Source: an uncultured SAR116 cluster alpha proteobacterium
GTDB lineage: Bacteria > Pseudomonadota > Alphaproteobacteria > Puniceispirillales > Marisalimonadaceae
Length of the DNA: 64,000 nucleotides
Reading direction: 5' to 3'
Assembly (NCBI GenBank): GCA_902537945.1
Contig: CACBDG010000008.1
Span: 1-64,000, forward strand
The notes below the pieces were generated by a model. It did not search any database. It was not told where the DNA came from and worked only from the letters and a program-made list of their open reading frames with translations. Made by a program: the position numbers and the translations under genes. Shown piece after piece: positions 1 through 64,000 of this stretch; position 1 is the stretch's first letter; every line of letters begins with the position of its first letter.

Positions 1-64
1 TTTTATCTTATACAACTTAATAAAATAATAAACCTCTTTAAATATGAAAGAAAAGTGAAAGACA

Positions 65-301
65 ATGGAAAATACATTCTTAGCAAAATTAAATAACTAC
101 GTTACAACTACATTTGAAAAAATTGCTGTTATTAGAACAAGACAAGCATTAATAAGTTTAGATGATCGTACATTAGCTGATATTGGATATACAAGACAGC
201 AAGTATTAAACGGAGACTTCTTTAACATAACAGACGTAGTTGATTTTCCAGCTGGTAAGTTAGGTGTACAAAGTACAACTGAAGAAAAGAAAGCTGCATA
301 A
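65..301 (+). CDS. DUF1127 family small protein (CcaF1-like)
   Basis: The 78-residue product has the Arg-rich DUF1127 helix at about residues 24-47 (RTRQALISLDDRTLADIGYT), preceded by about 23 residues that look like the usual amphipathic N-terminus. DUF1127 proteins of alphaproteobacteria are small RNA-binding or regulatory proteins; in Rhodobacter sphaeroides the member CcaF1 is co-transcribed with the CcsR small RNAs and affects RNA turnover. Here the gene is directly followed by a two-hairpin CCUCC-loop RNA and a terminator, the same arrangement. The ribosome-binding site is weak (GAAAG). Any promoter lies at or before the left edge, so regulation (RpoH-dependent in Rhodobacter) cannot be judged. 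Confidence 0.88.
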   Translation: MENTFLAKLNNYVTTTFEKIAVIRTRQALISLDDRTLADIGYTRQQVLNGDFFNITDVVDFPAGKLGVQSTTEEKKAA

Positions 302-310
302 GGAATTTAA

Positions 311-446
311 GAATTAATATCCTATCCTCCTCCCCTGGATATTAATGAAAGATGGTGACATAACACAGAACTCATATCCTCCCCCAAGGTAGTCATTATG
401 TCATCGGAATAAGTAAGGACGAAGGACCCCATCCTTCGTCCTTTTT
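311..446 (+). ncRNA. Cuckoo/CcsR-like two-hairpin small RNA
   Basis: Two consecutive hairpins follow the DUF1127 stop. Hairpin 1 has a perfect 10-bp stem (313-322 with 337-346) and a 14-nt loop containing CCTCCTCCCC (326-335). Hairpin 2 has a 10-bp stem with one G-U pair (354-363 with 396-405) and a 32-nt loop containing TCCTCCCCC (377-385). A strong terminator ends the unit. This matches the description of the alphaproteobacterial Cuckoo RNA family (CcsR in Rhodobacter): paired hairpins exposing anti-Shine-Dalgarno C-rich loops downstream of a DUF1127 gene. That it is processed from the DUF1127 transcript is inferred. Only one copy is present, against four tandem copies in R. sphaeroides. 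Confidence 0.8.
415..446 (+). terminator. Strong intrinsic terminator after the DUF1127/RNA unit
   Basis: A perfect 12-bp inverted repeat (415-426 and 432-443) surrounds a 5-nt CCCCA loop and runs into five T residues (442-446). It is the clearest rho-independent terminator in the window and insulates the cupin gene downstream. Confidence 0.93.
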
Positions 447-449
447 CGT

Positions 450-478
450 TTGTATGTGTAGATTAAAAATATTATAGT
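450..478 (+). promoter_or_regulatory. Possible sigma-70 promoter of the cupin gene
   Basis: TTGTAT (450-455) and TATAGT (473-478) are separated by 17 bp, just after the terminator and 26 bp before the cupin start. The -10 matches 5 of 6 consensus positions and the -35 only 3 of 6. In such AT-rich DNA this could be chance, but a promoter is needed here because the upstream unit is terminated. Confidence 0.35.
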
Positions 479-503
479 AAATTTATCGCTTAGGAGATTT
501 AAG

Positions 504-1031
504 ATGAACGATTTTACTAAAAATATTTTTCCTGCACCATATAGCGGATCTAAACCAGGAAATATTATTCCAGATATTTTTATTGAAGATAGTTTTTCCA
601 AAGATGACGATAGACTTTGGGTTCCCTTATCTCCTGGTCGTTGGTCAAGACCATTATGCTATAATATTAGTCAAGGTTATTGGGTTCATCTAACAAAAGT
701 TATCGGTGGTGGCTTTTTATCTAGACATAGACATCCTGCTCCAGTTCATGGTTTTGTAATTAAAGGTTCATGGAGATACCTTGAACATGATTGGGTTGCT
801 AGAGAAGGTTCTTATTTGTTTGAACCTCCAGGCGAGATCCACACACTAGTTGTTGATGAGGATTGTGAAGAAATGATTACATTGTTTCACAACTCTGGAG
901 CTCTAATTTATTGCGATGAAGATGGAAATACGATTGGCACAACTGATGTTTTTGACAGAATTGAAGCAGCTAAAAAACATTTTATCAAAGTGGGTTTAGG
1001 CGAAGAATATGTAAATCAATTCATTAGGTAG
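504..1031 (+). CDS. Cupin dioxygenase-like protein (2,4'-dihydroxyacetophenone dioxygenase family)
   Basis: This is a 175-residue single-domain cupin. Cupin motif 1 carries H75 and H77 (RHRHPAPVHG), and motif 2 carries H113 in PPGEIHTL; these are the likely His3 ligands of a non-haem metal. E94/D96 lie where dihydroxyacetophenone dioxygenase uses a carboxylate. Length and pattern fit the DAD/acetylacetone dioxygenase group, which cleave C-C bonds next to carbonyls, but the real substrate is unknown. AGGAG at 492-496 supports the start. The 3' end overlaps the tail of the converging tctA gene by 8 bp. It may act on the compound imported by the neighbouring tricarboxylate transporter; that is context only. 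Confidence 0.7.
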   Translation: MNDFTKNIFPAPYSGSKPGNIIPDIFIEDSFSKDDDRLWVPLSPGRWSRPLCYNISQGYWVHLTKVIGGGFLSRHRHPAPVHGFVIKGSWRYLEHDWVAREGSYLFEPPGEIHTLVVDEDCEEMITLFHNSGALIYCDEDGNTIGTTDVFDRIEAAKKHFIKVGLGEEYVNQFIR

Positions 1032-2670
1032 TTTTAAAAGAGCTGGTTCTTTTATATAAGAAATATGCTCCAGTTAAAACCAATATTGCAGCTACTATCA
1101 TTCTTACAGGACTACCCATCAAAAATAATGGTAGTGACAATACAATCATTGAAACTGGAACATAAAGTTTTGCGAACAATGTTTCTTTCTTAGCTTCTTG
1201 ATAAAAAGGGAATATTACAGAGATTACTGCCATCAACAAGAAAAACAATGACCATGGCCTTGAAATAAATAACAACATATCATCGCTTATTCCAGTAGCT
1301 CTAGCTAAGTTAAGTTCTGCCAATTTACCTAAGACAACGCCAAGTATCATAGGAGCAAGAGGAAATCCTAATTTTTTCATAAAATATCCAATTACTCCAA
1401 AAAAGAACATAACCCATATATCAAAAACTATATTGTGTAATGCGAAAACTCCAATAGCACAGTATGCTAGAATAACTGAAGCTAATACATACATTGGGAT
1501 TTTCGTAACAAGTAAAAATATTCTTAATGAGAATGCCTGTAATCCAACCATAAAGAAATGAGCAACGAAAAATGCTATAAAAACACCGTAAGCTAATAAT
1601 GGTTCGTCTTGAATGAATGTTGGACCAGGAATGATATTGTGGATCATTAATGCTCCTAACATAACTGCTGTTACAATATCTCCAGGAATACCAAGTGCCA
1701 TCATCATAATTAATGCTCCACCAGCAGTTGCATTATTAGCGGCTTCTGGTGCAATAACACCATCATATTCACCTTTTCCAAAATTTGATCTATTAGGTGA
1801 AGCTTTTTTTGCTTGATCATATGCTAAAATATTTGAAATTGAACCGCCAGCAGCAGGTAAAATTCCAGTAAAAATCCCTATGAAACTTGACCTAAATAAA
1901 TTAACCCATCTTTTTAGAATTATTAATATTGCTTGCCTATGCTCAACTTTCACAACAGTTCCAGACTGAGACATAAGAGGGCTCTTTGCCCTTTTATCGT
2001 CCTCGACATCTGTTAATAATTGTGAAAAAGCAAACAATCCAATTAAAACTGGTAAAAATGCAAATCCTTGTTTGAAATCATCAAAACCAAAGGTAAATCT
2101 TGCAACTCCATTAATCTCGTCTTCACCAACTGTTGCGGCAAATAATCCAAGTAGTCCAGCAATCAAACCTTTAGTAATATTACCACCTGATAAACTTACT
2201 GTGATTGTTAGAGCAAAAATAATTAATGAAAAATAATCCCAAGGACCAAATTCTAATCCTAAGAAAGCTAATTGCGGTGCTAAAGCAACTAAAATTACAG
2301 CACTAATCATTCCACCAAAGAAGGAAGACCATAATCCTAACCCTAGCGCTAGGCCAGGTCTACCTGATCTTACTAACGGAAAGCCATCAAAGGTTGTAGC
2401 AACTGAAGACGGGGTTCCTGGTATCCCAGTTAACATGCATGACATTAATCCTCCTGAGAAGCCCCCGACAAAAACCCCAAGCATGGTTGCTAATCCTTGA
2501 ACTGCAGTCATACCAAAAGTAAATGGTAGCGTTAAAATTACGCCCATTGCTATAGTAAAGCCTGGAATAGCACCTGCTAAAATGCCAGCGAGTGTGCCTA
2601 CAAACATTAATCCAAGTGTAACTGGATCTAAAACTATGCTTGCAAAGGCCTGTAAAATAACATCTATCAT
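1024..2670 (-). CDS. tctA: Tripartite tricarboxylate transporter large permease TctA
   Basis: The product has 548 residues and about 11-12 predicted membrane segments. The N-terminal signature GAIPGFTIAMGVILTLPF (residues about 33-50) and the Gly-rich segments SGGLMSCMLTGIPGTPSS and GILPAAGG are hallmarks of TctA. TctA is the large inner-membrane subunit of sodium-coupled binding-protein transporters for citrate and other carboxylates. It is the last gene of tctC-tctB-tctA, 4 bp behind tctB. The family is normally about 500 residues; the extra length is a hydrophobic C-terminus. Substrate cannot be deduced. Confidence 0.95.
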   Translation of the reverse strand: MIDVILQAFASIVLDPVTLGLMFVGTLAGILAGAIPGFTIAMGVILTLPFTFGMTAVQGLATMLGVFVGGFSGGLMSCMLTGIPGTPSSVATTFDGFPLVRSGRPGLALGLGLWSSFFGGMISAVILVALAPQLAFLGLEFGPWDYFSLIIFALTITVSLSGGNITKGLIAGLLGLFAATVGEDEINGVARFTFGFDDFKQGFAFLPVLIGLFAFSQLLTDVEDDKRAKSPLMSQSGTVVKVEHRQAILIILKRWVNLFRSSFIGIFTGILPAAGGSISNILAYDQAKKASPNRSNFGKGEYDGVIAPEAANNATAGGALIMMMALGIPGDIVTAVMLGALMIHNIIPGPTFIQDEPLLAYGVFIAFFVAHFFMVGLQAFSLRIFLLVTKIPMYVLASVILAYCAIGVFALHNIVFDIWVMFFFGVIGYFMKKLGFPLAPMILGVVLGKLAELNLARATGISDDMLLFISRPWSLFFLLMAVISVIFPFYQEAKKETLFAKLYVPVSMIVLSLPLFLMGSPVRMIVAAILVLTGAYFLYKRTSSFKTT

Positions 2671-2674
2671 AAAT

Positions 2675-3163
2675 TTACCAAATTCTTAGAATTTCGCCCT
2701 CAGGTAAAATAACTTTTAAACCAAAGGTAAATATTGACCACATAATTCCTATTGTAATAATTGAAATAATTGAATGCTTTATAATTTTTTTTATCTCAAA
2801 TCCACCTAACAAAGTTAGTAACCCAAATACAAACAAAACACCTCCAATTAACATTCCCAAATAATCTAGAAATGCTAAAAAAAGAATAAACATTAAAAAA
2901 CATATTGAGGCATTCTTGTATTTTAAAAAAATATTTTGTGAATTTTTATTTTCAGAATTTAAGTTATTGTCAGTTGGAGAAACCATAGATTTGATTAACA
3001 TTATTAATGACATAACCGATAAAAGACATAAAACGATAGTTGGCCAAAAGCTAGCTTTCATTCCTTGATAACCAGGGTCTTCAATGTCAAAACTACTATT
3101 GATCATTATTCCACAGAATAATAATAGAAATATAGCTACGATTACGTCTTTGTTAATACTCAT
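2675..3163 (-). CDS. tctB: Tripartite tricarboxylate transporter small permease TctB
   Basis: A 162-residue protein with four hydrophobic segments (about residues 5-22, 35-57, 85-105 and 118-155) and a polar loop rich in Asn and Ser in the middle. The size, topology and position between tctC and tctA identify the poorly conserved small membrane subunit TctB. It begins 51 bp after the tctC stop and its start has no clear ribosome-binding site, so translation may be weak or coupled. Confidence 0.88.
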   Translation of the reverse strand: MSINKDVIVAIFLLLFCGIMINSSFDIEDPGYQGMKASFWPTIVLCLLSVMSLIMLIKSMVSPTDNNLNSENKNSQNIFLKYKNASICFLMFILFLAFLDYLGMLIGGVLFVFGLLTLLGGFEIKKIIKHSIISIITIGIMWSIFTFGLKVILPEGEILRIW

Positions 3164-3214
3164 AATAATTTTGTTTAAAGAAGAGATAAACTATTTACCT
3201 CTTCTTTTTCAAAT

Positions 3215-4192
3215 TTAGTCTTTTCTTTTATATACACCAACTTGTTTTGCTATTGGCTTCCAATAATCATAAGTTGCTTGAAAATGTTTCTTATAATCTT
3301 GAGGTCCTTTATAATTAATTAAAATACCTTTTTTGTGCATAGCAGCTTTAAAATCTTTATCCATAGCTGCGCCTTCAAACATTTTTGCATAATGATTTAC
3401 AATTTCTGGAGATGTTCCTTTTGGAGCAACAACCCCTCTTTCAACAGCAAATATAACATTAGCACCTTGTTCTTGTGCTGTTTTAATATCAGGAATTTGA
3501 TCAAGTCTTGTATCATTAGTAACGCCAAGCGCTTTTAATTTACCAGCTTTGATAAATTTTATAGCTGCAGCCAGGTTGATCTCTCCCAACTTTATGTTAT
3601 CTGCTAACAAAGCAGTCATTCTTTGTTTTGTACCATCATATGAGACATGTTTAAATTTTACATCAGTTGCATCCTCTAATAAGAGAAAAACAAACTGACT
3701 TGTTGAACCAAAAGTTCCACCTGCTGTGATAGTTCCTGGTGCCTTTTTTGCAGCAGCAACTAATTCTGAAATATTGTTATATGGTGTGTTTACATTTGCG
3801 CCTATAATAGAAGGTGTTGATGTAACCATAGAAATAGTTTCAAATGCATCCCAAGTAATATCAATTCTACCAGTAAAATAACTAGTTATAGCACTTTGGT
3901 GAATTGCAAACAAAGTACAACCATCAGGTTTAGCTTTAGAAGCTTGTTTTGCACCTTTGTTTCCACCTTGGCCACCAACATTCACGACTTGCAGCTGTGG
4001 TTTTGCTCCACTTTTATTTACTTTTTCGACCATCTGTCTAAATATGACATCTGTTCCACCGCCTGCTCCCCAAGGAACAATTAACTTTGCAGTACCACAC
4101 GGAATACTCGGAGCTGCTGAAGCTCCTGTTAATGATAAAGCCAGCAAAGCTGCTCCAGCTAAACTGGCTTTTAATAAATTTTTGATAGGCAT
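3215..4192 (-). CDS. tctC: TctC/BUG-family extracytoplasmic solute-binding protein
   Basis: The 325-residue periplasmic receptor of the tricarboxylate transporter. It has a classical signal peptide: Lys near the N-terminus, a hydrophobic stretch, and likely cleavage after the ASA of LSLTGASA. The BUG motif follows in the mature N-terminus (KLIVPWGAGGGTDVIFR). I chose ATG 4192, which has GGAG six bases upstream, over an in-frame GTG at 4204 that overlaps that site. As the first gene, it is probably the most highly expressed of the operon. BUG proteins bind carboxylates such as citrate, aspartate, glutamate or aromatic acids; the ligand here is unknown. Confidence 0.94.
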   Translation of the reverse strand: MPIKNLLKASLAGAALLALSLTGASAAPSIPCGTAKLIVPWGAGGGTDVIFRQMVEKVNKSGAKPQLQVVNVGGQGGNKGAKQASKAKPDGCTLFAIHQSAITSYFTGRIDITWDAFETISMVTSTPSIIGANVNTPYNNISELVAAAKKAPGTITAGGTFGSTSQFVFLLLEDATDVKFKHVSYDGTKQRMTALLADNIKLGEINLAAAIKFIKAGKLKALGVTNDTRLDQIPDIKTAQEQGANVIFAVERGVVAPKGTSPEIVNHYAKMFEGAAMDKDFKAAMHKKGILINYKGPQDYKKHFQATYDYWKPIAKQVGVYKRKD

Positions 4193-4297
4193 TGTTATCT
4201 CCACAAATTAGTTTATTTTATTATAGATAATTATGAAATTTAATAATTGCATATGCTAATTAAGAGTCAATTGATAATATAATTTTTTGGAAATAAA

Positions 4298-6106
4298 ATG
4301 AGAAAATTTACTACAAGGCCTGAAATTGTTGGCAACTTTGGAGTTGTTACTTCTACTCATTGGATTGCATCTGCGGTTGGGATGTCAATTCTAGAAAAAA
4401 ATGGAAACGCATTTGATGCTGCTGTAGCCACAGGATTTGCGCTTCAAGTAGTTGAACCTCATCTAAATGGTCCGGGTGGAGAAGTTCCTCTAATCTTATG
4501 CCCTAATGGAGATAACCCCATTGTAATATGTGGCCAAGGTGTCGCCCCAAATTCTGCAACTTTGAAAACTTTTAGTGATATGAATTTAAATATTGTTCCT
4601 GGAAGTGGCCTATTGCCTGCTGTTGTTCCAGGAGCATTTGATGCTTGGATGCTTCTTTTACTTAATTATGGAACTATGTCATTAAGATCTGTATTAGAGC
4701 CCGCAATAAGTATTGCAACAAAAGGGTACCCTTTGGTTCCAAACATTATTAATACAATTAAATCGGTTGAAGAACTTTTTAAAACTGAATGGACAACTTC
4801 AGCTGAAATTTATCTTCCTAAAGGCGAAGTCCCTTCTATTGGTGATTTTTTTACTAATAAAAAGATGGCTAATACGTACTTAAAAGTTATCAAGGAAGCT
4901 GAAAACAAATCCAAGGATCGTGAAGAACAAATTAAACAAGCTCGTTTAACATGGAGCCAGGGTTTTATTGCACAAGAAATAGAAGATTTTTGTATAAATA
5001 ATGAGTTTATGGATACAACTGAAAAAAGACATAAAGGTCTATTAACTGGAGATGATTTAGCAGGTTGGTCTGCAACTATTGAAAAACCTTTATCTTATGA
5101 TTACAAAAATTATACCGTTTGTAAAACTGGACCTTGGGGCCAAGGACCAACTTTTTTACAGCAATTAGCATTGCTAAAAGAATTTGATTTAGATTCATTA
5201 GATGAAAATTCTCCTGAGTTTGTCCACTTAGTTGTAGAAGCAACCAAATTGGCTTTTGCTGATAGAGAGGCTTTTTATGGAGATACAAATTTTAACGATG
5301 TGCCTATGGATATTTTATTGAGCGAAGAATACAATGCTAAACGAAGAAATTTAATACCCAAAGAAGCTTCAATGGAAGTAAGACCTGGAGTTATACAAGG
5401 TTTTGGAGGGAAAGTGTTGGTAAGACCAAAAGGTGGTACCCCAGAGTCATTTTCAAAATTTGATATTGGAGAACCTACAGTAGCAAGGTTTGACGAACCT
5501 AATCCTTCCTATCTCGGAGATACAAAAGGAGATACCACACATTTTGATATAATTGATAAATGGGGAAACATGATTGCTGGCACTCCTAGTGGCGGTTGGT
5601 TACAAAGCTCGCCAATAATTCCAAATCTTGGATTTTGTTTATCTAATAGAGGACAAATGTTTTGGTTAGACGAAAACTCTCCAGCTTGCATTGGTCCCAA
5701 AAGAAGACCTAGAACTACTTTATCTCCAAGTCTTGCCTTGAAAGATGGACTGCCTTATATGGTTTTTGGTACACCAGGTGGTGATCAACAAGATCAATGG
5801 TCTCTTCATTTGTTTTTAAGACATGTACATTTTGGACTCAATCTTCAAGAAGCGATCGATGCCCCAGGTTTCAGCACTGCTCATTTTCCAAATTCATTTT
5901 ATCCAAGAGAAACTGATATTGGTCATCTAGCAGTTGAAGGAAGATTTCCTAAGGAGACTGTTGATGAACTTATGAAAAAAGGGCATAAAGTGGTAATTGA
6001 TGATGACTGGAGCCTTGGCAGAATGACAGCTGCTTCAAAGGATAAAGAAATTTTAAAAGCGGCAGCCAATCCAAGATTTATGCAAGGTTACGCAATTGGA
6101 AGATAA
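4298..6106 (+). CDS. Gamma-glutamyltransferase-like Ntn hydrolase
   Basis: The 602-residue product shows the GGT fold throughout: an N-terminal GNAFDAAVATGFALQVVEPH, the autoprocessing site GDTTHF with predicted nucleophile T413, RPRTTLSPSL, and GTPGGDQQDQW near the C-terminus. GGT-family enzymes self-cleave into two subunits and hydrolyse gamma-glutamyl or related amides. Two departures matter. There is no signal peptide, so it should be cytoplasmic. The Arg that contacts the glutamyl carboxylate in E. coli GGT (in DFREMAP) is Q80 here (CGQGVAP). The substrate is therefore probably not a plain gamma-glutamyl peptide. It lies divergent from tctC and 18 bp before an aspartate dehydrogenase gene. 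Confidence 0.85.
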   Translation: MRKFTTRPEIVGNFGVVTSTHWIASAVGMSILEKNGNAFDAAVATGFALQVVEPHLNGPGGEVPLILCPNGDNPIVICGQGVAPNSATLKTFSDMNLNIVPGSGLLPAVVPGAFDAWMLLLLNYGTMSLRSVLEPAISIATKGYPLVPNIINTIKSVEELFKTEWTTSAEIYLPKGEVPSIGDFFTNKKMANTYLKVIKEAENKSKDREEQIKQARLTWSQGFIAQEIEDFCINNEFMDTTEKRHKGLLTGDDLAGWSATIEKPLSYDYKNYTVCKTGPWGQGPTFLQQLALLKEFDLDSLDENSPEFVHLVVEATKLAFADREAFYGDTNFNDVPMDILLSEEYNAKRRNLIPKEASMEVRPGVIQGFGGKVLVRPKGGTPESFSKFDIGEPTVARFDEPNPSYLGDTKGDTTHFDIIDKWGNMIAGTPSGGWLQSSPIIPNLGFCLSNRGQMFWLDENSPACIGPKRRPRTTLSPSLALKDGLPYMVFGTPGGDQQDQWSLHLFLRHVHFGLNLQEAIDAPGFSTAHFPNSFYPRETDIGHLAVEGRFPKETVDELMKKGHKVVIDDDWSLGRMTAASKDKEILKAAANPRFMQGYAIGR

Positions 6107-6124
6107 ATATATAAAGGTAAAAAG

Positions 6125-6925
6125 ATGAATGTCGGTATCGTTGGTTTTGGCTCGATAGGAACAGAAGTAGCAAAAGCGCTCATAGAAGGTGTAGAAAATT
6201 TTTATTTATATGGAATTACATCTAGAAGCAAAACAAACGCAGAAGAAAGAATTTCAAGATTAAAAAAAAGCATCGAAATTTTTGACTTAGAAACTTTGAT
6301 TAATAATTGTCAAATTATTATCGATTGCGCTCCAAAAGAAGCATTCAAGGATATAGCAACTCAATGTATTAGTGAAGGTAAAACATTAATAACTGTTAGT
6401 GGTTCTGGTATACTTGATAATTTTGATTTAATTGAAACATCAAAAAAAAATAACTCTCAAATAATTTTAGCAACAGGTGCAATATTAGGTTTAGATGCAT
6501 TGAGAGCTGCTGCAGAATCCACAATTCATTCTGTTAAAATGACTACTCGGAAACCACCTAATGCACTTTCAAAAGCACCATATGTCATTAAAAACAATAT
6601 AGAACTTGATCAATTATCAGAGGCTAAATTAATTTTCAAAGGCTCAGCTACTGAGGGTGCAAAAGCTTTTCCAGCAAATGTCAATGTCGCTGCTGCTGTT
6701 GGTCTGGCGGGTATAGGTGCTAATAAAACCCAACTTGAAATATGGGCAGATCCAAATCTAGAAAGAAACACGCACAAAGTTGAGGTCAAATCGGATAGCG
6801 CAGAATTTGAAATGTCTATTCAAAATGTTCAAACACCAGAAAATCCAGGAACTGGAAGAATTACAGGATTAAGCGTGATTGCTTGTTTAAGAGGTCTAAA
6901 ATCTTCACTTAAAGTTGGATCTTAA
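6125..6925 (+). CDS. nadX: L-aspartate dehydrogenase family protein
   Basis: The 266-residue protein has an N-terminal Rossmann motif GFGSIG (residues 7-12) and the conserved aspartate dehydrogenase segments ATGAILGLDALRAA and a C-terminal ENPGTGRITGLS. The family (DUF108) oxidises L-aspartate with NAD(P) to iminoaspartate, feeding NAD synthesis or aspartate breakdown. It starts 18 bp after the GGT-like gene, with AAAGG before the ATG, so the two are likely co-transcribed. No nadA or nadC is nearby, which favours a catabolic role such as handling an amino acid released by the hydrolase; that is inference. Confidence 0.82.
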   Translation: MNVGIVGFGSIGTEVAKALIEGVENFYLYGITSRSKTNAEERISRLKKSIEIFDLETLINNCQIIIDCAPKEAFKDIATQCISEGKTLITVSGSGILDNFDLIETSKKNNSQIILATGAILGLDALRAAAESTIHSVKMTTRKPPNALSKAPYVIKNNIELDQLSEAKLIFKGSATEGAKAFPANVNVAAAVGLAGIGANKTQLEIWADPNLERNTHKVEVKSDSAEFEMSIQNVQTPENPGTGRITGLSVIACLRGLKSSLKVGS

Positions 6926-6927
6926 AA

Positions 6928-7842
6928 TTAATTTATATTTTCTTTATAAATTTTCATCCTCAAATAACACGCTTTAAGAATTTGGCAATCAAGGTTAAAT
7001 TTTTCTGCTTCTGCAATTAAATCTCCAAATATTTCTTCATGCTCAGTGAATCCTTTTTTTTCTATGTCTCTAAGCATTGAGGCTTTAATAAGTGATCCGG
7101 GTGTCATTATATTTTTCAAAACATTTTCTGTTTCCAAATCACTAATAATATAGCCATTAAATTTTGCTATTGATCTACATTCATCGTACAGGTCAGTTAA
7201 AGTTTTTTTACCAACTGCATGTTCACTTATTTCTCCAAGTGGACAATTAAACAACGTTGTAGCCCCGGCAACAGTTGCGATAAAAACCCATTTTTTCCAC
7301 AAATCTAAGGTAATATCTTCTGATATAGAAACGTCAAATTTAGTTCTTTTGCAAGTTTTATAAAATGATAAAAGATCATTACTTTGGCTTTTTTTTCTAT
7401 CACCAAAAGTTATTTTTTTAAATTCACTAAAATGTTCTATTGCACCATCATTATTTATAGTTGAGCTTATGTGAGCTACACCACCAATTACATTTTCACT
7501 TCCAAATTCTTCATCTAATTTTTCCATGTGAGTAAAACCATTCAAAAAAGGGATAATCATACCCTTTCCTTTAACGCCTTTTAAATCTCGCATGGCTTGA
7601 TCTAAATCATAGGTCTTACACGAAACTAGAACAATATCGTAGATTGGTTTTAATTCATTCGATAAAACTAAATTAGGTTCTAAATTTAGGTTACCAAGTG
7701 GACTAATAATCTTTAAATTATTTTTTAATAATAGCTCTTTTCTTTTTGGTCTAACTAAAAAAGTTACGTCAGCACCACTATCTTGAAGGTATCCTCCAAA
7801 AAAACCTCCGATTCCTCCAATTCCTAATACTAGTATTTTCAT
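6928..7842 (-). CDS. Ketopantoate reductase (PanE/ApbA) family oxidoreductase
   Basis: The 304-residue protein has the GIGGIG NAD(P)-binding motif (residues 7-12) and the C-terminal helical domain of PanE/ApbA. The catalytic Lys region reads LWKKWVFIATVAGATTLF, close to a large paralogous group in which the Asn that binds ketopantoate in E. coli PanE is not conserved. Pantothenate synthesis is thus uncertain, and reduction of another 2-oxo acid is as likely. It converges with the aspartate dehydrogenase gene with a 2-bp gap and has no terminator between them. Confidence 0.75.
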   Translation of the reverse strand: MKILVLGIGGIGGFFGGYLQDSGADVTFLVRPKRKELLLKNNLKIISPLGNLNLEPNLVLSNELKPIYDIVLVSCKTYDLDQAMRDLKGVKGKGMIIPFLNGFTHMEKLDEEFGSENVIGGVAHISSTINNDGAIEHFSEFKKITFGDRKKSQSNDLLSFYKTCKRTKFDVSISEDITLDLWKKWVFIATVAGATTLFNCPLGEISEHAVGKKTLTDLYDECRSIAKFNGYIISDLETENVLKNIMTPGSLIKASMLRDIEKKGFTEHEEIFGDLIAEAEKFNLDCQILKACYLRMKIYKENIN

Positions 7843-7916
7843 ATAAACCCTGACATTTTAATTTAATTATTAAAGTTATATGGTTGCTTCAATCTTAAGT
7901 CGATATAAATATAAAA

Positions 7917-8894
7917 TCAGATAAAATTGGAATTTTGTAATTCAGATATCTTTATCAATAAATCATCTGGCAATGACCCCATCTCAACTGCTTGCAAAGA
8001 ATTTTTTAAATGATTTAAGGAAGCCAAGCCTAACACAATACAGTTCAAACTTTTATTGGACAAACCATATCTCAGAGCGAATTGAGCTCTGTTGCCATAG
8101 GAGTCACCTACTAATTGAAAAATTTTTTCAACACGCCTTTCTTCTTCTTTCATATTAATAACGTGAGTAACTGGAATTTCTCTACCATGCCTTACATCTG
8201 TAGCTAACAATCCAGCTGCAAAAATCCTTATACCCATTATACCCATCTCAAACTTTTGACAATCTGCAATTAAACCAGAAAAATCATGGTCATTCCATTT
8301 ACCTTTTTCTTTAAAATTAGCACTTGGATTTAAAAGATTATAATAAATTTGAGCTGTATCAAAATGACCAGTTTGTATAATTTTTCTAATAGATTCTGTA
8401 TCCCCTAAAGCTGTAAGACCAATATTTTTAACACGTCCATCTTCTTTAAGTTTTGTCATAATCTCACAAATATTATTATTAAATATTTGTGAGCAGGTAA
8501 GAGTATCATTATTTTCTTCAAAAGTTATTCTATTATGCAATTGATATAATTCTAATTTATCTACCTTTAATTTATTTAGCGTGTTGTCTAATTTTCTATC
8601 CAACTGTGAAACGAAAGTTTCTGAAATTGTTGGATCTAATTTAGCTTTCGAAGATATCTGTAATTTATCTGAAGCAGGAAGAGAACTTATTAAATAACCA
8701 ATATTTTTTTCAGATTTACCATCGCTATAACTTTCAGCTGTATCAATCCAATTAATGCCAGCCTTAATTGAAAGTTCAATTGCTTTATCCATTATATCAA
8801 AATTAGGATCAATAAATAATCCTCCAACCCAACCACCACCTAAAATAACTTGGGATATATCTAGTCCTGTTCTACCTAATTTTAATTTTTTCAT
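7917..8894 (-). CDS. Aldo/keto reductase
   Basis: The 325-residue TIM-barrel oxidoreductase shows all four catalytic residues of the family: D51 and Y56 (IDTAESYSDG), K83 (ISSKAK) and H120 (LYQLHN). The protein should reduce aldehydes or ketones with NADPH in the cytosol. It is closest in style to the AKR groups that include sugar and pyridoxal dehydrogenases, but no substrate can be assigned. It lies 74 bp upstream of the ketopantoate reductase-like gene on the same strand and may be co-transcribed with it. Confidence 0.86.
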   Translation of the reverse strand: MKKLKLGRTGLDISQVILGGGWVGGLFIDPNFDIMDKAIELSIKAGINWIDTAESYSDGKSEKNIGYLISSLPASDKLQISSKAKLDPTISETFVSQLDRKLDNTLNKLKVDKLELYQLHNRITFEENNDTLTCSQIFNNNICEIMTKLKEDGRVKNIGLTALGDTESIRKIIQTGHFDTAQIYYNLLNPSANFKEKGKWNDHDFSGLIADCQKFEMGIMGIRIFAAGLLATDVRHGREIPVTHVINMKEEERRVEKIFQLVGDSYGNRAQFALRYGLSNKSLNCIVLGLASLNHLKNSLQAVEMGSLPDDLLIKISELQNSNFI

Positions 8895-8971
8895 AATATT
8901 ACTATCTTTATCTATTTTTAGTTGTATTAGATTAGTAGGTGAATACTTCTTGTTTCAACTTATTTAAAATA

Positions 8972-9877
8972 ATGAATAAAGACAAAATAATTTTTAAAAA
9001 TCTAATATTAGGATCATTTTTTGCGTCCTTTTCAGCTGCACTTGGTGGTTCAACTTTTGTTTTCACAAGACTAATTGTTGATGATTTAGATCCATTTACT
9101 CTTAGTTTTTTACGTTATGGATTAACTGGACTTATTTTGTTTTTGCTTTCTATTTCTGAATTTTTAAAAACAAAATTTTTAAAAGAGGACAAAATTCCTC
9201 TAGCAATTTTGGGATTAGCCATTATAACAATTTTCCCTAACTTTATGGCCGCAGGACTTGAGCACACAACTGCAGCAAGAGCAGGATTACTTTATGCGAC
9301 CATGCCACTTTGTACTATATTAATAGCTTTTTTTTTTAATATAGAAAAAATCACAATAAATAAGTGTGTAGCTGTTTTTATAGCAGTTCTAGGAGTGTCA
9401 TTTTGTTTGTCAGAGAGTGTGAGCAATAATTTCAGTCAAACATTGAAAGGTGATTTTTTAATGATGATTGGAGTAATTGCTGCGTCATGTTTTACTGTTT
9501 TTTCAGGAAAGTATCTAAATAAATATGGGAACATACCAGTCATGATTTATGTAATGGGTACTGGTACATTGATTAATTTTCTTATAACTTTGTTTTTTGG
9601 TTCATCTTTTGAAAATATATATCAAATAGGTGAAGTTCAAATCTATGCATTATTAATGTTAGTCATTCCAGGTGGAGTTTTAATGATGTATTGTTGGGGA
9701 AAAGCACTTCAACTAATTTCTCCAACTCAAGCAGCTATTTCCCTTGGATTCAATCCTTTATCTGCGATTTTACTTGGCTCTTTTATACTAAACGAAGAAA
9801 TAACTTTAAAATTGATTATAGGTTTCTTATCAATAATATTCGCAATTACACTAGCTAATTGGAGAATAAAGAAATAA
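8972..9877 (+). CDS. EamA/DMT-family transporter
   Basis: A 301-residue inner-membrane protein with ten hydrophobic segments in two five-helix EamA repeats, the layout of drug/metabolite exporters. The first repeat carries SFLRYGLTGLILF, and the second ends PLSAILLGSFILNEEITL, both typical. I prefer ATG 8972; an in-frame GTG at 8939 would add eleven polar residues, and neither has a good ribosome-binding site. It is divergent from the aldo/keto reductase. Such permeases export amino acids or other metabolites; the substrate is unknown. Confidence 0.85.
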   Translation: MNKDKIIFKNLILGSFFASFSAALGGSTFVFTRLIVDDLDPFTLSFLRYGLTGLILFLLSISEFLKTKFLKEDKIPLAILGLAIITIFPNFMAAGLEHTTAARAGLLYATMPLCTILIAFFFNIEKITINKCVAVFIAVLGVSFCLSESVSNNFSQTLKGDFLMMIGVIAASCFTVFSGKYLNKYGNIPVMIYVMGTGTLINFLITLFFGSSFENIYQIGEVQIYALLMLVIPGGVLMMYCWGKALQLISPTQAAISLGFNPLSAILLGSFILNEEITLKLIIGFLSIIFAITLANWRIKK

Positions 9878-9889
9878 TTATAGATAGTT

Positions 9890-11362
9890 TTATTTAAGTT
9901 TCTCTTTAAGTAGTTTATTTACAACGCCTGGATTTGCTTTACCTTGGGATAATTTCATAACTTGTCCTACAAAAAAACCAAAAAGTTTATCCTTTCCACT
10001 TAAATATTCATTAACCTTTTCTTGGTTATCTGAGATTACTTGATCTATCAATTCTAAGATTTCTGAATCATCAGAAACTTGCTCAAGTCCTTTTTCTTTT
10101 ACAATTACATAAGGTGACTTTTTACTTTTCATCATCTCTGAAAATACTTCTTTTGCAATTTTACCTGAAATAGTTCCATTGGATATCAAAGAAATTAATT
10201 CTCCAAGATTTTCAGAAGTAATTGGTGATTCTGAGAAAGACAAATTATCTTTTTTTAAAGCACCAAATAATTCAGTTATCATCCAATTTGCCGTAAGCTT
10301 TCCGTCTCTTCCATTTGCTGCTTGTTGGTAAAAATCAACGTAATCTTTTTCCTCAACAAGAATAGAGGCATCATAAGAAGTAATACCAAAATCTTTAACT
10401 AGTCTTTTTTTAAGACTGTCTGGAAGTTCTGGAAGTTTTTCTTTAATATCTTGAACCCAACTTTCTGTAAATTCTAGAGGCAATAAATCTGGATCAGGAA
10501 AATATCTATAATCGTGAGCATCTTCCTTACTCCTCATTGATCTAGTTTCTCCTGTGGAAGTATCAAAAAGTCTTGTTTCTTGATCTATTGTTCCACCCTC
10601 CTCCAATATATCAACTTGTCTTTCTGCTTCAGATTGTATTGCTTGAATAATAAATCTAATTGAATTTAGATTTTTTATCTCACATCTTGTTCCAAATTCT
10701 TTTCCAGACTTTCTAACAGATACATTGCAATCAGCTCTGAGTGATCCTTCTTCCATATTTCCATCACAGGCACCAATATATCTTAGTATAGATCTAATTT
10801 TTTTAACGTATGCACCTGCTTCTTGAGGTGATCTTATATCTGGCTTTGAAACTATTTCCATTAAGGCAACACCAGTTCTGTTTAAATCTATATATGATTT
10901 TGTTGGATGTTGATCATGAAGTGATTTTCCTGCATCCTGTTCTAAGTGTAATCTTTCAATACCAATTGTCGTTTGTTCGCCGTTATCTAAATCGACTATA
11001 ATCTCACCTTCGCCTACAATTGGTTTGGTAAATTGACTTATCTGATATCCTTGAGGTAAATCTGCGTAAAAGTAATTTTTTCTATCAAAAACTGAAACAT
11101 TATTTATTTTAGCATTTAGTGCCAGTCCTGTTTTAACTGCTTGTTCCACACAGAACTCATTAATAACTGGGAGCATGCCAGGCATTGCAGCATCGACTAA
11201 GGATACATTTCTATTAGCTTCAGAACCAAAGGAAGCGGACGCTCCTGAAAACAATTTTGATTTACTTGAAATTTGTGCATGTATTTCCAGTCCAATTACC
11301 ATTTCCCATATTCCAGTTTCACCCAGAATATGACCTGGCTTCAAAGTTGAAGTATCATTCAT
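9890..11362 (-). CDS. gatB: Aspartyl/glutamyl-tRNA amidotransferase subunit B
   Basis: The 490-residue GatB begins its conserved kinase-like domain at [10 protein letters not shown] (residue 21), with [14 protein letters not shown] and [13 protein letters not shown] further on, and ends with the helical YqeY-like tail that contacts tRNA. GatCAB converts Glu-tRNA(Gln) and/or Asp-tRNA(Asn) to the amidated forms. GatB activates the misacylated tRNA with ATP. Its ATG overlaps the gatA stop by 4 bp (ATGA), so translation is coupled. Last gene of gatC-gatA-gatB. Confidence 0.98.
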
Positions 11363-12822
11363 TTTGCAGCTCCATCAGCTATAAAATTAAATCCTGCACT
11401 CCTTTCTAATACCCTAGCAGTTCTAATCAAGCCAGGTTCATCAAAAGAATTTGCAATCAATTGTATACCAATTGGTAAGCCAGAATTATCTAGGCCAACT
11501 GGCAAAGAAATTCCAGGCAATCCAGCCAAGCTTGCTGGTACTGTAAAAATATCATTTAGATACATAGTTAGTGGATCTTGTTTTTTACCTAATTCGAAAG
11601 AAGTTGTTGGTGTTGAAGGGGTCAAAATATAATCTACTTTTTTGTAAACGTTCTCAAAATCTTCTTTTATCAATCTTCTTACTTTTTGAGCTTTTAGATA
11701 ATATGCGTCATAATATCCTGAAGATAACACATAAGTACCGATCATTATCCTTCTTTTAACTTCATCGCCAAAGCTATTTCCACGAGTTAATTCATACATT
11801 TCATCTAAACTAGAAGCTTCATGTCTTGCGCCGTATCTAACCCCATCATATCGAGCTAAATTACTTGAAGCTTCAGCAGGAGCAATAATATAATAAGCAG
11901 GCAGAGCGTATTTAGTATGAGGCAACGAAACTGGAACTATCTCAGCTCCTTCATCTTTTAACCAATCAATTGATTTCTCATAAAATTTTACAATATCTTC
12001 AGAGATACCATCTTGAGTGTATTCTTTTGGTATGCCTATTTTTTTTCCTTTTATCCCTTTATCCAAATAATCCATTAAGTCTGGCATTTTTAAATTTGCT
12101 GATGTGGAGTCTTTTTGGTCATAACCTGCCATAGAATTTAACATTAAAGCAGCATCACTCACAGTTCTAGTTAGTGGACCTGCCTGATCTAAGGAAGAAG
12201 AAAATGCTACAATTCCCCATCTTGAACACCTTCCATATGTAGGTTTTAAACCAGTTATGCCACAAAAAGCTGCTGGTTGCCTTATTGATCCACCTGTATC
12301 TGTACCTGTTGCCGCCAAAGCAGACCTTGCAGCAACAGCTGCTGCTGATCCACCTGAAGAACCACCTGGAGACATTTTTTTATTTTTCAACCATGGGTTG
12401 ATTACATTACCTTTAGCTGCAGTTTCATTACTAGAACCCATTGCAAATTCATCACACGATAATTTTCCAAGAATAACTGCGCCATCATTCCATAGATTCT
12501 GAGTTACTGTACTTTCATATGTAGGTATAAAATTTTCTAAAATTTTTGAAGACGCAGTTGTTTTTATGTCTTTGGTGCAAAACATGTCTTTAATTCCTAT
12601 GGGAATTCCCTCTAGAGGTCTTGCTGTACCATCAATCAATTTTTTGTCTGATTCTTTTGCCATACTTATGGCCTTATCCTCAACTATTTCAAGATAAGCA
12701 CCTAATGAAGATGTATCACTGATAGATTTCAAATAAGCTTTCGTTAATTCTAATGACGAAATCTTTTTGTTTTTAAGAGCTTCAGAGGCCTCAACTAAAT
12801 TTAAATCAAGTAATTCAGACAT
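11359..12822 (-). CDS. gatA: Aspartyl/glutamyl-tRNA amidotransferase subunit A
   Basis: The 487-residue amidase-signature protein has the complete Ser-cisSer-Lys triad: K78 (GIKDMF), S155 (SPGGSSGGS) and S179 ([10 protein letters not shown]), matching Staphylococcus GatA numbering within one residue. It releases ammonia from glutamine and passes it to GatB for tRNA amidation. The start touches the gatC stop by one base and the end overlaps gatB by 4 bp, as expected for subunits made in equal amounts. Confidence 0.98.
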
Positions 12823-13124
12823 TATTCGATAACCTTTGGAACAACAAAAAAACCACTAGAGCTTTCAGGGGCATTTTTTAAAACTAAATCTTCAATATTA
12901 CCATCATTTACATCATCACTCCTAAGTGGCAACTTATGTCCTGTTACAGAAGCTAATGGCTCGACATTAGAGGTATCTACTTCATCAAGCTGTGCAACAA
13001 AGCCTAAAATATTATTTAAATCATTAGTAAGACTTTCTTTATTTACTTCTGGAATATCTAAACGACAAAGCCGAGCTATTTTATTTACAGTAGGAACATC
13101 TACAATTGTATCTTTGTTAGGCAT
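12822..13124 (-). CDS. gatC: Aspartyl/glutamyl-tRNA amidotransferase subunit C
   Basis: The 100-residue GatC is recognised by [14 protein letters not shown] near the N-terminus, the central [22 protein letters not shown] pattern (seen here in full across residues about 43-64) and the C-terminal [12 protein letters not shown]. It acts as the belt that holds GatA and GatB together. ATG 13124 is chosen because AGGG lies six bases upstream; a TTG at 13130 is also in frame. It is divergent from ruvX across about 60 bp, which should hold both promoters. Confidence 0.95.
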
Positions 13125-13184
13125 GTTCAACCCTATATTAAATTGATAAATTTTATTTTATATGAAAGTCTGTTAGCATCAATT

Positions 13185-13652
13185 ATGCCTATCTTCAAGC
13201 CTGATGAATTTTTGTTAAAGATTTTGCCTAAAAAAAGACTGCTAGGAATTGATCATGGTACTAAAACACTAGGCATTGCAATAAGTAACTCCGATATGAC
13301 AGTTGCTTCACCAATAAAAACTATAAAAAGAGAAAAACTCAAATCCGATATTATTAAATTGATTTCAATTTTTGATGAATATCAAATTACAGGATTAGTA
13401 ATGGGCTGGCCACTTAATATGAATGGAAGTGAAGGCCCTAGATGCGACTCAGTAAGAGATTTTACAAATAGTGTTTTAAAAAACAGAGATATTCCAGTTT
13501 TATTACAAGACGAAAGAATGTCAACAATGGCTATTGAAAAGCCAATGATTACAGCAGATATGTCAAGAAAACAAAGAAGTTTAAGAACTGATCAACTAGC
13601 AGCTTGTTGGATTTTGCAAACTGCGCTGGACGTATTAAAAAAAAAGATGTAG
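13185..13652 (+). CDS. ruvX: Putative pre-16S rRNA nuclease / Holliday junction resolvase-like YqgF
   Basis: The 155-residue protein has the RNase H-like YqgF motif GIDHGTKTLGIAISN near the N-terminus, GLVMGWPLNMNGSEG in the middle and LQDERMST near the C-terminus. The family trims the 5' end of 16S rRNA precursor and was earlier proposed as a Holliday junction resolvase. ATG 13185 gives the usual family length; a TTG at 13143 would add 14 unlikely residues. It precedes pyrB by 13 bp, as in many alphaproteobacteria. Confidence 0.93.
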   Translation: MPIFKPDEFLLKILPKKRLLGIDHGTKTLGIAISNSDMTVASPIKTIKREKLKSDIIKLISIFDEYQITGLVMGWPLNMNGSEGPRCDSVRDFTNSVLKNRDIPVLLQDERMSTMAIEKPMITADMSRKQRSLRTDQLAACWILQTALDVLKKKM

Positions 13653-13665
13653 TAAAATATTTTTA

Positions 13666-14640
13666 ATGAATAAATTATCTAAAAATAATTATGAAGTTAA
13701 CAAATCTTCCCCTGTAAAATTATCATCACATCACCTATTAGCTATAGAGGGTATGCAAAAATCTGAAATTCAGAAACTACTTGATAGAGCTGATTATTTT
13801 GCAAATTTAGATAAACACGCTGACACTAAATATCTATCAGGATATGTGGTACTAAATGTATTTTTTGAAAATTCAACTCGTACTAGAGTTTCATTTGAAC
13901 TTGCAGCAAGAAGACTTGGAGCAGAAGTAATTAATATTTCTTTAATTAATTCATCCATAAAGAAAGGGGAAAGCTTATTAGATACCGCTAGTACTCTAAA
14001 TGCAATGAGACCTGATTTATTAATAGTTAGACACCCCCATAGTGGCGCACCACTCTTATTCGCGAAATATTTGAGCAGTAGTATTATCAATGCTGGTGAT
14101 GGAAGACACGAGCATCCAACTCAGGCATTATTAGATGCTCTAACAATTAAAAGAAGAATAGGATACCTAGAAGGTTCAAAGATTAGCATATGTGGCGATA
14201 TTGCTAATAGTAGAGTAGCAAGATCAAATATTCATTTGTTAACAACTATGGGTGCTGAGGTAAGATGTATTGCTCCATCAACATTAATGCCTTCAAACCT
14301 AGAAAAGTTAGGAGTTAAATGCTTTAATAATATGCAAGAGGGAATTAAAGATGCTGATGTAGTAATGCTATTGCGCCTTCAAAACGAACGAATGTCAGGT
14401 ACTGAAAATCCATCTGAAAGAGAATATTTTAAATTTTTTGGCCTTGATGAAATAAAACTTTCAATGGCCAACCCAAATGCAGTAATCATGCATCCTGGAC
14501 CAATGAATAGAGGTGTGGAAATAGCATCTGCCCTAGCTGATGATACGAATAGAAGTTTAATTAAAACTCAAGTTGAAATGGGTGTTGCTGTGAGGATGTC
14601 AATAATTGAGGCACTAAATCATTCAAAAAATAAAACTTAA
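13666..14640 (+). CDS. pyrB: Aspartate carbamoyltransferase catalytic subunit
   Basis: The 324-residue enzyme joins carbamoyl phosphate and aspartate in pyrimidine synthesis. The carbamoyl phosphate site STRTR is at residues 70-74, HPTQ follows in GRHEHPTQALLD, and the aspartate-loop HPGPMNRGVE is near the C-terminus. About 20 extra N-terminal residues precede the first helix. It is followed after 8 bp by a degenerate dihydroorotase gene, and in other bacteria such PyrC-like proteins assemble with PyrB; no pyrI is present. Confidence 0.97.
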   Translation: MNKLSKNNYEVNKSSPVKLSSHHLLAIEGMQKSEIQKLLDRADYFANLDKHADTKYLSGYVVLNVFFENSTRTRVSFELAARRLGAEVINISLINSSIKKGESLLDTASTLNAMRPDLLIVRHPHSGAPLLFAKYLSSSIINAGDGRHEHPTQALLDALTIKRRIGYLEGSKISICGDIANSRVARSNIHLLTTMGAEVRCIAPSTLMPSNLEKLGVKCFNNMQEGIKDADVVMLLRLQNERMSGTENPSEREYFKFFGLDEIKLSMANPNAVIMHPGPMNRGVEIASALADDTNRSLIKTQVEMGVAVRMSIIEALNHSKNKT

Positions 14641-14648
14641 AGAATTCA

Positions 14649-15974
14649 ATGGCACATACAATTTTTAAATCTATTAAACTAATAAATCCTGCTACAAATT
14701 TAAATCAAAAAGTAGATGTAGTACTTCAAAATGAAACAATTATAAGAATATCTAAAGATTTAAATTTAGAAAAATTTAAAAAAGATAATCAAACTATTAT
14801 TTATGATTGTAACGGTCTAACAGTTTCACCTGGAATATTAGATATGCGGGTAAATATCGGAAAGACTGAGAATCTAAAATTCACTCAAATTACTGCTGCT
14901 GAAAATGGTATTACTTCTATTGTAATTCTACCTAATCAAACTCCTAAGTTGAACAATCCATCTATAATTGATCATATCAAGAGACAATCAGAAGACGTAA
15001 ACCTTCCAAAAGTAATGGTCTATGGTGCAGCAACAAAAGATATGGATAGTTTAGAAATGAGCGAAATTGGGCTCATGTCAGAAATGGGAGCAATAGGTTT
15101 CACTAACGGAAATAAGAGTATAAAAAATAGTCTAGTTATGAGAAGATTAATGAGTTATGCAGCAATGATAAATCGTCCTATAATACAACATGCAGAAGAC
15201 GAAGATTTATCAGGTTTAAATCAAGCTTCAACGACATCCATAAAAGGTGAAATGAACGAGGGAGAAATGTCAACTCGTCTAGGATTAATAGGCATTCCAG
15301 CCTGCGCTGAAGTTATTATGATTGAAAGAGATATTAGACTTGCAAAGTTGACTGGGGCGCATTATCACGTAGCTCATGTGTCTACTAGAGATGCTGTAAA
15401 GGTAATTAGAGAAGCTAAAAAATCAGGCTTAAATATTACATGTGATACAGCTCCACCTTACTTTTCATTAGACGAAAGTAAATTATTAACTTACAACACA
15501 GCATTTAAATTATCTCCTCCTCTGAGAAGTGAAGATGATAGACTAGCAATTATTGAAGGAATTCAAGATGGAACAATTGACGCAATAGCATCTGATCATA
15601 GAGCTAGGTCTAAGGACACAAAAGCTCAGCCTTTTTCTGCTGCTTCAATTGGTGCGTCTGGGATTGAGACTTTATTTTCAATCACATTGGAATTAGTTCA
15701 TAAAAAAATTATAAATATTTACCAAGCAATCTCTCTTTTAACCATTAACCCAGCAAAAATTCTTGGGATTGATATTCCAAGCTTAGAAGAAAAAAAAGTA
15801 TCTGACTTTATAATTTTTGATGAAAATGCTCCTCATACTATAAAACAAGAAAATTTAAAAACTAGCCCAACTCCATTTGATGGGAAAGAAATTCATGGAA
15901 AAATCTTAGCAACTTATATTAACGGTCGAACTGCTTTTATGAATGAAATTTTTAAAAATAAAATAATGAAATGA
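14649..15974 (+). CDS. Dihydroorotase-like protein, probably non-catalytic (PyrX/PyrC' type)
   Basis: The 441 residues form a class I dihydroorotase barrel, but the metal site is degraded. The usual D-x-H-x-H after the first strand reads D65-M-R67-V-N69, and the bridging Asp region (normally FSDDG) reads GFTNGNKS. Some later site residues survive: H181 (IQHAED), H243 (VAHVST) and D316 (SDHRA). Known Pseudomonas PyrC' proteins with lost metal ligands serve as structural partners of PyrB. By position behind pyrB and by sequence this is likely the same. A functional dihydroorotase must then be encoded elsewhere. It overlaps plsY by 4 bp. Confidence 0.88.
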   Translation: MAHTIFKSIKLINPATNLNQKVDVVLQNETIIRISKDLNLEKFKKDNQTIIYDCNGLTVSPGILDMRVNIGKTENLKFTQITAAENGITSIVILPNQTPKLNNPSIIDHIKRQSEDVNLPKVMVYGAATKDMDSLEMSEIGLMSEMGAIGFTNGNKSIKNSLVMRRLMSYAAMINRPIIQHAEDEDLSGLNQASTTSIKGEMNEGEMSTRLGLIGIPACAEVIMIERDIRLAKLTGAHYHVAHVSTRDAVKVIREAKKSGLNITCDTAPPYFSLDESKLLTYNTAFKLSPPLRSEDDRLAIIEGIQDGTIDAIASDHRARSKDTKAQPFSAASIGASGIETLFSITLELVHKKIINIYQAISLLTINPAKILGIDIPSLEEKKVSDFIIFDENAPHTIKQENLKTSPTPFDGKEIHGKILATYINGRTAFMNEIFKNKIMK

Positions 15975-16597
15975 CTTATGATTTAAATCACATAATTTTA
16001 GGCCTGATCTTTGTTTTTGGATATTTTGTTGGGTCAATTCCTTTTGGATTAATACTCACAAAACTATCTGGATTAGGAGATATTAGAAAAATTGGCAGTG
16101 GAAATATTGGCGCCACAAATGTTTTGCGAACTGGAAATAAAAAAATAGCCCTATTGACCCTTCTTCTTGACGGTGGCAAAGGAGCATTAGCAATTTTTCT
16201 ATTTACAATTTTTTCACATAAAGTTTTAGTTAATGATTTTTACAAGATAGACTTGTATCAATGCACAGTTGCAATATCAGCTGTTCTAGGTCATTGTTTT
16301 CCTATTTGGCTAAAGTTTAAAGGTGGAAAAGGAGTTGCGACAGGATTTGGTGTTATTTTATCACTTAATCTATATATAGGCATGGTTGCTCTGTTTATAT
16401 GGGTATTTATTGCAAAATTTTTTAAAATAAGCTCAATTTCTGCCTTAATGGCATATTTCTTAATCCCAATTCTTATGTTTTATTATGAAACTGAATATAC
16501 CTATTTTTTAAGTTCCTTCATAATTTCATTAGTATGTTTTATTCAGCACAGAGAAAATATAAAACGCTTAATTAATAGAACTGAACCAAAAATATAA
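15971..16597 (+). CDS. plsY: Glycerol-3-phosphate acyltransferase PlsY
   Basis: The 208-residue membrane protein shows the PlsY motifs GSIPFGLILTK, GSGNIGATNVLR, GGKGALAIFLF and KFKGGKGVATGFG. PlsY transfers an acyl group from acyl phosphate to glycerol-3-phosphate at the inner membrane, the first step of phospholipid synthesis. Five to seven membrane helices are predicted. The start overlaps the pyrC-like gene in an ATGA junction. In many alphaproteobacteria dprA follows; here the next gene is topA after 93 bp. Confidence 0.97.
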   Translation: MTYDLNHIILGLIFVFGYFVGSIPFGLILTKLSGLGDIRKIGSGNIGATNVLRTGNKKIALLTLLLDGGKGALAIFLFTIFSHKVLVNDFYKIDLYQCTVAISAVLGHCFPIWLKFKGGKGVATGFGVILSLNLYIGMVALFIWVFIAKFFKISSISALMAYFLIPILMFYYETEYTYFLSSFIISLVCFIQHRENIKRLINRTEPKI

Positions 16598-16690
16598 AAA
16601 CATTATTATTGTTATTTCATTAAAGTAATGTTATCTGCACTAAATCAGTACATTTTTATATTTAATAAATAAGTCCAGGATTTAAAATAA

Positions 16691-19204
16691 ATGAAATTAG
16701 TAATAGTTGAATCTCCAGCAAAAGCTCAGACTATTAATAAATACCTAGGTAATGATTATAAAGTTATGGCTTCTGTAGGGCATATAAGAGATTTACCATC
16801 TAAAGACGGTGCTGTGCTACCTGATGAAAATTTTAAAATGTCTTGGGAAATGCATAAAGATAAGGAAAAAGTTGTTAAAGAAATAATTGGAGAACTTAAA
16901 TCCGCAGAATCATTAATATTAGCCACTGACCCTGATAGAGAAGGTGAGGCAATCAGCTGGCATCTTCAAGAAATATTAAATTCAAAAAAAATGATAGCTG
17001 ACAAGCCAGTTGAAAGGGTTGTTTTTAATGAAATAACTAAAAATGCTGTTTTGCATGCTATGGAAACACCCCGAAAAATTAATTCCGAATTAGTTGAAGC
17101 ATATTTGGCAAGAAGAGCTTTAGATCATCTTATTGGCTTTTCAATTTCTCCAATATTATGGCGAAAACTTCCAGGTTCAAAATCTGCAGGTAGAGTTCAG
17201 TCAGTTGCACTCAAACTTATATGTGAAAGAGAAATTGAAATTGAAAAATTCAACCTTGAAGAATATTGGTCAATAACATCTCTCTTTTCAAAAAATGATA
17301 AACAACAATTCACAGCTAAGTTGTCAGTTCTTGATAATAACAAATTAGCCAAAATGGATTTAAAAAATGAAAAAGAAGTAAACTCAGCATTAGAAAAAAT
17401 AAGAAATTCGACATTTAATATAACTAAAATTTCAACCAAGAGAGTTAAGCGGAATCCATTACCTCCATTTACAACCTCCACATTACAACAAGAGGCCTCT
17501 AACAAATTAAGTTTTGGTGCATCAAGAACTATGCGGATAGCTCAAAAATTATATGAAGGTATAAATATTGGTAGCGAGACAACAGGCTTGATAACATATA
17601 TGAGAACAGATGGTGTCCAATTAAGTACTCAGGCAATTGATGAATTAAGAAATGAAATTACAAATCTTCATGGTAAAGAATATATTCCTCAAACACCTAG
17701 AGTTTACAAATCTAAAGCAGCAAATGCGCAAGAAGCACATGAAGCTATAAGACCAACTGCAATATCTCGTGATCCAAAAAGCATGTCTTCCTACTTAGAT
17801 GATGAACAATTTAAACTTTACGAACTTATCTGGAAAAGAACTATATCAAGTCAAATGCAATCAGCTGAATTAGACGAAACATCTGCCGATATTTCAAATA
17901 AGGATAAAACTATCGTTTTTAGAGCAAATGGATCACAAGTACACTTTCCTGGATTTTTTATTTATAGAGATAGAAATGATGATAAAATTTTACCTAATTT
18001 AGTTGAAAATGAAAATGTTGACTTAGAAAAAGCTGATGGTGAACAACATTTTACTCAACCACCTCCAAGGTACACTGACGCAAGTCTTATAAAGAAAATG
18101 GAGGAACTTGGCATTGGGCGACCATCAACATACGCCTCAATCTTACAAGTGCTTGTTAATAGAAATTATGTTGAGAAAGACAAAGGCAAGCATATTCCTC
18201 AAGAAAGAGGAAGGATTCTGACAGCATTTTTAAATAATTTTTTTGGAAAGTATATTGAATATGATTTTACAGCTGACTTAGAAAAAAAATTAGATAACGT
18301 TTCAGATGGAAAATTAAACTATAAAAAGCTTTTAGAAGAGTTTTGGAATGGTTTTAAACCACATCTAAACAAAATGTTAGAACTTGAGAGAGAAAAAATT
18401 CTTGAAGCACTAGAAAAAGAATTGGCTGATTTATTCTTTCCTAAAAATGAAGAGGATACTTATGCTCAACCAAATAGGAAATGTCCAACATGTTCCAATG
18501 GGAAGTTAGGTTTAGAGCTTGGAAAATATGGTGCTTTTATAGGTTGTTCTAATTATCCAGAATGTAAGTTCACGAAGCAAATTGCAAAAAATGAAAATAA
18601 AGAAGAAATTAATACCAATGAAACTTTTTTGCCTGAAAATGACGGTGTGTTGGGAGTTGATCCTGAAACAGGTTTAAAAGTTATAATAAAAAAAGGTCCA
18701 TATGGTATATATCTTCAGTTAGGCGAAGAGAAAAAACCAAAACGAACAAGCATACCAAAGCTGGTAGAGGCATCTACCATCGACCTGGATAAAGCCCTTT
18801 CATTTTTATCATTACCTAGATTAATAGGTAAACACCCAGAAACAGGGCAGGATATTTCAGCAGGAATAGGAAGATATGGGCCGTATTTAAAATATGATAT
18901 AAATTTTATAAGCATACCAGCCGATGAAACTGTTATTAACATTGGTCTTAATCATGCTGTGGTTTTAATAGGTGAAAACAGTGAAAAACTGGGAAAAGTA
19001 CTAGGAGACCATCCAGATGGAAATGGAAAGGTCTTAGCTAAATCTGGTAGATTTGGTCCATATGTTGAGTATAATAAAATAAGGGCAACATTGCCAAAAT
19101 CAATGTCTTTAGAAGAGATTGACTTAGATAAAGCTATAGAGTTAATTGTTGCCAAGGCAGCAAGACCTCAAAGATCAAAAAAGATACAAACCAAGAAAAA
19201 ATAA
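16691..19204 (+). CDS. topA: DNA topoisomerase I
   Basis: The 837-residue type IA topoisomerase starts with the Toprim domain (VESPAKAQT, then DPDREGEAISWH) and has the catalytic tyrosine Y303 in GLITYMRTDG. The C-terminus holds one four-cysteine zinc ribbon (CPTC at the start, GCSNYPEC at the end), then three zinc-free topoisomerase C-terminal repeats with the RYGPYLKY / RFGPYVEY pattern and a basic tail. It relaxes negative supercoils. AGGA lies 11 bases before the ATG. Confidence 0.98.
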   Translation: MKLVIVESPAKAQTINKYLGNDYKVMASVGHIRDLPSKDGAVLPDENFKMSWEMHKDKEKVVKEIIGELKSAESLILATDPDREGEAISWHLQEILNSKKMIADKPVERVVFNEITKNAVLHAMETPRKINSELVEAYLARRALDHLIGFSISPILWRKLPGSKSAGRVQSVALKLICEREIEIEKFNLEEYWSITSLFSKNDKQQFTAKLSVLDNNKLAKMDLKNEKEVNSALEKIRNSTFNITKISTKRVKRNPLPPFTTSTLQQEASNKLSFGASRTMRIAQKLYEGINIGSETTGLITYMRTDGVQLSTQAIDELRNEITNLHGKEYIPQTPRVYKSKAANAQEAHEAIRPTAISRDPKSMSSYLDDEQFKLYELIWKRTISSQMQSAELDETSADISNKDKTIVFRANGSQVHFPGFFIYRDRNDDKILPNLVENENVDLEKADGEQHFTQPPPRYTDASLIKKMEELGIGRPSTYASILQVLVNRNYVEKDKGKHIPQERGRILTAFLNNFFGKYIEYDFTADLEKKLDNVSDGKLNYKKLLEEFWNGFKPHLNKMLELEREKILEALEKELADLFFPKNEEDTYAQPNRKCPTCSNGKLGLELGKYGAFIGCSNYPECKFTKQIAKNENKEEINTNETFLPENDGVLGVDPETGLKVIIKKGPYGIYLQLGEEKKPKRTSIPKLVEASTIDLDKALSFLSLPRLIGKHPETGQDISAGIGRYGPYLKYDINFISIPADETVINIGLNHAVVLIGENSEKLGKVLGDHPDGNGKVLAKSGRFGPYVEYNKIRATLPKSMSLEEIDLDKAIELIVAKAARPQRSKKIQTKKK

Positions 19205-19239
19205 ATTTAATTTCAATAATATTTGAAACAAAAAATTAA

Positions 19240-21324
19240 GTGCAACCTAGTAATAAAATACAAATTTCAAACTTAGAAATAATTTTTATTGATGATGATG
19301 GTTTTGCTTTAGGGCATATTTTAAATAAAAATAGATTAGATCAAGAAATTGAAATTCCATTTGATAAAACAAATATAGAACTCGAAATTGGTGATCATCT
19401 TTTAGTAGAATTAGAATTTGTTGAAAAAAAAACATACAAATTTAAAAAAATTATAAAAAAAATTGAATTTGAGAAAAATTATTTCTTTGCAGAAGTGAAA
19501 TTAACATCTAAAGGTAAATTCTACCTTAATGAATTAGAAAGAGGTTCTAAAAACAGAACAAAAACTCAACCAATTCTAAAAGATGGTATAAAAATTAATA
19601 AAGGTGATGTAGTCAAAGCTCAGAGAGCTTCTCGTGAAGTTCTCAAAAAACTTAAAATCAAAAAATTAAAAATTAACAAAAACAAGAAATCTAGAAAAAA
19701 TAATAATCAAGATTATGCAGAAATATTAGAAGTTGTAGGTAATATTCTCGATCCTAATGTATATTCTTACCTGGCGATAAAAGAATACAGTTTAAAAACT
19801 AACTTCAATCAAGAAATCAAAAGTGAAATTAGAAATCTTATTGATTTTGAAAAGAATGGACGTGTTGATTTAAGAGATTTATCGCTAGTTACAATTGATG
19901 GTGAAGATGCTAAAGATTTCGACGATGCTGTTTATGCAGAATATGTTAACAAAAAAAAAGAATGGCGTGTCTTAGTTGCCATAGCTGACGTTTCATATTA
20001 TGTATTGCCAAATTCAGCTTTAGATGAAGAAGCTAAAATTAGAGGAAATTCAGTATATCTTCCAAATTTAGTTATTCCGATGCTCCCAGAAGAGTTATCT
20101 AATGATAAATGTTCCCTAAGACCTAATGAAGATAGATTGTGTTTGACTGTTGAGATTATATTGGACGAAAAAGGAAAAAAGAAATCACATTCTTTTTTTA
20201 GATCTGTAATTAACTCAAAAAAGCGCCTTACTTATCAACAAGTAGAAGATATTATTAATAAAAAAACTACAGACAAGATTTTTGATGATAAAATTATCAA
20301 AGTTATAAACTCGTTAAATAAAGTATATTTAATCTTAGACGTTTTAAGAAAGAAAAGAGGTGCCTTAAATCTAGAACTATCCGAAAGAAAAATTTTATTC
20401 AATGACTCGGGGTGGCCAACTCAAATCAAAAAAGTTTACGGATTAACAAGTAATAAAATTATTGAAGAACTAATGATACTTGCCAATGTATCCGCTGCAG
20501 AAGAAATAATTAAATATAGTTACCCTGGAATATATCGTGTGCATGAACCACCTTCCCCTGAAAAATATAAAAGTTTGATTGATATAATTGGCAAACCCCT
20601 AGCTAATATACTTATAGGGAAATTACCACATCCAATGTTGATGAATAAAATTTTAGAGAAAACAAAAGAGACAGCAGATTATGATATGATAAATCAGTCT
20701 ATTTTAAGAAGCCAGTCTCAAGCTAAATATCATAACGAAAATAAATCTCACTTTGGTTTAGCATTAAAAAACTATGTTCACTTTACTTCTCCTATAAGGA
20801 GATATTCAGATTTGATAATCCATAGACAAATTATTGAAATAATAAGTAACAAAAATAAAAACAAAAATAATTTAACAACTTTTAAAAATAATAATGAAAA
20901 GTTCAAAATAATTAGTGAGCATATCTCAAACACTGAACGAAAATCAGTAACTGCTGAAAGAAAGACTACAGACAGGCTAATATCACTGTTATTTAAAGAA
21001 AAAATTAATGAGTTAGTTGATTGTACTATTATTTCAATTTATAAATTTGGAGTTTTTGTATCTATTGAAGATGGCATAGCTGACTCTCTACTACCTTTAA
21101 GAAATTTGCCTTATGATTGGTATGACTATGATCAAACTAAACAAACACTTAATGGCATAGATAGTGGTTACAAGTTTATAATTGGTATGAAAATTAGAGT
21201 TAAAATTATTGAAGTCGAACCTTTAACGGGAAGCATCATAGTGAAATTTCATGACGGGATGACAATAAATACAAAAAATAAAAGTAGAAAAAATAAATAT
21301 GAAAGAAAAAATAAATTTTCATAA
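19240..21324 (+). CDS. rnr: Ribonuclease R, short form
   Basis: The 694-residue RNB-family 3'-5' exoribonuclease has the catalytic Asp cluster DGEDAKDFDDA at residues 220-230, the RNB core to about 560, an S1 domain near residues 590-665 (IYKFGVFVSIEDGIADSLL) and a Lys-rich tail. The start must be GTG 19240 or later: an in-frame TAA immediately precedes it, and no good ribosome-binding site is visible. The N-terminal winged-helix domain found in most RNase R proteins is missing; the protein begins at the cold-shock domains. It follows topA by 35 bp and precedes rpmG, the usual alphaproteobacterial order. Confidence 0.92.
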   Translation: MQPSNKIQISNLEIIFIDDDGFALGHILNKNRLDQEIEIPFDKTNIELEIGDHLLVELEFVEKKTYKFKKIIKKIEFEKNYFFAEVKLTSKGKFYLNELERGSKNRTKTQPILKDGIKINKGDVVKAQRASREVLKKLKIKKLKINKNKKSRKNNNQDYAEILEVVGNILDPNVYSYLAIKEYSLKTNFNQEIKSEIRNLIDFEKNGRVDLRDLSLVTIDGEDAKDFDDAVYAEYVNKKKEWRVLVAIADVSYYVLPNSALDEEAKIRGNSVYLPNLVIPMLPEELSNDKCSLRPNEDRLCLTVEIILDEKGKKKSHSFFRSVINSKKRLTYQQVEDIINKKTTDKIFDDKIIKVINSLNKVYLILDVLRKKRGALNLELSERKILFNDSGWPTQIKKVYGLTSNKIIEELMILANVSAAEEIIKYSYPGIYRVHEPPSPEKYKSLIDIIGKPLANILIGKLPHPMLMNKILEKTKETADYDMINQSILRSQSQAKYHNENKSHFGLALKNYVHFTSPIRRYSDLIIHRQIIEIISNKNKNKNNLTTFKNNNEKFKIISEHISNTERKSVTAERKTTDRLISLLFKEKINELVDCTIISIYKFGVFVSIEDGIADSLLPLRNLPYDWYDYDQTKQTLNGIDSGYKFIIGMKIRVKIIEVEPLTGSIIVKFHDGMTINTKNKSRKNKYERKNKFS

Positions 21325-21379
21325 ACTTGACTTTATAAAAAAAAAGAATAATTTATGAAATAATTAAACGGAGCAAGCT

Positions 21380-21547
21380 ATGGCAAAACCAGCTACATTA
21401 CAAATTAAATTATTAAGTTCTGCTGATACAGGTTTTTTTTATGTTACTAAAAAGAACCCTAGAACTAAGCCAGAAAAATTAGAGCTAAAAAAATACGACC
21501 CTAAAGTTCGTAAGCATGTTTTGTTTAAAGAAGCTAAAATTAAATAA
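21380..21547 (+). CDS. rpmG: 50S ribosomal protein L33
   Basis: The 55-residue protein [20 protein letters not shown]... is a complete L33, with [20 protein letters not shown] in the centre and a basic [10 protein letters not shown] end. It lacks the Cys pairs of zinc-binding L33, so it is the zinc-independent (C-) form. GGAGC lies five bases before the ATG. It is positioned after rnr as in many alphaproteobacteria and converges with the eipB-like gene 5 bp away. Confidence 0.96.
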
Positions 21548-21552
21548 CTCAA

Positions 21553-22347
21553 CTATTTACATTTAGCTTTAGGTAAAACTTCAATTTTTTTTAATAAAGC
21601 CTTTATTTCAAAATTTCCATAATCGACCTTATAAGAGTGAACCACTCCTGATTTATCAATTTCCAAATAAATTTCATATTCTGGTTTTTCCTGTTGAGAT
21701 TTTTCTTTGTAAAAAGCAACTTTGATTGGCCAAATCTTTTTGCCTTTTAAATATTCAATATCTTTTGATTTAGAATTTCTAATTTGGCCAATGAATGCTG
21801 AAACAATTTTAATAAATTCTTCATCTTCATTTCCAAAAAAAACCTTTTTAGTAAATAATTTCTCTCCATTTTCTGCAGCTTTAATTAATTTTAATAAATG
21901 TTCAATAGGAAATAATATATCCTTCTTAAAAGTTATCTTTTTGATAGAATCATTGATAATTGAACCAGACATAGCTTTTTCATTTTTTTCAATAAAACCT
22001 TGATAGGATTTGTTACCACTGAATTGACTTTTTTCATTTAACTCAAAACTATGTTTTGTTCCTAAATAATTTTCAAAGGTAGAATAACTTGAAAAACTGT
22101 TAGCGATTTTTTTATTTGGTAATTCATAAACAATTACATAATCTTCTTTTATATTCCATCCACTACAACTTTCAGCAATTTCAAAAAATGTTTGCCCCTG
22201 TCCTCCTTCTAAAAAACCATTGTCTTTTATGTTTTGTATATTAAGAGAATATGTGGCTTTATGAGATAAGAGTTGAGAACTTAAAGAAAAATTTACATTG
22301 GACATAAAAAAAATAATTGGAATATATATATACTTATTAATCGACAT
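21553..22347 (-). CDS. EipB-family periplasmic cell-envelope integrity protein (DUF1849)
   Basis: The 264-residue protein has an N-terminal signal-like segment (residues about 6-23), then LLSHKATYSLNI, which matches the start of the EipB beta-spiral domain (LxxHxAxYxLxL). Cysteines at C61 (ESCSGW) and C263 (near the end) fit the conserved disulfide that closes the EipB fold in Brucella. EipB is needed for envelope integrity in alphaproteobacteria. The assignment rests on these motifs and I could not run a profile search. Monocistronic and divergent from rnd. Confidence 0.72.
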   Translation of the reverse strand: MSINKYIYIPIIFFMSNVNFSLSSQLLSHKATYSLNIQNIKDNGFLEGGQGQTFFEIAESCSGWNIKEDYVIVYELPNKKIANSFSSYSTFENYLGTKHSFELNEKSQFSGNKSYQGFIEKNEKAMSGSIINDSIKKITFKKDILFPIEHLLKLIKAAENGEKLFTKKVFFGNEDEEFIKIVSAFIGQIRNSKSKDIEYLKGKKIWPIKVAFYKEKSQQEKPEYEIYLEIDKSGVVHSYKVDYGNFEIKALLKKIEVLPKAKCK

Positions 22348-22418
22348 GTTTGTACCTCTTCATTAATATCTAAACGTTAAATAAAGTCCCTCTGAAAATT
22401 TAATTAAGTTAGTTTAAA

Positions 22419-23570
22419 ATGGATAAAATAAATATTATTAGAGATGATGATACATTAAAAGAGTTTTGTAATAAATGTATTAAAGAAAAAGTTTTAGCTA
22501 TTGATACTGAATTTATTAGAGAAAATACTTATTATCCAATTTTATGTCTAGTTCAAATTGCAAGTGATACTTTTTCTGCAGTAATTGATCCACTCTCTGA
22601 AATAGATATGAAACCAGTTTGGGAGATACTTTCTAATGAAAAAATTTTGAAAGTTTTCCATGCTGGAAGACAAGATATAGAAATTTTTTTTAATTTAACT
22701 GGGAAAATTCCTAAGCCTATTTATGATACTCAAATTGCTGCAATGTTTTGTGGTCTAGGTGATCAAGTAAGTTATGATAGGTTAGTTGATAAATTCCTAG
22801 GGTTAAAAATAACTAAAGAAAGTCAATTTTCAAATTGGTTACAAAGACCACTAACAAATAAGCAATTACAATATGCTTTGTCAGATGTAAATTATTTAAT
22901 CAAAGTTTTCCCATTAATCAAAAAAATGATTAAAGAAACTCATAGAGAAGAATGGGTTGAAAAAGAATTTAAATATCTAAAAAATAAAAAAATATACAAT
23001 ATTGACCCGAACGAAGTTTGGCAAAGAATTAAGATAAAAAATCCTAAAAGAGAAATTTTAAATATATTAAAGCATCTTGCTGAATGGAGAGAAATGGAAT
23101 GTAAAAAAAGAAACATACCAAGAAATAGATTTATTAGAGACGAACTTTTAATAATTATATCTCAGTTAAAACCAAATGATATTTTTTCAATCAAAAAAAT
23201 TAGAGGGTTACCAAGGTTTCTTAGCGATAATGATTTGTACAAAGTTTTAGAAATAATTAAAATTTCTCAATATGTTAAACCAAATAAATGGCCTAAAATT
23301 CCTAAATATTCCAAAAAACTTAATGTAAATAAGGACAGTCTTGATTTGTTAAAACTTTTATTATCATATTGTTCACAAAAGAGTGGTCTAGCAGAAAAAT
23401 TAATTGCAGATGCAGATGAATTAAGATCGATTCTAGATGGGCAAAAAGATAATTTAAAAGTTTTTAGTGGATGGCGTAACGAAATTTTTGGGAAATTTGT
23501 AATATTACTGCTAGAAGGACAAATCGCATTTACCATCAAAAATAGTAAAGTCGAAATAATAGAATTTTAA
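22419..23570 (+). CDS. rnd: Ribonuclease D
   Basis: The 383-residue protein has the DEDDy exonuclease domain: D29 and E31 in AIDTEFIRE, then KVFHAGRQDIEIF, and YALSDVNYLIKVF with the catalytic Tyr and Asp. Helical HRDC regions follow (about residues 205-285 and 300-375). RNase D trims 3' ends of tRNA precursors and other stable RNAs. The 3' end overlaps the converging hdaA gene by 4 bp. Confidence 0.95.
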   Translation: MDKINIIRDDDTLKEFCNKCIKEKVLAIDTEFIRENTYYPILCLVQIASDTFSAVIDPLSEIDMKPVWEILSNEKILKVFHAGRQDIEIFFNLTGKIPKPIYDTQIAAMFCGLGDQVSYDRLVDKFLGLKITKESQFSNWLQRPLTNKQLQYALSDVNYLIKVFPLIKKMIKETHREEWVEKEFKYLKNKKIYNIDPNEVWQRIKIKNPKREILNILKHLAEWREMECKKRNIPRNRFIRDELLIIISQLKPNDIFSIKKIRGLPRFLSDNDLYKVLEIIKISQYVKPNKWPKIPKYSKKLNVNKDSLDLLKLLLSYCSQKSGLAEKLIADADELRSILDGQKDNLKVFSGWRNEIFGKFVILLLEGQIAFTIKNSKVEIIEF

Positions 23571-24292
23571 TTTTCAGTTATATTGTCTAATATTATTTTT
23601 ATATTTTTATATGTTACTTTTTCTTTATTTTCTAAAGAATGTGTATCTAACATATCAATTACTTTTATTACACTTGCAAAACTTCTATCTAGTCTCTCTA
23701 AGATATATATAAGTTTTTTATCACTTATATATAATTTTTTTTCATTTGAGTATTTAACTATAAATGAATAAAGAATAACGTCATCTGGCAATTTTATTTC
23801 ACTTGCTAGAATGCTTCTTATTCTTGAGTCAAGATCAGGAAGATTCCAATTCATTTCTAAAGGTGATAATCTTGATAAGAGTAATATAGAACCTTCTTTA
23901 TAGGTAACTTGATTTATGAAATGCATAACTAATTCTGATTGGTATCTCGCTCCAGGGGAAAAATCATCTAAAATAAAGTTTTTTCCTTCAACAATTTGTT
24001 CAAGAATATTACTTGTTAAAGATGTTAAATAAGTACAATTAACATTGTGTCTAAATATTGTACTTAAATGTGTTTTTCCTGATCCTTTTGGACCATAAAT
24101 AATAGCAGCTGGAATAGAGTTTATTTTTTTTTTATTTTTCCAAAATACAGAATTCTCAATTAATTTTACTGCTTCAAGATTACATTTAGAAACAAGATAG
24201 TTTTCTCTATTTTTAATAGTTTTAAATTTCAATGGCAAAGCCATTTGTTTGTTAATGACTAATTTATTGATATTTCTAATTTTATAAGACAT
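23567..24292 (-). CDS. hdaA: HdaA-like DnaA-family regulator of replication initiation
   Basis: The 241-residue protein resembles the AAA+ part of DnaA. It has a Walker A GPKGSGKT (residues 67-74), an ILDDF Walker B and a DLDSRIRS segment near the sensor region, and lacks the DnaA DNA-binding domain. QMALPL at residues 16-21 fits the sliding-clamp-binding motif that Hda/HdaA proteins carry at the N-terminus. These proteins promote hydrolysis of DnaA-ATP after initiation. I chose ATG 24292; a TTG at 24307 lies within the end of the upstream permease gene. Translation is likely coupled to that gene. Confidence 0.88.
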   Translation of the reverse strand: MSYKIRNINKLVINKQMALPLKFKTIKNRENYLVSKCNLEAVKLIENSVFWKNKKKINSIPAAIIYGPKGSGKTHLSTIFRHNVNCTYLTSLTSNILEQIVEGKNFILDDFSPGARYQSELVMHFINQVTYKEGSILLLSRLSPLEMNWNLPDLDSRIRSILASEIKLPDDVILYSFIVKYSNEKKLYISDKKLIYILERLDRSFASVIKVIDMLDTHSLENKEKVTYKNIKIILDNITEN

Positions 24293-24299
24293 TGAAAGA

Positions 24300-25331
24300 T
24301 CACTCAAAGAATTTCTTAAAATAATGCCTTACTATCACCCCAAGAATAGCTGCAACAGGTAAAGAAATTAACACTCCCACAAATCCAGATACATAAGCAC
24401 CAGTCATTAGAGCAAATATTATCCAAATCGGGTTCAGCATTATTGCTTCTCCTACTAATTTTGGTGTTAAAAAGTAACTCTCAAATAGTTGACCAAAGAT
24501 AAAAATTATAGACATAAAAAATAATTGATGTGAAATCCCAAATTGTGCAAACCCTAGAATAAGAGTTAAGCCTCCCCCAATAAAAGAACCTAAGTAGGGC
24601 ACAAATGAAATCACACCTGCGAAAATTCCTAATAAAATTCCAAATTTCAAACCTATTAAAAATAAACCTGTACTATAAATTACAGACAGCACTAAACATA
24701 CAAGGCCTTGTCCTCGTAAAAATTTGGATAAAACATTATCTATATCTGCTATTAATACAGGGAAGTCTTTAAAATGAGATTTGTCCGCAACATTATATAT
24801 AAAAATCTTAATTTTATTAAATTCTAAACTTAAATAAAAACTGATAACAATTATTAGTATTATATTAAAAAAACTATTAATAAATTGAATGCTATTGTTT
24901 ATTATATTGTTACTTGAATTAATAAGTGTGGAACTAATAGGTTTAAATAAAGATGATATATTTACTGTTTCAATTTTTTTTGTAAATAAATATTTATCAT
25001 TTAACTCTCTTAGAAAATTTTCAATTTCGACTAAATATCCAGGTAATAATATTATTAAATTTTGTATTTGATGAATGATAATTGGTAAAATTAGTAATAA
25101 AATTGTTAAAAAACAAAGTACAAAAACTAAAATGGACATAAAGCTCGAAAGAGTTTGATTTATATATTTATCAAAATAAATTTTTAATGGATTAGTTAAA
25201 TATGCAATAATAAATGATATTAAAAATGGTATAATAACTTCAAACAAATATATCATGATAAAAAAAATTATAAGTAAAAAAAGAAAAATATTTAAATTAT
25301 CCCCAGTAATTTTTTTTATTAAATCTGACAT
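24300..25331 (-). CDS. AI-2E family (PerM/YdiK-type) membrane protein
   Basis: The 343-residue protein has about eight hydrophobic segments. The family-typical middle section FLRGQGLVCLVLSVIYSTG, then GVISFVPYLGSFIGG, precedes a C-terminal GAYVSGFVGVLISLPVAAILG. Members include TqsA and PerM, with export or Na+/H+ antiport reported for some; function here is open. ATG 25331 has AGGG nine bases upstream. Placement directly before hdaA is common in alphaproteobacteria. Confidence 0.88.
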   Translation of the reverse strand: MSDLIKKITGDNLNIFLFLLIIFFIMIYLFEVIIPFLISFIIAYLTNPLKIYFDKYINQTLSSFMSILVFVLCFLTILLLILPIIIHQIQNLIILLPGYLVEIENFLRELNDKYLFTKKIETVNISSLFKPISSTLINSSNNIINNSIQFINSFFNIILIIVISFYLSLEFNKIKIFIYNVADKSHFKDFPVLIADIDNVLSKFLRGQGLVCLVLSVIYSTGLFLIGLKFGILLGIFAGVISFVPYLGSFIGGGLTLILGFAQFGISHQLFFMSIIFIFGQLFESYFLTPKLVGEAIMLNPIWIIFALMTGAYVSGFVGVLISLPVAAILGVIVRHYFKKFFE

Positions 25332-25360
25332 TTTCAAAACCCTAAACCAAATTTAGTCCT

Positions 25361-26701
25361 CTAATGAATAAGTAAATATTGACGTGAATTATGATCTTTG
25401 AAATTGAGCTTTTTTTCGAAAGCTGCTTGGAAAAAAGTTTTTTTATTCCCCATAAATTTAACTATTATTCTTCCTTTTGTGTTTGTAATGGAAATTATTT
25501 TTACTTCAATAACAAAGGGTAATTTTTCTAATTTTTGTATTACAGATGGCCATATAGAAATGTCTTTTTGTATTACTCTAATATCTTTTAGATATTTTAA
25601 TTTTTTTAGAGAACTAAAAGAACTTCTTTTAATATTTTCAAAACTGTCTTCTGTTTTTTTTTCATAAAAAATTATTTCATTTTGTATTTTAATAAAGCCT
25701 CTATCTTTAAAATTTGATGTTGATATTACTTTGACTGATTTATCATTAAATAACAATTCTGTTTTTAACTTTGTAATATTTGTAGCTTTAATAGGGATTA
25801 TAAGATCAACTTCGTTGTATACACTAGTGTCAATCAAATTATTTTTTTTCCAATTCAATTCTATAGATTTTATAATTTTAATTACCTCATTTTCTAATAG
25901 TGATTTATCAATGTCATAAAATGATGAAGTTTTTTTTAAAGGAATTTTATTCCTGTAAATAGTTGTCTCTAACCTTCCACTTTTATTATAAAACTTTGCA
26001 AACGTAGATAGATAAGTTTTTCCATTTCTCAACAAAATTGGTTCAGCTACAACTATAATTAATGCATTGGTGTTTTCATTTGCAATCAATTTTTTAATAA
26101 GTTCTTTATTTGAATTTAAAAGAACATTAGCTGTTAAAATTCTATTTAAACTGAAGTTACCTTTAGCAAGTTTAAGTTTTACTAATCCATCAACAAAATC
26201 TAATTCTCTTTGCCAATTTGAGTGCCAATTATCTCTTTCATCCCACAAAATAAATCCTCTTGGGCCTTTAAAAATAGGTAAAACAGCTATTGGTTCTCTA
26301 TAAGTCTCTGCATATTGTAATTTGTTATTTCTAAAAAAATTAATAACTAAATTTCTATTAAAACAAATGTCAAAATTAGCTAGATATCTTTTATCACTGT
26401 TAGCTTCTTTATTTATTTTTAAATAATCAACTAAAGATGAAATTTCAATTTTACCAAGTTTCAACTTTCTAGATTCCACTATTAATCTATTTGAAAGTCT
26501 TTTGAACCCAATTAATTTAGCTTTATACTCAGCTTGAGATCTAGCTTCATTAATTGATTCCTTTGTTAAATCAACGCTAATATTCTTAATATAAAATGAT
26601 GAATTTAAACAATCTTGATCTGTTGATGCTAATAATTTTGAACTTAAAAAACAAATTTTTAAACATATTAAAATTATCATTTTAAAACGATCAAAATACA
26701 T
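25361..26701 (-). CDS. DUF2066 domain protein, exported
   Basis: The 446-residue protein has a signal-type N-terminus (hydrophobic residues about 8-24) and the DUF2066 pattern: RSQAEYKAKLIGFKRLSNRL early on, and EPIAVLPIFKGPRGFILWDE followed by an NWHSNWQREL segment. DUF2066 proteins are found divergent from purM and next to hdaA in alphaproteobacteria, as here. Function is unknown; an envelope role is suggested only by export. It ends 29 bp before the AI-2E gene, so DUF2066-AI-2E-hdaA is likely one transcript. Confidence 0.8.
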   Translation of the reverse strand: MYFDRFKMIILICLKICFLSSKLLASTDQDCLNSSFYIKNISVDLTKESINEARSQAEYKAKLIGFKRLSNRLIVESRKLKLGKIEISSLVDYLKINKEANSDKRYLANFDICFNRNLVINFFRNNKLQYAETYREPIAVLPIFKGPRGFILWDERDNWHSNWQRELDFVDGLVKLKLAKGNFSLNRILTANVLLNSNKELIKKLIANENTNALIIVVAEPILLRNGKTYLSTFAKFYNKSGRLETTIYRNKIPLKKTSSFYDIDKSLLENEVIKIIKSIELNWKKNNLIDTSVYNEVDLIIPIKATNITKLKTELLFNDKSVKVISTSNFKDRGFIKIQNEIIFYEKKTEDSFENIKRSSFSSLKKLKYLKDIRVIQKDISIWPSVIQKLEKLPFVIEVKIISITNTKGRIIVKFMGNKKTFFQAAFEKKLNFKDHNSRQYLLIH

Positions 26702-26829
26702 AAAAACTTTCCTTACTTTTTTTAATTGATATGTAATTATAACATCGATATATCAATATATATTGTTTAATATGAATATTATAGATAAATCTAATTATAA
26801 AAACCTAGAAATTAAGGACATGAGTATAA

Positions 26830-27906
26830 ATGTCTAAGAATATGAAAAACTCTAATATACCTATCATAACATATAAAGATTCTGGTGTTGATATTGATAA
26901 AGGTAATAAAATTGTATCAGATATTGCTGCAATTACGAAATCTACATCAAATAAAGGATCAATTGGAGAATTAGGAGGATTCGGCGGATTATTTGATTTA
27001 AAAAAATGTGGTTTTAAAGATCCTATACTAGTATCAAGCACTGATGGTGTTGGTACAAAGTTAAAATTAGCTATTAAAACGAAAACATATTTTAATGTAG
27101 GTATAGATTTAGTCGCTATGTGTGCAAATGATGTATTAGCCCAAGGTGCAAAACCTTTATTTTTTATGGATTATTATGCTACTGGGCAATTAGATAAATC
27201 AATAGCTATTGAAGTTATTAAGGGAATTGCAGAGGGTTGCAAACAATCAGGATGTGCACTGATTGGAGGAGAGACTGCTGAGATGCCAGGTCATTATAAA
27301 AAAAATGATTTTGATATTGCTGGATTTTGTGTGGGAGCTGTAGAAAGAAAAAATGTTTTCAATAAAAATGCTGTTAAGACTGGTGATTGTGTCATAGGTT
27401 TATCTAGTAGTGGAATACATTCTAATGGTTATTCATTAGTTAGAAAAATATTAGAAACTCATTCTATAAATATTTTTGAAAAATGTGAATTTGATAAAAA
27501 TAAAAGTCTTGCAGAAATTTTACTTAAGCCAACACTTTTATACACAAAAGCGTTTCTGGCTGCAAATAAAAATAATAAGGTAAAATCAATCAGTCACATA
27601 ACAGGTGGTGGATTAATTGATAATCCTCCGAGATCTTTTAATGAAAACTTAACACTTAAGTTTGATATGAAAAACTTCAAACTTCCCCCACTTTTTAAAT
27701 GGCTAAAAAATAAAGCTAATATATCTTTATATGAATTAGCTAAAACTTTTAATTGTGGTATTGGTTTTTTAATTTTTGTAGAAAAAAAGGATGCTAAAAT
27801 AATAATTAATGATTTAAACAAAGTTGGTTATAATGCTTTTCTAATTGGATCTATAATTGAAAATACATCTAATCAAAATGTTGTTTTTGATGGCTGGAAC
27901 TTTTAA
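26830..27906 (+). CDS. purM: Phosphoribosylformylglycinamidine cyclo-ligase
   Basis: The 358-residue AIR synthetase has the family motifs GGFGGLFDL, STDGVGTKLKLA, CANDVLAQGAKPLFFMDY, LIGGETAEMPGHY and SHITGGGLIDN. It closes the imidazole ring in purine synthesis using ATP. AGGA at 26815-26818 is 11 bases before the ATG. It is divergent from the DUF2066 gene across 128 bp. In most alphaproteobacteria purN follows directly; here it does not. Confidence 0.98.
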   Translation: MSKNMKNSNIPIITYKDSGVDIDKGNKIVSDIAAITKSTSNKGSIGELGGFGGLFDLKKCGFKDPILVSSTDGVGTKLKLAIKTKTYFNVGIDLVAMCANDVLAQGAKPLFFMDYYATGQLDKSIAIEVIKGIAEGCKQSGCALIGGETAEMPGHYKKNDFDIAGFCVGAVERKNVFNKNAVKTGDCVIGLSSSGIHSNGYSLVRKILETHSINIFEKCEFDKNKSLAEILLKPTLLYTKAFLAANKNNKVKSISHITGGGLIDNPPRSFNENLTLKFDMKNFKLPPLFKWLKNKANISLYELAKTFNCGIGFLIFVEKKDAKIIINDLNKVGYNAFLIGSIIENTSNQNVVFDGWNF

Positions 27907-27977
27907 GAATATATTTAAACATATTGATAGACAAAAAATAATTAGTCGTATATTGAAAATTTAACTGAGGATTAATA

Positions 27978-28106
27978 ATGACGAACAAATTAGATAAAGA
28001 AACAGAAGAACATAAATTATTTTATGAAAACTTTTTAAAATTTACTACATACAGTACAATATGCATAATTGTAATAGTTGCTTTAATGGCAATTTTTTTA
28101 GTTTAA
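27978..28106 (+). CDS. Small aa3-type cytochrome c oxidase subunit IV-like protein
   Basis: This 42-residue ORF has a charged N-terminus (MTNKLDKETEEHKLFYENF) followed by one membrane helix (about residues 22-42). That is the layout of the tiny bacterial aa3 oxidase subunit IV, in which an H-x-x-x-Y/F segment precedes a single helix. GAGG seven bases before the ATG supports translation. The stop is directly adjacent to the converging ndk stop. Identification by such short similarity is tentative; a generic one-helix membrane microprotein is the alternative. Confidence 0.6.
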   Translation: MTNKLDKETEEHKLFYENFLKFTTYSTICIIVIVALMAIFLV

Positions 28107-28529
28107 CTAATTAACTAATTCTATATAAGCAAAAAAGAAAGATATCTCTGATCTAGCATTTTCTAGGCTATCTGATCCATGTACTGAGTTTGCTTCAATA
28201 CTCTCAGCAAATTCCTTTCTAATTGTTCCATTTTCAGCTTCTTCTGGGTTAGTTGCTCCCATAATAGTTCTATTTAGAAAAACTGCATTATCCCCTCTCA
28301 AAACTTGAGCTACTACGGGACCAGAAATCATGAAATCGACTAGGTCCTTAAAGAAAGGTCGGTCTTTATGAATTTGATAAAATTTTTCAGCCATAGATCT
28401 ACTTAATTGAAGTCTTTTTTGAGCTATTATTTTCAAACCAGCTTTTTCAAATTTAGCGTTGATTAGGCCTGTTAAGTTTCTTTTGGTAGCATCAGGTTTG
28501 ATTATTGATAAAGTATTTTCAATTGCCAT
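28107..28529 (-). CDS. ndk: Nucleoside diphosphate kinase
   Basis: The complete 140-residue NDK has the phosphorylated His117 in NSVHGSDS, the N-terminal [12 protein letters not shown] and [12 protein letters not shown]. It equilibrates nucleoside triphosphate pools through a phospho-His intermediate. The start has GGAG nearby (TGGAGAATATAATG). It sits 76 bp behind pepA on the same strand. Confidence 0.98.
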
Positions 28530-28605
28530 TATATTCTCCAGATTGATGTTTTAAATACATTTATTGATAGATATAATCAAGGTGTTTTTAAATTCTAAAT
28601 TTTAA

Positions 28606-30069
28606 TTAATATTTCTTAATCAGATGATACAACATCTTAACACCCCATCCAACACCACCATATGGAATAGTAGGAGTAGATTTATTTTTCCAAGTAACTC
28701 CAGCAATATCTAAATGCGCCCATGGTGTTTGATCTACATGTCTTTTTAAAAAGCAAGCTGCAGTAATTGATCCTGCACCTGGTCCTCCAATATTTTTCAT
28801 ATCAGCAATTTCTGTTTTTATTAATTGATCATAATCGTCATCTAATGGCATTTCCCAAACTTTTTCTCCTGTAATTTCACCAGAATTGAATATAGCTTTA
28901 GAAATTTCTTTATTATTCGAGAACAAACCTGCTCTAATATTGCCTAAAGACACTATCATAGCTCCTGTCAATGTTGCCAAATCAATCATAAATTTAGGTT
29001 TATATTTTTTTTCTGTCCAAGATAAAATATCAGCTAAAACTAATCTTCCTTCTGCATCTGTATTTAAAACTTCAATCGTTTGACCAGATACTGATTTAAC
29101 AACATCACCAGGCCGTTGTGCATCCCCATCTGGCATGTTTTCAACAAGACCTATAATACCAATTAAATTATATTTTAGCTTAGACAGTGCAGCTGCTTCT
29201 ATAACTCCAGTGACAGTTGCAGCACCACCCATATCCCATTTCATATCCTCCATTGATTTAGGAGGCTTAAGAGAAAGTCCACCGGAGTCAAAGCATACCC
29301 CTTTTCCTATAAAAGTCATTGGAGCTGCTTGTTTTTTTCCACCTAACCATTCCATAACAACAACTTGACTTTCCTTTCTAGATCCTCTTCCAACAGCTAG
29401 CAAAGCTTCCATTCCAAGCTTTTGCAATTGTTTTTCATTGTAAATAGATACTTTAACTCCAATTTTTTTTAATCTTTTACACTCCTTAGCAAATGATGAT
29501 GGAAATAGGATGTTTGGTGGCTGCCAGACTAAATCTCTAGCTGTGTAAACACCCTTTGCAAGGTTTTTGATTTCATTTATTTTTTTTAAGTGTTTATTTG
29601 GATAATTAGAAACAAAAACAACATTTTTTAGATTCGCAATTGTTTTTAATTTATTTTTTTTATAATTATCAAATTTGTATGAGCCTAGGATAAAACCAAG
29701 ACAAATTCGTTCAATTATTAATGTAGAATTTTCATAGATTTTAGCTTTAGAACAACTTAAATTTTTAATCTTTTCATAAATATTTCCACCTAATTCTTCT
29801 AAATATTTATAAGTTAAATCTTTTTCCAAAGTTTTTCTTTTAACTAAAAGAAAATTTCCTTTTTCTGATCTGATTAAAATTATATTAGATGATTCAAGTA
29901 AAACAGTTCTTTTAAAAAATTTTAATAAATCTTTATCAATATTAAAATTTTCAGATAGTAATAAATTTTTTTCATTAAAAAACAAAATATGAATTTCTTC
30001 GTCTTTAAATTTTAGATTATTTTTTTGTTTTTCACATTTAAATTTTATAAATCTTTTATCATCAAGCAT
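28606..30069 (-). CDS. pepA: Cytosol (leucyl) aminopeptidase
   Basis: The 487-residue M17 peptidase carries the metal and catalytic motifs K256/D261 (GKGVCFDSGGLSLKP) and the signature NTDAEGRL at residues 336-343. The N-terminal 170 residues are divergent and Lys-rich, as is usual for this domain. PepA removes N-terminal residues from peptides; in gammaproteobacteria it is also a DNA-binding protein, which cannot be inferred here. It is divergent from lptF across about 100 bp. Confidence 0.96.
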   Translation of the reverse strand: MLDDKRFIKFKCEKQKNNLKFKDEEIHILFFNEKNLLLSENFNIDKDLLKFFKRTVLLESSNIILIRSEKGNFLLVKRKTLEKDLTYKYLEELGGNIYEKIKNLSCSKAKIYENSTLIIERICLGFILGSYKFDNYKKNKLKTIANLKNVVFVSNYPNKHLKKINEIKNLAKGVYTARDLVWQPPNILFPSSFAKECKRLKKIGVKVSIYNEKQLQKLGMEALLAVGRGSRKESQVVVMEWLGGKKQAAPMTFIGKGVCFDSGGLSLKPPKSMEDMKWDMGGAATVTGVIEAAALSKLKYNLIGIIGLVENMPDGDAQRPGDVVKSVSGQTIEVLNTDAEGRLVLADILSWTEKKYKPKFMIDLATLTGAMIVSLGNIRAGLFSNNKEISKAIFNSGEITGEKVWEMPLDDDYDQLIKTEIADMKNIGGPGAGSITAACFLKRHVDQTPWAHLDIAGVTWKNKSTPTIPYGGVGWGVKMLYHLIKKY

Positions 30070-30171
30070 AATAAATTCCTAAGTTAAATTTGAGCTATTG
30101 TATAAACATAAAAAGTTATAGTACTATAAAATTTAAAAAAAATTTCAATATAATTCTTTAAGATAAGTTTT

Positions 30172-31275
30172 ATGATTATAAATTGGTATATCTTCAAGCA
30201 TACATTTAATAATGTGTTTATTTCTACAAGTGTTTTTGTAGGAATTATATGGTTAAGTCAATCTTTTAAAAGCATAAAGTTAATAATTAATAAAGGTGCT
30301 GGTCTTTCAGAGTTTTTTATTTTATCTGCTTATAGCCTACCTAGTTGGCTTTTGATAGCCATACCATTTGGTACTTTCACTGGATGCATGATTTCATATT
30401 TAAAACTTGAAAATGATAAAGAAATTTTAGTAATGAAATCAGCTGGAATAAGCCCTTTTAATTTAAGTAGACCCGCTTTTTTAATAGCTATTTTAGCATC
30501 TATGATTTTATTCATAATATCTCACTTTATAATGCCCGAAACTTACAGAAACTTTAAGGTTTTACAAAATGATATAAGGAATAGTTCACAAAGTTTGATT
30601 CTAAAAGATAATATTTTTATTGATTTAAATGAAAAACAAACAATTTTTATTAATAAATTAAATGAAAATAATGAACTAGAAGAAATTTTTATACAAGACA
30701 GAAGTGATCCTTCATCATTAGTAGAATTATTTTCAAAAAAAGGATATCTTAATTTTAAAGATAACTTAATTCTGCGAATGGATAATGGGACAAGAATTTC
30801 AACTGACTTAAAAGGAAAATCAACCTTATTAAATTTTAAAATTTATGATGTTGAAATAAAGCAAGAAAAAAATAAAGTAAACGAGCCTAGAGTTATAGAA
30901 TATAAGGAATATAATTTTTTTGATTTGTTAAAAAAAGCAACAAACGCTGGAAACAAGAAAGGAAAATTATTAGCCGAAGCTCATAGCAGGAATACAATTG
31001 TATTTATGCCGTTAGTATTTTCTTTTATTGTAATGATTACTATTTTAAAGGACGATTTTTCAAGAGTATTTTCAATTTACAGAAAGACCATTGGGATTGG
31101 ACTTCTCGTAATAATACAAAGTCTTGTTTTGATAATTAAAAATGCTGTTCATTCTAATATTATCTTTTTACCTTTAATGTATATTTTCCCTATTTTTATA
31201 ATAGTAATATGCATTTTTTTATTAAATAAAAAAAAAGTTTATAAACTTTCATTATTTACTAAAAAGGTAATATAA
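30172..31275 (+). CDS. lptF: LPS export ABC transporter permease LptF
   Basis: The 367-residue YjgP/YjgQ-family permease has three N-terminal helices, a periplasmic beta-jellyroll region (about residues 130-260) and three C-terminal helices. LLIAIPFGTFTGCMISYLKLENDKEILVMKSAGISP is the diagnostic coupling segment, here at about residues 60-95. LptF and LptG form the membrane part of the LptB2FGC machine that lifts lipopolysaccharide from the inner membrane. It lies 2 bp before lptG. Confidence 0.95.
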   Translation: MIINWYIFKHTFNNVFISTSVFVGIIWLSQSFKSIKLIINKGAGLSEFFILSAYSLPSWLLIAIPFGTFTGCMISYLKLENDKEILVMKSAGISPFNLSRPAFLIAILASMILFIISHFIMPETYRNFKVLQNDIRNSSQSLILKDNIFIDLNEKQTIFINKLNENNELEEIFIQDRSDPSSLVELFSKKGYLNFKDNLILRMDNGTRISTDLKGKSTLLNFKIYDVEIKQEKNKVNEPRVIEYKEYNFFDLLKKATNAGNKKGKLLAEAHSRNTIVFMPLVFSFIVMITILKDDFSRVFSIYRKTIGIGLLVIIQSLVLIIKNAVHSNIIFLPLMYIFPIFIIVICIFLLNKKKVYKLSLFTKKVI

Positions 31276-31277
31276 TA

Positions 31278-32420
31278 ATGATAAAATTTAATAACCATCC
31301 AATAATCCTTTATAAATATTTTACTAAAGATATATTCAAATTTTTTCTTGTTACTTTACTTTTTTTAATAATATTAATTTTCTTTATTGACTTAATTGAA
31401 TTTTTTAGAAGGTCCTCTAATAAAATAGGTGTTAACCATCTTCTACAAGCAAGTTTTTTAGACTTAATTGTAATGGCTTTGCTAAAGATATTTGGTAATA
31501 TTCAAAAAATTTTGCCATTTGCTGCTCTAATTGGTTCAATTGCTTGTTTTAATCAGTGGCGAAAGAAAAGTTACTATGTTATTTCAAAATCTTCTGGTAT
31601 TTCATTATGGAAAATTCTTTCACCTATTTTAATTTCTTTCTTTCTTGTTGGAATTTTTTCAATAATAATTTTAAATCCATTTTCAACTTTATTGCATAAA
31701 AAGCTTGAAAACTTAGAGACATTATTTTTTGGAAAAGCTAACTTACAAGTATTCTCATTTGATACAAAAGGTTTTTGGATAAAACAAAGATCTGGACAAA
31801 AAAATTTAATAATTAATGCAGATAAAATTGACGAAAAAACCAAATCACTATTTTATATAAAAATTTATGAGTACAACAAAGATAAAATTTTTCAAAAAAA
31901 AGTAATGGCAGAAAAAGGTCTATTTACTTCAAAAAAATTACTTCTATATGATGTTAAATCAATTGATAAAAATTCAAAAGTTTCAAATTTTGAAAAACTC
32001 GCATATTTAATAAATTTTGATTCTAGTCGATTCAATGTAGCAACAAAAAAACCTGAAAAAATTTTTATACTTGATTATCCATATTATTTGATAAAGATGA
32101 AAACTTATGGTTTGAATATATCCAAACATTTAGTCTATTTTTTTAAATTGATATGCCAACCATTCTTAATTATATCAATGATTTTACTTTCTGCATCCTT
32201 AATGCTAAGGAGTAGTGAGAGGAAACTTGAGGTTGGAATAGTTTCATTATCACTTGTTGTTGGTTTTAGTTTGTATTTTATTGGAGATTTTATTTTTGCA
32301 TTGGGTTTTTCAGAAAAAATACCTCCTCTTCTTGCTGGATTTGGGCCAACCTTAATTGGGCTTTTTTCAGGCTGTTATTTAATAAGCGATATTGATGAAA
32401 CTAAGATTGTTAAAAAATAG
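31278..32420 (+). CDS. lptG: LPS export ABC transporter permease LptG
   Basis: The 380-residue partner of LptF has the same helix-jellyroll-helix architecture. LPFAALIGSIACFNQWRKKS and VISKSSGISLWKIL mark the coupling helix region, and the C-terminal ASLMLRSSERKLEVG is typical of LptG. It is directly downstream of lptF and upstream of a surA-like gene, matching the alphaproteobacterial outer-membrane biogenesis operon. Confidence 0.95.
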   Translation: MIKFNNHPIILYKYFTKDIFKFFLVTLLFLIILIFFIDLIEFFRRSSNKIGVNHLLQASFLDLIVMALLKIFGNIQKILPFAALIGSIACFNQWRKKSYYVISKSSGISLWKILSPILISFFLVGIFSIIILNPFSTLLHKKLENLETLFFGKANLQVFSFDTKGFWIKQRSGQKNLIINADKIDEKTKSLFYIKIYEYNKDKIFQKKVMAEKGLFTSKKLLLYDVKSIDKNSKVSNFEKLAYLINFDSSRFNVATKKPEKIFILDYPYYLIKMKTYGLNISKHLVYFFKLICQPFLIISMILLSASLMLRSSERKLEVGIVSLSLVVGFSLYFIGDFIFALGFSEKIPPLLAGFGPTLIGLFSGCYLISDIDETKIVKK

Positions 32421-32434
32421 GTAAAAACTTAAAA

Positions 32435-33718
32435 ATGACCTTACTCTCTCTAAATTTAAAATTACTAGTTTTTATTATTTTCTTTTCTACTCATATATTT
32501 AAATTTGCTTTAAGTGAAGAAAATTATATAGTAACTATTGTTAATAAACTACCAATTACAAAACTTGACGTTTTTAATAGAGCAAAATTAATTGCCTTCT
32601 CTATTGATGAGAAAGTTGAATTAAAAAACATTGAAAATTACTACAGTCAATCTCTTCAAACTCTGATAAATGAAAAAATCATTTTATCAGCTGGGAAAAA
32701 AATAAATAAAAATTTAACTTCAATAGTATCAGATCAAGCAAATCAAAGACTATTGTCTGAATTTGAAAATTCCAAACTGAAATTAGATCAATTTATTGAA
32801 AAATATTCTATTTCAAAATCCACATTATTAAAAAAACATAAAGCTCAATTGATATGGGGAATTGTTTTAAGAGACAAATATAAAGTGCAATTTTCGAAGT
32901 TAGAAAAAATTATTAAAAAATCACTTGATGCGAAAGAGTTTGGAAATAGTGAAGATTTGTATGATTTAGCTGAGATAGTAATTTATAAAAAGAACAACAA
33001 TAAACTCATTGAAAAAATTAATTTAGCTCTGAAAGATGGTGCTAATTTTCTGGAAATTGCAAAACAAATATCAATAAGTAGCTCTTCAAAATTTGATGGT
33101 AAAATTGGATGGAATAACTTCGAAAATCTTCCTAAATATATTAAAAATGTTTCTACTATTAGAGGTTTTGATAAAGGAAAAGAAATTAATGAGGGTGAAA
33201 TATTTATTTTTCCCGAAAAAGATAAAATTAAAATTATAAAAGTTTTAGCTAAACGTCAAAATGGAAAATTAAGCAAAAAGGAAGATATAATCTTACTTGC
33301 GCAAATTAGATTTCCAATAAATTTTCAAAAGAAAAATATAGCTTTTAAAAAAATAAAAAATAATTTGGATAATCTTTTATCAAATAAAAATTCCTGCGAA
33401 GTATTAGAAATTTTTGTAAAGAAAAATAGTAAAAATTTAGATTTAAAAGTTATTAAATCAAGAATTGCTGATTTAACTCCTAAAATAGACAGGCTTATCG
33501 AAAACATAGATTTTTTTGAAATATCTAAACCAATATTTATTGGAAATTATGGGTATACCTATGTTAAATGTGATAAAAGGGAAGCTAAATTAAACAAAAT
33601 TAATTATAAAAAATTAAAAGAAACTAAACTAAATAAATATTTCTTAATATATAGTGAAAAACTACTTAAACGTCTTTATAATGAGGCAAGTATTTTACAT
33701 ATTGAAAAAATAAAATGA
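32435..33718 (+). CDS. surA: SurA-like periplasmic peptidyl-prolyl isomerase/chaperone
   Basis: The 427-residue exported protein has a hydrophobic signal segment (residues about 8-27), an N-terminal SurA chaperone region (VTIVNKLPITKLDVFNRAKL then LINEKIILSAGKK) and a parvulin-like domain at about residues 175-275 (DGANFLEIAKQ, DGKIGWNNFENLP). SurA guides outer-membrane proteins through the periplasm. The sequence is divergent and Lys/Asn-rich, so isomerase activity is uncertain. It is placed between lptG and pdxA as in other proteobacteria and overlaps pdxA by 4 bp. Confidence 0.87.
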   Translation: MTLLSLNLKLLVFIIFFSTHIFKFALSEENYIVTIVNKLPITKLDVFNRAKLIAFSIDEKVELKNIENYYSQSLQTLINEKIILSAGKKINKNLTSIVSDQANQRLLSEFENSKLKLDQFIEKYSISKSTLLKKHKAQLIWGIVLRDKYKVQFSKLEKIIKKSLDAKEFGNSEDLYDLAEIVIYKKNNNKLIEKINLALKDGANFLEIAKQISISSSSKFDGKIGWNNFENLPKYIKNVSTIRGFDKGKEINEGEIFIFPEKDKIKIIKVLAKRQNGKLSKKEDIILLAQIRFPINFQKKNIAFKKIKNNLDNLLSNKNSCEVLEIFVKKNSKNLDLKVIKSRIADLTPKIDRLIENIDFFEISKPIFIGNYGYTYVKCDKREAKLNKINYKKLKETKLNKYFLIYSEKLLKRLYNEASILHIEKIK

Positions 33719-34737
33719 CCACTCCTCAAGAAGTTATATTAATAACTGCTGGTGATCCAGCCAGCATCTCTACAGAGATAACCATAAAAGCGGTAGAAGC
33801 TCGAAAAATCAATAAAAACATTAATTTAGTTGTTATAACTGATCCAACTTTAGTTCAAGATTATAAAGAATTGATCAAAAGTGATATAAAAATTAATGAG
33901 ATTAAAGATATAGCTAAGTTTTCTGATTACAAAGATAATTATTTAAATATAATTCCTTTAAAACTCAATAATAGAGTTCAATATGGAAAACCAGATATAA
34001 AGAATTTTTCTTTTACAAAATTTTCCATAATAAAAACTCTTGAAATACACAACAGTAGCATTGCTTCTGCAATTGTAACCAATCCTATCAATAAATCTAT
34101 AATGTATAAATCTGGATTTAATTTCGAGGGCCACACTGATTTTTTAGGATCGCTTTCCTCAAAAAAGAAGAAGCCGGTTATGATGTTGGTAACTAATGGA
34201 CTTAAAACTCTACCTATAACAATTCATGTTCCTTTAAAAAAGGTGACCAAATTAATTACCAAAGAACTTATACATACTAAAATAAAAGTTGCAGTTGATG
34301 ATCTGAAAACTTTGTTTGATATAAAAAAACCATCTATTATCGTTACAGGTTTGAATCCTCATGCAGGAGAAAATGGTGATTTAGGTGATGAAGAGATGAG
34401 AATAATCAAACCAGCTATAGATGATTTAAAAAAACTTGCTAATATCTCTATTACTGGGCCAGTATCAGCTGATATTGCTTTCTCACCTGACAAAAGATGC
34501 CATTATGATTTAGCCGTTTGTATGTATCATGATCAAGCTCTAATTCCGATCAAAACTTTGGATTTTTATAATGGTGTAAATGTTACATTAGGACTAGACT
34601 TTATTAGAACATCTCCTGATCATGGTACTGGATTTGACATAGCTGGTAAAAATTTAGCTAACCCACAAAGTTTGATTTCGGCAATTAATCTTGCTTATGA
34701 AATGAGTACAAACAAAAAAAATGCACCAAAAAATTAA
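33715..34737 (+). CDS. pdxA: 4-hydroxythreonine-4-phosphate dehydrogenase
   Basis: The 340-residue PdxA has the three metal-binding histidines H140 (EGHTDFLG), H216 (GLNPHAGENG) and H272 (CMYHDQALIPIK), and the C-terminal RTSPDHGTGFDIAG. It oxidises 4-phosphohydroxy-threonine in vitamin B6 synthesis. The N-terminal GDPASIST replaces the usual GDPAGIGPE, a mild deviation. The start overlaps surA by 4 bp and the end overlaps rsmA by 17 bp. Confidence 0.95.
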   Translation: MTTPQEVILITAGDPASISTEITIKAVEARKINKNINLVVITDPTLVQDYKELIKSDIKINEIKDIAKFSDYKDNYLNIIPLKLNNRVQYGKPDIKNFSFTKFSIIKTLEIHNSSIASAIVTNPINKSIMYKSGFNFEGHTDFLGSLSSKKKKPVMMLVTNGLKTLPITIHVPLKKVTKLITKELIHTKIKVAVDDLKTLFDIKKPSIIVTGLNPHAGENGDLGDEEMRIIKPAIDDLKKLANISITGPVSADIAFSPDKRCHYDLAVCMYHDQALIPIKTLDFYNGVNVTLGLDFIRTSPDHGTGFDIAGKNLANPQSLISAINLAYEMSTNKKNAPKN

Positions 34738-35542
34738 AAAACTACCTTCTATTAAAGAAACTTTAAAAAATAATAATGTTATAATTAATAAGGCTTTAGG
34801 CCAAAATTTTTTATTTGATCTGAATTTGACCGACAAAATTGTAAAAAAATCAAATGCAATAACTCCCACCATCATTGAAGTTGGTCCTGGACCAGGAAGT
34901 TTAACAAGATCTATTTTGAAAAATAAATCAGGTGTTGTTTATACAATAGATAAAGACTTTCAGTCTAAAAAAATGCTCACTGACCTTGAAGAAATTTATA
35001 ATAATAGACTTAAAGTTATAATTGAAGATGCTTTGCATTATCCTATTTGGAATTTGGGAAAAGCACCAAGACAAATAATAGCTAATCTTCCATATAATGT
35101 AGGAACTAAAATGTTGATAACATGGCTAAAAAATATCCAAAACTTTGATTTGCTAACATTAATGTTTCAAAAAGAAGTGGCTGAAAGAATAATAGCTAAA
35201 CCAGGTACTAAAAATTACGGAAGATTATCAATATTAACCAATTGGTTAACTGAAAGCTCTAAATTATTTGATATCCCTAGTGAGGCTTTCATTCCGAAAC
35301 CAAAAGTTAAATCTACAGTAATTCAGTTAAAGCCATTCTCAAAACCACTTTATGATGTCCCATTTGAATCCTTAGAAAAGTTGACGCACCTAGCTTTTAG
35401 TCAAAAAAGAAAAATGATCAAAACGAGTTTAAAGGAAATAAGTGGTGAAAAAATTTTAAAAGAATTAAATATCTGTCCAAATTTAAGACCTGAACATTTA
35501 TCTATTGTTCAGTTCTGTAAAATAGCAAAAAAATTGTTTTAG
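34721..35542 (+). CDS. rsmA: 16S rRNA dimethyladenosine transferase (KsgA)
   Basis: The 273-residue methyltransferase has the SAM motif VGPGPGS (residues 54-60) and the catalytic NLPYN (122-126). ALGQNFLFD near the N-terminus and FSQKRKMIKTSLK near the C-terminus are family hallmarks. It dimethylates two adjacent adenines at the 3' end of 16S rRNA. The gene is nested 17 bp into pdxA, so it is translationally coupled. It is the last gene of the lptF-to-rsmA unit and converges with gmk. Confidence 0.97.
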   Translation: MHQKIKKLPSIKETLKNNNVIINKALGQNFLFDLNLTDKIVKKSNAITPTIIEVGPGPGSLTRSILKNKSGVVYTIDKDFQSKKMLTDLEEIYNNRLKVIIEDALHYPIWNLGKAPRQIIANLPYNVGTKMLITWLKNIQNFDLLTLMFQKEVAERIIAKPGTKNYGRLSILTNWLTESSKLFDIPSEAFIPKPKVKSTVIQLKPFSKPLYDVPFESLEKLTHLAFSQKRKMIKTSLKEISGEKILKELNICPNLRPEHLSIVQFCKIAKKLF

Positions 35543-35549
35543 GATTATG

Positions 35550-36173
35550 TTAAATAAGTTTTTTCACTTGTTTTTTAAGTGATAGTTGCCTGTGTCTTCT
35601 TAATCTTTCAGAAAATAAAATTGATTTGATTTGATTTACAACTATTTCTATTTCATCATTAACTAGAACAAAATCATATTCTTCATAATGACTTATTTCC
35701 TTTTTAGCCTCAGACATCCTTTTAATGAAATTTTCTTCGTTTTCACTTGCCCTTTTACCAAGCCTTTTTTCTAATTCTTTCATTGAAGGCGGTAATATAA
35801 AAACCTTTACAACATCATTTGGCAAATATTTTTCAATTTGTCTTGTTCCTTGCCAATCAATATCTACAATAACATCAATACCATTGCTAATTTTCGAAAT
35901 TACTTCTTTTTTTAACGTCCCATATAAATAACCAAAAACTTTTGCGTGCTCTAAAAATTCATTACTCAGTAAGAGCTCACCAAAATCTTCTTCCTTTTTA
36001 AAAAAATAGTGTTTACCCTCAATTTCATCTTTTCTTTTAATCCTTGTTGTAACCGAAACCGATAATTCTAAACTATCAACTGCTTCTATTAATTTTTTAC
36101 AGATAGTTGTTTTGCCTGCACCTGAGGGAGAAGAAATGATAAGTACCAAACCTCTGTATTTTACATTAGACAT
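35550..36173 (-). CDS. gmk: Guanylate kinase
   Basis: The 207-residue enzyme has the P-loop PSGAGKTT at residues 16-23, SVTTRIKRKDEIEGKHY for GMP binding and DIDWQGTRQI. It phosphorylates GMP to GDP. The start shares one base with the mltG stop (TAATG), so it is the last gene of fabD-fabG-acpP-fabF-mltG-gmk. Confidence 0.97.
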   Translation of the reverse strand: MSNVKYRGLVLIISSPSGAGKTTICKKLIEAVDSLELSVSVTTRIKRKDEIEGKHYFFKKEEDFGELLLSNEFLEHAKVFGYLYGTLKKEVISKISNGIDVIVDIDWQGTRQIEKYLPNDVVKVFILPPSMKELEKRLGKRASENEENFIKRMSEAKKEISHYEEYDFVLVNDEIEIVVNQIKSILFSERLRRHRQLSLKKQVKKLI

Positions 36174-37132
36174 TATTTATCCTTATTTAAATTATTTTTC
36201 CATAACTGGATATTTTTCTTATGTAAACTATATGTTTCGGAAAATCTATGTCTACCGTTTCCGTCACTTACAAAATAAAAATAATTAGTTTTTTTTAAAT
36301 TTTTTAGAGAATTTAAGGCATTTACTCCTGGATAAGAGATTGGAGTTGGAGGAAGACCAAAATGTTGATAAGTATTGAAAGGATTGTTAGATCTTAACAT
36401 TTTTTTTGTTATTTTTTGGCCATTAATTTTAAAACCATAAGCAAGGGTAACATCCGATTGGAGTTTCATTTTATTTTTCAGACGGTTTATAAATACACTT
36501 GCTACTAATTTACTATCATCAATATTACTTGATTCTTTTTGAATTATAGATGCAAGTATTAACAATTCTTTTTTATTTTTTAAAATAAAATTATCTGGTA
36601 TTTCTTTCCAAACTATATTTAGAGATTTTTCCTGAGCTTTTTTCATTTTTGCTAATAATTTTTCTCGAGAATACCCATATTTAAAATAATAAGTGTCAGG
36701 TTTGTAAATCCCCTCTTTCAAATTTTTAATTTTTCCTGATAAATACGGATTTGAAATTAAATTCTTTTCTAATTCAACTGCAGTAGTTCCTTCAATAAGT
36801 ACGAAATTTCTAGTCAATGTTTTACCATTTTGGAAAGTTCTTTGTATTTCAAAAATACTAGAATTTTTTGGAATTATGTATTCTCCAGCCTTAGGTATAA
36901 AACGATTTTTATGAAATAAAGATGCAATTTTCCAATTAATATTTGAAATAAAGATTTTTTTAGATTTAAGCTCTGATAAAATTTTATTTTGGCTTGTATT
37001 TTTTTTTAATAAATAATACGTATCTTGATAGACAAGAATTTCATTTTTTATTTTTTCAGTAAAAAAGTTAAAAGTTATTAGAAACAAGAAGATGAAAATC
37101 AAAAAAAAAATAATCTTTTTCTTTATATTCAA
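36173..37132 (-). CDS. mltG: Endolytic murein transglycosylase MltG
   Basis: The 319-residue protein has one N-terminal membrane helix (residues about 7-25), then a LysM-like region and the YceG catalytic domain with predicted catalytic Glu E200 (LASIIQKESS). The later LQSDVTLAYG, NPFNTYQHFGLPPTPISYPG and YFYFVSDGNGRHRFS are diagnostic. MltG cuts nascent glycan strands and influences their length. The start overlaps fabF by 4 bp. Linkage to fabF is conserved in alphaproteobacteria. Confidence 0.96.
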   Translation of the reverse strand: MNIKKKIIFFLIFIFLFLITFNFFTEKIKNEILVYQDTYYLLKKNTSQNKILSELKSKKIFISNINWKIASLFHKNRFIPKAGEYIIPKNSSIFEIQRTFQNGKTLTRNFVLIEGTTAVELEKNLISNPYLSGKIKNLKEGIYKPDTYYFKYGYSREKLLAKMKKAQEKSLNIVWKEIPDNFILKNKKELLILASIIQKESSNIDDSKLVASVFINRLKNKMKLQSDVTLAYGFKINGQKITKKMLRSNNPFNTYQHFGLPPTPISYPGVNALNSLKNLKKTNYFYFVSDGNGRHRFSETYSLHKKNIQLWKNNLNKDK

Positions 37133-38397
37133 TCTAAACTACCAATCACTAGGCTTGCGTTAGTTCCACCAAACCCAAAGGAGTTTGATAGTACATATTT
37201 AATATTTCGATTTTTTGCATTTAAAGGTACTAAGTCAAATCCTGTTGTTTCTTTGTCCGGGTTTTTCAAATTGTTTGTTGGAGGAGCAATTTGATTTTTA
37301 ATTGAAAGTATTGAATAAATAGCCTCTATTGCACCAGCAGCTCCTAGTAAATGTCCAGTCGCAGACTTAGTTGAGCTTACACTTATATTTTGAGTATTTT
37401 GTTTAAGCAATCTACCTATTGCTTTTAATTCAATTATATCTCCAAGAGGAGTGGATGTTCCATGAGCATTAATGTAATCTATATCAGAGCTATTTATATT
37501 TGCATCATTAATTGCTGAAAGCATAGCTCTGAAACCACCATCTCCATTTTCTGCAGGTGCAGTAATATGATAAGCATCGCCAGATAAACCATAACCTTTA
37601 ATTTCAGCATATATTTTTGCACCTCTTGCCATGGCATGTTCTTTTTCTTCTAATACTATTACTCCTGCGCCTTCACCCATCACAAACCCATCCCTGTCTT
37701 GATCCCAAGGCCTTGAGCTTGATATAGGGTCATCATTGAAATTCGTGCTCAAAGCTCTTGCGGCAGCAAAACCTGCCATCCCAATTCTACAACATGCTGC
37801 TTCGGCACCTCCCGCTATCATAACATCTGCATCACCATAACGAATAATTCTAGATGCATCTCCAATAGCGTGAGCTCCAGTTGAACAAGCGGTTACAACG
37901 GAATGATTAGGGCCTTTAAAACCGTATTTAATACTAACTTGACCTGACAATAAATTTATAAGTGCAGATGGTATAAAAAAAGGACTAATTTTTCTTGGAC
38001 CTTTTGAATTCAATAATTCTGATGTGTTAGAAATAGTTTCTAGACCGCCAATACCAGAACCGAGAATCACTCCTGTTCTATTTTTTTGAATTTCAGTTTG
38101 TGGTTTCCATCCAGAATCCTCTACTGCTTGAGTTGCGGATATAAGACCATAAGCTATAAAACGATCTATCCTCTTAAAATCTCTTGGTTCTATCCAATCA
38201 TCTATATTTAACCCACCCTCTGGATCATCATCTTTATTGGGTATTTGACCTGCAATTTTACAAGGTAAATCCGATACATCAAAATTACTAATTTTATTGA
38301 TTCCGACTGTTCCAGAAACAAGTCTTTTCCAATTGATATCAGTTCCTAAACCTAAAGGTGTTAATATACCAAGTCCCGTAACAACAACTCGACGCAC
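37129..38397 (-). CDS. fabF: 3-oxoacyl-[ACP] synthase II
   Basis: The 422-residue condensing enzyme has the full Cys-His-His triad: C171 (VTACSTGAH), H312 (AHGTSTPLGD) and H349 (SATGHLLGAAGA). It extends acyl-ACP chains in fatty-acid synthesis and adjusts the unsaturated fraction. GGAG is close to the ATG. It follows acpP by 41 bp. Confidence 0.98.
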   Translation of the reverse strand: MRRVVVTGLGILTPLGLGTDINWKRLVSGTVGINKISNFDVSDLPCKIAGQIPNKDDDPEGGLNIDDWIEPRDFKRIDRFIAYGLISATQAVEDSGWKPQTEIQKNRTGVILGSGIGGLETISNTSELLNSKGPRKISPFFIPSALINLLSGQVSIKYGFKGPNHSVVTACSTGAHAIGDASRIIRYGDADVMIAGGAEAACCRIGMAGFAAARALSTNFNDDPISSSRPWDQDRDGFVMGEGAGVIVLEEKEHAMARGAKIYAEIKGYGLSGDAYHITAPAENGDGGFRAMLSAINDANINSSDIDYINAHGTSTPLGDIIELKAIGRLLKQNTQNISVSSTKSATGHLLGAAGAIEAIYSILSIKNQIAPPTNNLKNPDKETTGFDLVPLNAKNRNIKYVLSNSFGFGGTNASLVIGSLD

Positions 38398-38438
38398 ATA
38401 AAACTCCTAATTATAACTCGAGCAACTAATGAGGTATT

Positions 38439-38672
38439 TTAACTTTTTGATGATATAAAGTCTATTGCATCTTTAACAGTTTGGATTTTTTCAGCTGCGT
38501 CATCAGGTATCTCACACTCAAACTCTTCTTCAAAAGCCATCACTAATTCTACAGTATCTAAGCTATCTGCGCCTAGATCATCTATAAAACTTGCACTATC
38601 AACAACTTTGGATTCTTCTACACCAAGATGTTCAACTACAATTTTAGAAACTCTGCTAGCTATATCACTCAT
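38439..38672 (-). CDS. acpP: Acyl carrier protein
   Basis: The 77-residue acidic protein has the phosphopantetheine serine S37 in [10 protein letters not shown]. The start at 38672 has AAGGGG upstream; longer in-frame starts would add a hydrophobic extension unlike any ACP. The protein carries acyl intermediates for fatty-acid and lipid A synthesis. The 103-bp spacer to fabG is the largest in this operon and may hold an extra promoter so that ACP can be made in excess; I found no convincing promoter motif there. Confidence 0.98.
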
Positions 38673-38775
38673 TAAAATACCCCTTAAAGTCAAAATGAAA
38701 TAAATTATTTTTGCAATTCGAGTAACACAAATATTTAAACATGCCAAGTATATTATTAATTCACATCAAAAAAAA

Positions 38776-39513
38776 CTAGATCATGCTCATACCACCATTT
38801 ATATGCAATGTACTGCCAGTTAAAAAACTCGCTTCATCACTAGCTAAATAAATACATCCATTAGAAATATCCTCTGGGTTGCCTAATCGATTTACTGGGA
38901 TATTAATAATTATTTTGTTTTTTTGTTCATCTGTAAGTTTATCTGTCATTGGTGTAGATATGAATCCAGGAGCAATTAGATTACAAGTAATGCCTCGAGC
39001 TGCAACTTCTAAAGCTATTGATTTTGTTAATCCCACTAAAGCAGATTTAGAAGCAGAATAATTTGTTTGACCAGCATTACCAGTATACCCAACTATGGAA
39101 CTTACAAATATTATTCTTCCATACCTTCTTTTAAGCATTCCTTTAATAACTTGTCTAGTTAGTCTCATACTAGCCGTTAAATTTAAGTTTATTACTTTAT
39201 CCCAATCTTCATCTTTCATTCTTAAAAAAAGGTTGTCTGCTGTTATACCAGCATTATTTACAAGAACATCTATACGACCAAAGAAAGATTCTGCTTCTTG
39301 TGCTAAAGAAGTAATGCTATCTTTAGAACTTAAATCACTAACAATAGCTTTAGTGTCATCTCCTAATTCCAATGAAAGGTCATCAAGAATATTTTTTCTT
39401 GTTCCAGAAAGAATTATCCTAGCACCACTATTTTTCATTCTTGATGCTATAGACTTCCCTATACCACCTGTGGCTCCAGTTATTAAAACAACCTTATCCG
39501 TTAAATCAAACAT
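38776..39513 (-). CDS. fabG: 3-oxoacyl-[ACP] reductase
   Basis: The 245-residue SDR enzyme has the cofactor motif TGATGGIG (residues 12-19), NNAG, and the catalytic S139, Y152 and K156 (NYSASKSAL). It ends SFLTGSTLHINGGMSMI, the classical FabG tail. It reduces 3-oxoacyl-ACP with NADPH. It lies between fabD and acpP, which separates it from the second SDR gene at 49.7 kb. Confidence 0.97.
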   Translation of the reverse strand: MFDLTDKVVLITGATGGIGKSIASRMKNSGARIILSGTRKNILDDLSLELGDDTKAIVSDLSSKDSITSLAQEAESFFGRIDVLVNNAGITADNLFLRMKDEDWDKVINLNLTASMRLTRQVIKGMLKRRYGRIIFVSSIVGYTGNAGQTNYSASKSALVGLTKSIALEVAARGITCNLIAPGFISTPMTDKLTDEQKNKIIINIPVNRLGNPEDISNGCIYLASDEASFLTGSTLHINGGMSMI

Positions 39514-39534
39514 AATTCTACTCCATCAAAATTT

Positions 39535-40452
39535 CTAATAATCCTCTGGATTTTCAAAACAATCCGCCTGGACATTATCTATCATCCTTTTTGCTATACC
39601 AGTGAGAACTTTCCCACTTCCAAATTCAGTAATTTTTTTAACATTAAGATTTTTAGCCAATTCCATTGTCTCTCTCCATCTTACTGTTCCTGTAACTTGA
39701 TCAATTAAATTTTTTCTTAAAGTTGTAGGATCTTTCTGAGGTAATGCGGTAATATTAGTTATTATTGGTATCAAAGGAGTATTAAATTCTAAGCTATTTA
39801 ATGCCTCATCCATAATTATCCTTGCTGGCTCCATTAATCTACAATGAAAAGGGGCACTAACTGGAAGTAAAATAGCTCTTTTGACACCACTGTTTTTTGA
39901 AATTTCTATCGCTTTTTCAACAGCTTTTAAATCACCGCTAATAACAATCTGGCCATCTGCATTATCATTACCAATATCACAAACACCAAAAGATTTTACC
40001 TTTTCTATTATTTCAAAAGTTTTATTAATATTAGTTCCAATTAATGCAGCCATGGCACCTTTTCCAACAGGAACACTTTGTTGCATAGCCTTACCTCGTA
40101 ATCTAAGTAAAACTGCACATTTTCTTAAGGAAAAAACCCCAGCAACTGTCATGGCAGTATATTCGCCTAGAGAATGACCGCCAGCATAATTAGCTAATTG
40201 AATTACATTTTTATTTTTTAATTTACTTAAAACTCTGAATGCAGCAACTCCACATGCCATAAGTGCTGGTTGTGCATTTGTTGTTAATGATATTTCACTT
40301 TCAGATCCTTCCCACATAATTTTTGTTAAATTTAATTCTAATGCATCATTAACCTCTTCAAAAACTTCCCTTGCCTCAGAAAAATTTTCTGATAATTTCT
40401 TACCCATTCCAATCCTTTGTGAACCCTGGCCAGGAAATACAATCAAATTCAT
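39535..40452 (-). CDS. fabD: Malonyl-CoA-[ACP] transacylase
   Basis: The 305-residue enzyme has the nucleophile S94 in GHSLGEYTA, the N-terminal FPGQGSQ, and the catalytic His in APFHCRLM. It loads malonyl units on ACP. It is the first gene of the fab-mltG-gmk operon and is divergent from rpsF across 179 bp, the largest spacer between divergent genes in the window. Confidence 0.97.
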   Translation of the reverse strand: MNLIVFPGQGSQRIGMGKKLSENFSEAREVFEEVNDALELNLTKIMWEGSESEISLTTNAQPALMACGVAAFRVLSKLKNKNVIQLANYAGGHSLGEYTAMTVAGVFSLRKCAVLLRLRGKAMQQSVPVGKGAMAALIGTNINKTFEIIEKVKSFGVCDIGNDNADGQIVISGDLKAVEKAIEISKNSGVKRAILLPVSAPFHCRLMEPARIIMDEALNSLEFNTPLIPIITNITALPQKDPTTLRKNLIDQVTGTVRWRETMELAKNLNVKKITEFGSGKVLTGIAKRMIDNVQADCFENPEDY

Positions 40453-40551
40453 TTTTTATTCCTCATAAATCACTAAAAAAAAATTATTTATTGCAAAATT
40501 TAAATAAACATTTATGTTCCTCAAAATAAACAAAAATATTAGCATAAATTA

Positions 40552-40631
40552 TATAATATATATGCTCCTTGCCAGCAATTATTTTTGTTGGATAATCTGG
40601 GTAAGACCCATAAAGCCATAGGGAGATAGTA
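40552..40631 (+). promoter_or_regulatory. Promoter -10 and structured leader of rpsF-rpsR-rplI
   Basis: TATAAT at 40552-40557 would start transcription near 40564; no good -35 is visible. The resulting leader of about 67 nt can fold into a 7-bp hairpin with one G-U pair (40572-40578 with 40585-40591) and a 5-bp GC-rich hairpin (40598-40602 with 40606-40610). CTCC at 40565-40568 can pair with GGAG at 40622-40625, which is the ribosome-binding site. In many bacteria the S6:S18 complex binds the rpsF leader to repress translation, so autoregulation is plausible. The known CCG bulge is not evident. Confidence 0.4.
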
Positions 40632-41012
40632 ATGGCATTATATGAAAGTGTAATTATTGGTAGACAAGACCTAACACCAAGTCAATTTGAGACACTGATA
40701 GAAAAATTTATTTCAGTTATTGTATCATTTAAGGGTGAAATTAAAAAAAGAGAAAATTGGGGTCTAAGAAATTTAGCTTATAAAATTAAAAAAAATAGAA
40801 AAGGTCATTACATTCTTTTGAATATTGATGGTCCTCCAGAAGCTATTCATGAATATGAAAGATTGATGAGATTAGATGAAGATGTTATTAGATTTTTAAC
40901 TATGAAAATTAACCTTATTAATGAAAAACCCTCTCCGCTTATGGTTAATAAGTCAGAAAAATTTAGTAATGATACCGTTCATGAAGAAAACAATGCTGCA
41001 CTTGATAATTAA
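40632..41012 (+). CDS. rpsF: 30S ribosomal protein S6
   Basis: The 126-residue S6 starts MALYESVIIGRQDLTPSQ and has the RNLAYKIKKNRKGHY basic strand and MRLDEDVIRFLTMKI; a variable acidic tail of about 25 residues follows. It pairs with S18 in the platform of the small subunit. GGGAGA lies five bases before the ATG. First gene of rpsF-rpsR-rplI. Confidence 0.97.
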   Translation: MALYESVIIGRQDLTPSQFETLIEKFISVIVSFKGEIKKRENWGLRNLAYKIKKNRKGHYILLNIDGPPEAIHEYERLMRLDEDVIRFLTMKINLINEKPSPLMVNKSEKFSNDTVHEENNAALDN

Positions 41013-41030
41013 TAATATAGGAATATTGAT

Positions 41031-41285
41031 ATGACCCAACTAAATATTAAAAGAGAAGCTCTAAGAAAACCAAATCAAAAAAGAAGAAAATCGTGTCCGT
41101 TTGCTGCACCTAACACTCCTGAAATTGATTACAAAGACTTAAAGGTTCTAACAAGATACGTATCCGAAAGAGGTAAGATTATTCCATCTAGAATTTCTGC
41201 AGTATCTGCAAAAAAACAAAGAGATTTGTCTAAAGCAATTAAAAGAGCAAGATTCTTAGCTTTAATGCCTTATGTTGTTGGTTAA
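41031..41285 (+). CDS. rpsR: 30S ribosomal protein S18
   Basis: The 84-residue basic protein has the S18 core [20 protein letters not shown] followed by [20 protein letters not shown] and [11 protein letters not shown]. It binds with S6 to 16S rRNA. It is 18 bp downstream of rpsF with an AGGAA-type site. Confidence 0.98.
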
Positions 41286-41299
41286 ACATGGAGATTTAA

Positions 41300-42025
41300 A
41301 TGAATATTATTTTATTAGAGCGCATTGAAAAATTGGGTCAAATAGGCGATTTAGTTACTGTAAAATCTGGATATGCTAGAAATTTTTTATTACCACAAGG
41401 AAAAGCCGTTTTTGCTTCAAAAGATAACATAAAAATTTTTGAGAATAAAAAATCGAAATTAGAAGCCGAAAATATTACGAGAAAAAAAGAAGCTGAAAGT
41501 TTATCGAATAGTATAAGTTTTAAAGAAATCGTTGTAATTAGGGCCGCTAGCGAGTCTGGTCAATTGTATGGGTCTGTATCTTCAAAAGATATAGCTAAAG
41601 AAGTAACAAAATTAGGGCTTTCAATTAATAAATCTCAAGTGGTTTTAAACAAAACACTCAAAACTTTAGCGTATGAAGATGTATCTATTAAACTTCATCC
41701 AGAGGTGTTTGTTAAATTAAAATTAAATATAGCTAGATCAGTAGAAGAAGCAAAGGAACAATCCAAATCAGGTAAAGCAATTATAACAACTGAAATTACT
41801 GGTGGTGATATAAGGTCTGATAGAGCACAAAAAGATGCAAAACGTTTTGAGAAAAAAAGAAATGCTGACAATAAAGATAAAAAAGATGACAAAGATGCAA
41901 AACGTTTTGATAAGAAAATCAATTCTGACGATATAGATAAAAAAGTCGATAATGAATTAAAAGATTCTGACGAAAGAAAATCAAAAACAATAAAAAAAGA
42001 GATTGTAGAAGAAAAAAACTCTTAG
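41300..42025 (+). CDS. rplI: 50S ribosomal protein L9 with long charged C-terminal extension
   Basis: Residues 1-150 are a normal L9: MNIILLERIEKLGQIGDLVTVKSGYARNFLLP at the start (residues 1-32), a connecting helix, and the C-terminal domain with SGQLYGSVSS. About 90 extra residues follow, dominated by Lys, Asp, Glu and Arg, with two 20-residue repeats beginning DAKRFEKKRN and DAKRFDKKIN. Extensions of this kind occur on L9 of some alphaproteobacteria. The tail is probably disordered and its role is unknown. Confidence 0.96.
   Translation: MNIILLERIEKLGQIGDLVTVKSGYARNFLLPQGKAVFASKDNIKIFENKKSKLEAENITRKKEAESLSNSISFKEIVVIRAASESGQLYGSVSSKDIAKEVTKLGLSINKSQVVLNKTLKTLAYEDVSIKLHPEVFVKLKLNIARSVEEAKEQSKSGKAIITTEITGGDIRSDRAQKDAKRFEKKRNADNKDKKDDKDAKRFDKKINSDDIDKKVDNELKDSDERKSKTIKKEIVEEKNS
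41834..41953 (+). repeat. Two tandem 60-bp repeats inside rplI
   Basis: Units 41834-41893 and 41894-41953 share an identical first 17 bases (GATGCAAAACGTTTTGA) and encode 20-residue units identical at 13 positions. The reading frame is kept. This looks like a single older duplication in the disordered L9 tail. Confidence 0.85.
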
Positions 42026-42117
42026 TCATAGGATTAGTTCAATAAATTAATTTATAGACTTGTTTTTTATAGATAGATTATTAAAAATGAATCTCCGTAG
42101 TTATAGGAGGTTTTAAT

Positions 42118-43599
42118 ATGGATAAAAGTTTAGTAAATGATTACGCTAAGCCTAATGATAAAAATATAATGCCTCAAAACCTAGAGGCAGAACAAAGCCT
42201 ATTAGGATCAATACTTTTTGATAATAAAATATTAGAGGAACTTCCTACTAATTTTAATTCAAGTTATTTTTTTGATCCGCTTCATTCTAGTATATATGAA
42301 GCATGTATTTATTTAGTAGATAATAGTCGATTGGCTGACCCATTAACCTTAAAAAACTATCTAAATAACGACAAACATAATATAGATATAAACATTGAAG
42401 AATATCTTATTGATTTAAGAGATGGTGTTTTATCTTTGAGTAAAACAAAATTTTATGCTGATGAGATTCGAAATTGTTACATCAGAAGATCTTTAATAAT
42501 AATAGCCGACGACTTAATTCATAAATCAAAACATCCAAGTATTGAAACATCAGCAGAGCAAGAAATATCTAATACTGAAGAAAAACTCTATAATCTAGCA
42601 GAAAAAGATCAAATCACATCAGGTCCCTCAAACTTTAAAAAAGTTCTTGCTAGCGCAACGAAACAAATTAATGATGCATTTAACAGGAAAGGAAAATTAT
42701 CTGGTATTGACACAGGTTTCTCTGGTATAAATCGTCAGTTAGGAGGTTTAAATAAATCAGACCTAATAGTTTTAGCTGGAAGACCTGCAATGGGAAAAAC
42801 AGCTCTAGCAACAAATATTGGTTTCAATGCAGCTAAAAGCAGTAAATTAGATAGTAACGAAGCAATATTAGTTTTTTCATTAGAAATGTCAGCTGAACAA
42901 CTAGCACAAAGAATTTTAGCAGAGCAATCAACTATAGATTCTCATAAGTTAAGGAGTGGTGATATTGATGATGAGGAGTTTTCAAAACTGGTTGTTACAC
43001 AAAATAATATTCATGATTTACCCTTTTTTATTGATGATACGCCAGCAATATCGGTTGGACAGATTGCCTCAAGAGCAAGAAGATTAAAAAGAACAAATGG
43101 TCTAAGTTTGGTTATAATTGATTATATTCAATTAATCCAAAGTTCAAAAGCTAATGAATATCAAGGAAGAGTTCAAGAAGTATCAAATATTACTAGAGGA
43201 TTAAAATCACTAGCAAAAGAATTAAATGTTCCCATTTTAGCTTTATCCCAGTTAAGTAGAGCTGTTGAACAAAGAGAAGATAAAAAACCTATCCTAGCTG
43301 ACTTAAGAGAATCTGGTTCGATTGAGCAAGACGCAGATGTGGTGATGTTTGTATATAGGGAAGAATATTATCTCGACAAAAGCGAACCAACACAGAGGGA
43401 TAATGAAAATCAAGAATCTTTTAATGAACGATTTACAAGATGGCAAGATAAAAGAAATGCCGCAGAGGGCAAAGCAGAAATTATTGTTTCAAAACAAAGA
43501 CACGGCCCAACAGGTGTTATTCAAGTTCAGTTTGAAGCTAAACTTACACGGTTTATGGACTTAGCCCAAAATGAAAATTTACCTGCTCAAATCTATTAG
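42118..43599 (+). CDS. dnaB: Replicative DNA helicase
   Basis: The 493-residue DnaB has the N-terminal primase-interacting domain (PQNLEAEQSLLGSILFD) and a RecA-like motor with Walker A GRPAMGKTA (residues 221-229), VIIDYIQLI Walker B and LSQLSRAVEQREDKKP. No intein is present. A perfect AGGAGG (42105-42110) lies seven bases before the ATG. It is separated from rplI by 92 bp and followed by alr. Confidence 0.98.
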   Translation: MDKSLVNDYAKPNDKNIMPQNLEAEQSLLGSILFDNKILEELPTNFNSSYFFDPLHSSIYEACIYLVDNSRLADPLTLKNYLNNDKHNIDINIEEYLIDLRDGVLSLSKTKFYADEIRNCYIRRSLIIIADDLIHKSKHPSIETSAEQEISNTEEKLYNLAEKDQITSGPSNFKKVLASATKQINDAFNRKGKLSGIDTGFSGINRQLGGLNKSDLIVLAGRPAMGKTALATNIGFNAAKSSKLDSNEAILVFSLEMSAEQLAQRILAEQSTIDSHKLRSGDIDDEEFSKLVVTQNNIHDLPFFIDDTPAISVGQIASRARRLKRTNGLSLVIIDYIQLIQSSKANEYQGRVQEVSNITRGLKSLAKELNVPILALSQLSRAVEQREDKKPILADLRESGSIEQDADVVMFVYREEYYLDKSEPTQRDNENQESFNERFTRWQDKRNAAEGKAEIIVSKQRHGPTGVIQVQFEAKLTRFMDLAQNENLPAQIY

Positions 43600-43631
43600 T
43601 AAATTTATATAAAACTGTATATTATAATTTT

Positions 43632-44714
43632 ATGGAATCTACTCTAAAAATATCTCTTGTGGATATTAAATCAAATTGGATATCACTAAATAAAGCCTCT
43701 AATGGAAAAGCTTCTGCAGTAATAAAAGCTAATGCTTATGGTATGGGAATGTTAAAAGTAGCTGAAGCACTAATAGATGTTGGTTGCAATTACTTTTATG
43801 TTGCAAACATCAATGAGGCAATTGAATTAAGAAAAAGATTTAATTCACACAAAATTTCTATTGCTATTTTTGAAGGATATTTAGAAGGATACGAAAAAAC
43901 TTATACCGAATATGATTTAATTCCAGTTATAAATAATCTTAACCAATTAAAAAGATTAAATAATTATGCATTAGAACGATCTGATACCAAAGCAATACTC
44001 AATATAGATACTGGTATGAATAGATTGGGACTTAATAAAAAAGAAACTAAATTTTTATTATCAAATAAAGATGTAATTAAAAATATAAAATTTGATTACA
44101 TAATCTCTCATCTTGCAAATGCACAGGATGAAAAGAATGAGAAAAATTTAATACAGCTCGATAAAATAAAAATATTTTCAAAAGATTTACCAGAGATCAA
44201 ATTAAGTCTTGCAAACACAGGTGGAATTAAGCTCGGCTCAAAATTTTGTCTTGATCAAACAAGGCCTGGAATTGGTCTATATGGTATTGATAATTTTGGT
44301 AAAGCTTTAAACTTAAAATCTTCAAAATTAAAATTACCTATAAAATTATTTGCACCTATCATCCAAATCAAAAGTGTCAAAGCAGGTGAAAGAATTTCAT
44401 ATGGTGGAATTGATGTCTTAAAGAAAAACTCAATTTTAGCTACTGTTGGTCTTGGCTATGCTGACGGTTGGTTAAGGTTGTTGAAACCAAATAGTAAATT
44501 TCTTATAGGAAAAGAAAAATGCAATATTGTTGGAAACATAACTATGGATAGTTTTATTTTAGATATTACTGATATGAAGAAAAATAATTTAAAGGAAGGT
44601 GACTATATTTGTTTGTTAGATAATTCTAATTTTGAGGATATACTTAAAAAAAGCAATATTATAAGCTATGAATTATTAACACTTATGGGTAATCGCATAA
44701 TAAGAAAATATTAA
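43632..44714 (+). CDS. alr: Alanine racemase
   Basis: The 360-residue fold-III PLP enzyme has the cofactor lysine K32 (AVIKANAYGMG) and the opposing base Y257 (ISYGGID), plus DTGMNRLG and QTRPGIGLYG. It makes D-alanine for peptidoglycan. The dnaB-alr pair is common in proteobacteria. The following gene starts 33 bp later. Confidence 0.97.
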   Translation: MESTLKISLVDIKSNWISLNKASNGKASAVIKANAYGMGMLKVAEALIDVGCNYFYVANINEAIELRKRFNSHKISIAIFEGYLEGYEKTYTEYDLIPVINNLNQLKRLNNYALERSDTKAILNIDTGMNRLGLNKKETKFLLSNKDVIKNIKFDYIISHLANAQDEKNEKNLIQLDKIKIFSKDLPEIKLSLANTGGIKLGSKFCLDQTRPGIGLYGIDNFGKALNLKSSKLKLPIKLFAPIIQIKSVKAGERISYGGIDVLKKNSILATVGLGYADGWLRLLKPNSKFLIGKEKCNIVGNITMDSFILDITDMKKNNLKEGDYICLLDNSNFEDILKKSNIISYELLTLMGNRIIRKY

Positions 44715-44747
44715 TTATGATAAATTTTTTAAGGAGAAAGTAAAATC

Positions 44748-45533
44748 TTGCTTAATTTTTTTCTAAAATTTTTTGGTTCAATAGGGAAAAAATTTATAAA
44801 TTTTGTTGCAGGTATTGGACATTTTTTTATTTTTTTTTCAAGTGCAATTACTTGGATGTTTAAGTCTCCATGGTATTTTAAAAAAATTTCTCAACAAATA
44901 TTGGATATTGGTTACTTTTCGTTGCCAGTAGTAGGCCTTACTACATTTTTCTCAGGCATGGTTTTAGCTTTACAAACTTATAATGGTTTTACTGAATTTA
45001 ATTCAGAAACAACAGTTGCTAGAGTTGTATTAACATCAATTACAAGAGAATTAGGTCCAGTATTGACAGGTTTAATGGTAGCTGGCCGCATTGGAGCAAA
45101 AATGGCTGCTGAAATAGCAACAATGAGAGTTACAGAACAAATAGACGCATTAGGAACATTAGGTACTAGACCTATGCAATATTTGATAGCACCTAAAATA
45201 ATTGCTTCTTTAATTTGTATTCCTCTTTTAGTTCTTATAGGAAACACAATTGGTATCTTAGGTGGTTATGTAATAGCAGTATATAAACTGAATTTTAATG
45301 CTAGTTTATATCTGATTGCTACAATAGAATATTTACATTTAATAGATGTAATCCAAGGAACTGTAAAGGCAGCAGTATTTGGTTTGATAATATCAATGAT
45401 AAGTTGTTATTTTGGATATAATGCAACAAAAGGAGCAGAGGGAGTTGGTTTTGCAACAACTGCCTCGGTAGTCATATCATCAGTCTTAATTTTGACGAGC
45501 ACTTATATTATAACAGCATTATTTTTTGGTTAA
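44748..45533 (+). CDS. mlaE: MlaE-family ABC transporter permease
   Basis: The 261-residue permease shows the MlaE motifs: SGMVLALQTYNGF, TRELGPVLTGLMVAGRIGA and MAAEIATMRVTEQIDALGTLG. With MlaF it moves phospholipids between the membranes to keep outer-membrane asymmetry. The start is TTG 44748 with AAGGAG 11 bases upstream; a nearer ATG (44717) hits a stop. mlaD and mlaC are not adjacent. Confidence 0.95.
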   Translation: MLNFFLKFFGSIGKKFINFVAGIGHFFIFFSSAITWMFKSPWYFKKISQQILDIGYFSLPVVGLTTFFSGMVLALQTYNGFTEFNSETTVARVVLTSITRELGPVLTGLMVAGRIGAKMAAEIATMRVTEQIDALGTLGTRPMQYLIAPKIIASLICIPLLVLIGNTIGILGGYVIAVYKLNFNASLYLIATIEYLHLIDVIQGTVKAAVFGLIISMISCYFGYNATKGAEGVGFATTASVVISSVLILTSTYIITALFFG

Positions 45534-45535
45534 AT

Positions 45536-46309
45536 ATGAAAAAAAAATTAGATAAAAAAATTATCATAGAAGTAAGTGATCTATCCAAAAGCTTTAATGA
45601 TAACATTATATTAAAAAATATAAATTTTAAATTGGTTGAAGGTGAATCTTTAGCAATTATTGGAGCGTCTGGTTCAGGAAAGTCAGTGCTTTTAAAAAAT
45701 ATTATTGGGTTGTTAAAACCAGACAATGGTTCAATTAAAATTAATAACACAGAAATGGTAAACATCTCTAGAAACGCAAAAGAAAAAATTTTATTAGAAC
45801 TTGGAATTACATTTCAACATGGTGCATTATTTGATTCTCTTAAAAATTGGGAAAATATAATTTTTAAAATAGCAAACAAAGAAAAAATTAATAATCAACA
45901 AGGTAAAAAGTTGGCAATTTCAATAATAAAACAATTAGGCTTACAACCTAATATTTTAGACCTTTACCCCTCTGAAATTTCTGGAGGGATGCAAAAAAGA
46001 GTTGCAATTGCAAGGGCAATATGTGGAAGTCCTAAAATTTTATTATTTGACGAACCAACTTCAGGTCTTGACCCAGTTACAGGAAGCTTAATAGATGAAT
46101 TAATTAAAACTGCTGTAAAAACTATTGGAGGAAGCGCTATAACAATAACTCATGATATGGCATCTGTATGTCGTATAGCTGACAAAGTTATATTGATTGA
46201 TAAACAAACTATTTCTTGGTCAGGGACTCCACAAGAAATGTTTCGATCAAAAAACCCAAAAATACAAGAATTTGTCAAGCCAATTAATCCAAAAGAATTT
46301 TTTAAATGA
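45536..46309 (+). CDS. mlaF: MlaF-family phospholipid transport ATP-binding protein
   Basis: The 257-residue ABC ATPase has Walker A GASGSGKS (residues 43-50), signature SGGMQKRVAIARA and Walker B ILLFDEPTSGLDP. The QHGALFDSLKNWENI segment is typical of MlaF. It lies 2 bp behind mlaE and overlaps radA by 4 bp. It powers lipid transport through MlaE. Confidence 0.95.
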   Translation: MKKKLDKKIIIEVSDLSKSFNDNIILKNINFKLVEGESLAIIGASGSGKSVLLKNIIGLLKPDNGSIKINNTEMVNISRNAKEKILLELGITFQHGALFDSLKNWENIIFKIANKEKINNQQGKKLAISIIKQLGLQPNILDLYPSEISGGMQKRVAIARAICGSPKILLFDEPTSGLDPVTGSLIDELIKTAVKTIGGSAITITHDMASVCRIADKVILIDKQTISWSGTPQEMFRSKNPKIQEFVKPINPKEFFK

Positions 46310-47673
46310 TAAAACCAAAAACACAATTCATTTGTCAATCTTGTGGAAGTATTTACACAAGGTGGATTGGTAAATGTGAACAATGTAATCAATGGAATAC
46401 ATTGGTAGAAGATAATAATGTTAAACCTTCAGGTGTTTTATCTAAATCAAAAGGTAAAAGGGTCAACTTTCAAAAACTAAATGAAGTAAATTATGAATAT
46501 TCACGAATTAAAACTAATCTAAATGAGTTAGATAGAGTTATTGGAGGTGGGTTTGTGCCAGGATCAGTTACTTTAATTGGCGGAGATCCTGGGATAGGAA
46601 AATCTACATTGTTATTACAACTTGTAGGTTATCTATCTAATCAAAATCAAAAATGTATTTATGTATCAGGAGAGGAAAGTTTATCTCAAATAAAGATGCG
46701 TGCTGATCGCTTAGACATTAAAAATCATGACATTGAATTCGCTTCAGTCACAAACGCATCTGACATTTCAATGACAATAAATTCAGAAAAACAAAGATGC
46801 ATTTTAGTAATTGATTCTATACAAACCATGTATCTACCACAGTTAGACAGTTCTCCAGGAACTGTATCGCAAGTAAGAGCAAGTGCTCATGAATTGATAT
46901 TAGCAGCAAAAAAAACAAACACGATACTTATTTTAATTGGTCATCTAACAAAAGACGGTGCTATAGCGGGGCCAAAAGTTTTAGAACATATGGTTGATAC
47001 TGTTTTATACTTTGAGGGTGATAATAATTTTCAATATAGGATATTAAGAAGTTTCAAAAATCGATTTGGTACAAATAACGAAATTGGTGTATTCGAGATG
47101 TGCAACAATGGTTTAAAAGAAATTATTAATCCCTCAGCATTGTTTTTGTCAGACAGACAGAAAAATATACCTGGAACCGCAATTTTTGCTGGATTAGAAG
47201 GAACTAGACCAATTTTAGTTGAAATTCAAGCATTAGTTGTTCATTCTAAATTAGGGAGTCCTAGAAGAATAATAGTAGGATGGGATATTTCAAGACTTTC
47301 TATGCTATGTGCAGTTTTAGAAGCAAGGTGTAAAATTCATCTCTCTAATATGGACATATTTTTGAATGTTGCTGGTGGTATAAGATTATTTGAACCAGCT
47401 GCAGATTTAGCAGTAGCGGCAGCTATTATTTCTTCAGTTAAAAATATTCCAATATCTTTTAATAGTGTTTTTTTTGGTGAAATTGGGCTTTCAGGTGAAA
47501 TTAGAAAAGTTTCTCAACCTGAACTGAGAATTAAAGAAGCATCAAAATTAGGTTTTGACATAATTAACCTTCCTACTAAACAAAAAGTAATAATTAATGA
47601 AGATATGAGTTATAACAATTTAACTGTGATGAGTGAACTTGTGGATTTAATTAGTAAAGACAATAAAAACTGA
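46306..47673 (+). CDS. radA: DNA repair protein RadA (Sms)
   Basis: The 455-residue protein has an N-terminal zinc finger (C10, C13, C24, C27), Walker A GDPGIGKS (93-100), the RadA-specific FKNRFG motif and a C-terminal Lon-like domain. RadA is a branch-migration helicase in recombination. It shares one base with the cvpA start, so mlaF-radA-cvpA are tightly linked. Confidence 0.98.
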   Translation: MIKPKTQFICQSCGSIYTRWIGKCEQCNQWNTLVEDNNVKPSGVLSKSKGKRVNFQKLNEVNYEYSRIKTNLNELDRVIGGGFVPGSVTLIGGDPGIGKSTLLLQLVGYLSNQNQKCIYVSGEESLSQIKMRADRLDIKNHDIEFASVTNASDISMTINSEKQRCILVIDSIQTMYLPQLDSSPGTVSQVRASAHELILAAKKTNTILILIGHLTKDGAIAGPKVLEHMVDTVLYFEGDNNFQYRILRSFKNRFGTNNEIGVFEMCNNGLKEIINPSALFLSDRQKNIPGTAIFAGLEGTRPILVEIQALVVHSKLGSPRRIIVGWDISRLSMLCAVLEARCKIHLSNMDIFLNVAGGIRLFEPAADLAVAAAIISSVKNIPISFNSVFFGEIGLSGEIRKVSQPELRIKEASKLGFDIINLPTKQKVIINEDMSYNNLTVMSELVDLISKDNKN

Positions 47674-48209
47674 TGGAATTTATTAATAATTTATATTTTA
47701 ACATTATTGACATAATTATCTTTGCAGTAATTCTTACTTCATGCTTAGTAGCAACTTCTAGAGGTTTTGTTAAAGAATTATTTAGTATTATTTCTTGGAT
47801 ATTATCTTTAATTGTAGCTTTTAATTTTTATGAAAAATTTAAAGTAAAATTGTTAGAACACATCTCTCAAGAAATAATTGTAGATTTTCTTGCTTTTGGT
47901 TTTCCTTTTTTAACAACTTTGATTATTACTTACATTATTTCCAATTGGTTATCTCCTAAATTTGATATGAAAGGGGTATTAGTTTTTGACAAAATTTGTG
48001 GATTTGTTTTTGGTGCCTTTAGGGGATTGCTTATTATCATTCTGTTTTATTTAGGTTTCTTATATTTAATTGGCAATGATAGGAAATTACCAGATACCCT
48101 GCTTGAATCATATTCTTTCAAATATATAAGTTTTTCGGCTGAATTATTGATAAAAGTTTTTAATAAAGAAGATTTTAAAATGGACGATGAAAAAATAAAA
48201 GAATTGTAA
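47673..48209 (+). CDS. cvpA: CvpA family membrane protein
   Basis: The 178-residue protein has four hydrophobic segments and the CvpA features ATSRGFVKELFSIISWILSL (residues about 26-45) and FDKICGFVFGAFRGLLII. CvpA is linked to colicin V export and biofilm formation in E. coli; the general function is unclear. The cvpA-purF pairing is conserved across proteobacteria; purF starts 24 bp later. Confidence 0.9.
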   Translation: MEFINNLYFNIIDIIIFAVILTSCLVATSRGFVKELFSIISWILSLIVAFNFYEKFKVKLLEHISQEIIVDFLAFGFPFLTTLIITYIISNWLSPKFDMKGVLVFDKICGFVFGAFRGLLIIILFYLGFLYLIGNDRKLPDTLLESYSFKYISFSAELLIKVFNKEDFKMDDEKIKEL

Positions 48210-48233
48210 AACAATTATTTTTAGGAAAGCATT

Positions 48234-49658
48234 ATGTATTGTAAAAAAACTGACAAGATTAAGGAAGAATGCGGAGTGTTCGGTATATATGGCACTGATG
48301 AGGCTTCAGTTCTAACCACTTTAGGGCTTCATTCACTTCAACACAGAGGTCAAGAAGGTGCAGGAATAGTAAGCTTTGACGGAAAAATTTTTCATTCAAT
48401 ACGAAAACAAGGATTAGTTGGAGATAATTTTAACGATAAGAATATTTTATCTCAACTTCCTGGTAAAACAGCAATAGGCCACGTAAGATACTCTACAACT
48501 GGTGAGTCTAAACTTGAAAATTTACAACCACTTTTTGCAAATTTAGCTATTGGTGGCTTTGCATGCGCACATAATGGAAATTTGACTAACACGTATTCAA
48601 TAAAAAAACGTTTAGTTGAAAGTGGATCTATTTTTCAAACTTCATCTGATACTGAAATTATTCTTCAGTTAGTTGCACGTTCACAAAAGAAAAAAATAAT
48701 TGATAAGTTAATTGACACACTCCATCAAATAAAAGGAGCTTATTCACTTGTAATATTAACAAATAAAAAACTTATAGGTGTAAGAGACCCGTTTGGTATT
48801 AGACCATTAGTTCTAGGTGATAAAAATGGTTCTCCTGTTTTAGCTTCAGAGACTTGTGCCCTCGATATGATTGGAGCAAAATATGTTCGTGATATTGAAA
48901 ATGGTGAGATAGTTGTGATAACTGAGAGTGGATTAGAGTCTATTAAACCCTTTAAAAAAATTCCTGAAAGACCTTGTATCTTTGAGAGAATCTATTTTGC
49001 AAGCCCTGATAGTTTAGTAGGAAATAAAACAGTTTATACTTATAGAAAAGCTCTTGGCGAACAATTAGCAATTGAAAATAATGTGCTTGCAGATGTGGTT
49101 GTACCAATACCTGACTCCGGTGTTTCAGCAGCTATTGGGTTTTCACAAAAATCAACAATTCCATTTGAACTTGGTATAATCAGAAGCCACTATGTTGGTC
49201 GTACTTTTATTGAGCCATCTCAAACTATTAGACAATTTGGTGTAAAACTTAAACATAGCGTTAATAAATCATGTATTCAAAATAAAAAAGTTATTTTAAT
49301 TGATGATTCAATAGTCAGAGGGACTACTGCAAGTAAAATTGTAAAAATGGTTTATGAAGCTGGAGCTAAAGAAGTTCATTTGGGAATTTCATGTCCTCCA
49401 ATTTTACACCCAGATTTTTACGGTATTGATACACCAAACTATAACCAGTTGATTGCTTCTAAGTCAAATTTACAAGAAATGACTAAATTAGTTGGCGCTA
49501 GGTCCTTATTTTTTCTTTCCTTAGCTGGAACGTATAAAGCAATGGGATGTGAAAAAAGAGACTCTAAAACACCTCAATTTACAGACCACTGTTTTACAGG
49601 TGAGTACCCAATAGATATCTCTGAAATTTTGAAACTTAATAGATATAATCATGATTAA
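48234..49658 (+). CDS. purF: Amidophosphoribosyltransferase
   Basis: The 474-residue enzyme has the glutaminase nucleophile C13 after a 12-residue propeptide (EECGVFGIYG), HSLQHRGQEGAG, and the PRPP site VILIDDSIVRGTT. It performs the first step of purine synthesis. Only one Cys is present in the C-terminal region that ligates the Fe-S cluster in Bacillus-type enzymes (HCFTGEYP), so no cluster is expected. AGGA precedes the start. It overlaps the next SDR gene by 8 bp. Confidence 0.97.
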   Translation: MYCKKTDKIKEECGVFGIYGTDEASVLTTLGLHSLQHRGQEGAGIVSFDGKIFHSIRKQGLVGDNFNDKNILSQLPGKTAIGHVRYSTTGESKLENLQPLFANLAIGGFACAHNGNLTNTYSIKKRLVESGSIFQTSSDTEIILQLVARSQKKKIIDKLIDTLHQIKGAYSLVILTNKKLIGVRDPFGIRPLVLGDKNGSPVLASETCALDMIGAKYVRDIENGEIVVITESGLESIKPFKKIPERPCIFERIYFASPDSLVGNKTVYTYRKALGEQLAIENNVLADVVVPIPDSGVSAAIGFSQKSTIPFELGIIRSHYVGRTFIEPSQTIRQFGVKLKHSVNKSCIQNKKVILIDDSIVRGTTASKIVKMVYEAGAKEVHLGISCPPILHPDFYGIDTPNYNQLIASKSNLQEMTKLVGARSLFFLSLAGTYKAMGCEKRDSKTPQFTDHCFTGEYPIDISEILKLNRYNHD

Positions 49659-50403
49659 CGATAATAAAAATGCTCTTGTTACTGGTGCAGGAAGTGGAAT
49701 TGGAGCTGAAATAGCAATTGAGCTAGCAAGACAAAATTATCACACAATTATTACTGGAAAATCACTATCTAGCCTTGAAAAAACTGAAAAACTAATTGTT
49801 GAAAATGATGGTTCATGCACTCTGGTTGAGCTTGACATGAATGATTTTATTGGTATTGACAAATTAGGTTTAGAAATATTTAAAAGATGGAAAAAATTAG
49901 ATATTTTAATTTCTAATGCCGCAATTCTTGGTACTTTATGTCCTATACATCACCAAAGTAGCGATGAGTTCATTGAAGTTCTCAATGTCAATTTAATCAG
50001 TAACCATAGACTCATTCGATCAGTTGAACCGCTTTTAAAAAATAGTGTCCAACCGATAGCTTCTTTTCTATCATCTAGTGTGGCTTGTGAAGCAAGACCC
50101 TTTTGGGGTGCATATGCTATATCTAAAGCATCTCTTCAACACATGGTAAAAATATGGTCTATGGAAAATCAACATAATAATTTATCTATTTCAATAATTA
50201 ACCCTGGAAAAACAAATACAAAAATGAGGAAACAGGCGATGCCTGGTGAAAATGCTGATAATCTTCAAAATCCTAGAGAAGTAGCAAAGATAATAGCAGA
50301 TATTATTTTTTCAAATAAAATTTATAAAGGTGAGGTAATCGATTTAATTAAATTTAAGTTAGATCAATCTTCTAATATTACTGGTTCTAAATACGAGAAA
50401 TAG
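49651..50403 (+). CDS. Short-chain dehydrogenase/reductase
   Basis: The 250-residue SDR has the cofactor motif TGAGSGIG (residues 11-18), a SNAA turn, and the catalytic Ser (about 141-143), Y155 and K159 (AYAISKAS). It lies directly behind purF with an 8-bp overlap, a linkage seen in many alphaproteobacteria. Its substrate is unknown; nothing in the sequence assigns it to fatty-acid synthesis, as fabG is elsewhere. The 3' end overlaps the converging gene by 40 bp. Confidence 0.88.
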   Translation: MINDNKNALVTGAGSGIGAEIAIELARQNYHTIITGKSLSSLEKTEKLIVENDGSCTLVELDMNDFIGIDKLGLEIFKRWKKLDILISNAAILGTLCPIHHQSSDEFIEVLNVNLISNHRLIRSVEPLLKNSVQPIASFLSSSVACEARPFWGAYAISKASLQHMVKIWSMENQHNNLSISIINPGKTNTKMRKQAMPGENADNLQNPREVAKIIADIIFSNKIYKGEVIDLIKFKLDQSSNITGSKYEK

Positions 50404-51071
50404 AAATCAACTTTTTCATCAAACTTTCTTGCAATTTCTTGAGCTTCCTTATCAGTTGTAGCACAAAAACTTAAACTTAACCTATAATTGTGAAGCCTAT
50501 AAAAAAATCGCAAAAGATCTATCTGACTATTTCCTACATACCAAGATTTTAATATCCAACCTATGAAAAATAACCATGGAGAAATCATAAAAAGTGTAAA
50601 GTAAAACACCATACTAATGCAAAAATATGTCCACAACCTATTTTGTAACATCCATAAGGGTGGGGCAATACTGGCAAGAATTGAAGGCATCGTATTAAGT
50701 AAAAGGGCAACACTGCCAGGCTTTTTAAAAACTTCAAATAAATAATAAAATTCATCTTGTTGGAAATGAGCGTTTATGTTTAGATTTTCTAGTTCTGGTA
50801 TCTTTTCAGATGTTATACTTTCACAAATTACGCCTAAAGAACCGAGAACAAAAGTATTAAAAAAAACACCATCTCTAAATAAAGTAATAATTTTTTTTTC
50901 TTTAAGCTCAGATAATTCCTTGGATAATTCCTCATAATTTTTATGAAACATTTCACCATCAAGTGCTATGATAACGTCACCTTCTTTAAGTTTCATTAAA
51001 AATGCATTTGAAGAAGACCTCACAGATTTAATCTGTAAAAATGATTTTTCAGTTACAATTTCTTCACTCAT
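50364..51071 (-). CDS. Uncharacterised PDZ-like membrane protein
   Basis: I do not recognise this 235-residue protein with certainty. Residues about 8-75 look like a PDZ domain (RSSSNAFLMKLKEGDVIIALDG). After a linker, three hydrophobic stretches follow (about 117-137, 145-165 and 165-180), with PPLWMLQNRLWTY reminiscent of DUF2628-type membrane proteins. A charged C-terminal helix ends it. It is the last gene of the flagellar cluster strand, and the cytosolic PDZ-like part could act as an adaptor. It overlaps the converging SDR gene by 40 bp. Confidence 0.65.
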   Translation of the reverse strand: MSEEIVTEKSFLQIKSVRSSSNAFLMKLKEGDVIIALDGEMFHKNYEELSKELSELKEKKIITLFRDGVFFNTFVLGSLGVICESITSEKIPELENLNINAHFQQDEFYYLFEVFKKPGSVALLLNTMPSILASIAPPLWMLQNRLWTYFCISMVFYFTLFMISPWLFFIGWILKSWYVGNSQIDLLRFFYRLHNYRLSLSFCATTDKEAQEIARKFDEKVDFYFSYLEPVILED

Positions 51072-51104
51072 CTATTCAAGCTCACAATATAATAATTATT
51101 CGAA

Positions 51105-51818
51105 TTATGGATATTTAATTCTACTAGTTTTATCTGCAATCTTGCTTAAAACATTATTATTTTGTTTTAAAAGCTTTGAGATTTGTTGAGCTTGTATAGC
51201 TTGATTTGCAACGATTTGTTTGTAGATAGCTTTGTTGCTAATTTGTTGAATAGCCTTAGAAATTGATTTGTTATTAGATTTATTTAATTTTTCAATATTT
51301 GAAGTAAGTCTCTTATTATTTTCTATACTTGCTTTAGAGTTTTTATTTAACTCATTTATAAGGGTATTTGTAATTAACTGTAATTCAGCAACTGTGTTTT
51401 CGTTAGATGTCTCAACTCTTTTTTCTATTTTATCAAGAGATATTACTAAATTTTTGTTAACCTCTAATAAATCTCCTTGTTTTTTTATAGCTATATCTAA
51501 ATTTTTTAATGAAGCATTCACACCGTCAACGTTTTCTGCAAAAACAACTAATGCCTCCCTACTCGTTTCTGTCATATTATTCAATTTATCAGAGGATTGC
51601 ATAAATAAAAAAGCACTAACTGTTATGACGATTAAACCTGATATAATAGACGATAAAAATACAATGGTAGTATATTTATGAATTTGTTTCACTTTAGCCT
51701 CCAATTTTTCATGCGCTTTTTTAACTTTATTATATTCTGAAGTTACATCAGTTGCTGCATCTGCTGCATCTAAAGCTAACTTTATGCTTTCTTGAACAGC
51801 TTCCATTTTAGTATCCAT
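51105..51818 (-). CDS. Uncharacterised membrane-anchored coiled-coil protein
   Basis: The 237-residue protein has a cytoplasmic helical N-terminus rich in Ala, Asp and Lys, one membrane helix at about residues 50-73 (IVFLSSIISGLIVITVSAF), then about 150 residues of Asn/Lys/Ser-rich coiled coil outside. It resembles no enzyme. The architecture recalls sensory or scaffold proteins, but there is no HAMP or chemotaxis signalling domain. AGGAT upstream supports the ATG. Its position between small genes behind flhB suggests a link to the flagellum or envelope. Confidence 0.7.
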   Translation of the reverse strand: MDTKMEAVQESIKLALDAADAATDVTSEYNKVKKAHEKLEAKVKQIHKYTTIVFLSSIISGLIVITVSAFLFMQSSDKLNNMTETSREALVVFAENVDGVNASLKNLDIAIKKQGDLLEVNKNLVISLDKIEKRVETSNENTVAELQLITNTLINELNKNSKASIENNKRLTSNIEKLNKSNNKSISKAIQQISNKAIYKQIVANQAIQAQQISKLLKQNNNVLSKIADKTSRIKYP

Positions 51819-51859
51819 TTCATTTATCCTGTAATTTTAAACTAAATAAATATAAAATA

Positions 51860-52048
51860 TTAATTCTTTTCTTTTCTGTATGCACATTCCATACCAGTTG
51901 TACTAAATACTTCTAATGATGGTATAAATTTAGAAATAAAACCAAATTTTTTACAACCCCATGGCCTTTGTTTTCTATGAGTAATAAAAAAATAATTGCA
52001 TCCGTGGCAAGTTATTCTTTTTTTATCAATTTTTTTATTTTTTATCAC
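51860..52048 (-). CDS. Small four-cysteine conserved protein
   Basis: The 62-residue protein has cysteines C14, C17, C32 and C55 in the order CHGCNYFFITH, RPWGCKKFGF and TGMECAY. This pattern matches a short protein family widespread in proteobacteria, often mislabelled uracil-DNA glycosylase, which probably binds zinc or iron. The start is GTG without a clear ribosome-binding site. It lies 11 bp behind the 74-residue gene downstream of flhB. Function unknown. Confidence 0.75.
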   Translation of the reverse strand: MIKNKKIDKKRITCHGCNYFFITHRKQRPWGCKKFGFISKFIPSLEVFSTTGMECAYRKEKN

Positions 52049-52059
52049 AGTTTCAAACT

Positions 52060-52284
52060 TTATTTTTTATTTTTATTTTTAAATTTAATAAATCCATATA
52101 TTAATTCTGCAATCTTAAATCTAAAGGCCCCTAAAACTGCTGTAAATCCAAAAAACCAATACAAAGTAGCATTTAAAATATCACCTTCTTCACGAAGAGA
52201 GCTTGCTTCAAAATGACATAATAAAGCAGACCAAATAAACATTGCAGTAATAATAATTTGTCCAAAAGTTTTTCTTTTCTTCAC
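52060..52284 (-). CDS. Small two-helix membrane protein
   Basis: The 74-residue ORF begins with GTG and has two hydrophobic helices (about residues 8-24 and 40-64) with Lys-rich ends, so both termini should be cytoplasmic. No family recognised. It starts 15 bp after flhB on the same strand with GGTGAT upstream, so it is probably translated with the flagellar export genes. Confidence 0.6.
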   Translation of the reverse strand: MKKRKTFGQIIITAMFIWSALLCHFEASSLREEGDILNATLYWFFGFTAVLGAFRFKIAELIYGFIKFKNKNKK

Positions 52285-52299
52285 ATTATCACCATAAAT

Positions 52300-53445
52300 T
52301 TATTTAATTATTTTTCCATATTCATCAAAACTCATATTTTCAGGTATTTCAAATTCAGGATAGTCAGTTTCCTCACCTCTTTCAATTTTAAAGATATACG
52401 CTAAGACGGATGCAACAGCTGAATAAAGATTTTCAGAAATTTCCTTTCCTATCTCTCCTGTAAAATAGAGAGCCCTGGCAAGCAAAGGACTTTGAAAAAC
52501 TGTGATTTTATTTTCATTAGCTAATTTTATTATTTTTTCTGCAATCATTCCTCTTCCCATGGCTAAAATTACTGGTGCACCTTCTGAACCAACTTCGTAT
52601 TTTATTGCAACTGCAAAATGAGTTGGATTAGTAATTATAGCTGATGCATCTTTTACATTTTCTAGAGCAGCAGACTGAGTAGCAGCTCTATTGGCAATTT
52701 CATTTTGTAATCTTCTTATTTTTTGTTTAACCTCTGGTGATCCATCCGTATCTTTATGTTCATCTTTTACTTCTTTAATTGTCATTTTTAATTTTTCTAC
52801 ATGTTGATATTTTTGCCAAATAAAATCTAAGATTGCGATAAAACCCAAAGCAATAAGTAAAGAAATTGTCAGTTGAGGAAAATTGTAAAGGAGAGTTGAT
52901 AAAGCAGAATATAAATTACGTTCTGATAAATTTATTATATCTTTCATATTAAAATATATTACGATAAAGGTTATGCCTCCTAATAATCCAACTTTGAATA
53001 AAGACTTAATTAGTTCAAATAAACCTTTTGAAGAAAATATTCTTTTTAAACCTGATAATAAATTAATCCTATTGGATTTAAATTGAAAAGCCTTTGGAGC
53101 AAAATTAATTCCTCCAACAGCAAGTTGTGTGATTAAAATAATTAATATTAGTGGGATACCAACAATAAGCGTTATATTTATAACATATTTAATTAATTTA
53201 CTCATGCCAAAGGTAGGAGAAATATTTGTTATATAATCAAGATCAAACAAAAAAAAAGTTTTCCAAATTGATAAAAAATCTTTAGCTAAAAAAGGTATTG
53301 TAGATAGAACCATTAAACCTGTAATTAATGTTGTAAATACAAACATTTCTTTAGATGATAAAACCTGACCATCCTCAGCAGCTTTATCTAATTTTCTTTG
53401 GGACGGTTCTTCGGTTTTATCTTGTGAATTATCTTCTTCAGCCAT
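52300..53445 (-). CDS. flhB: Flagellar type III export switch protein FlhB
   Basis: The 381-residue protein has the N-terminal EEDNSQDKTEEPSQRKLDKA (residues 3-22), four membrane helices and the autocleavage site NPTH at residues 273-276, which switches export from rod/hook to filament substrates. The start ATG 53445 lies one base after the fliR stop; a longer in-frame start would overlap fliR. Last recognised export gene of fliO-P-Q-R-flhB. Confidence 0.97.
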   Translation of the reverse strand: MAEEDNSQDKTEEPSQRKLDKAAEDGQVLSSKEMFVFTTLITGLMVLSTIPFLAKDFLSIWKTFFLFDLDYITNISPTFGMSKLIKYVINITLIVGIPLILIILITQLAVGGINFAPKAFQFKSNRINLLSGLKRIFSSKGLFELIKSLFKVGLLGGITFIVIYFNMKDIINLSERNLYSALSTLLYNFPQLTISLLIALGFIAILDFIWQKYQHVEKLKMTIKEVKDEHKDTDGSPEVKQKIRRLQNEIANRAATQSAALENVKDASAIITNPTHFAVAIKYEVGSEGAPVILAMGRGMIAEKIIKLANENKITVFQSPLLARALYFTGEIGKEISENLYSAVASVLAYIFKIERGEETDYPEFEIPENMSFDEYGKIIK

Positions 53446-53446
53446 T

Positions 53447-54262
53447 TCATAGATTTCCTTCTTTATAGGAATGAAGGACTTCATCAATCAAATTAATTGA
53501 CATAGCCGTCAAATCAGAGAAAGCATTTGCAATTGGCCCAACCCCCAAATACAAAAAGATAAAAATACTTATTAAAGCAATTGGGAAACCAAATGAAAAA
53601 AGATTTAAAGATGGAGCAGATCTGGTAATTATACCTATTGAGCATTGAATTAATAATAATCCACCCACAATTGGTAAACTTATCAATGCAGCCAAATATA
53701 ACATTTCTCCAAAAGTATTGACTGCAATATTACTGATTTCAGAAAAATCAAGAATTAAGCCAATTGGTAAATAAATATAACTTTCAATCAGTAATTTAAG
53801 TAAATACAAATGACCGTCTAAAGATAAAAAACAAGAAATAAGAAATAAAGTTAGGACCGTACTTAACACAAGTGTTTGTCCACCAGATTGGGGGTCAACC
53901 ATGCTTGACATTGAGAGACCTGCTGTAGATGCGATTTTCTCTCCAGCAACAGCTGCTGCAGAAAAAATTATGTTTAAAATCAAACCTACTGAAAGTCCTA
54001 TACCTATCTCAGATAATATAAGTATAAATAAATTAAACCCTTGCATATTTTGTATTTCTGGTACTTTTATAACAGGAAACAGAAAGGCAGTTAAACTAAT
54101 ACTAGCTATAATTCTTACTTGCAGAGGTATTCCTCCTAACGAAAAGAATGGAGCACTAATTAAAAATGAAGAAATACGAAGAGATGCTACAAAGAATATT
54201 ACCATATACTGGTATAAATTAAATAAATTAACTCCTGGTAAAGCAATCTCTGTTCCATTCAT
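53447..54262 (-). CDS. fliR: Flagellar export gate protein FliR
   Basis: The 271-residue membrane protein has about six helices and the FliR segments RISSFLISAPFFSLGGIPLQ and GEKIASTAGLSMSSMVDPQ. It forms the export gate with FliP and FliQ. It sits 18 bp after fliQ and ends one base before flhB. Confidence 0.96.
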   Translation of the reverse strand: MNGTEIALPGVNLFNLYQYMVIFFVASLRISSFLISAPFFSLGGIPLQVRIIASISLTAFLFPVIKVPEIQNMQGFNLFILILSEIGIGLSVGLILNIIFSAAAVAGEKIASTAGLSMSSMVDPQSGGQTLVLSTVLTLFLISCFLSLDGHLYLLKLLIESYIYLPIGLILDFSEISNIAVNTFGEMLYLAALISLPIVGGLLLIQCSIGIITRSAPSLNLFSFGFPIALISIFIFLYLGVGPIANAFSDLTAMSINLIDEVLHSYKEGNL

Positions 54263-54280
54263 GATAAGTTTCTCTCGTGT

Positions 54281-54553
54281 TTAATTTTGACCTACACCAG
54301 CGACTTGATCAAAAATAAAATTAAAGTAATCAACAAGTCCCATCATAAAAAAATTACCTAATAATCCAATACCTAACATAACCACGATCACTTTTGGAAC
54401 AAAACTAAGAGTCATTTCATTTATTGATGTTGCTGCTTGAATAATACCTATCAAAAGTCCTATACCAAGTGCTAGAGCTAAAATGGGACCAGATACAAGC
54501 AAAACTTGATAAAAGGCCATACTTAACATATTTATATTTTCATCAAAATTCAT
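54281..54553 (-). CDS. fliQ: Flagellar export gate protein FliQ
   Basis: The 90-residue protein has two membrane helices and the family core GLLIGIIQAATSINEMTLSF (residues about 26-45). It is a gate component in the FliPQR pore. It starts 3 bp after fliP. Confidence 0.97.
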   Translation of the reverse strand: MNFDENINMLSMAFYQVLLVSGPILALALGIGLLIGIIQAATSINEMTLSFVPKVIVVMLGIGLLGNFFMMGLVDYFNFIFDQVAGVGQN

Positions 54554-54556
54554 TTT

Positions 54557-55399
54557 TTATCCTGCCGAAAAGGTGCTCACTAAAGATCCAACTGTCATGC
54601 TCCATCCATCAACTAATACAAATAATAATAATTTAAATGGAAGTGCAACTAACATTGGCGACAACATCATCATCCCAAGTGACATTAAAATAGATGAAAT
54701 TACCATGTCAATTACTAAGAAAGGTAAAAATAAAAGAAACCCTATTTGGAATGCAGTTTTTAGCTCACTAGTCATAAATGCTGGAAGAGCTATTCTAAAA
54801 GGAATATCAGAAACTTTGTCAAATTTTTCTAAACCCGCTAATTCAGTAAACATTATTAGATCTGTTTTCCTTGTGTTTTTAACCATAAAATGCTTCATTT
54901 CAGCACTAGCTGTTTGAATGGCTTGTTCTGCGGGTAAGTTTTTTTCCATATATGGTACTGCAGCATTTTCGTAAACCTTATTAAATGTTGGAGCCATTAT
55001 AAAAAATGTTAAAAATAGTGAAATTGCTATTAGTACCTGGTTAGGAGGAGTTTGTTGTGTACCCAATGCTTGACGTAGAATTGACATTACAATTATTATT
55101 CTTGTGAAACTTGTCATTCCGAGAACAAGTGAGGGAAGAACCGTCAAAGCTGTCATTAATAACAAAATTTGTAATGGAAACGAATACTCAGTTGTATCAC
55201 CGTTGGTTGATACGTTTAATGCGGGGAATCCTGAAGAAAGTGGTTCACCTATTGCTTGCACAGGAAATCCACTTATAAAGATTAAAATTATTAGAAAAGA
55301 CAATTTTTTTAAAAAATTAATAAAAATTTTACAAATTTTTTCTTTTGAATTTTTAAAATAAAATCTCTTTATCGGTTGTGGACAAATTGCTTTACGCAT
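54557..55399 (-). CDS. fliP: Flagellar export gate protein FliP
   Basis: The 280-residue protein has a basic N-terminus and a signal-type helix, then the conserved FliP core: LTVLPSLVLGMTSFTRIIIV, RQALGTQQTPPNQVL, and MSLGMMMLSPMLVALPFKLL near the C-terminus. Five FliP subunits form the export pore. I chose ATG 55399 over GTG 55408 because AAGG lies nine bases upstream. It overlaps fliO by 8 bp. Confidence 0.97.
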   Translation of the reverse strand: MRKAICPQPIKRFYFKNSKEKICKIFINFLKKLSFLIILIFISGFPVQAIGEPLSSGFPALNVSTNGDTTEYSFPLQILLLMTALTVLPSLVLGMTSFTRIIIVMSILRQALGTQQTPPNQVLIAISLFLTFFIMAPTFNKVYENAAVPYMEKNLPAEQAIQTASAEMKHFMVKNTRKTDLIMFTELAGLEKFDKVSDIPFRIALPAFMTSELKTAFQIGFLLFLPFLVIDMVISSILMSLGMMMLSPMLVALPFKLLLFVLVDGWSMTVGSLVSTFSAG

Positions 55400-55823
55400 T
55401 TCTATCACCCTTTTTATGAGCTGTTAGAAGATCTGAAATATTTACATGTTGTAGAGGTTTTGAAATTTTAGGTTTTTCCAACATTGATTTGTCTTTTTGA
55501 AGAAAATTTTTAGATAATGATTTATCTGAACTTTTACTATTTGACGTTACTTTATCAAATGAAAGTCTATCAATTTGAGTTAATGAGCCTCTACCAGATT
55601 TATGGCCAACAAAAAAGAATTTTTCTTCACCAACTTTGAAAATATAAGCTAAAAATCCATTGTTAAGAGGTATTTGATTTATTACCTCAAGATTATTTTC
55701 TTTTTTTATAATTTTCTTAAAGTGACCACTTTTTTTCTTAATGATGAAAGCAACAATACCTAAAACTAGTAAAAATAAAATAGTTATAATAACTGTTGTA
55801 AAATCTGGAACTGATTGTGACAT
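55392..55823 (-). CDS. fliO: Flagellar biosynthesis protein FliO
   Basis: The 143-residue protein has a short periplasmic start, one membrane helix (residues about 8-28) and the cytoplasmic FliO domain (NGFLAYIFKVGEEKFFFVGHK). FliO helps assemble FliP. The length and position before fliP support the call, although this family is poorly conserved. A sigma-54 type promoter lies 31-46 bp upstream, and AAGGAAAG precedes the ATG. Confidence 0.88.
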   Translation of the reverse strand: MSQSVPDFTTVIITILFLLVLGIVAFIIKKKSGHFKKIIKKENNLEVINQIPLNNGFLAYIFKVGEEKFFFVGHKSGRGSLTQIDRLSFDKVTSNSKSSDKSLSKNFLQKDKSMLEKPKISKPLQHVNISDLLTAHKKGDRNA

Positions 55824-55853
55824 TTATACTTTCCTTATTTTTTAAAAAAGGGA

Positions 55854-55869
55854 AGCAAGAAGCATGCCA
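55854..55869 (-). promoter_or_regulatory. Sigma-54 type promoter for fliO-P-Q-R-flhB
   Basis: Read on the minus strand, TGGCAT-N5-TTGCT matches the sigma-54 consensus TGGCAC-N5-TTGCW at all but one base, with the GG and GC doublets 12 bp apart as required. Transcription would start near 55843, giving a 20-nt leader with the fliO ribosome-binding site. It lies in the largest spacer (109 bp) of the flagellar cluster. Confidence 0.75.
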
Positions 55870-55932
55870 TCAACAAAAACAAATATAAGTCATTGTTTTT
55901 ATTGCTATTTTTAAATTGTCATTTTTTTGAAA

Positions 55933-56247
55933 TTATAATTTTTGAACTCGATTTTCTGGATTAGTAACCTCTGTAAATCTTATACCAAATCTTTCGCCTA
56001 CCATTACTACTTCCCCTTTAGCTATTTTCACCCCATTTGCTAAAATATCTAATGGGTCACCAGCTAGTCTTTCCAATTCTACTACTGAGCCTTCATTAAG
56101 TCTTAGAAGATCTCTTATCTTAAGTTCAGTCGAACCTACTTCAACTGTAAGTTTAACTTCAATATTTTCTAAAACCTTAAGATTGTCTAACCCTATATTA
56201 TCTTTAACAGTTTCTTCTACTTTAGCTTCAGCTTCATTTTCTGCCAT
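55933..56247 (-). CDS. fliN: Flagellar motor switch protein FliN
   Basis: The 104-residue protein has a short acidic N-terminus and a complete SpoA domain (VEVGSTELKIRDLLRLNEG, then VELERLAGDPLDILANG and GEVVMVGERFGIRFTEV). FliN forms the lower C-ring and binds CheY-P/FliH. GAGGAG precedes the ATG. Last gene of fliK-L-M-N. Confidence 0.97.
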   Translation of the reverse strand: MAENEAEAKVEETVKDNIGLDNLKVLENIEVKLTVEVGSTELKIRDLLRLNEGSVVELERLAGDPLDILANGVKIAKGEVVMVGERFGIRFTEVTNPENRVQKL

Positions 56248-56265
56248 AAAATTACTCCTCGATAA

Positions 56266-57234
56266 TTATAATCTATTTTTTAAACTAACAGCTACTTGAC
56301 CATTGGTTTCACCAATTTCAGCTTTGAATAAAAGTTTATCATTTACAAAAAAATCTACACCATCCACTGGAGGTAAATTCATTATGTCACCCTCTTTGAA
56401 TTGAATTAGGTTAGTTAAAGAAACTGATGGTTCACTTAAAATTGCTGAAATAGGAAGCGGAACGTTCAATACTGATTTTTCTAAACGTTCTCTCCAGCTA
56501 GTGTCGTCATTAATTATATCTGATTGAACTCTTGATCGCAAAAGTGACGCAATTGGTTTTAAGGTTTGTAAAGGGTATATTATATCAAATGAAGCTGAAT
56601 CAACATTTGGAAGTTGCACCACAAAAGAACATATAATTACTGAATCCGATGACTCAACTAAAGTTGCAAATTGTGGATTAATTTCTCTACTTTGATGCTT
56701 AATTGTTATTGGCATAAGATCTTTCCAAGCAGTTTCAAGGCATTGAGAAATCCCATCTGATACTATTTCAATAATTCTATCTTCAGTGGCAGTAAACTCC
56801 GCCTTTGCGGAAGGGAAATTAGCTAATTTACCACCATAATAACAGTTTGTTAAAACACTAATAAAGGAAGGTTCAAGTACCAGTAACATTGAACCTCGAA
56901 GCTCATCAATTCTATTTGTACTTAAGCTCATAAAGCTATTTAGACCTGCACTGTATTCATCGTAAGTCTTTACTTCTGGAGGAAACGGATTTATTTTTGG
57001 TTGCAATCTTATCATTGGTAAAAATATGCTTCTAACTAATCGAGCAAATCGTTCATTTATTAATCTTAAAGCATAATAATCTCCAAGAAGCTCTAAATTA
57101 TCAGAACCAAATGTAAAGTCAGTTACCTCAACATCATTGTTTAATCCAGAATTTGCAGTAATTTCCCCAGACTGAAGTCCTTCCATTAAAGCTGATACTT
57201 CATCAGAAGATAATTTACGAGATGTATTAGACAT
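56266..57234 (-). CDS. fliM: Flagellar motor switch protein FliM
   Basis: The 322-residue protein starts with a segment rich in polar residues (LSSDEVSALMEGLQSGE) in place of a strict CheY-binding EIDALL motif; the central CheC-like domain and the C-terminal SpoA domain (LSEPSVSLTNLIQFKEGDIM) follow. Within the central domain the usual GGxG signature is altered (LRGSMLLVLEPSFI). FliM is the middle C-ring protein. It is 18 bp from fliL and 18 bp from fliN. Confidence 0.95.
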   Translation of the reverse strand: MSNTSRKLSSDEVSALMEGLQSGEITANSGLNNDVEVTDFTFGSDNLELLGDYYALRLINERFARLVRSIFLPMIRLQPKINPFPPEVKTYDEYSAGLNSFMSLSTNRIDELRGSMLLVLEPSFISVLTNCYYGGKLANFPSAKAEFTATEDRIIEIVSDGISQCLETAWKDLMPITIKHQSREINPQFATLVESSDSVIICSFVVQLPNVDSASFDIIYPLQTLKPIASLLRSRVQSDIINDDTSWRERLEKSVLNVPLPISAILSEPSVSLTNLIQFKEGDIMNLPPVDGVDFFVNDKLLFKAEIGETNGQVAVSLKNRL

Positions 57235-57252
57235 TAATTTCTTAATCCTATT

Positions 57253-57852
57253 CTATTGTAAAATAAAAGCAGTAAAATATACATCTTCTATACCTGGAAA
57301 TTCATCAAGAGACTCTAATTTTTTATTAAGAACAACCATTAATCTCTCAGATAATTTTCTTTTACCATCGCTGCCAGAAATATCTTCTTCTGTAAAATCG
57401 CTTATAGTTGATAATATTTCAGAACGTAAAGCTAATTGATGGGAGTCAACAACTTCCATAACCTTTTCATCATACTGTGTAGAAACACCAACACTTACCT
57501 GCAAAAATTTTCTACTTCCTTTTAAGTTAGTGGTAAAATCTCCTGGAAATTCGAAGTAAGTAGTTTCATAACTATCAACTTCTGGAATGGCTTTTACATT
57601 CTTTTTTATAATACCATCTTCACCTTCTTCTTCTCCTTCTTTATTTTCAACATCTTCTGACTTTTTCTTTTCAGCTTCTTTTCCTTCAATTATTTGATTT
57701 ACTTCAGCTGATGGATCTGGTTCGGGTTCACCACCAAATAAAAAATAACCAATACCTAGCCCAACAGCTATTAATAAAAAGCCGCCTACTACAAAAATAA
57801 TTATTTTTAACAAGTTACTTTTTTTTGGTTCTTCTTCTACTTCATCTGCCAT
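57253..57852 (-). CDS. fliL: Flagellar basal body-associated protein FliL
   Basis: The 199-residue protein has a cytoplasmic start, one membrane helix (residues about 14-36), an acidic linker (about 40-85) and the C-terminal FliL domain (TTNLKGSRKFLQVSVGVSTQ). It is an inner-membrane protein that supports stator function. The linker is longer and more acidic than usual. Confidence 0.93.
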   Translation of the reverse strand: MADEVEEEPKKSNLLKIIIFVVGGFLLIAVGLGIGYFLFGGEPEPDPSAEVNQIIEGKEAEKKKSEDVENKEGEEEGEDGIIKKNVKAIPEVDSYETTYFEFPGDFTTNLKGSRKFLQVSVGVSTQYDEKVMEVVDSHQLALRSEILSTISDFTEEDISGSDGKRKLSERLMVVLNKKLESLDEFPGIEDVYFTAFILQ

Positions 57853-57877
57853 TTTTTTCTCACTACGTAGTTGTTAA

Positions 57878-59236
57878 TTATGCTATTACGTTTATAATAT
57901 GTCTAGATGAAACATTCTCATCCAAACTATTTTTAATATCCTGTTGTTCATTTTCAGCATCAGATTTCATCAAGTTATTTTGACCATTCTTATCTGAATT
58001 TTTGTTAAAATTATTTTTAGAACCAAAATATTTACTGTCGTCATGAGCTAAAAACTCTAAATCAATTCCTTGATCGTTAAAAAGTTTCTGAAGATGATTT
58101 TCATTTTGAGCTAATGCACTTGTAACATAAGTATTTTCAGTAATTATTTTTACGTTGCCTGTTCCATTTTTCAAACTTATAGATACTTTAAGTCTTCCTA
58201 AATTTTTAGGTTTAAGGTTAAATTCAATTTCTTCTCCACCATTTACTAAAGCATTTTCTATTCTAGAAACAAGTTTTGAAGTCCATCCTTTCTGGGTTAG
58301 ATCGAGGTTTTCTAGCAAACCCTCTAAAATGGAATTTAAACCTCCATTTGGAAGTGAGGTGTGATTCTGTTGAGAAAATTGATTTCCCTTACTGCCAGAA
58401 TCAATAGAATTTTGAATATTTAAAACTTTATCATTAACTTTAATTTCATTCATCTTATTCTTTATTAATTCATCACTTATTTGATTATTGAGATGATTTA
58501 AATTTTTAATATTTGATAATTTTGAATCTGTTAATGAGGTTGAGTCGATTTTTTCTTTATGTTGAAAAGAATTTGAATGTGAAAATTGATATAGTTTATT
58601 AGGATGGTTATTTTTCTTAATTTTTTTAACAAAATTTATTTGTTTATTATTATGAGTTAACGTTTGATGATTATCTAATTTTTGTTCAGACTTAATCATT
58701 TCATTAGTATTTTTTTTAATAAAATTTGCTTCAAGAGATTTTTCTCCACTTTTATCAATAGACTGTTCTAAACTTTTAATAACACGTGTTGAGCTACTTT
58801 TGATAAGAGGCGTTGAATTTTTAAAACTTTCATTTTTTATCTTATTTTTTAATTCTTTAAAGTTATTATGTGCAGGAAATTTAATAATAATGTTTTTATT
58901 ATATTTCCTTGTTGAATCTAAAAAACTAAATATCTTATCCTTTATTTCAGATTTTACGCTTTGATCTGATTGAATTTCACTTTTAACACTCTTGAGACTT
59001 ACTGAATCTAAATTTCTAATGTTTAAATTAGGCAGAATATGAGATAAATATTCTATAATTTCTATTTCATCTTTTTTGAACACAAATTCAAAGTCATCTG
59101 AAATATTATTTGATTTTACTTCATTACTACTATTATTGATCGAAAATAGAGATCCTAATAAAGAACCGTTGTCGTCTCCTTTATTTGAAACAGACAAAAA
59201 GTCAGAATTATTATTTACATCATTTGTAATTTTCAT
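57878..59236 (-). CDS. fliK: Flagellar hook-length control protein FliK
   Basis: The 452-residue protein is Asn/Ser/Lys-rich and disordered for about 300 residues. The conserved C-terminal domain follows: LKPKNLGRLKVSISLKNGTG and NENHLQKLFNDQGIDLEFL. FliK acts as the hook ruler and triggers the FlhB switch. I chose ATG 59236 over GTG 59248, since the predicted sigma-54 transcript starts near 59252. First gene of fliK-L-M-N. Confidence 0.9.
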   Translation of the reverse strand: MKITNDVNNNSDFLSVSNKGDDNGSLLGSLFSINNSSNEVKSNNISDDFEFVFKKDEIEIIEYLSHILPNLNIRNLDSVSLKSVKSEIQSDQSVKSEIKDKIFSFLDSTRKYNKNIIIKFPAHNNFKELKNKIKNESFKNSTPLIKSSSTRVIKSLEQSIDKSGEKSLEANFIKKNTNEMIKSEQKLDNHQTLTHNNKQINFVKKIKKNNHPNKLYQFSHSNSFQHKEKIDSTSLTDSKLSNIKNLNHLNNQISDELIKNKMNEIKVNDKVLNIQNSIDSGSKGNQFSQQNHTSLPNGGLNSILEGLLENLDLTQKGWTSKLVSRIENALVNGGEEIEFNLKPKNLGRLKVSISLKNGTGNVKIITENTYVTSALAQNENHLQKLFNDQGIDLEFLAHDDSKYFGSKNNFNKNSDKNGQNNLMKSDAENEQQDIKNSLDENVSSRHIINVIA

Positions 59237-59262
59237 TTTAAATTCCACATTTTGGTTTAAAC

Positions 59263-59278
59263 TGCAAATACAGTGCCA
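59263..59278 (-). promoter_or_regulatory. Sigma-54 promoter for fliK-L-M-N (perfect consensus)
   Basis: On the minus strand TGGCAC-TGTAT-TTGCA is an exact match to the sigma-54 -24/-12 consensus (TGGCAC-N5-TTGCA). The predicted start is near 59252, 16 nt before the fliK ATG. It occupies the 70-bp fliJ-fliK spacer. An enhancer-binding activator would be required; none is encoded in the window. Confidence 0.85.
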
Positions 59279-59306
59279 TTATTAAAATATGTTATTCTAA
59301 AATGCT

Positions 59307-59699
59307 TTATTGAAAATTTTTCTTTTCTAATTCACTAATGAACGATCTTTTATATTCCATAGATTTTTCTTCAGCCTTAATTTTCTTTAAATTATTTATA
59401 ACAATTTTCTGTCTTATTGTTTCTTTTTCTGCACGCAAATATTTATTTCTATTTGATGCAATATTTTTTTGACTTTGAAGAGTAGTTAGTAGTTTGGCAT
59501 TATTTTTAAAAAATCCTGAATTAATTATTTTATTTGAGGAACTATTTTTACTATTCTCCATGATGGAATTTATTTGATCAATAAGATTTTCATTTTTAAT
59601 AATTTCATTTTCTACCAAGTTAGAATTAGTAATTTCTTTTGAAATATCTTTTTTTCTAACAGTAGCAAGTCTGTGAAATCTTTTAATTTTTTTTTGCAA
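59307..59699 (-). CDS. fliJ: FliJ-like flagellar export chaperone
   Basis: The 130-residue protein is almost wholly charged coiled coil, with a FliJ-like N-terminus (KKIKRFHRLATVRKKD). Size and position directly after fliI fit FliJ, the stalk of the export ATPase. Sequence similarity is weak, so the call leans on context. It begins with TTG, with AGG eight bases upstream, and overlaps no gene. Confidence 0.7.
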   Translation of the reverse strand: MQKKIKRFHRLATVRKKDISKEITNSNLVENEIIKNENLIDQINSIMENSKNSSSNKIINSGFFKNNAKLLTTLQSQKNIASNRNKYLRAEKETIRQKIVINNLKKIKAEEKSMEYKRSFISELEKKNFQ

Positions 59700-59708
59700 C
59701 TATTTTAC

Positions 59709-61028
59709 CTATTCATATAATTTTAATAATGCTGATTTCGAGCTTTCAAAATTTGCTTTTTCAGAATTACTCTGGGATATAAAATCAATCAATTTTGGCC
59801 ACATTGATATAGCATCATCAAGATCTTTATCTTGTCCATGAGTATATCCGCCCATTAACAGTAAGTCCTTATTTTCTATGTAAGAACTAATATGTTTTCT
59901 AAATAATTTTGAGGCATTTAAATGATCGTCTGAAATTAGTTCATTCATAACCCTGCTAATTGAATTAGAAACGTCTACTGCAGGATAAATACCCATTTGT
60001 GCATTTAATCTGCTTAAAACAATATGCCCATCAAGTATTGCCCTTGCTGCATCAACAACTGGATCATTATTATCATCCCCATCAGCTAAAATTGTGTAAA
60101 ATGAAGTAATGCTTCCATTTCCTTGATAACCTGTTCCTGTCCTTTCTATTAAATTAGGGATCATAGAAATCACTGAGGGTGGATAACCTTTTGAAGTAGC
60201 TACTTCTCCTAAAGACAAACCAATTTCTCTTTTTGCATGTGCAATTCTTGTTAGACTATCCATTATTAATAGCACGTTTTTTCCTTGGTCTCTGAAATAT
60301 TCTGCTATTGCAGTAGCTCTATTAGCACCTCTAATCCTCATCAATGGTGATCTGTCTGCTGGAACAGCGACTACAGTAATTTTTTGAGATGATTCGTCAT
60401 CAAACAATTCATTAACCATTGTACCAACTTCTCTGGCTCTTTCACCAATTAAAGCAATTACAACTACATCTGCTTCTGTATATTTACTCATCATCCCTAA
60501 TAAGACTGATTTACCAACTCCTGAACCAGCAATAATTCCAAGCCTTTGACCTTGGCCAACAGTCAATAAAGCATTAATAATTCTTACTCCAACATCTAAT
60601 GGTTTGTTTATTAAACTTCTTTTTAGAGGATTCATAACTTTACCCATTAGAGGCCATTTATTTTTTATTGTACCTAAGGGTTTTTCATCTAATGGTTTTC
60701 CAAAGGCATCCGTTACTCTTCCTAATAATGTATTATCTACATCTATGTATCTTCCATTGTCTTTTAATGAAACTTGACACCCAGAAACTATGTGCGAAGA
60801 ATTTTCTAGAACAGCAAGCATGTTATGTTTTTCGTTAAAACGAATTACTTCAGCAAGAATTTCTTTTCCCATTTGGTCCTTTACTACACAAAGACTTCCT
60901 ATAGGGGCCGGAAAGGGGTCACAGTAGATAATATTACCATCAAAGTGATTGACTCTTCCTGAACTTAAAATTGAAATAGGTCTTTTTATTTGGGATATAT
61001 TATTTATTAGTTTCGTCTCAAAATTCAT
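59709..61028 (-). CDS. fliI: Flagellar export ATPase FliI
   Basis: The 439-residue protein resembles F1 beta. It has Walker A AGSGVGKS (residues 167-174), VVIALIGERAREVG, and VLLIMDSLTRIAHAKREIGL. It energises substrate release into the export gate. It is 18 bp after fliH. Confidence 0.97.
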   Translation of the reverse strand: MNFETKLINNISQIKRPISILSSGRVNHFDGNIIYCDPFPAPIGSLCVVKDQMGKEILAEVIRFNEKHNMLAVLENSSHIVSGCQVSLKDNGRYIDVDNTLLGRVTDAFGKPLDEKPLGTIKNKWPLMGKVMNPLKRSLINKPLDVGVRIINALLTVGQGQRLGIIAGSGVGKSVLLGMMSKYTEADVVVIALIGERAREVGTMVNELFDDESSQKITVVAVPADRSPLMRIRGANRATAIAEYFRDQGKNVLLIMDSLTRIAHAKREIGLSLGEVATSKGYPPSVISMIPNLIERTGTGYQGNGSITSFYTILADGDDNNDPVVDAARAILDGHIVLSRLNAQMGIYPAVDVSNSISRVMNELISDDHLNASKLFRKHISSYIENKDLLLMGGYTHGQDKDLDDAISMWPKLIDFISQSNSEKANFESSKSALLKLYE

Positions 61029-61046
61029 AAATCAATTCCAATTTTT

Positions 61047-62081
61047 TTAAGTGCTATAAACGCTTTTTTCTGAATAGCGCATTCCATCACAATTTAAGAT
61101 TATGTCACCTCTTGAGAGTTCTTTATTAGAAATAAAAACTTTTTTATTTTCATTCTTATTCAAATCTTTTATTTTTGAAAGTGCTTCAAAATCTTGATCA
61201 TTTACTTCAATTGTAATTTTATCTTCATAACAATTAATATTTTTTAAAAATGATTTAATTTTCTTTTCATATTTTTCTGGCATTTTATCTATTTGGTAAC
61301 CTGCAAGATCATATGAAATTTCAAGAATTTTATTTTCAAAAACTTGATATAAAGCTTTTTCACATAAAGTTGATAGTGATGATAAAATATTTTGAAAATT
61401 GTCATAATCTTTAAGTATTGTTTCTGAAACATTTTCAGATACGTTATTATTTTCTTCTAAACTTTTGGTACCCTCATCCTCTTTTTTATTCATTGATTGA
61501 GAAACTGCATTTCTAACAGAATCTAAAGCTTGTTGAGTTTCATTATCAGCATTAATAAATTCATCAGATTTAGTTTCAACTGTTGTCTCATTCTCCTGAT
61601 TTGGATTTTCGCTTTCATTCTCTATAAAATTTTCATCTTGTTCCAATTTTTCAGATTGAATATCTTCTTCAACTCTATTTAAATTTATTTCATTAGAGTT
61701 ATTTATTTCTTCTGGACTATTAGATTTTTCAGTTTGAAACTGATCATCTGTTTTGTTCTCGCTTTCTATATTTTCGTCTAACTTTACTTCTTCTAATTTT
61801 TTTTCTTTTTCTATTAAATCAATTTCTTCTTGTGGATTATTTGAATTCTCAGAAGTTTTATTATTAGCTAGTTCTTCTTCGTAAGTTTCTTGATTAGAAT
61901 TAAAATCAAGTGCAATATCAATTAATGATTTTTTTACAAAATTAGAATTGTTTGAAATATTTTTATCTTCAAAAATTGACTCTGATTGAGATTGTAAAAT
62001 AGATTTAATTTCATCGTTACTTAATGGAACAATGTTTTGAGTATCATGATTTTCCTTATCTTGATTCATAGCTAAATTCAT
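61047..62081 (-). CDS. fliH: FliH-like flagellar assembly protein with acidic extension
   Basis: The 344-residue protein sits between fliG and fliI. The last 120 residues (from about 225) look like the FliH/YscL C-terminal domain (LCEKALYQVFENKILEISYD). Residues about 40-220 are a very acidic, Asn-rich segment of low complexity. FliH is usually 200-250 residues, and its tail binds FliI and holds it in check. The start ATG 62081 lacks a clear ribosome-binding site. Confidence 0.78.
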   Translation of the reverse strand: MNLAMNQDKENHDTQNIVPLSNDEIKSILQSQSESIFEDKNISNNSNFVKKSLIDIALDFNSNQETYEEELANNKTSENSNNPQEEIDLIEKEKKLEEVKLDENIESENKTDDQFQTEKSNSPEEINNSNEINLNRVEEDIQSEKLEQDENFIENESENPNQENETTVETKSDEFINADNETQQALDSVRNAVSQSMNKKEDEGTKSLEENNNVSENVSETILKDYDNFQNILSSLSTLCEKALYQVFENKILEISYDLAGYQIDKMPEKYEKKIKSFLKNINCYEDKITIEVNDQDFEALSKIKDLNKNENKKVFISNKELSRGDIILNCDGMRYSEKSVYST

Positions 62082-62094
62082 ATTAATAAATTAA

Positions 62095-63132
62095 TTATAC
62101 GTAATCATCGCCACCACGACCTGCTAACACAATAGATCCTTCGTCTGACATTCTTCTTGCTACAGCAATTATCTGTTTTTGCGCCTCTTGAACTTCTGTC
62201 AATCTAACTGGACCAAGAGCTTCCATCTCATCTTGTATATTGGCTGCCGCACGTTGAGACATACATCCAAATAGTTTTGTTTTCAATTCCTCATCAGCAC
62301 CTTTAAGCGCTAAAATAATTAAATCATCTTCTACTGCACGAAGAAGTGTTTGAAGAGACTTATCATCAGATAATAATAATGTTTCAAATACAAACATACT
62401 ATCTTGTATATCTTGCATTAGCTGCTTATCATCTTTTAAAATCTCTTTCATTATTTTTGCTTCACCATCTTGACTAAGAAAATTCATGATTTTGGCTGCA
62501 GCTGGAACCCCTCCTACTTTGCTAGCTCTCAAACTAGCATTGGAAGAAAAAACTTTTTGCATTACCCTATCTAACTCTTTTAAAGCTTCAGGCTGAACAG
62601 TTTCCAATGTTGCAATTCTTCTTATTATATCTGACTGACTTTTCTCAGGCATAAAAGTAAGAACATCAGAAGCAGTTGAGGGTTCCAAATAAGAAATTAT
62701 CAATGCAATAATTTGAGGGTGCTCATCAATTATTAAGTCTGCAATTGACCTAGCATCTAGCCAATCAAGTATTTCAATTGCTTTGTTGCTATCAGAAGGA
62801 GTAATTTTTCCTAAAACAGTTTGTGCTTTATCTTCACCTAACGATTTAGTTAAAACATTTTTTATATAACCACCCCCAGATATTCCTAAACTTGTTTGTG
62901 CTTTAATAATAGCTAGAAACTCGTCTAAAACTAAATTAACAGTATCTTGTCCTAAGCCTTGAACAGAATACATTGCTGAACCTAGAACTTGAACTTCTTT
63001 TGGAGATAGGTTACCCATTATTTCTGCAGCTTCATCTTCACCAATTAACATCATTAAAATTGCACATTTTTGAGTGCCAGTTAAACCTTGGTAAACTTCA
63101 TCTGCACTTGGTTTTTTTGCTGCCTCTGCCAT
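62095..63132 (-). CDS. fliG: Flagellar motor switch protein FliG
   Basis: The 345-residue protein has the FliG N-domain (LTGTQKCAILMMLIGEDEAA), the middle domain (EHPQIIALIISYLEPSTASDVL, here about residues 137-158) and the C-terminal torque domain with the charged helix. It links the MS ring to the C ring. GGATAA precedes the ATG. Confidence 0.98.
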   Translation of the reverse strand: MAEAAKKPSADEVYQGLTGTQKCAILMMLIGEDEAAEIMGNLSPKEVQVLGSAMYSVQGLGQDTVNLVLDEFLAIIKAQTSLGISGGGYIKNVLTKSLGEDKAQTVLGKITPSDSNKAIEILDWLDARSIADLIIDEHPQIIALIISYLEPSTASDVLTFMPEKSQSDIIRRIATLETVQPEALKELDRVMQKVFSSNASLRASKVGGVPAAAKIMNFLSQDGEAKIMKEILKDDKQLMQDIQDSMFVFETLLLSDDKSLQTLLRAVEDDLIILALKGADEELKTKLFGCMSQRAAANIQDEMEALGPVRLTEVQEAQKQIIAVARRMSDEGSIVLAGRGGDDYV

Positions 63133-63153
63133 TCTATTATCCTACTCTTTACT

Positions 63154-64000
63154 TTATTCTTTTTCCATCATATTTTTAAATACGCTGGAAACTCGACCTG
63201 CCTCGTCACCAACTATCATTCTAATTACAGCAACTTTATCATCATAAGTATTAGCTGTATCTAACATCTCAGCTGATATGGCCGCTTTTTTTGGTTTTAA
63301 TTTTGCTTTTATATCTTCAAGAGATTCACCTTCTTGTACTTCAATTTTGTCATCTACTTCGTCATCATCGTCAGAAGCCATCGCACTAGGTCCAGATGTA
63401 TAACCAGCTGGAACAAGAACTCTTTTCAATAAAGGGTGTAATGCTCCAAATATAACAATTGCCAAAATTAGTACTGTTGCTAATTGTTGAAGAAGTTCTT
63501 GTACAGATTCATTTTCATACCACGGAGCTTCATCAGCCTCAAGAATGTCTACAAAAGGACTGCTTGTTACAGTAACACTATCTCCTCTTGCTTCGTCGAA
63601 TCCAAGAGCTTCTTGAACAAGAGATTTTATCTCTAATAACTTATCATCACTTAACTTTTCAAAAGAAATAACTCCTTCTGGATTTATAGTTTTCTTTTCA
63701 CGAATAATCACTGCAGCTTTTATTTTTTTTATTTCTCCATATTGAGCCTTAGTAGTTTCAACTTTTCTACTAACTTCATAATTTTTTACAGAAGTTTGAC
63801 TTCTTTGTTTCAAACTTCCCCCAACTTCTTTACCTTCTGGAACTTGGGTCTTTAAATCAGGGGCTAAAGGAGGAGCGTTCGACAATGCTCCAGGAATACC
63901 TCTAGCTTCTGGATTTGCACTTTCATCTAATGAATTTTGTTCACTTCTAAGGGCATTACCTTTAGGATCAACGGATTCTTCAGTTATCTCTCTTTGAGTA
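63154..64000 (-). CDS. fliF: Flagellar M-ring protein FliF, C-terminal part
   Basis: The reading frame is open from the right edge to the stop at 63154, so about 281 C-terminal residues are present and the start lies outside. The visible part begins around TQREITEESVDPKG, continues RGIPGALSNAPP, then the second ring domain region, a membrane helix (LLQQLATVLILAIVIFGALH) and the acidic FliG-binding tail. An internal TTG at 63885 is not the start. First visible gene of the flagellar transcript. Confidence 0.95.
   Translation of the reverse strand, partial: TQREITEESVDPKGNALRSEQNSLDESANPEARGIPGALSNAPPLAPDLKTQVPEGKEVGGSLKQRSQTSVKNYEVSRKVETTKAQYGEIKKIKAAVIIREKKTINPEGVISFEKLSDDKLLEIKSLVQEALGFDEARGDSVTVTSSPFVDILEADEAPWYENESVQELLQQLATVLILAIVIFGALHPLLKRVLVPAGYTSGPSAMASDDDDEVDDKIEVQEGESLEDIKAKLKPKKAAISAEMLDTANTYDDKVAVIRMIVGDEAGRVSSVFKNMMEKE

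Follow-up and report, generated by a model that had tools for sequence, protein, structure and literature searches.

A DUF1127 gene joined to a two-hairpin anti-Shine-Dalgarno RNA in SAR116 bacteria, conserved as a unit and probably present twice per genome

Does the short DUF1127 gene that opens this SAR116 contig form, together with the C-rich hairpins behind it, a regulatory unit comparable to those described elsewhere in the alphaproteobacteria? An association of DUF1127 genes with anti-Shine-Dalgarno (aSD) RNAs is reported as frequent in that class in the available part of one source (PMC10253847). The stretch analysed here, the window, comprises 64,000 nucleotides and starts at base 1 of its contig (G000:C8; assembly of 1.93 Mb, 75% complete), so that only 64 nt of leader are present. 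Its named protein matches come mostly from SAR116-cluster genomes, the best being 90-92% identical, and the host most likely belongs to that group. Handles for families, genera and genomes (f1, g1, G013) are working labels. The encoded 78-aa protein belongs to the DUF1127 family by its match to the PF06568 profile (30.4 bits, gathering cut-off 23.3), which spans residues 24-47 and leaves 31 residues C-terminal of the match. A ChrR-cupin-like gene (504-1031) lies downstream and is not part of the unit.

The sequence-only reading had described a DUF1127 ORF followed by two C-rich aSD hairpins with 10-bp stems and a 12-bp terminator, and this observation is confirmed (Table 1). In hairpin 1, bases 313-322 pair with 337-346, exposing CCUCCUCCCC within a 14-nt loop, UAUCCUCCUCCCCU. 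In hairpin 2, bases 354-363 pair with 396-405 around an interior of 32 nt, whose larger loop carries CCUCCCCCAAGG. Two details of that description had to be corrected: the second loop, claimed as CCUCCUCCC, has the core CCUCCCCC, partly closed by a conserved AAGG, and its C-run, claimed as open, is less so because a weak inner helix (370-372/391-393) and a CCU/AGG mini-helix (378-380/387-389) can form there. In the terminator, 415-426 pair with 432-443 and T's follow up to 446. The minimum free energy of 290-460 is -42 kcal/mol (z = -2.48), equalled by 3 of 200 shuffles.

Table 1. Features of the DUF1127-aSD RNA unit, in window coordinates.
Feature	Position	Strand	Basis
Partial 5' leader; the operator-like element of relatives falls beyond the contig end here	1..64	+	Contig position
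DUF1127 protein, 78 aa, ATG at 65	65..301	+	PF06568; 64-92% identity across 20 relatives
Last 12 residues, predicted disordered tail ending Ala-Ala, candidate C-degron	codons 263..298	+	pLDDT, Ala-Ala in relatives
RNA element: two hairpins and terminator, presumed 3'-UTR-derived small RNA	302..452	+	Model R1
Hairpin 1, 10-bp stem, loop with CCTCCTCCCC (326-335)	313..346	+	
Hairpin 2, 10-bp stem, C-rich loop CCTCCCCC (378-385), then AAGG (386-389)	354..405	+	
Intrinsic terminator, 12-bp stem and T-run	415..446	+	

Twenty-two units, the window's own included, could be aligned, all with the same order of DUF1127 gene, hairpins and terminator. Standard pairs fill 98.3% of the pair cells in these 22 sequences, against 26.9-53.2% when the partners are slid. 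Covariation of the stems in relatives had been named beforehand as a test of the earlier claim: 14 cells are changed on both sides against a shuffled mean of 4.8, and none of 500 shuffles reaches as many, a test weakened by kinship among the aligned sequences. A both-side change occurs in 4 of 38 pairs, a count reached by 12 of 500 shuffles, and further pair types are not above shuffles in the 22 sequences (450 of 500). One stem pair of hairpin 1 is C-G in 14 sequences and U-A in 8. The CCU/AGG mini-helix of hairpin 2 is retained in 97% of cells; one particular inner-helix pair does not form in 5 of the 22 sequences. The junction of a DUF1127 gene at its 3' end with an aSD-hairpin RNA and terminator is thus conserved as a unit whose stems co-vary.

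A model built from the aligned rows, R1, gave 23 matches at E < 1e-20; of the 136 related genomes, 21 have such a match, and these are exactly those of g1 and g3 that have the DUF1127 gene (20 of 40 in g1, plus G041 of g3), and every strong match stands directly behind DUF1127. The remaining matches (E 4e-4 to 1e-2) mostly coincide with these sites on the other strand, as expected from the palindromic terminator; G047 (g4) and G031 also give weak ones. This exclusive position behind DUF1127 would suit a role in cis only, in which the hairpins shield the DUF1127 mRNA or terminate it and act back on how it is translated, with no free small RNA acting in trans; 3' hairpins commonly stabilise mRNAs. 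A protecting stem, however, needs no aSD loop, yet the loop cores of the 22 units vary less than the stems and are kept while these change.

Beyond g1 and g3, a strict aSD motif was scored within 130 nt behind the DUF1127 stop, other 130-nt stretches of the same loci serving as background. It is found behind all 23 distinct g1/g3 sequences (background 16/1250 stretches or 1.3%, duplicate loci included), 12 of 13 in g2/g4 (0/243), where there is a single hairpin with mostly a CCTCCTCCTC loop, 18 of 37 distinct DUF1127 genes in f2/f4 (7/530) and 8 of 73 in a class sample (27/1073). By sequence comparison, the aSD motif is retained in g2/g4 and f2/f4 while the remaining sequence diverges. Within the same 130 nt the strict motif is absent from 19 of the 37 f2/f4 genes and 65 of the 73 class genes; therefore DUF1127 does not need the RNA. 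Several of the motif-less f2/f4 cases are longer DUF1127 proteins. One class-sample locus, L089, carries a Rhodobacter-like array of 6 aSD hairpins in 320 nt behind DUF1127, and in f2 two CCTCCTCC hairpins follow the DUF1127 gene of L120 (G064). Paired close DUF1127 matches of equal open-frame length on G136:C64, G207:C44, G168:C1, G275:C1, G164:C13 and G273:C8 suggest two-domain proteins.

The f4 genus g17 bears on the cis-only explanation from another side. In all 8 of its loci examined (L065, L067-L070, L072, L073 and L076, of which L065 folds differently) the DUF1127 stop codon lies within the predicted aSD hairpin, the final codons forming one arm of the stem, and because the stop sits there a terminating ribosome would open the hairpin. 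This favours an effect of the hairpins on their own message. Against it, the window's DUF1127 leader has, by eye, just a weak purine-rich Shine-Dalgarno (SD) sequence, and NfeR1 acts in trans according to the available text of PMC10746234. I regard a purely cis-acting role as unlikely.

How close is the SAR116 unit to known RNAs? The reported Cuckoo RNA of Reinkensmeier and Giegerich (2015) is said to have 2 to 4 adjacent hairpins with variable stems, each loop being CCUCCUCCC. On that definition the SAR116 RNA resembles the family in its adjacent aSD-loop hairpins and variable stems, but differs from it in that the loop sequence is exact in hairpin 1 only, hairpin 2 having CCUCCCCC. The Rfam models for CcsR1 (RF02791) and ar14 (RF02344) have no match in window positions 1-64000 at the gathering score and none in 1-1000 even at E up to 10; neither is detected in L032, another unit of g1, with E allowed up to 0.5. 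As a control, L089 gave four CcsR1 matches behind DUF1127, whose scores of 43.9-52.0 bits (best E 1.8e-10) all stay under the gathering score of 65.3, and an ar14 match, again below the gathering score, while L120 gave a weak ar14 match (30.7 bits, E 0.016, gathering score 58.8). The covariance-model check of the CcsR proposal therefore came out negative, with models silent on the window that do detect the Rhodobacter-like locus, and by Rfam's models the unit does not qualify as a CcsR1 or ar14 member.

The arrangement is another matter. The CIN1-type order, in which the DUF1127 gene immediately precedes an aSD RNA of the same strand and both share a terminator, is found in 22 units. As in the CcaF1-CcsR1-4 locus of Rhodobacter sphaeroides, to which the L089 array offers a comparison, a short DUF1127 gene is followed on the same strand by an aSD hairpin RNA and a terminator, and to this extent the earlier comparison was apt. 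The available parts of PMC10253847 and PMC8625941 describe CcsR1-4 as products of the ccaF1 3' UTR, matured with the help of RNase E and CcaF1. Unlike that locus with its four tandem RNAs, the SAR116 unit has one RNA with two hairpins, a second loop with CCUCCCCC and AAGG, no match to the CcsR1 model, and probably two occurrences per genome; the CcaF1-CcsR promoter is reported as RpoHI/RpoHII, whereas the SAR116 upstream region looks sigma70-like by eye. Hairpins with a CCUCCUCCC loop are shared with ar14/NfeR1, NfeR1 having three in the available text and the window two. NfeR1 is there described as having a sigma70 promoter of its own together with an LsrB site (PMC10746234), whereas the window's RNA sits behind DUF1127 and the ar14 model is silent. 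The interpretation first offered is thus partly supported: by arrangement the locus is a variant of the CcaF1-CcsR/NfeR1 kind, and by analogy it may work like it. A literature search turned up no paper on such a unit in SAR116, and none of the matches listed mentions SAR116.

In g1 the unit occurs in two contexts, flanked by an MFS gene and the cupin gene (A) or placed before an EamA gene (B), and both are resolved in two genomes, G013 and G025. Although DUF1127 was not seen in 20 of the 40 g1 genomes, the idea that half of g1 has lost the unit was rejected on the evidence of the flanks. Of 27 genomes with the cupin gene, 14 have the unit upstream, 12 have a contig end at its place and the last, G001, has a contig end within the cupin gene; a close EamA homologue (at least 78% identity) occurs in 19 genomes, 7 with the unit upstream and 12 with a contig end there. 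Wherever a cupin or EamA flank continues, the unit is there. The 20 genomes in which no DUF1127 match appeared comprise 13 with such a contig end and 7 without both flank genes at E <= 1e-30. The cupin gene of G027, G013 and G001 (L249-L251) has one stop within each match.

Both loci are cut in nine genomes (G003, G010, G014, G015, G017, G020, G031, G032 and G035), and the offsets of the cuts behind the terminator, measured against complete relatives, match between the two loci: four genomes have about 55 nt at each, G017 has 49 nt at each, and in G010, G032 and G035 the two values differ by no more than about 3 nt. In G031 both contigs open with an identical 77 nt, inside hairpin 2. The matching offsets are therefore read as a repeat breaking the assembly. 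Breaks at the unit also occur in G009, G021, G022, G027, G023:C15 and the window's own genome, where the EamA contig (G000:C12) likewise ends about 55 nt behind the expected terminator; because it ends at the expected place, a second unit is likely there too. Two units per genome are most likely the rule in the genus, judging from these flanks and contig ends. The earlier claim of a single RNA copy consequently stands for each unit, which has one RNA, and is probably wrong for the genome. Because the repeat structure makes assemblies lose the unit, drafts undercount it, and little can be concluded when a draft genome lacks it.

Two loci alike within but unrelated in their flanks, at which assemblies break, could also be the mark of a mobile or repeated element whose similarity stems from copying rather than regulation. 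The same two loci, however, recur throughout the genus, no mobility gene was seen beside the unit in the loci read by eye, and the stems carry compensatory changes. Moreover, g2 also has the unit, there with a downstream protein that opens, by eye, like the locus-B EamA protein. A mobile element is thus very improbable.

In a tree of 18 units, with L045 assigned to B by its upstream gene alone and L038 having B downstream and a different upstream flank, A and B are not separated: the label changes 6 times (6-6 over the bootstraps), well-supported branches forcing at least 5 of these changes, and since shuffled labels average 5.8 the label is not clustered at all. The copies of G013 are 94.7% identical upstream, 94.1% in the ORF and 95.9% in the RNA, with unrelated flanks (22.8 and 36.3%), while the same locus compared across genomes gives 81-85%, 83-94.5% and 88-95.3%. 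On these figures only the upstream part is clearly closer within G013. The copies of G025 (75.3, 80.6 and 89.9% for upstream, ORF and RNA) give no evidence of such recent exchange. Sequence exchange between A and B copies is the likeliest reading of the tree.

Upstream, 19 aligned relatives have a 32-bp TTTCCA-N3-TGGAAA-YAATYATWTTCCATTTA or a close form of it before the ATG, and the g2/g4 genes are preceded by related sequence. At up to 3 mismatches the element occurs 19 times in 17 of the 40 g1 genomes (reversed control 0), each time about 87-118 nt upstream of a DUF1127 gene by coordinates, and no other site was found in the 40 genomes searched. In the other three g1 genomes with DUF1127 (G000, G023 and G030) the contig ends at the element's place. 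By these counts it is a conserved operator-like promoter element specific to DUF1127 in g1. Inspection by eye of the upstream alignment of the 19 relatives showed neither of the VtlR/LsrB promoter motifs published as CAATGCAGCCATGCA or TGCA-N6-GCAT (available parts of PMC12595884 and PMC10746234); TTTCCA-N3-TGGAAA stands there instead, and control by VtlR/LsrB gains no support from this. By eye, the leader of most aligned relatives also has a small GAAGG-N6-CCTTC hairpin, which is not intact in the window (about 35-55) and in L051.

The protein has a feature of its own in its last residues. A final Ala-Ala closes 22 of 22 distinct DUF1127 proteins in g1/g3, 10 of 10 in g2/g4 and 27 of 37 in f2/f4 (59 of 69 for the order), and 14 of 73 in the class sample; mechanically called control frames of at least 200 aa from the same loci have it in 0/37, 0/8, 0/21 and, for the class, 6/143, the kinship of the DUF1127 proteins making p-values rough. 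A looser pattern chosen after viewing the tails (a final AA or VA preceded by N-x-N, D-N or Q-N) fits 12/22, 0/10, 21/37 and 10/73, against 0/209 controls, g2/g4 thus not fitting. Tails such as VDNDNSRSAA resemble tmRNA tags. The tag could be read in 13 of 20 loci and is ANDNYAPVAAAA in 9 of 10 g1 genomes; in the window's own genome it is ANYNYAPVATAA, with which the DUF1127 tail STTEEKKAA shares just the final Ala-Ala. AlphaFold2 predicts three helices for the window's protein (mean pLDDT 74.4, pTM 0.51) and a disordered end of 12 residues (pLDDT < 50 for residues 67-78). Ala-Ala ends act as ClpXP signals, as in SsrA and CtrA, and the DUF1127 protein may be turned over rapidly through its tag-like tail, a resemblance that offers a direct test of turnover. 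Literature searches found no mention of DUF1127 together with ClpXP, nor, among the matches listed, with tmRNA, a degradation tag or SspB. In the class, Ala-Ala tail and aSD motif show no link (14 and 8 of 73, both in 2). A second DUF1127 type there has KPFWR-like tails (26 of 73), none with Ala-Ala.

I propose, at a probability of about 0.62, that the locus is a self-contained unit in which a dedicated promoter element serves one transcript for a DUF1127 protein and an aSD RNA that represses few mRNAs. The promoter element would drive a single transcript encoding the small protein and ending in an RNA of about 135 nt. RNase E would probably cut the A/U-rich stretch behind the stop codon and release this RNA, its 3' end shielded by the terminator hairpin. 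The aSD sequence would lie open in hairpin 1 and, in hairpin 2, be covered in part by the AAGG that follows it; by pairing with their SD region the RNA would repress a small number of mRNAs, hairpin 1 providing the main seed. The protein would probably aid processing or RNA turnover, as CcaF1 does. Against this, the DUF1127 protein YjiS of Salmonella showed no RNA binding, and the DUF1127 proteins of Agrobacterium act via PhoR; protein binding is thus reported for DUF1127 proteins other than CcaF1 (PMC12501420, in the part available).

Repression of mRNAs through the aSD loops is most likely by analogy with CcsR and NfeR1; NfeR1 loops silence ntrB via pairing at its start region in the available account (PMC10746234). 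In the window's genome AGGAGG-N3-10-ATG occurs 65 times against 60 in the reversed control, and GGGAGG-N3-12-ATG 33 times against 32. A genome-wide target class was rejected on these counts: because strong SD sites hardly exceed control counts in AT-rich genomes, broad repression is unlikely, it must be selective and few targets are expected. AGGAGG precedes one of 55 mechanically called window genes (DnaB-like, 42118), and the lowest duplex energy with loop 1 in the window falls at a FliG gene (62095; -10.7 kcal/mol); neither is claimed as a target.

Alternatively, the C-rich loops may bind DUF1127 or another RNA-binding protein, which the RNA would titrate. I know of no binding motif for DUF1127, which counts against this. 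The special AAGG loop maintained in hairpin 2 would fit a docking site, as would the finding that CcaF1 binds RNA and promotes CcsR maturation (PMC10253847, in the part available). Loop 1, however, is complementary to the SD sequence, as in NfeR1 with its demonstrated antisense pairing (available text of PMC10746234). Protein docking seems to me quite improbable.

Returning to the self-contained unit, its arrangement was known; new are the two-copy structure, the promoter element, the tag-like tail and the g17 stop codon in the hairpin. There is an outside chance that these belong together, with two dispersed promoter-DUF1127-aSD RNA copies exchanging sequence in SAR116, a protein degron resembling the tmRNA tag, and an RNA that senses ribosome supply. 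Where, as in some genera, the last codons and stop lie in the aSD hairpin, the end of translation would control loop formation and release. If true, ribosome availability, proteolysis and aSD repression would be linked through the unit. The DUF1127-aSD RNA unit now extends to a marine group with AT-rich genomes, and the single hairpin of g2/g4, the pair of hairpins in g1/g3 and the tandem array of the Rhodobacter-like L089 make a natural comparison series.
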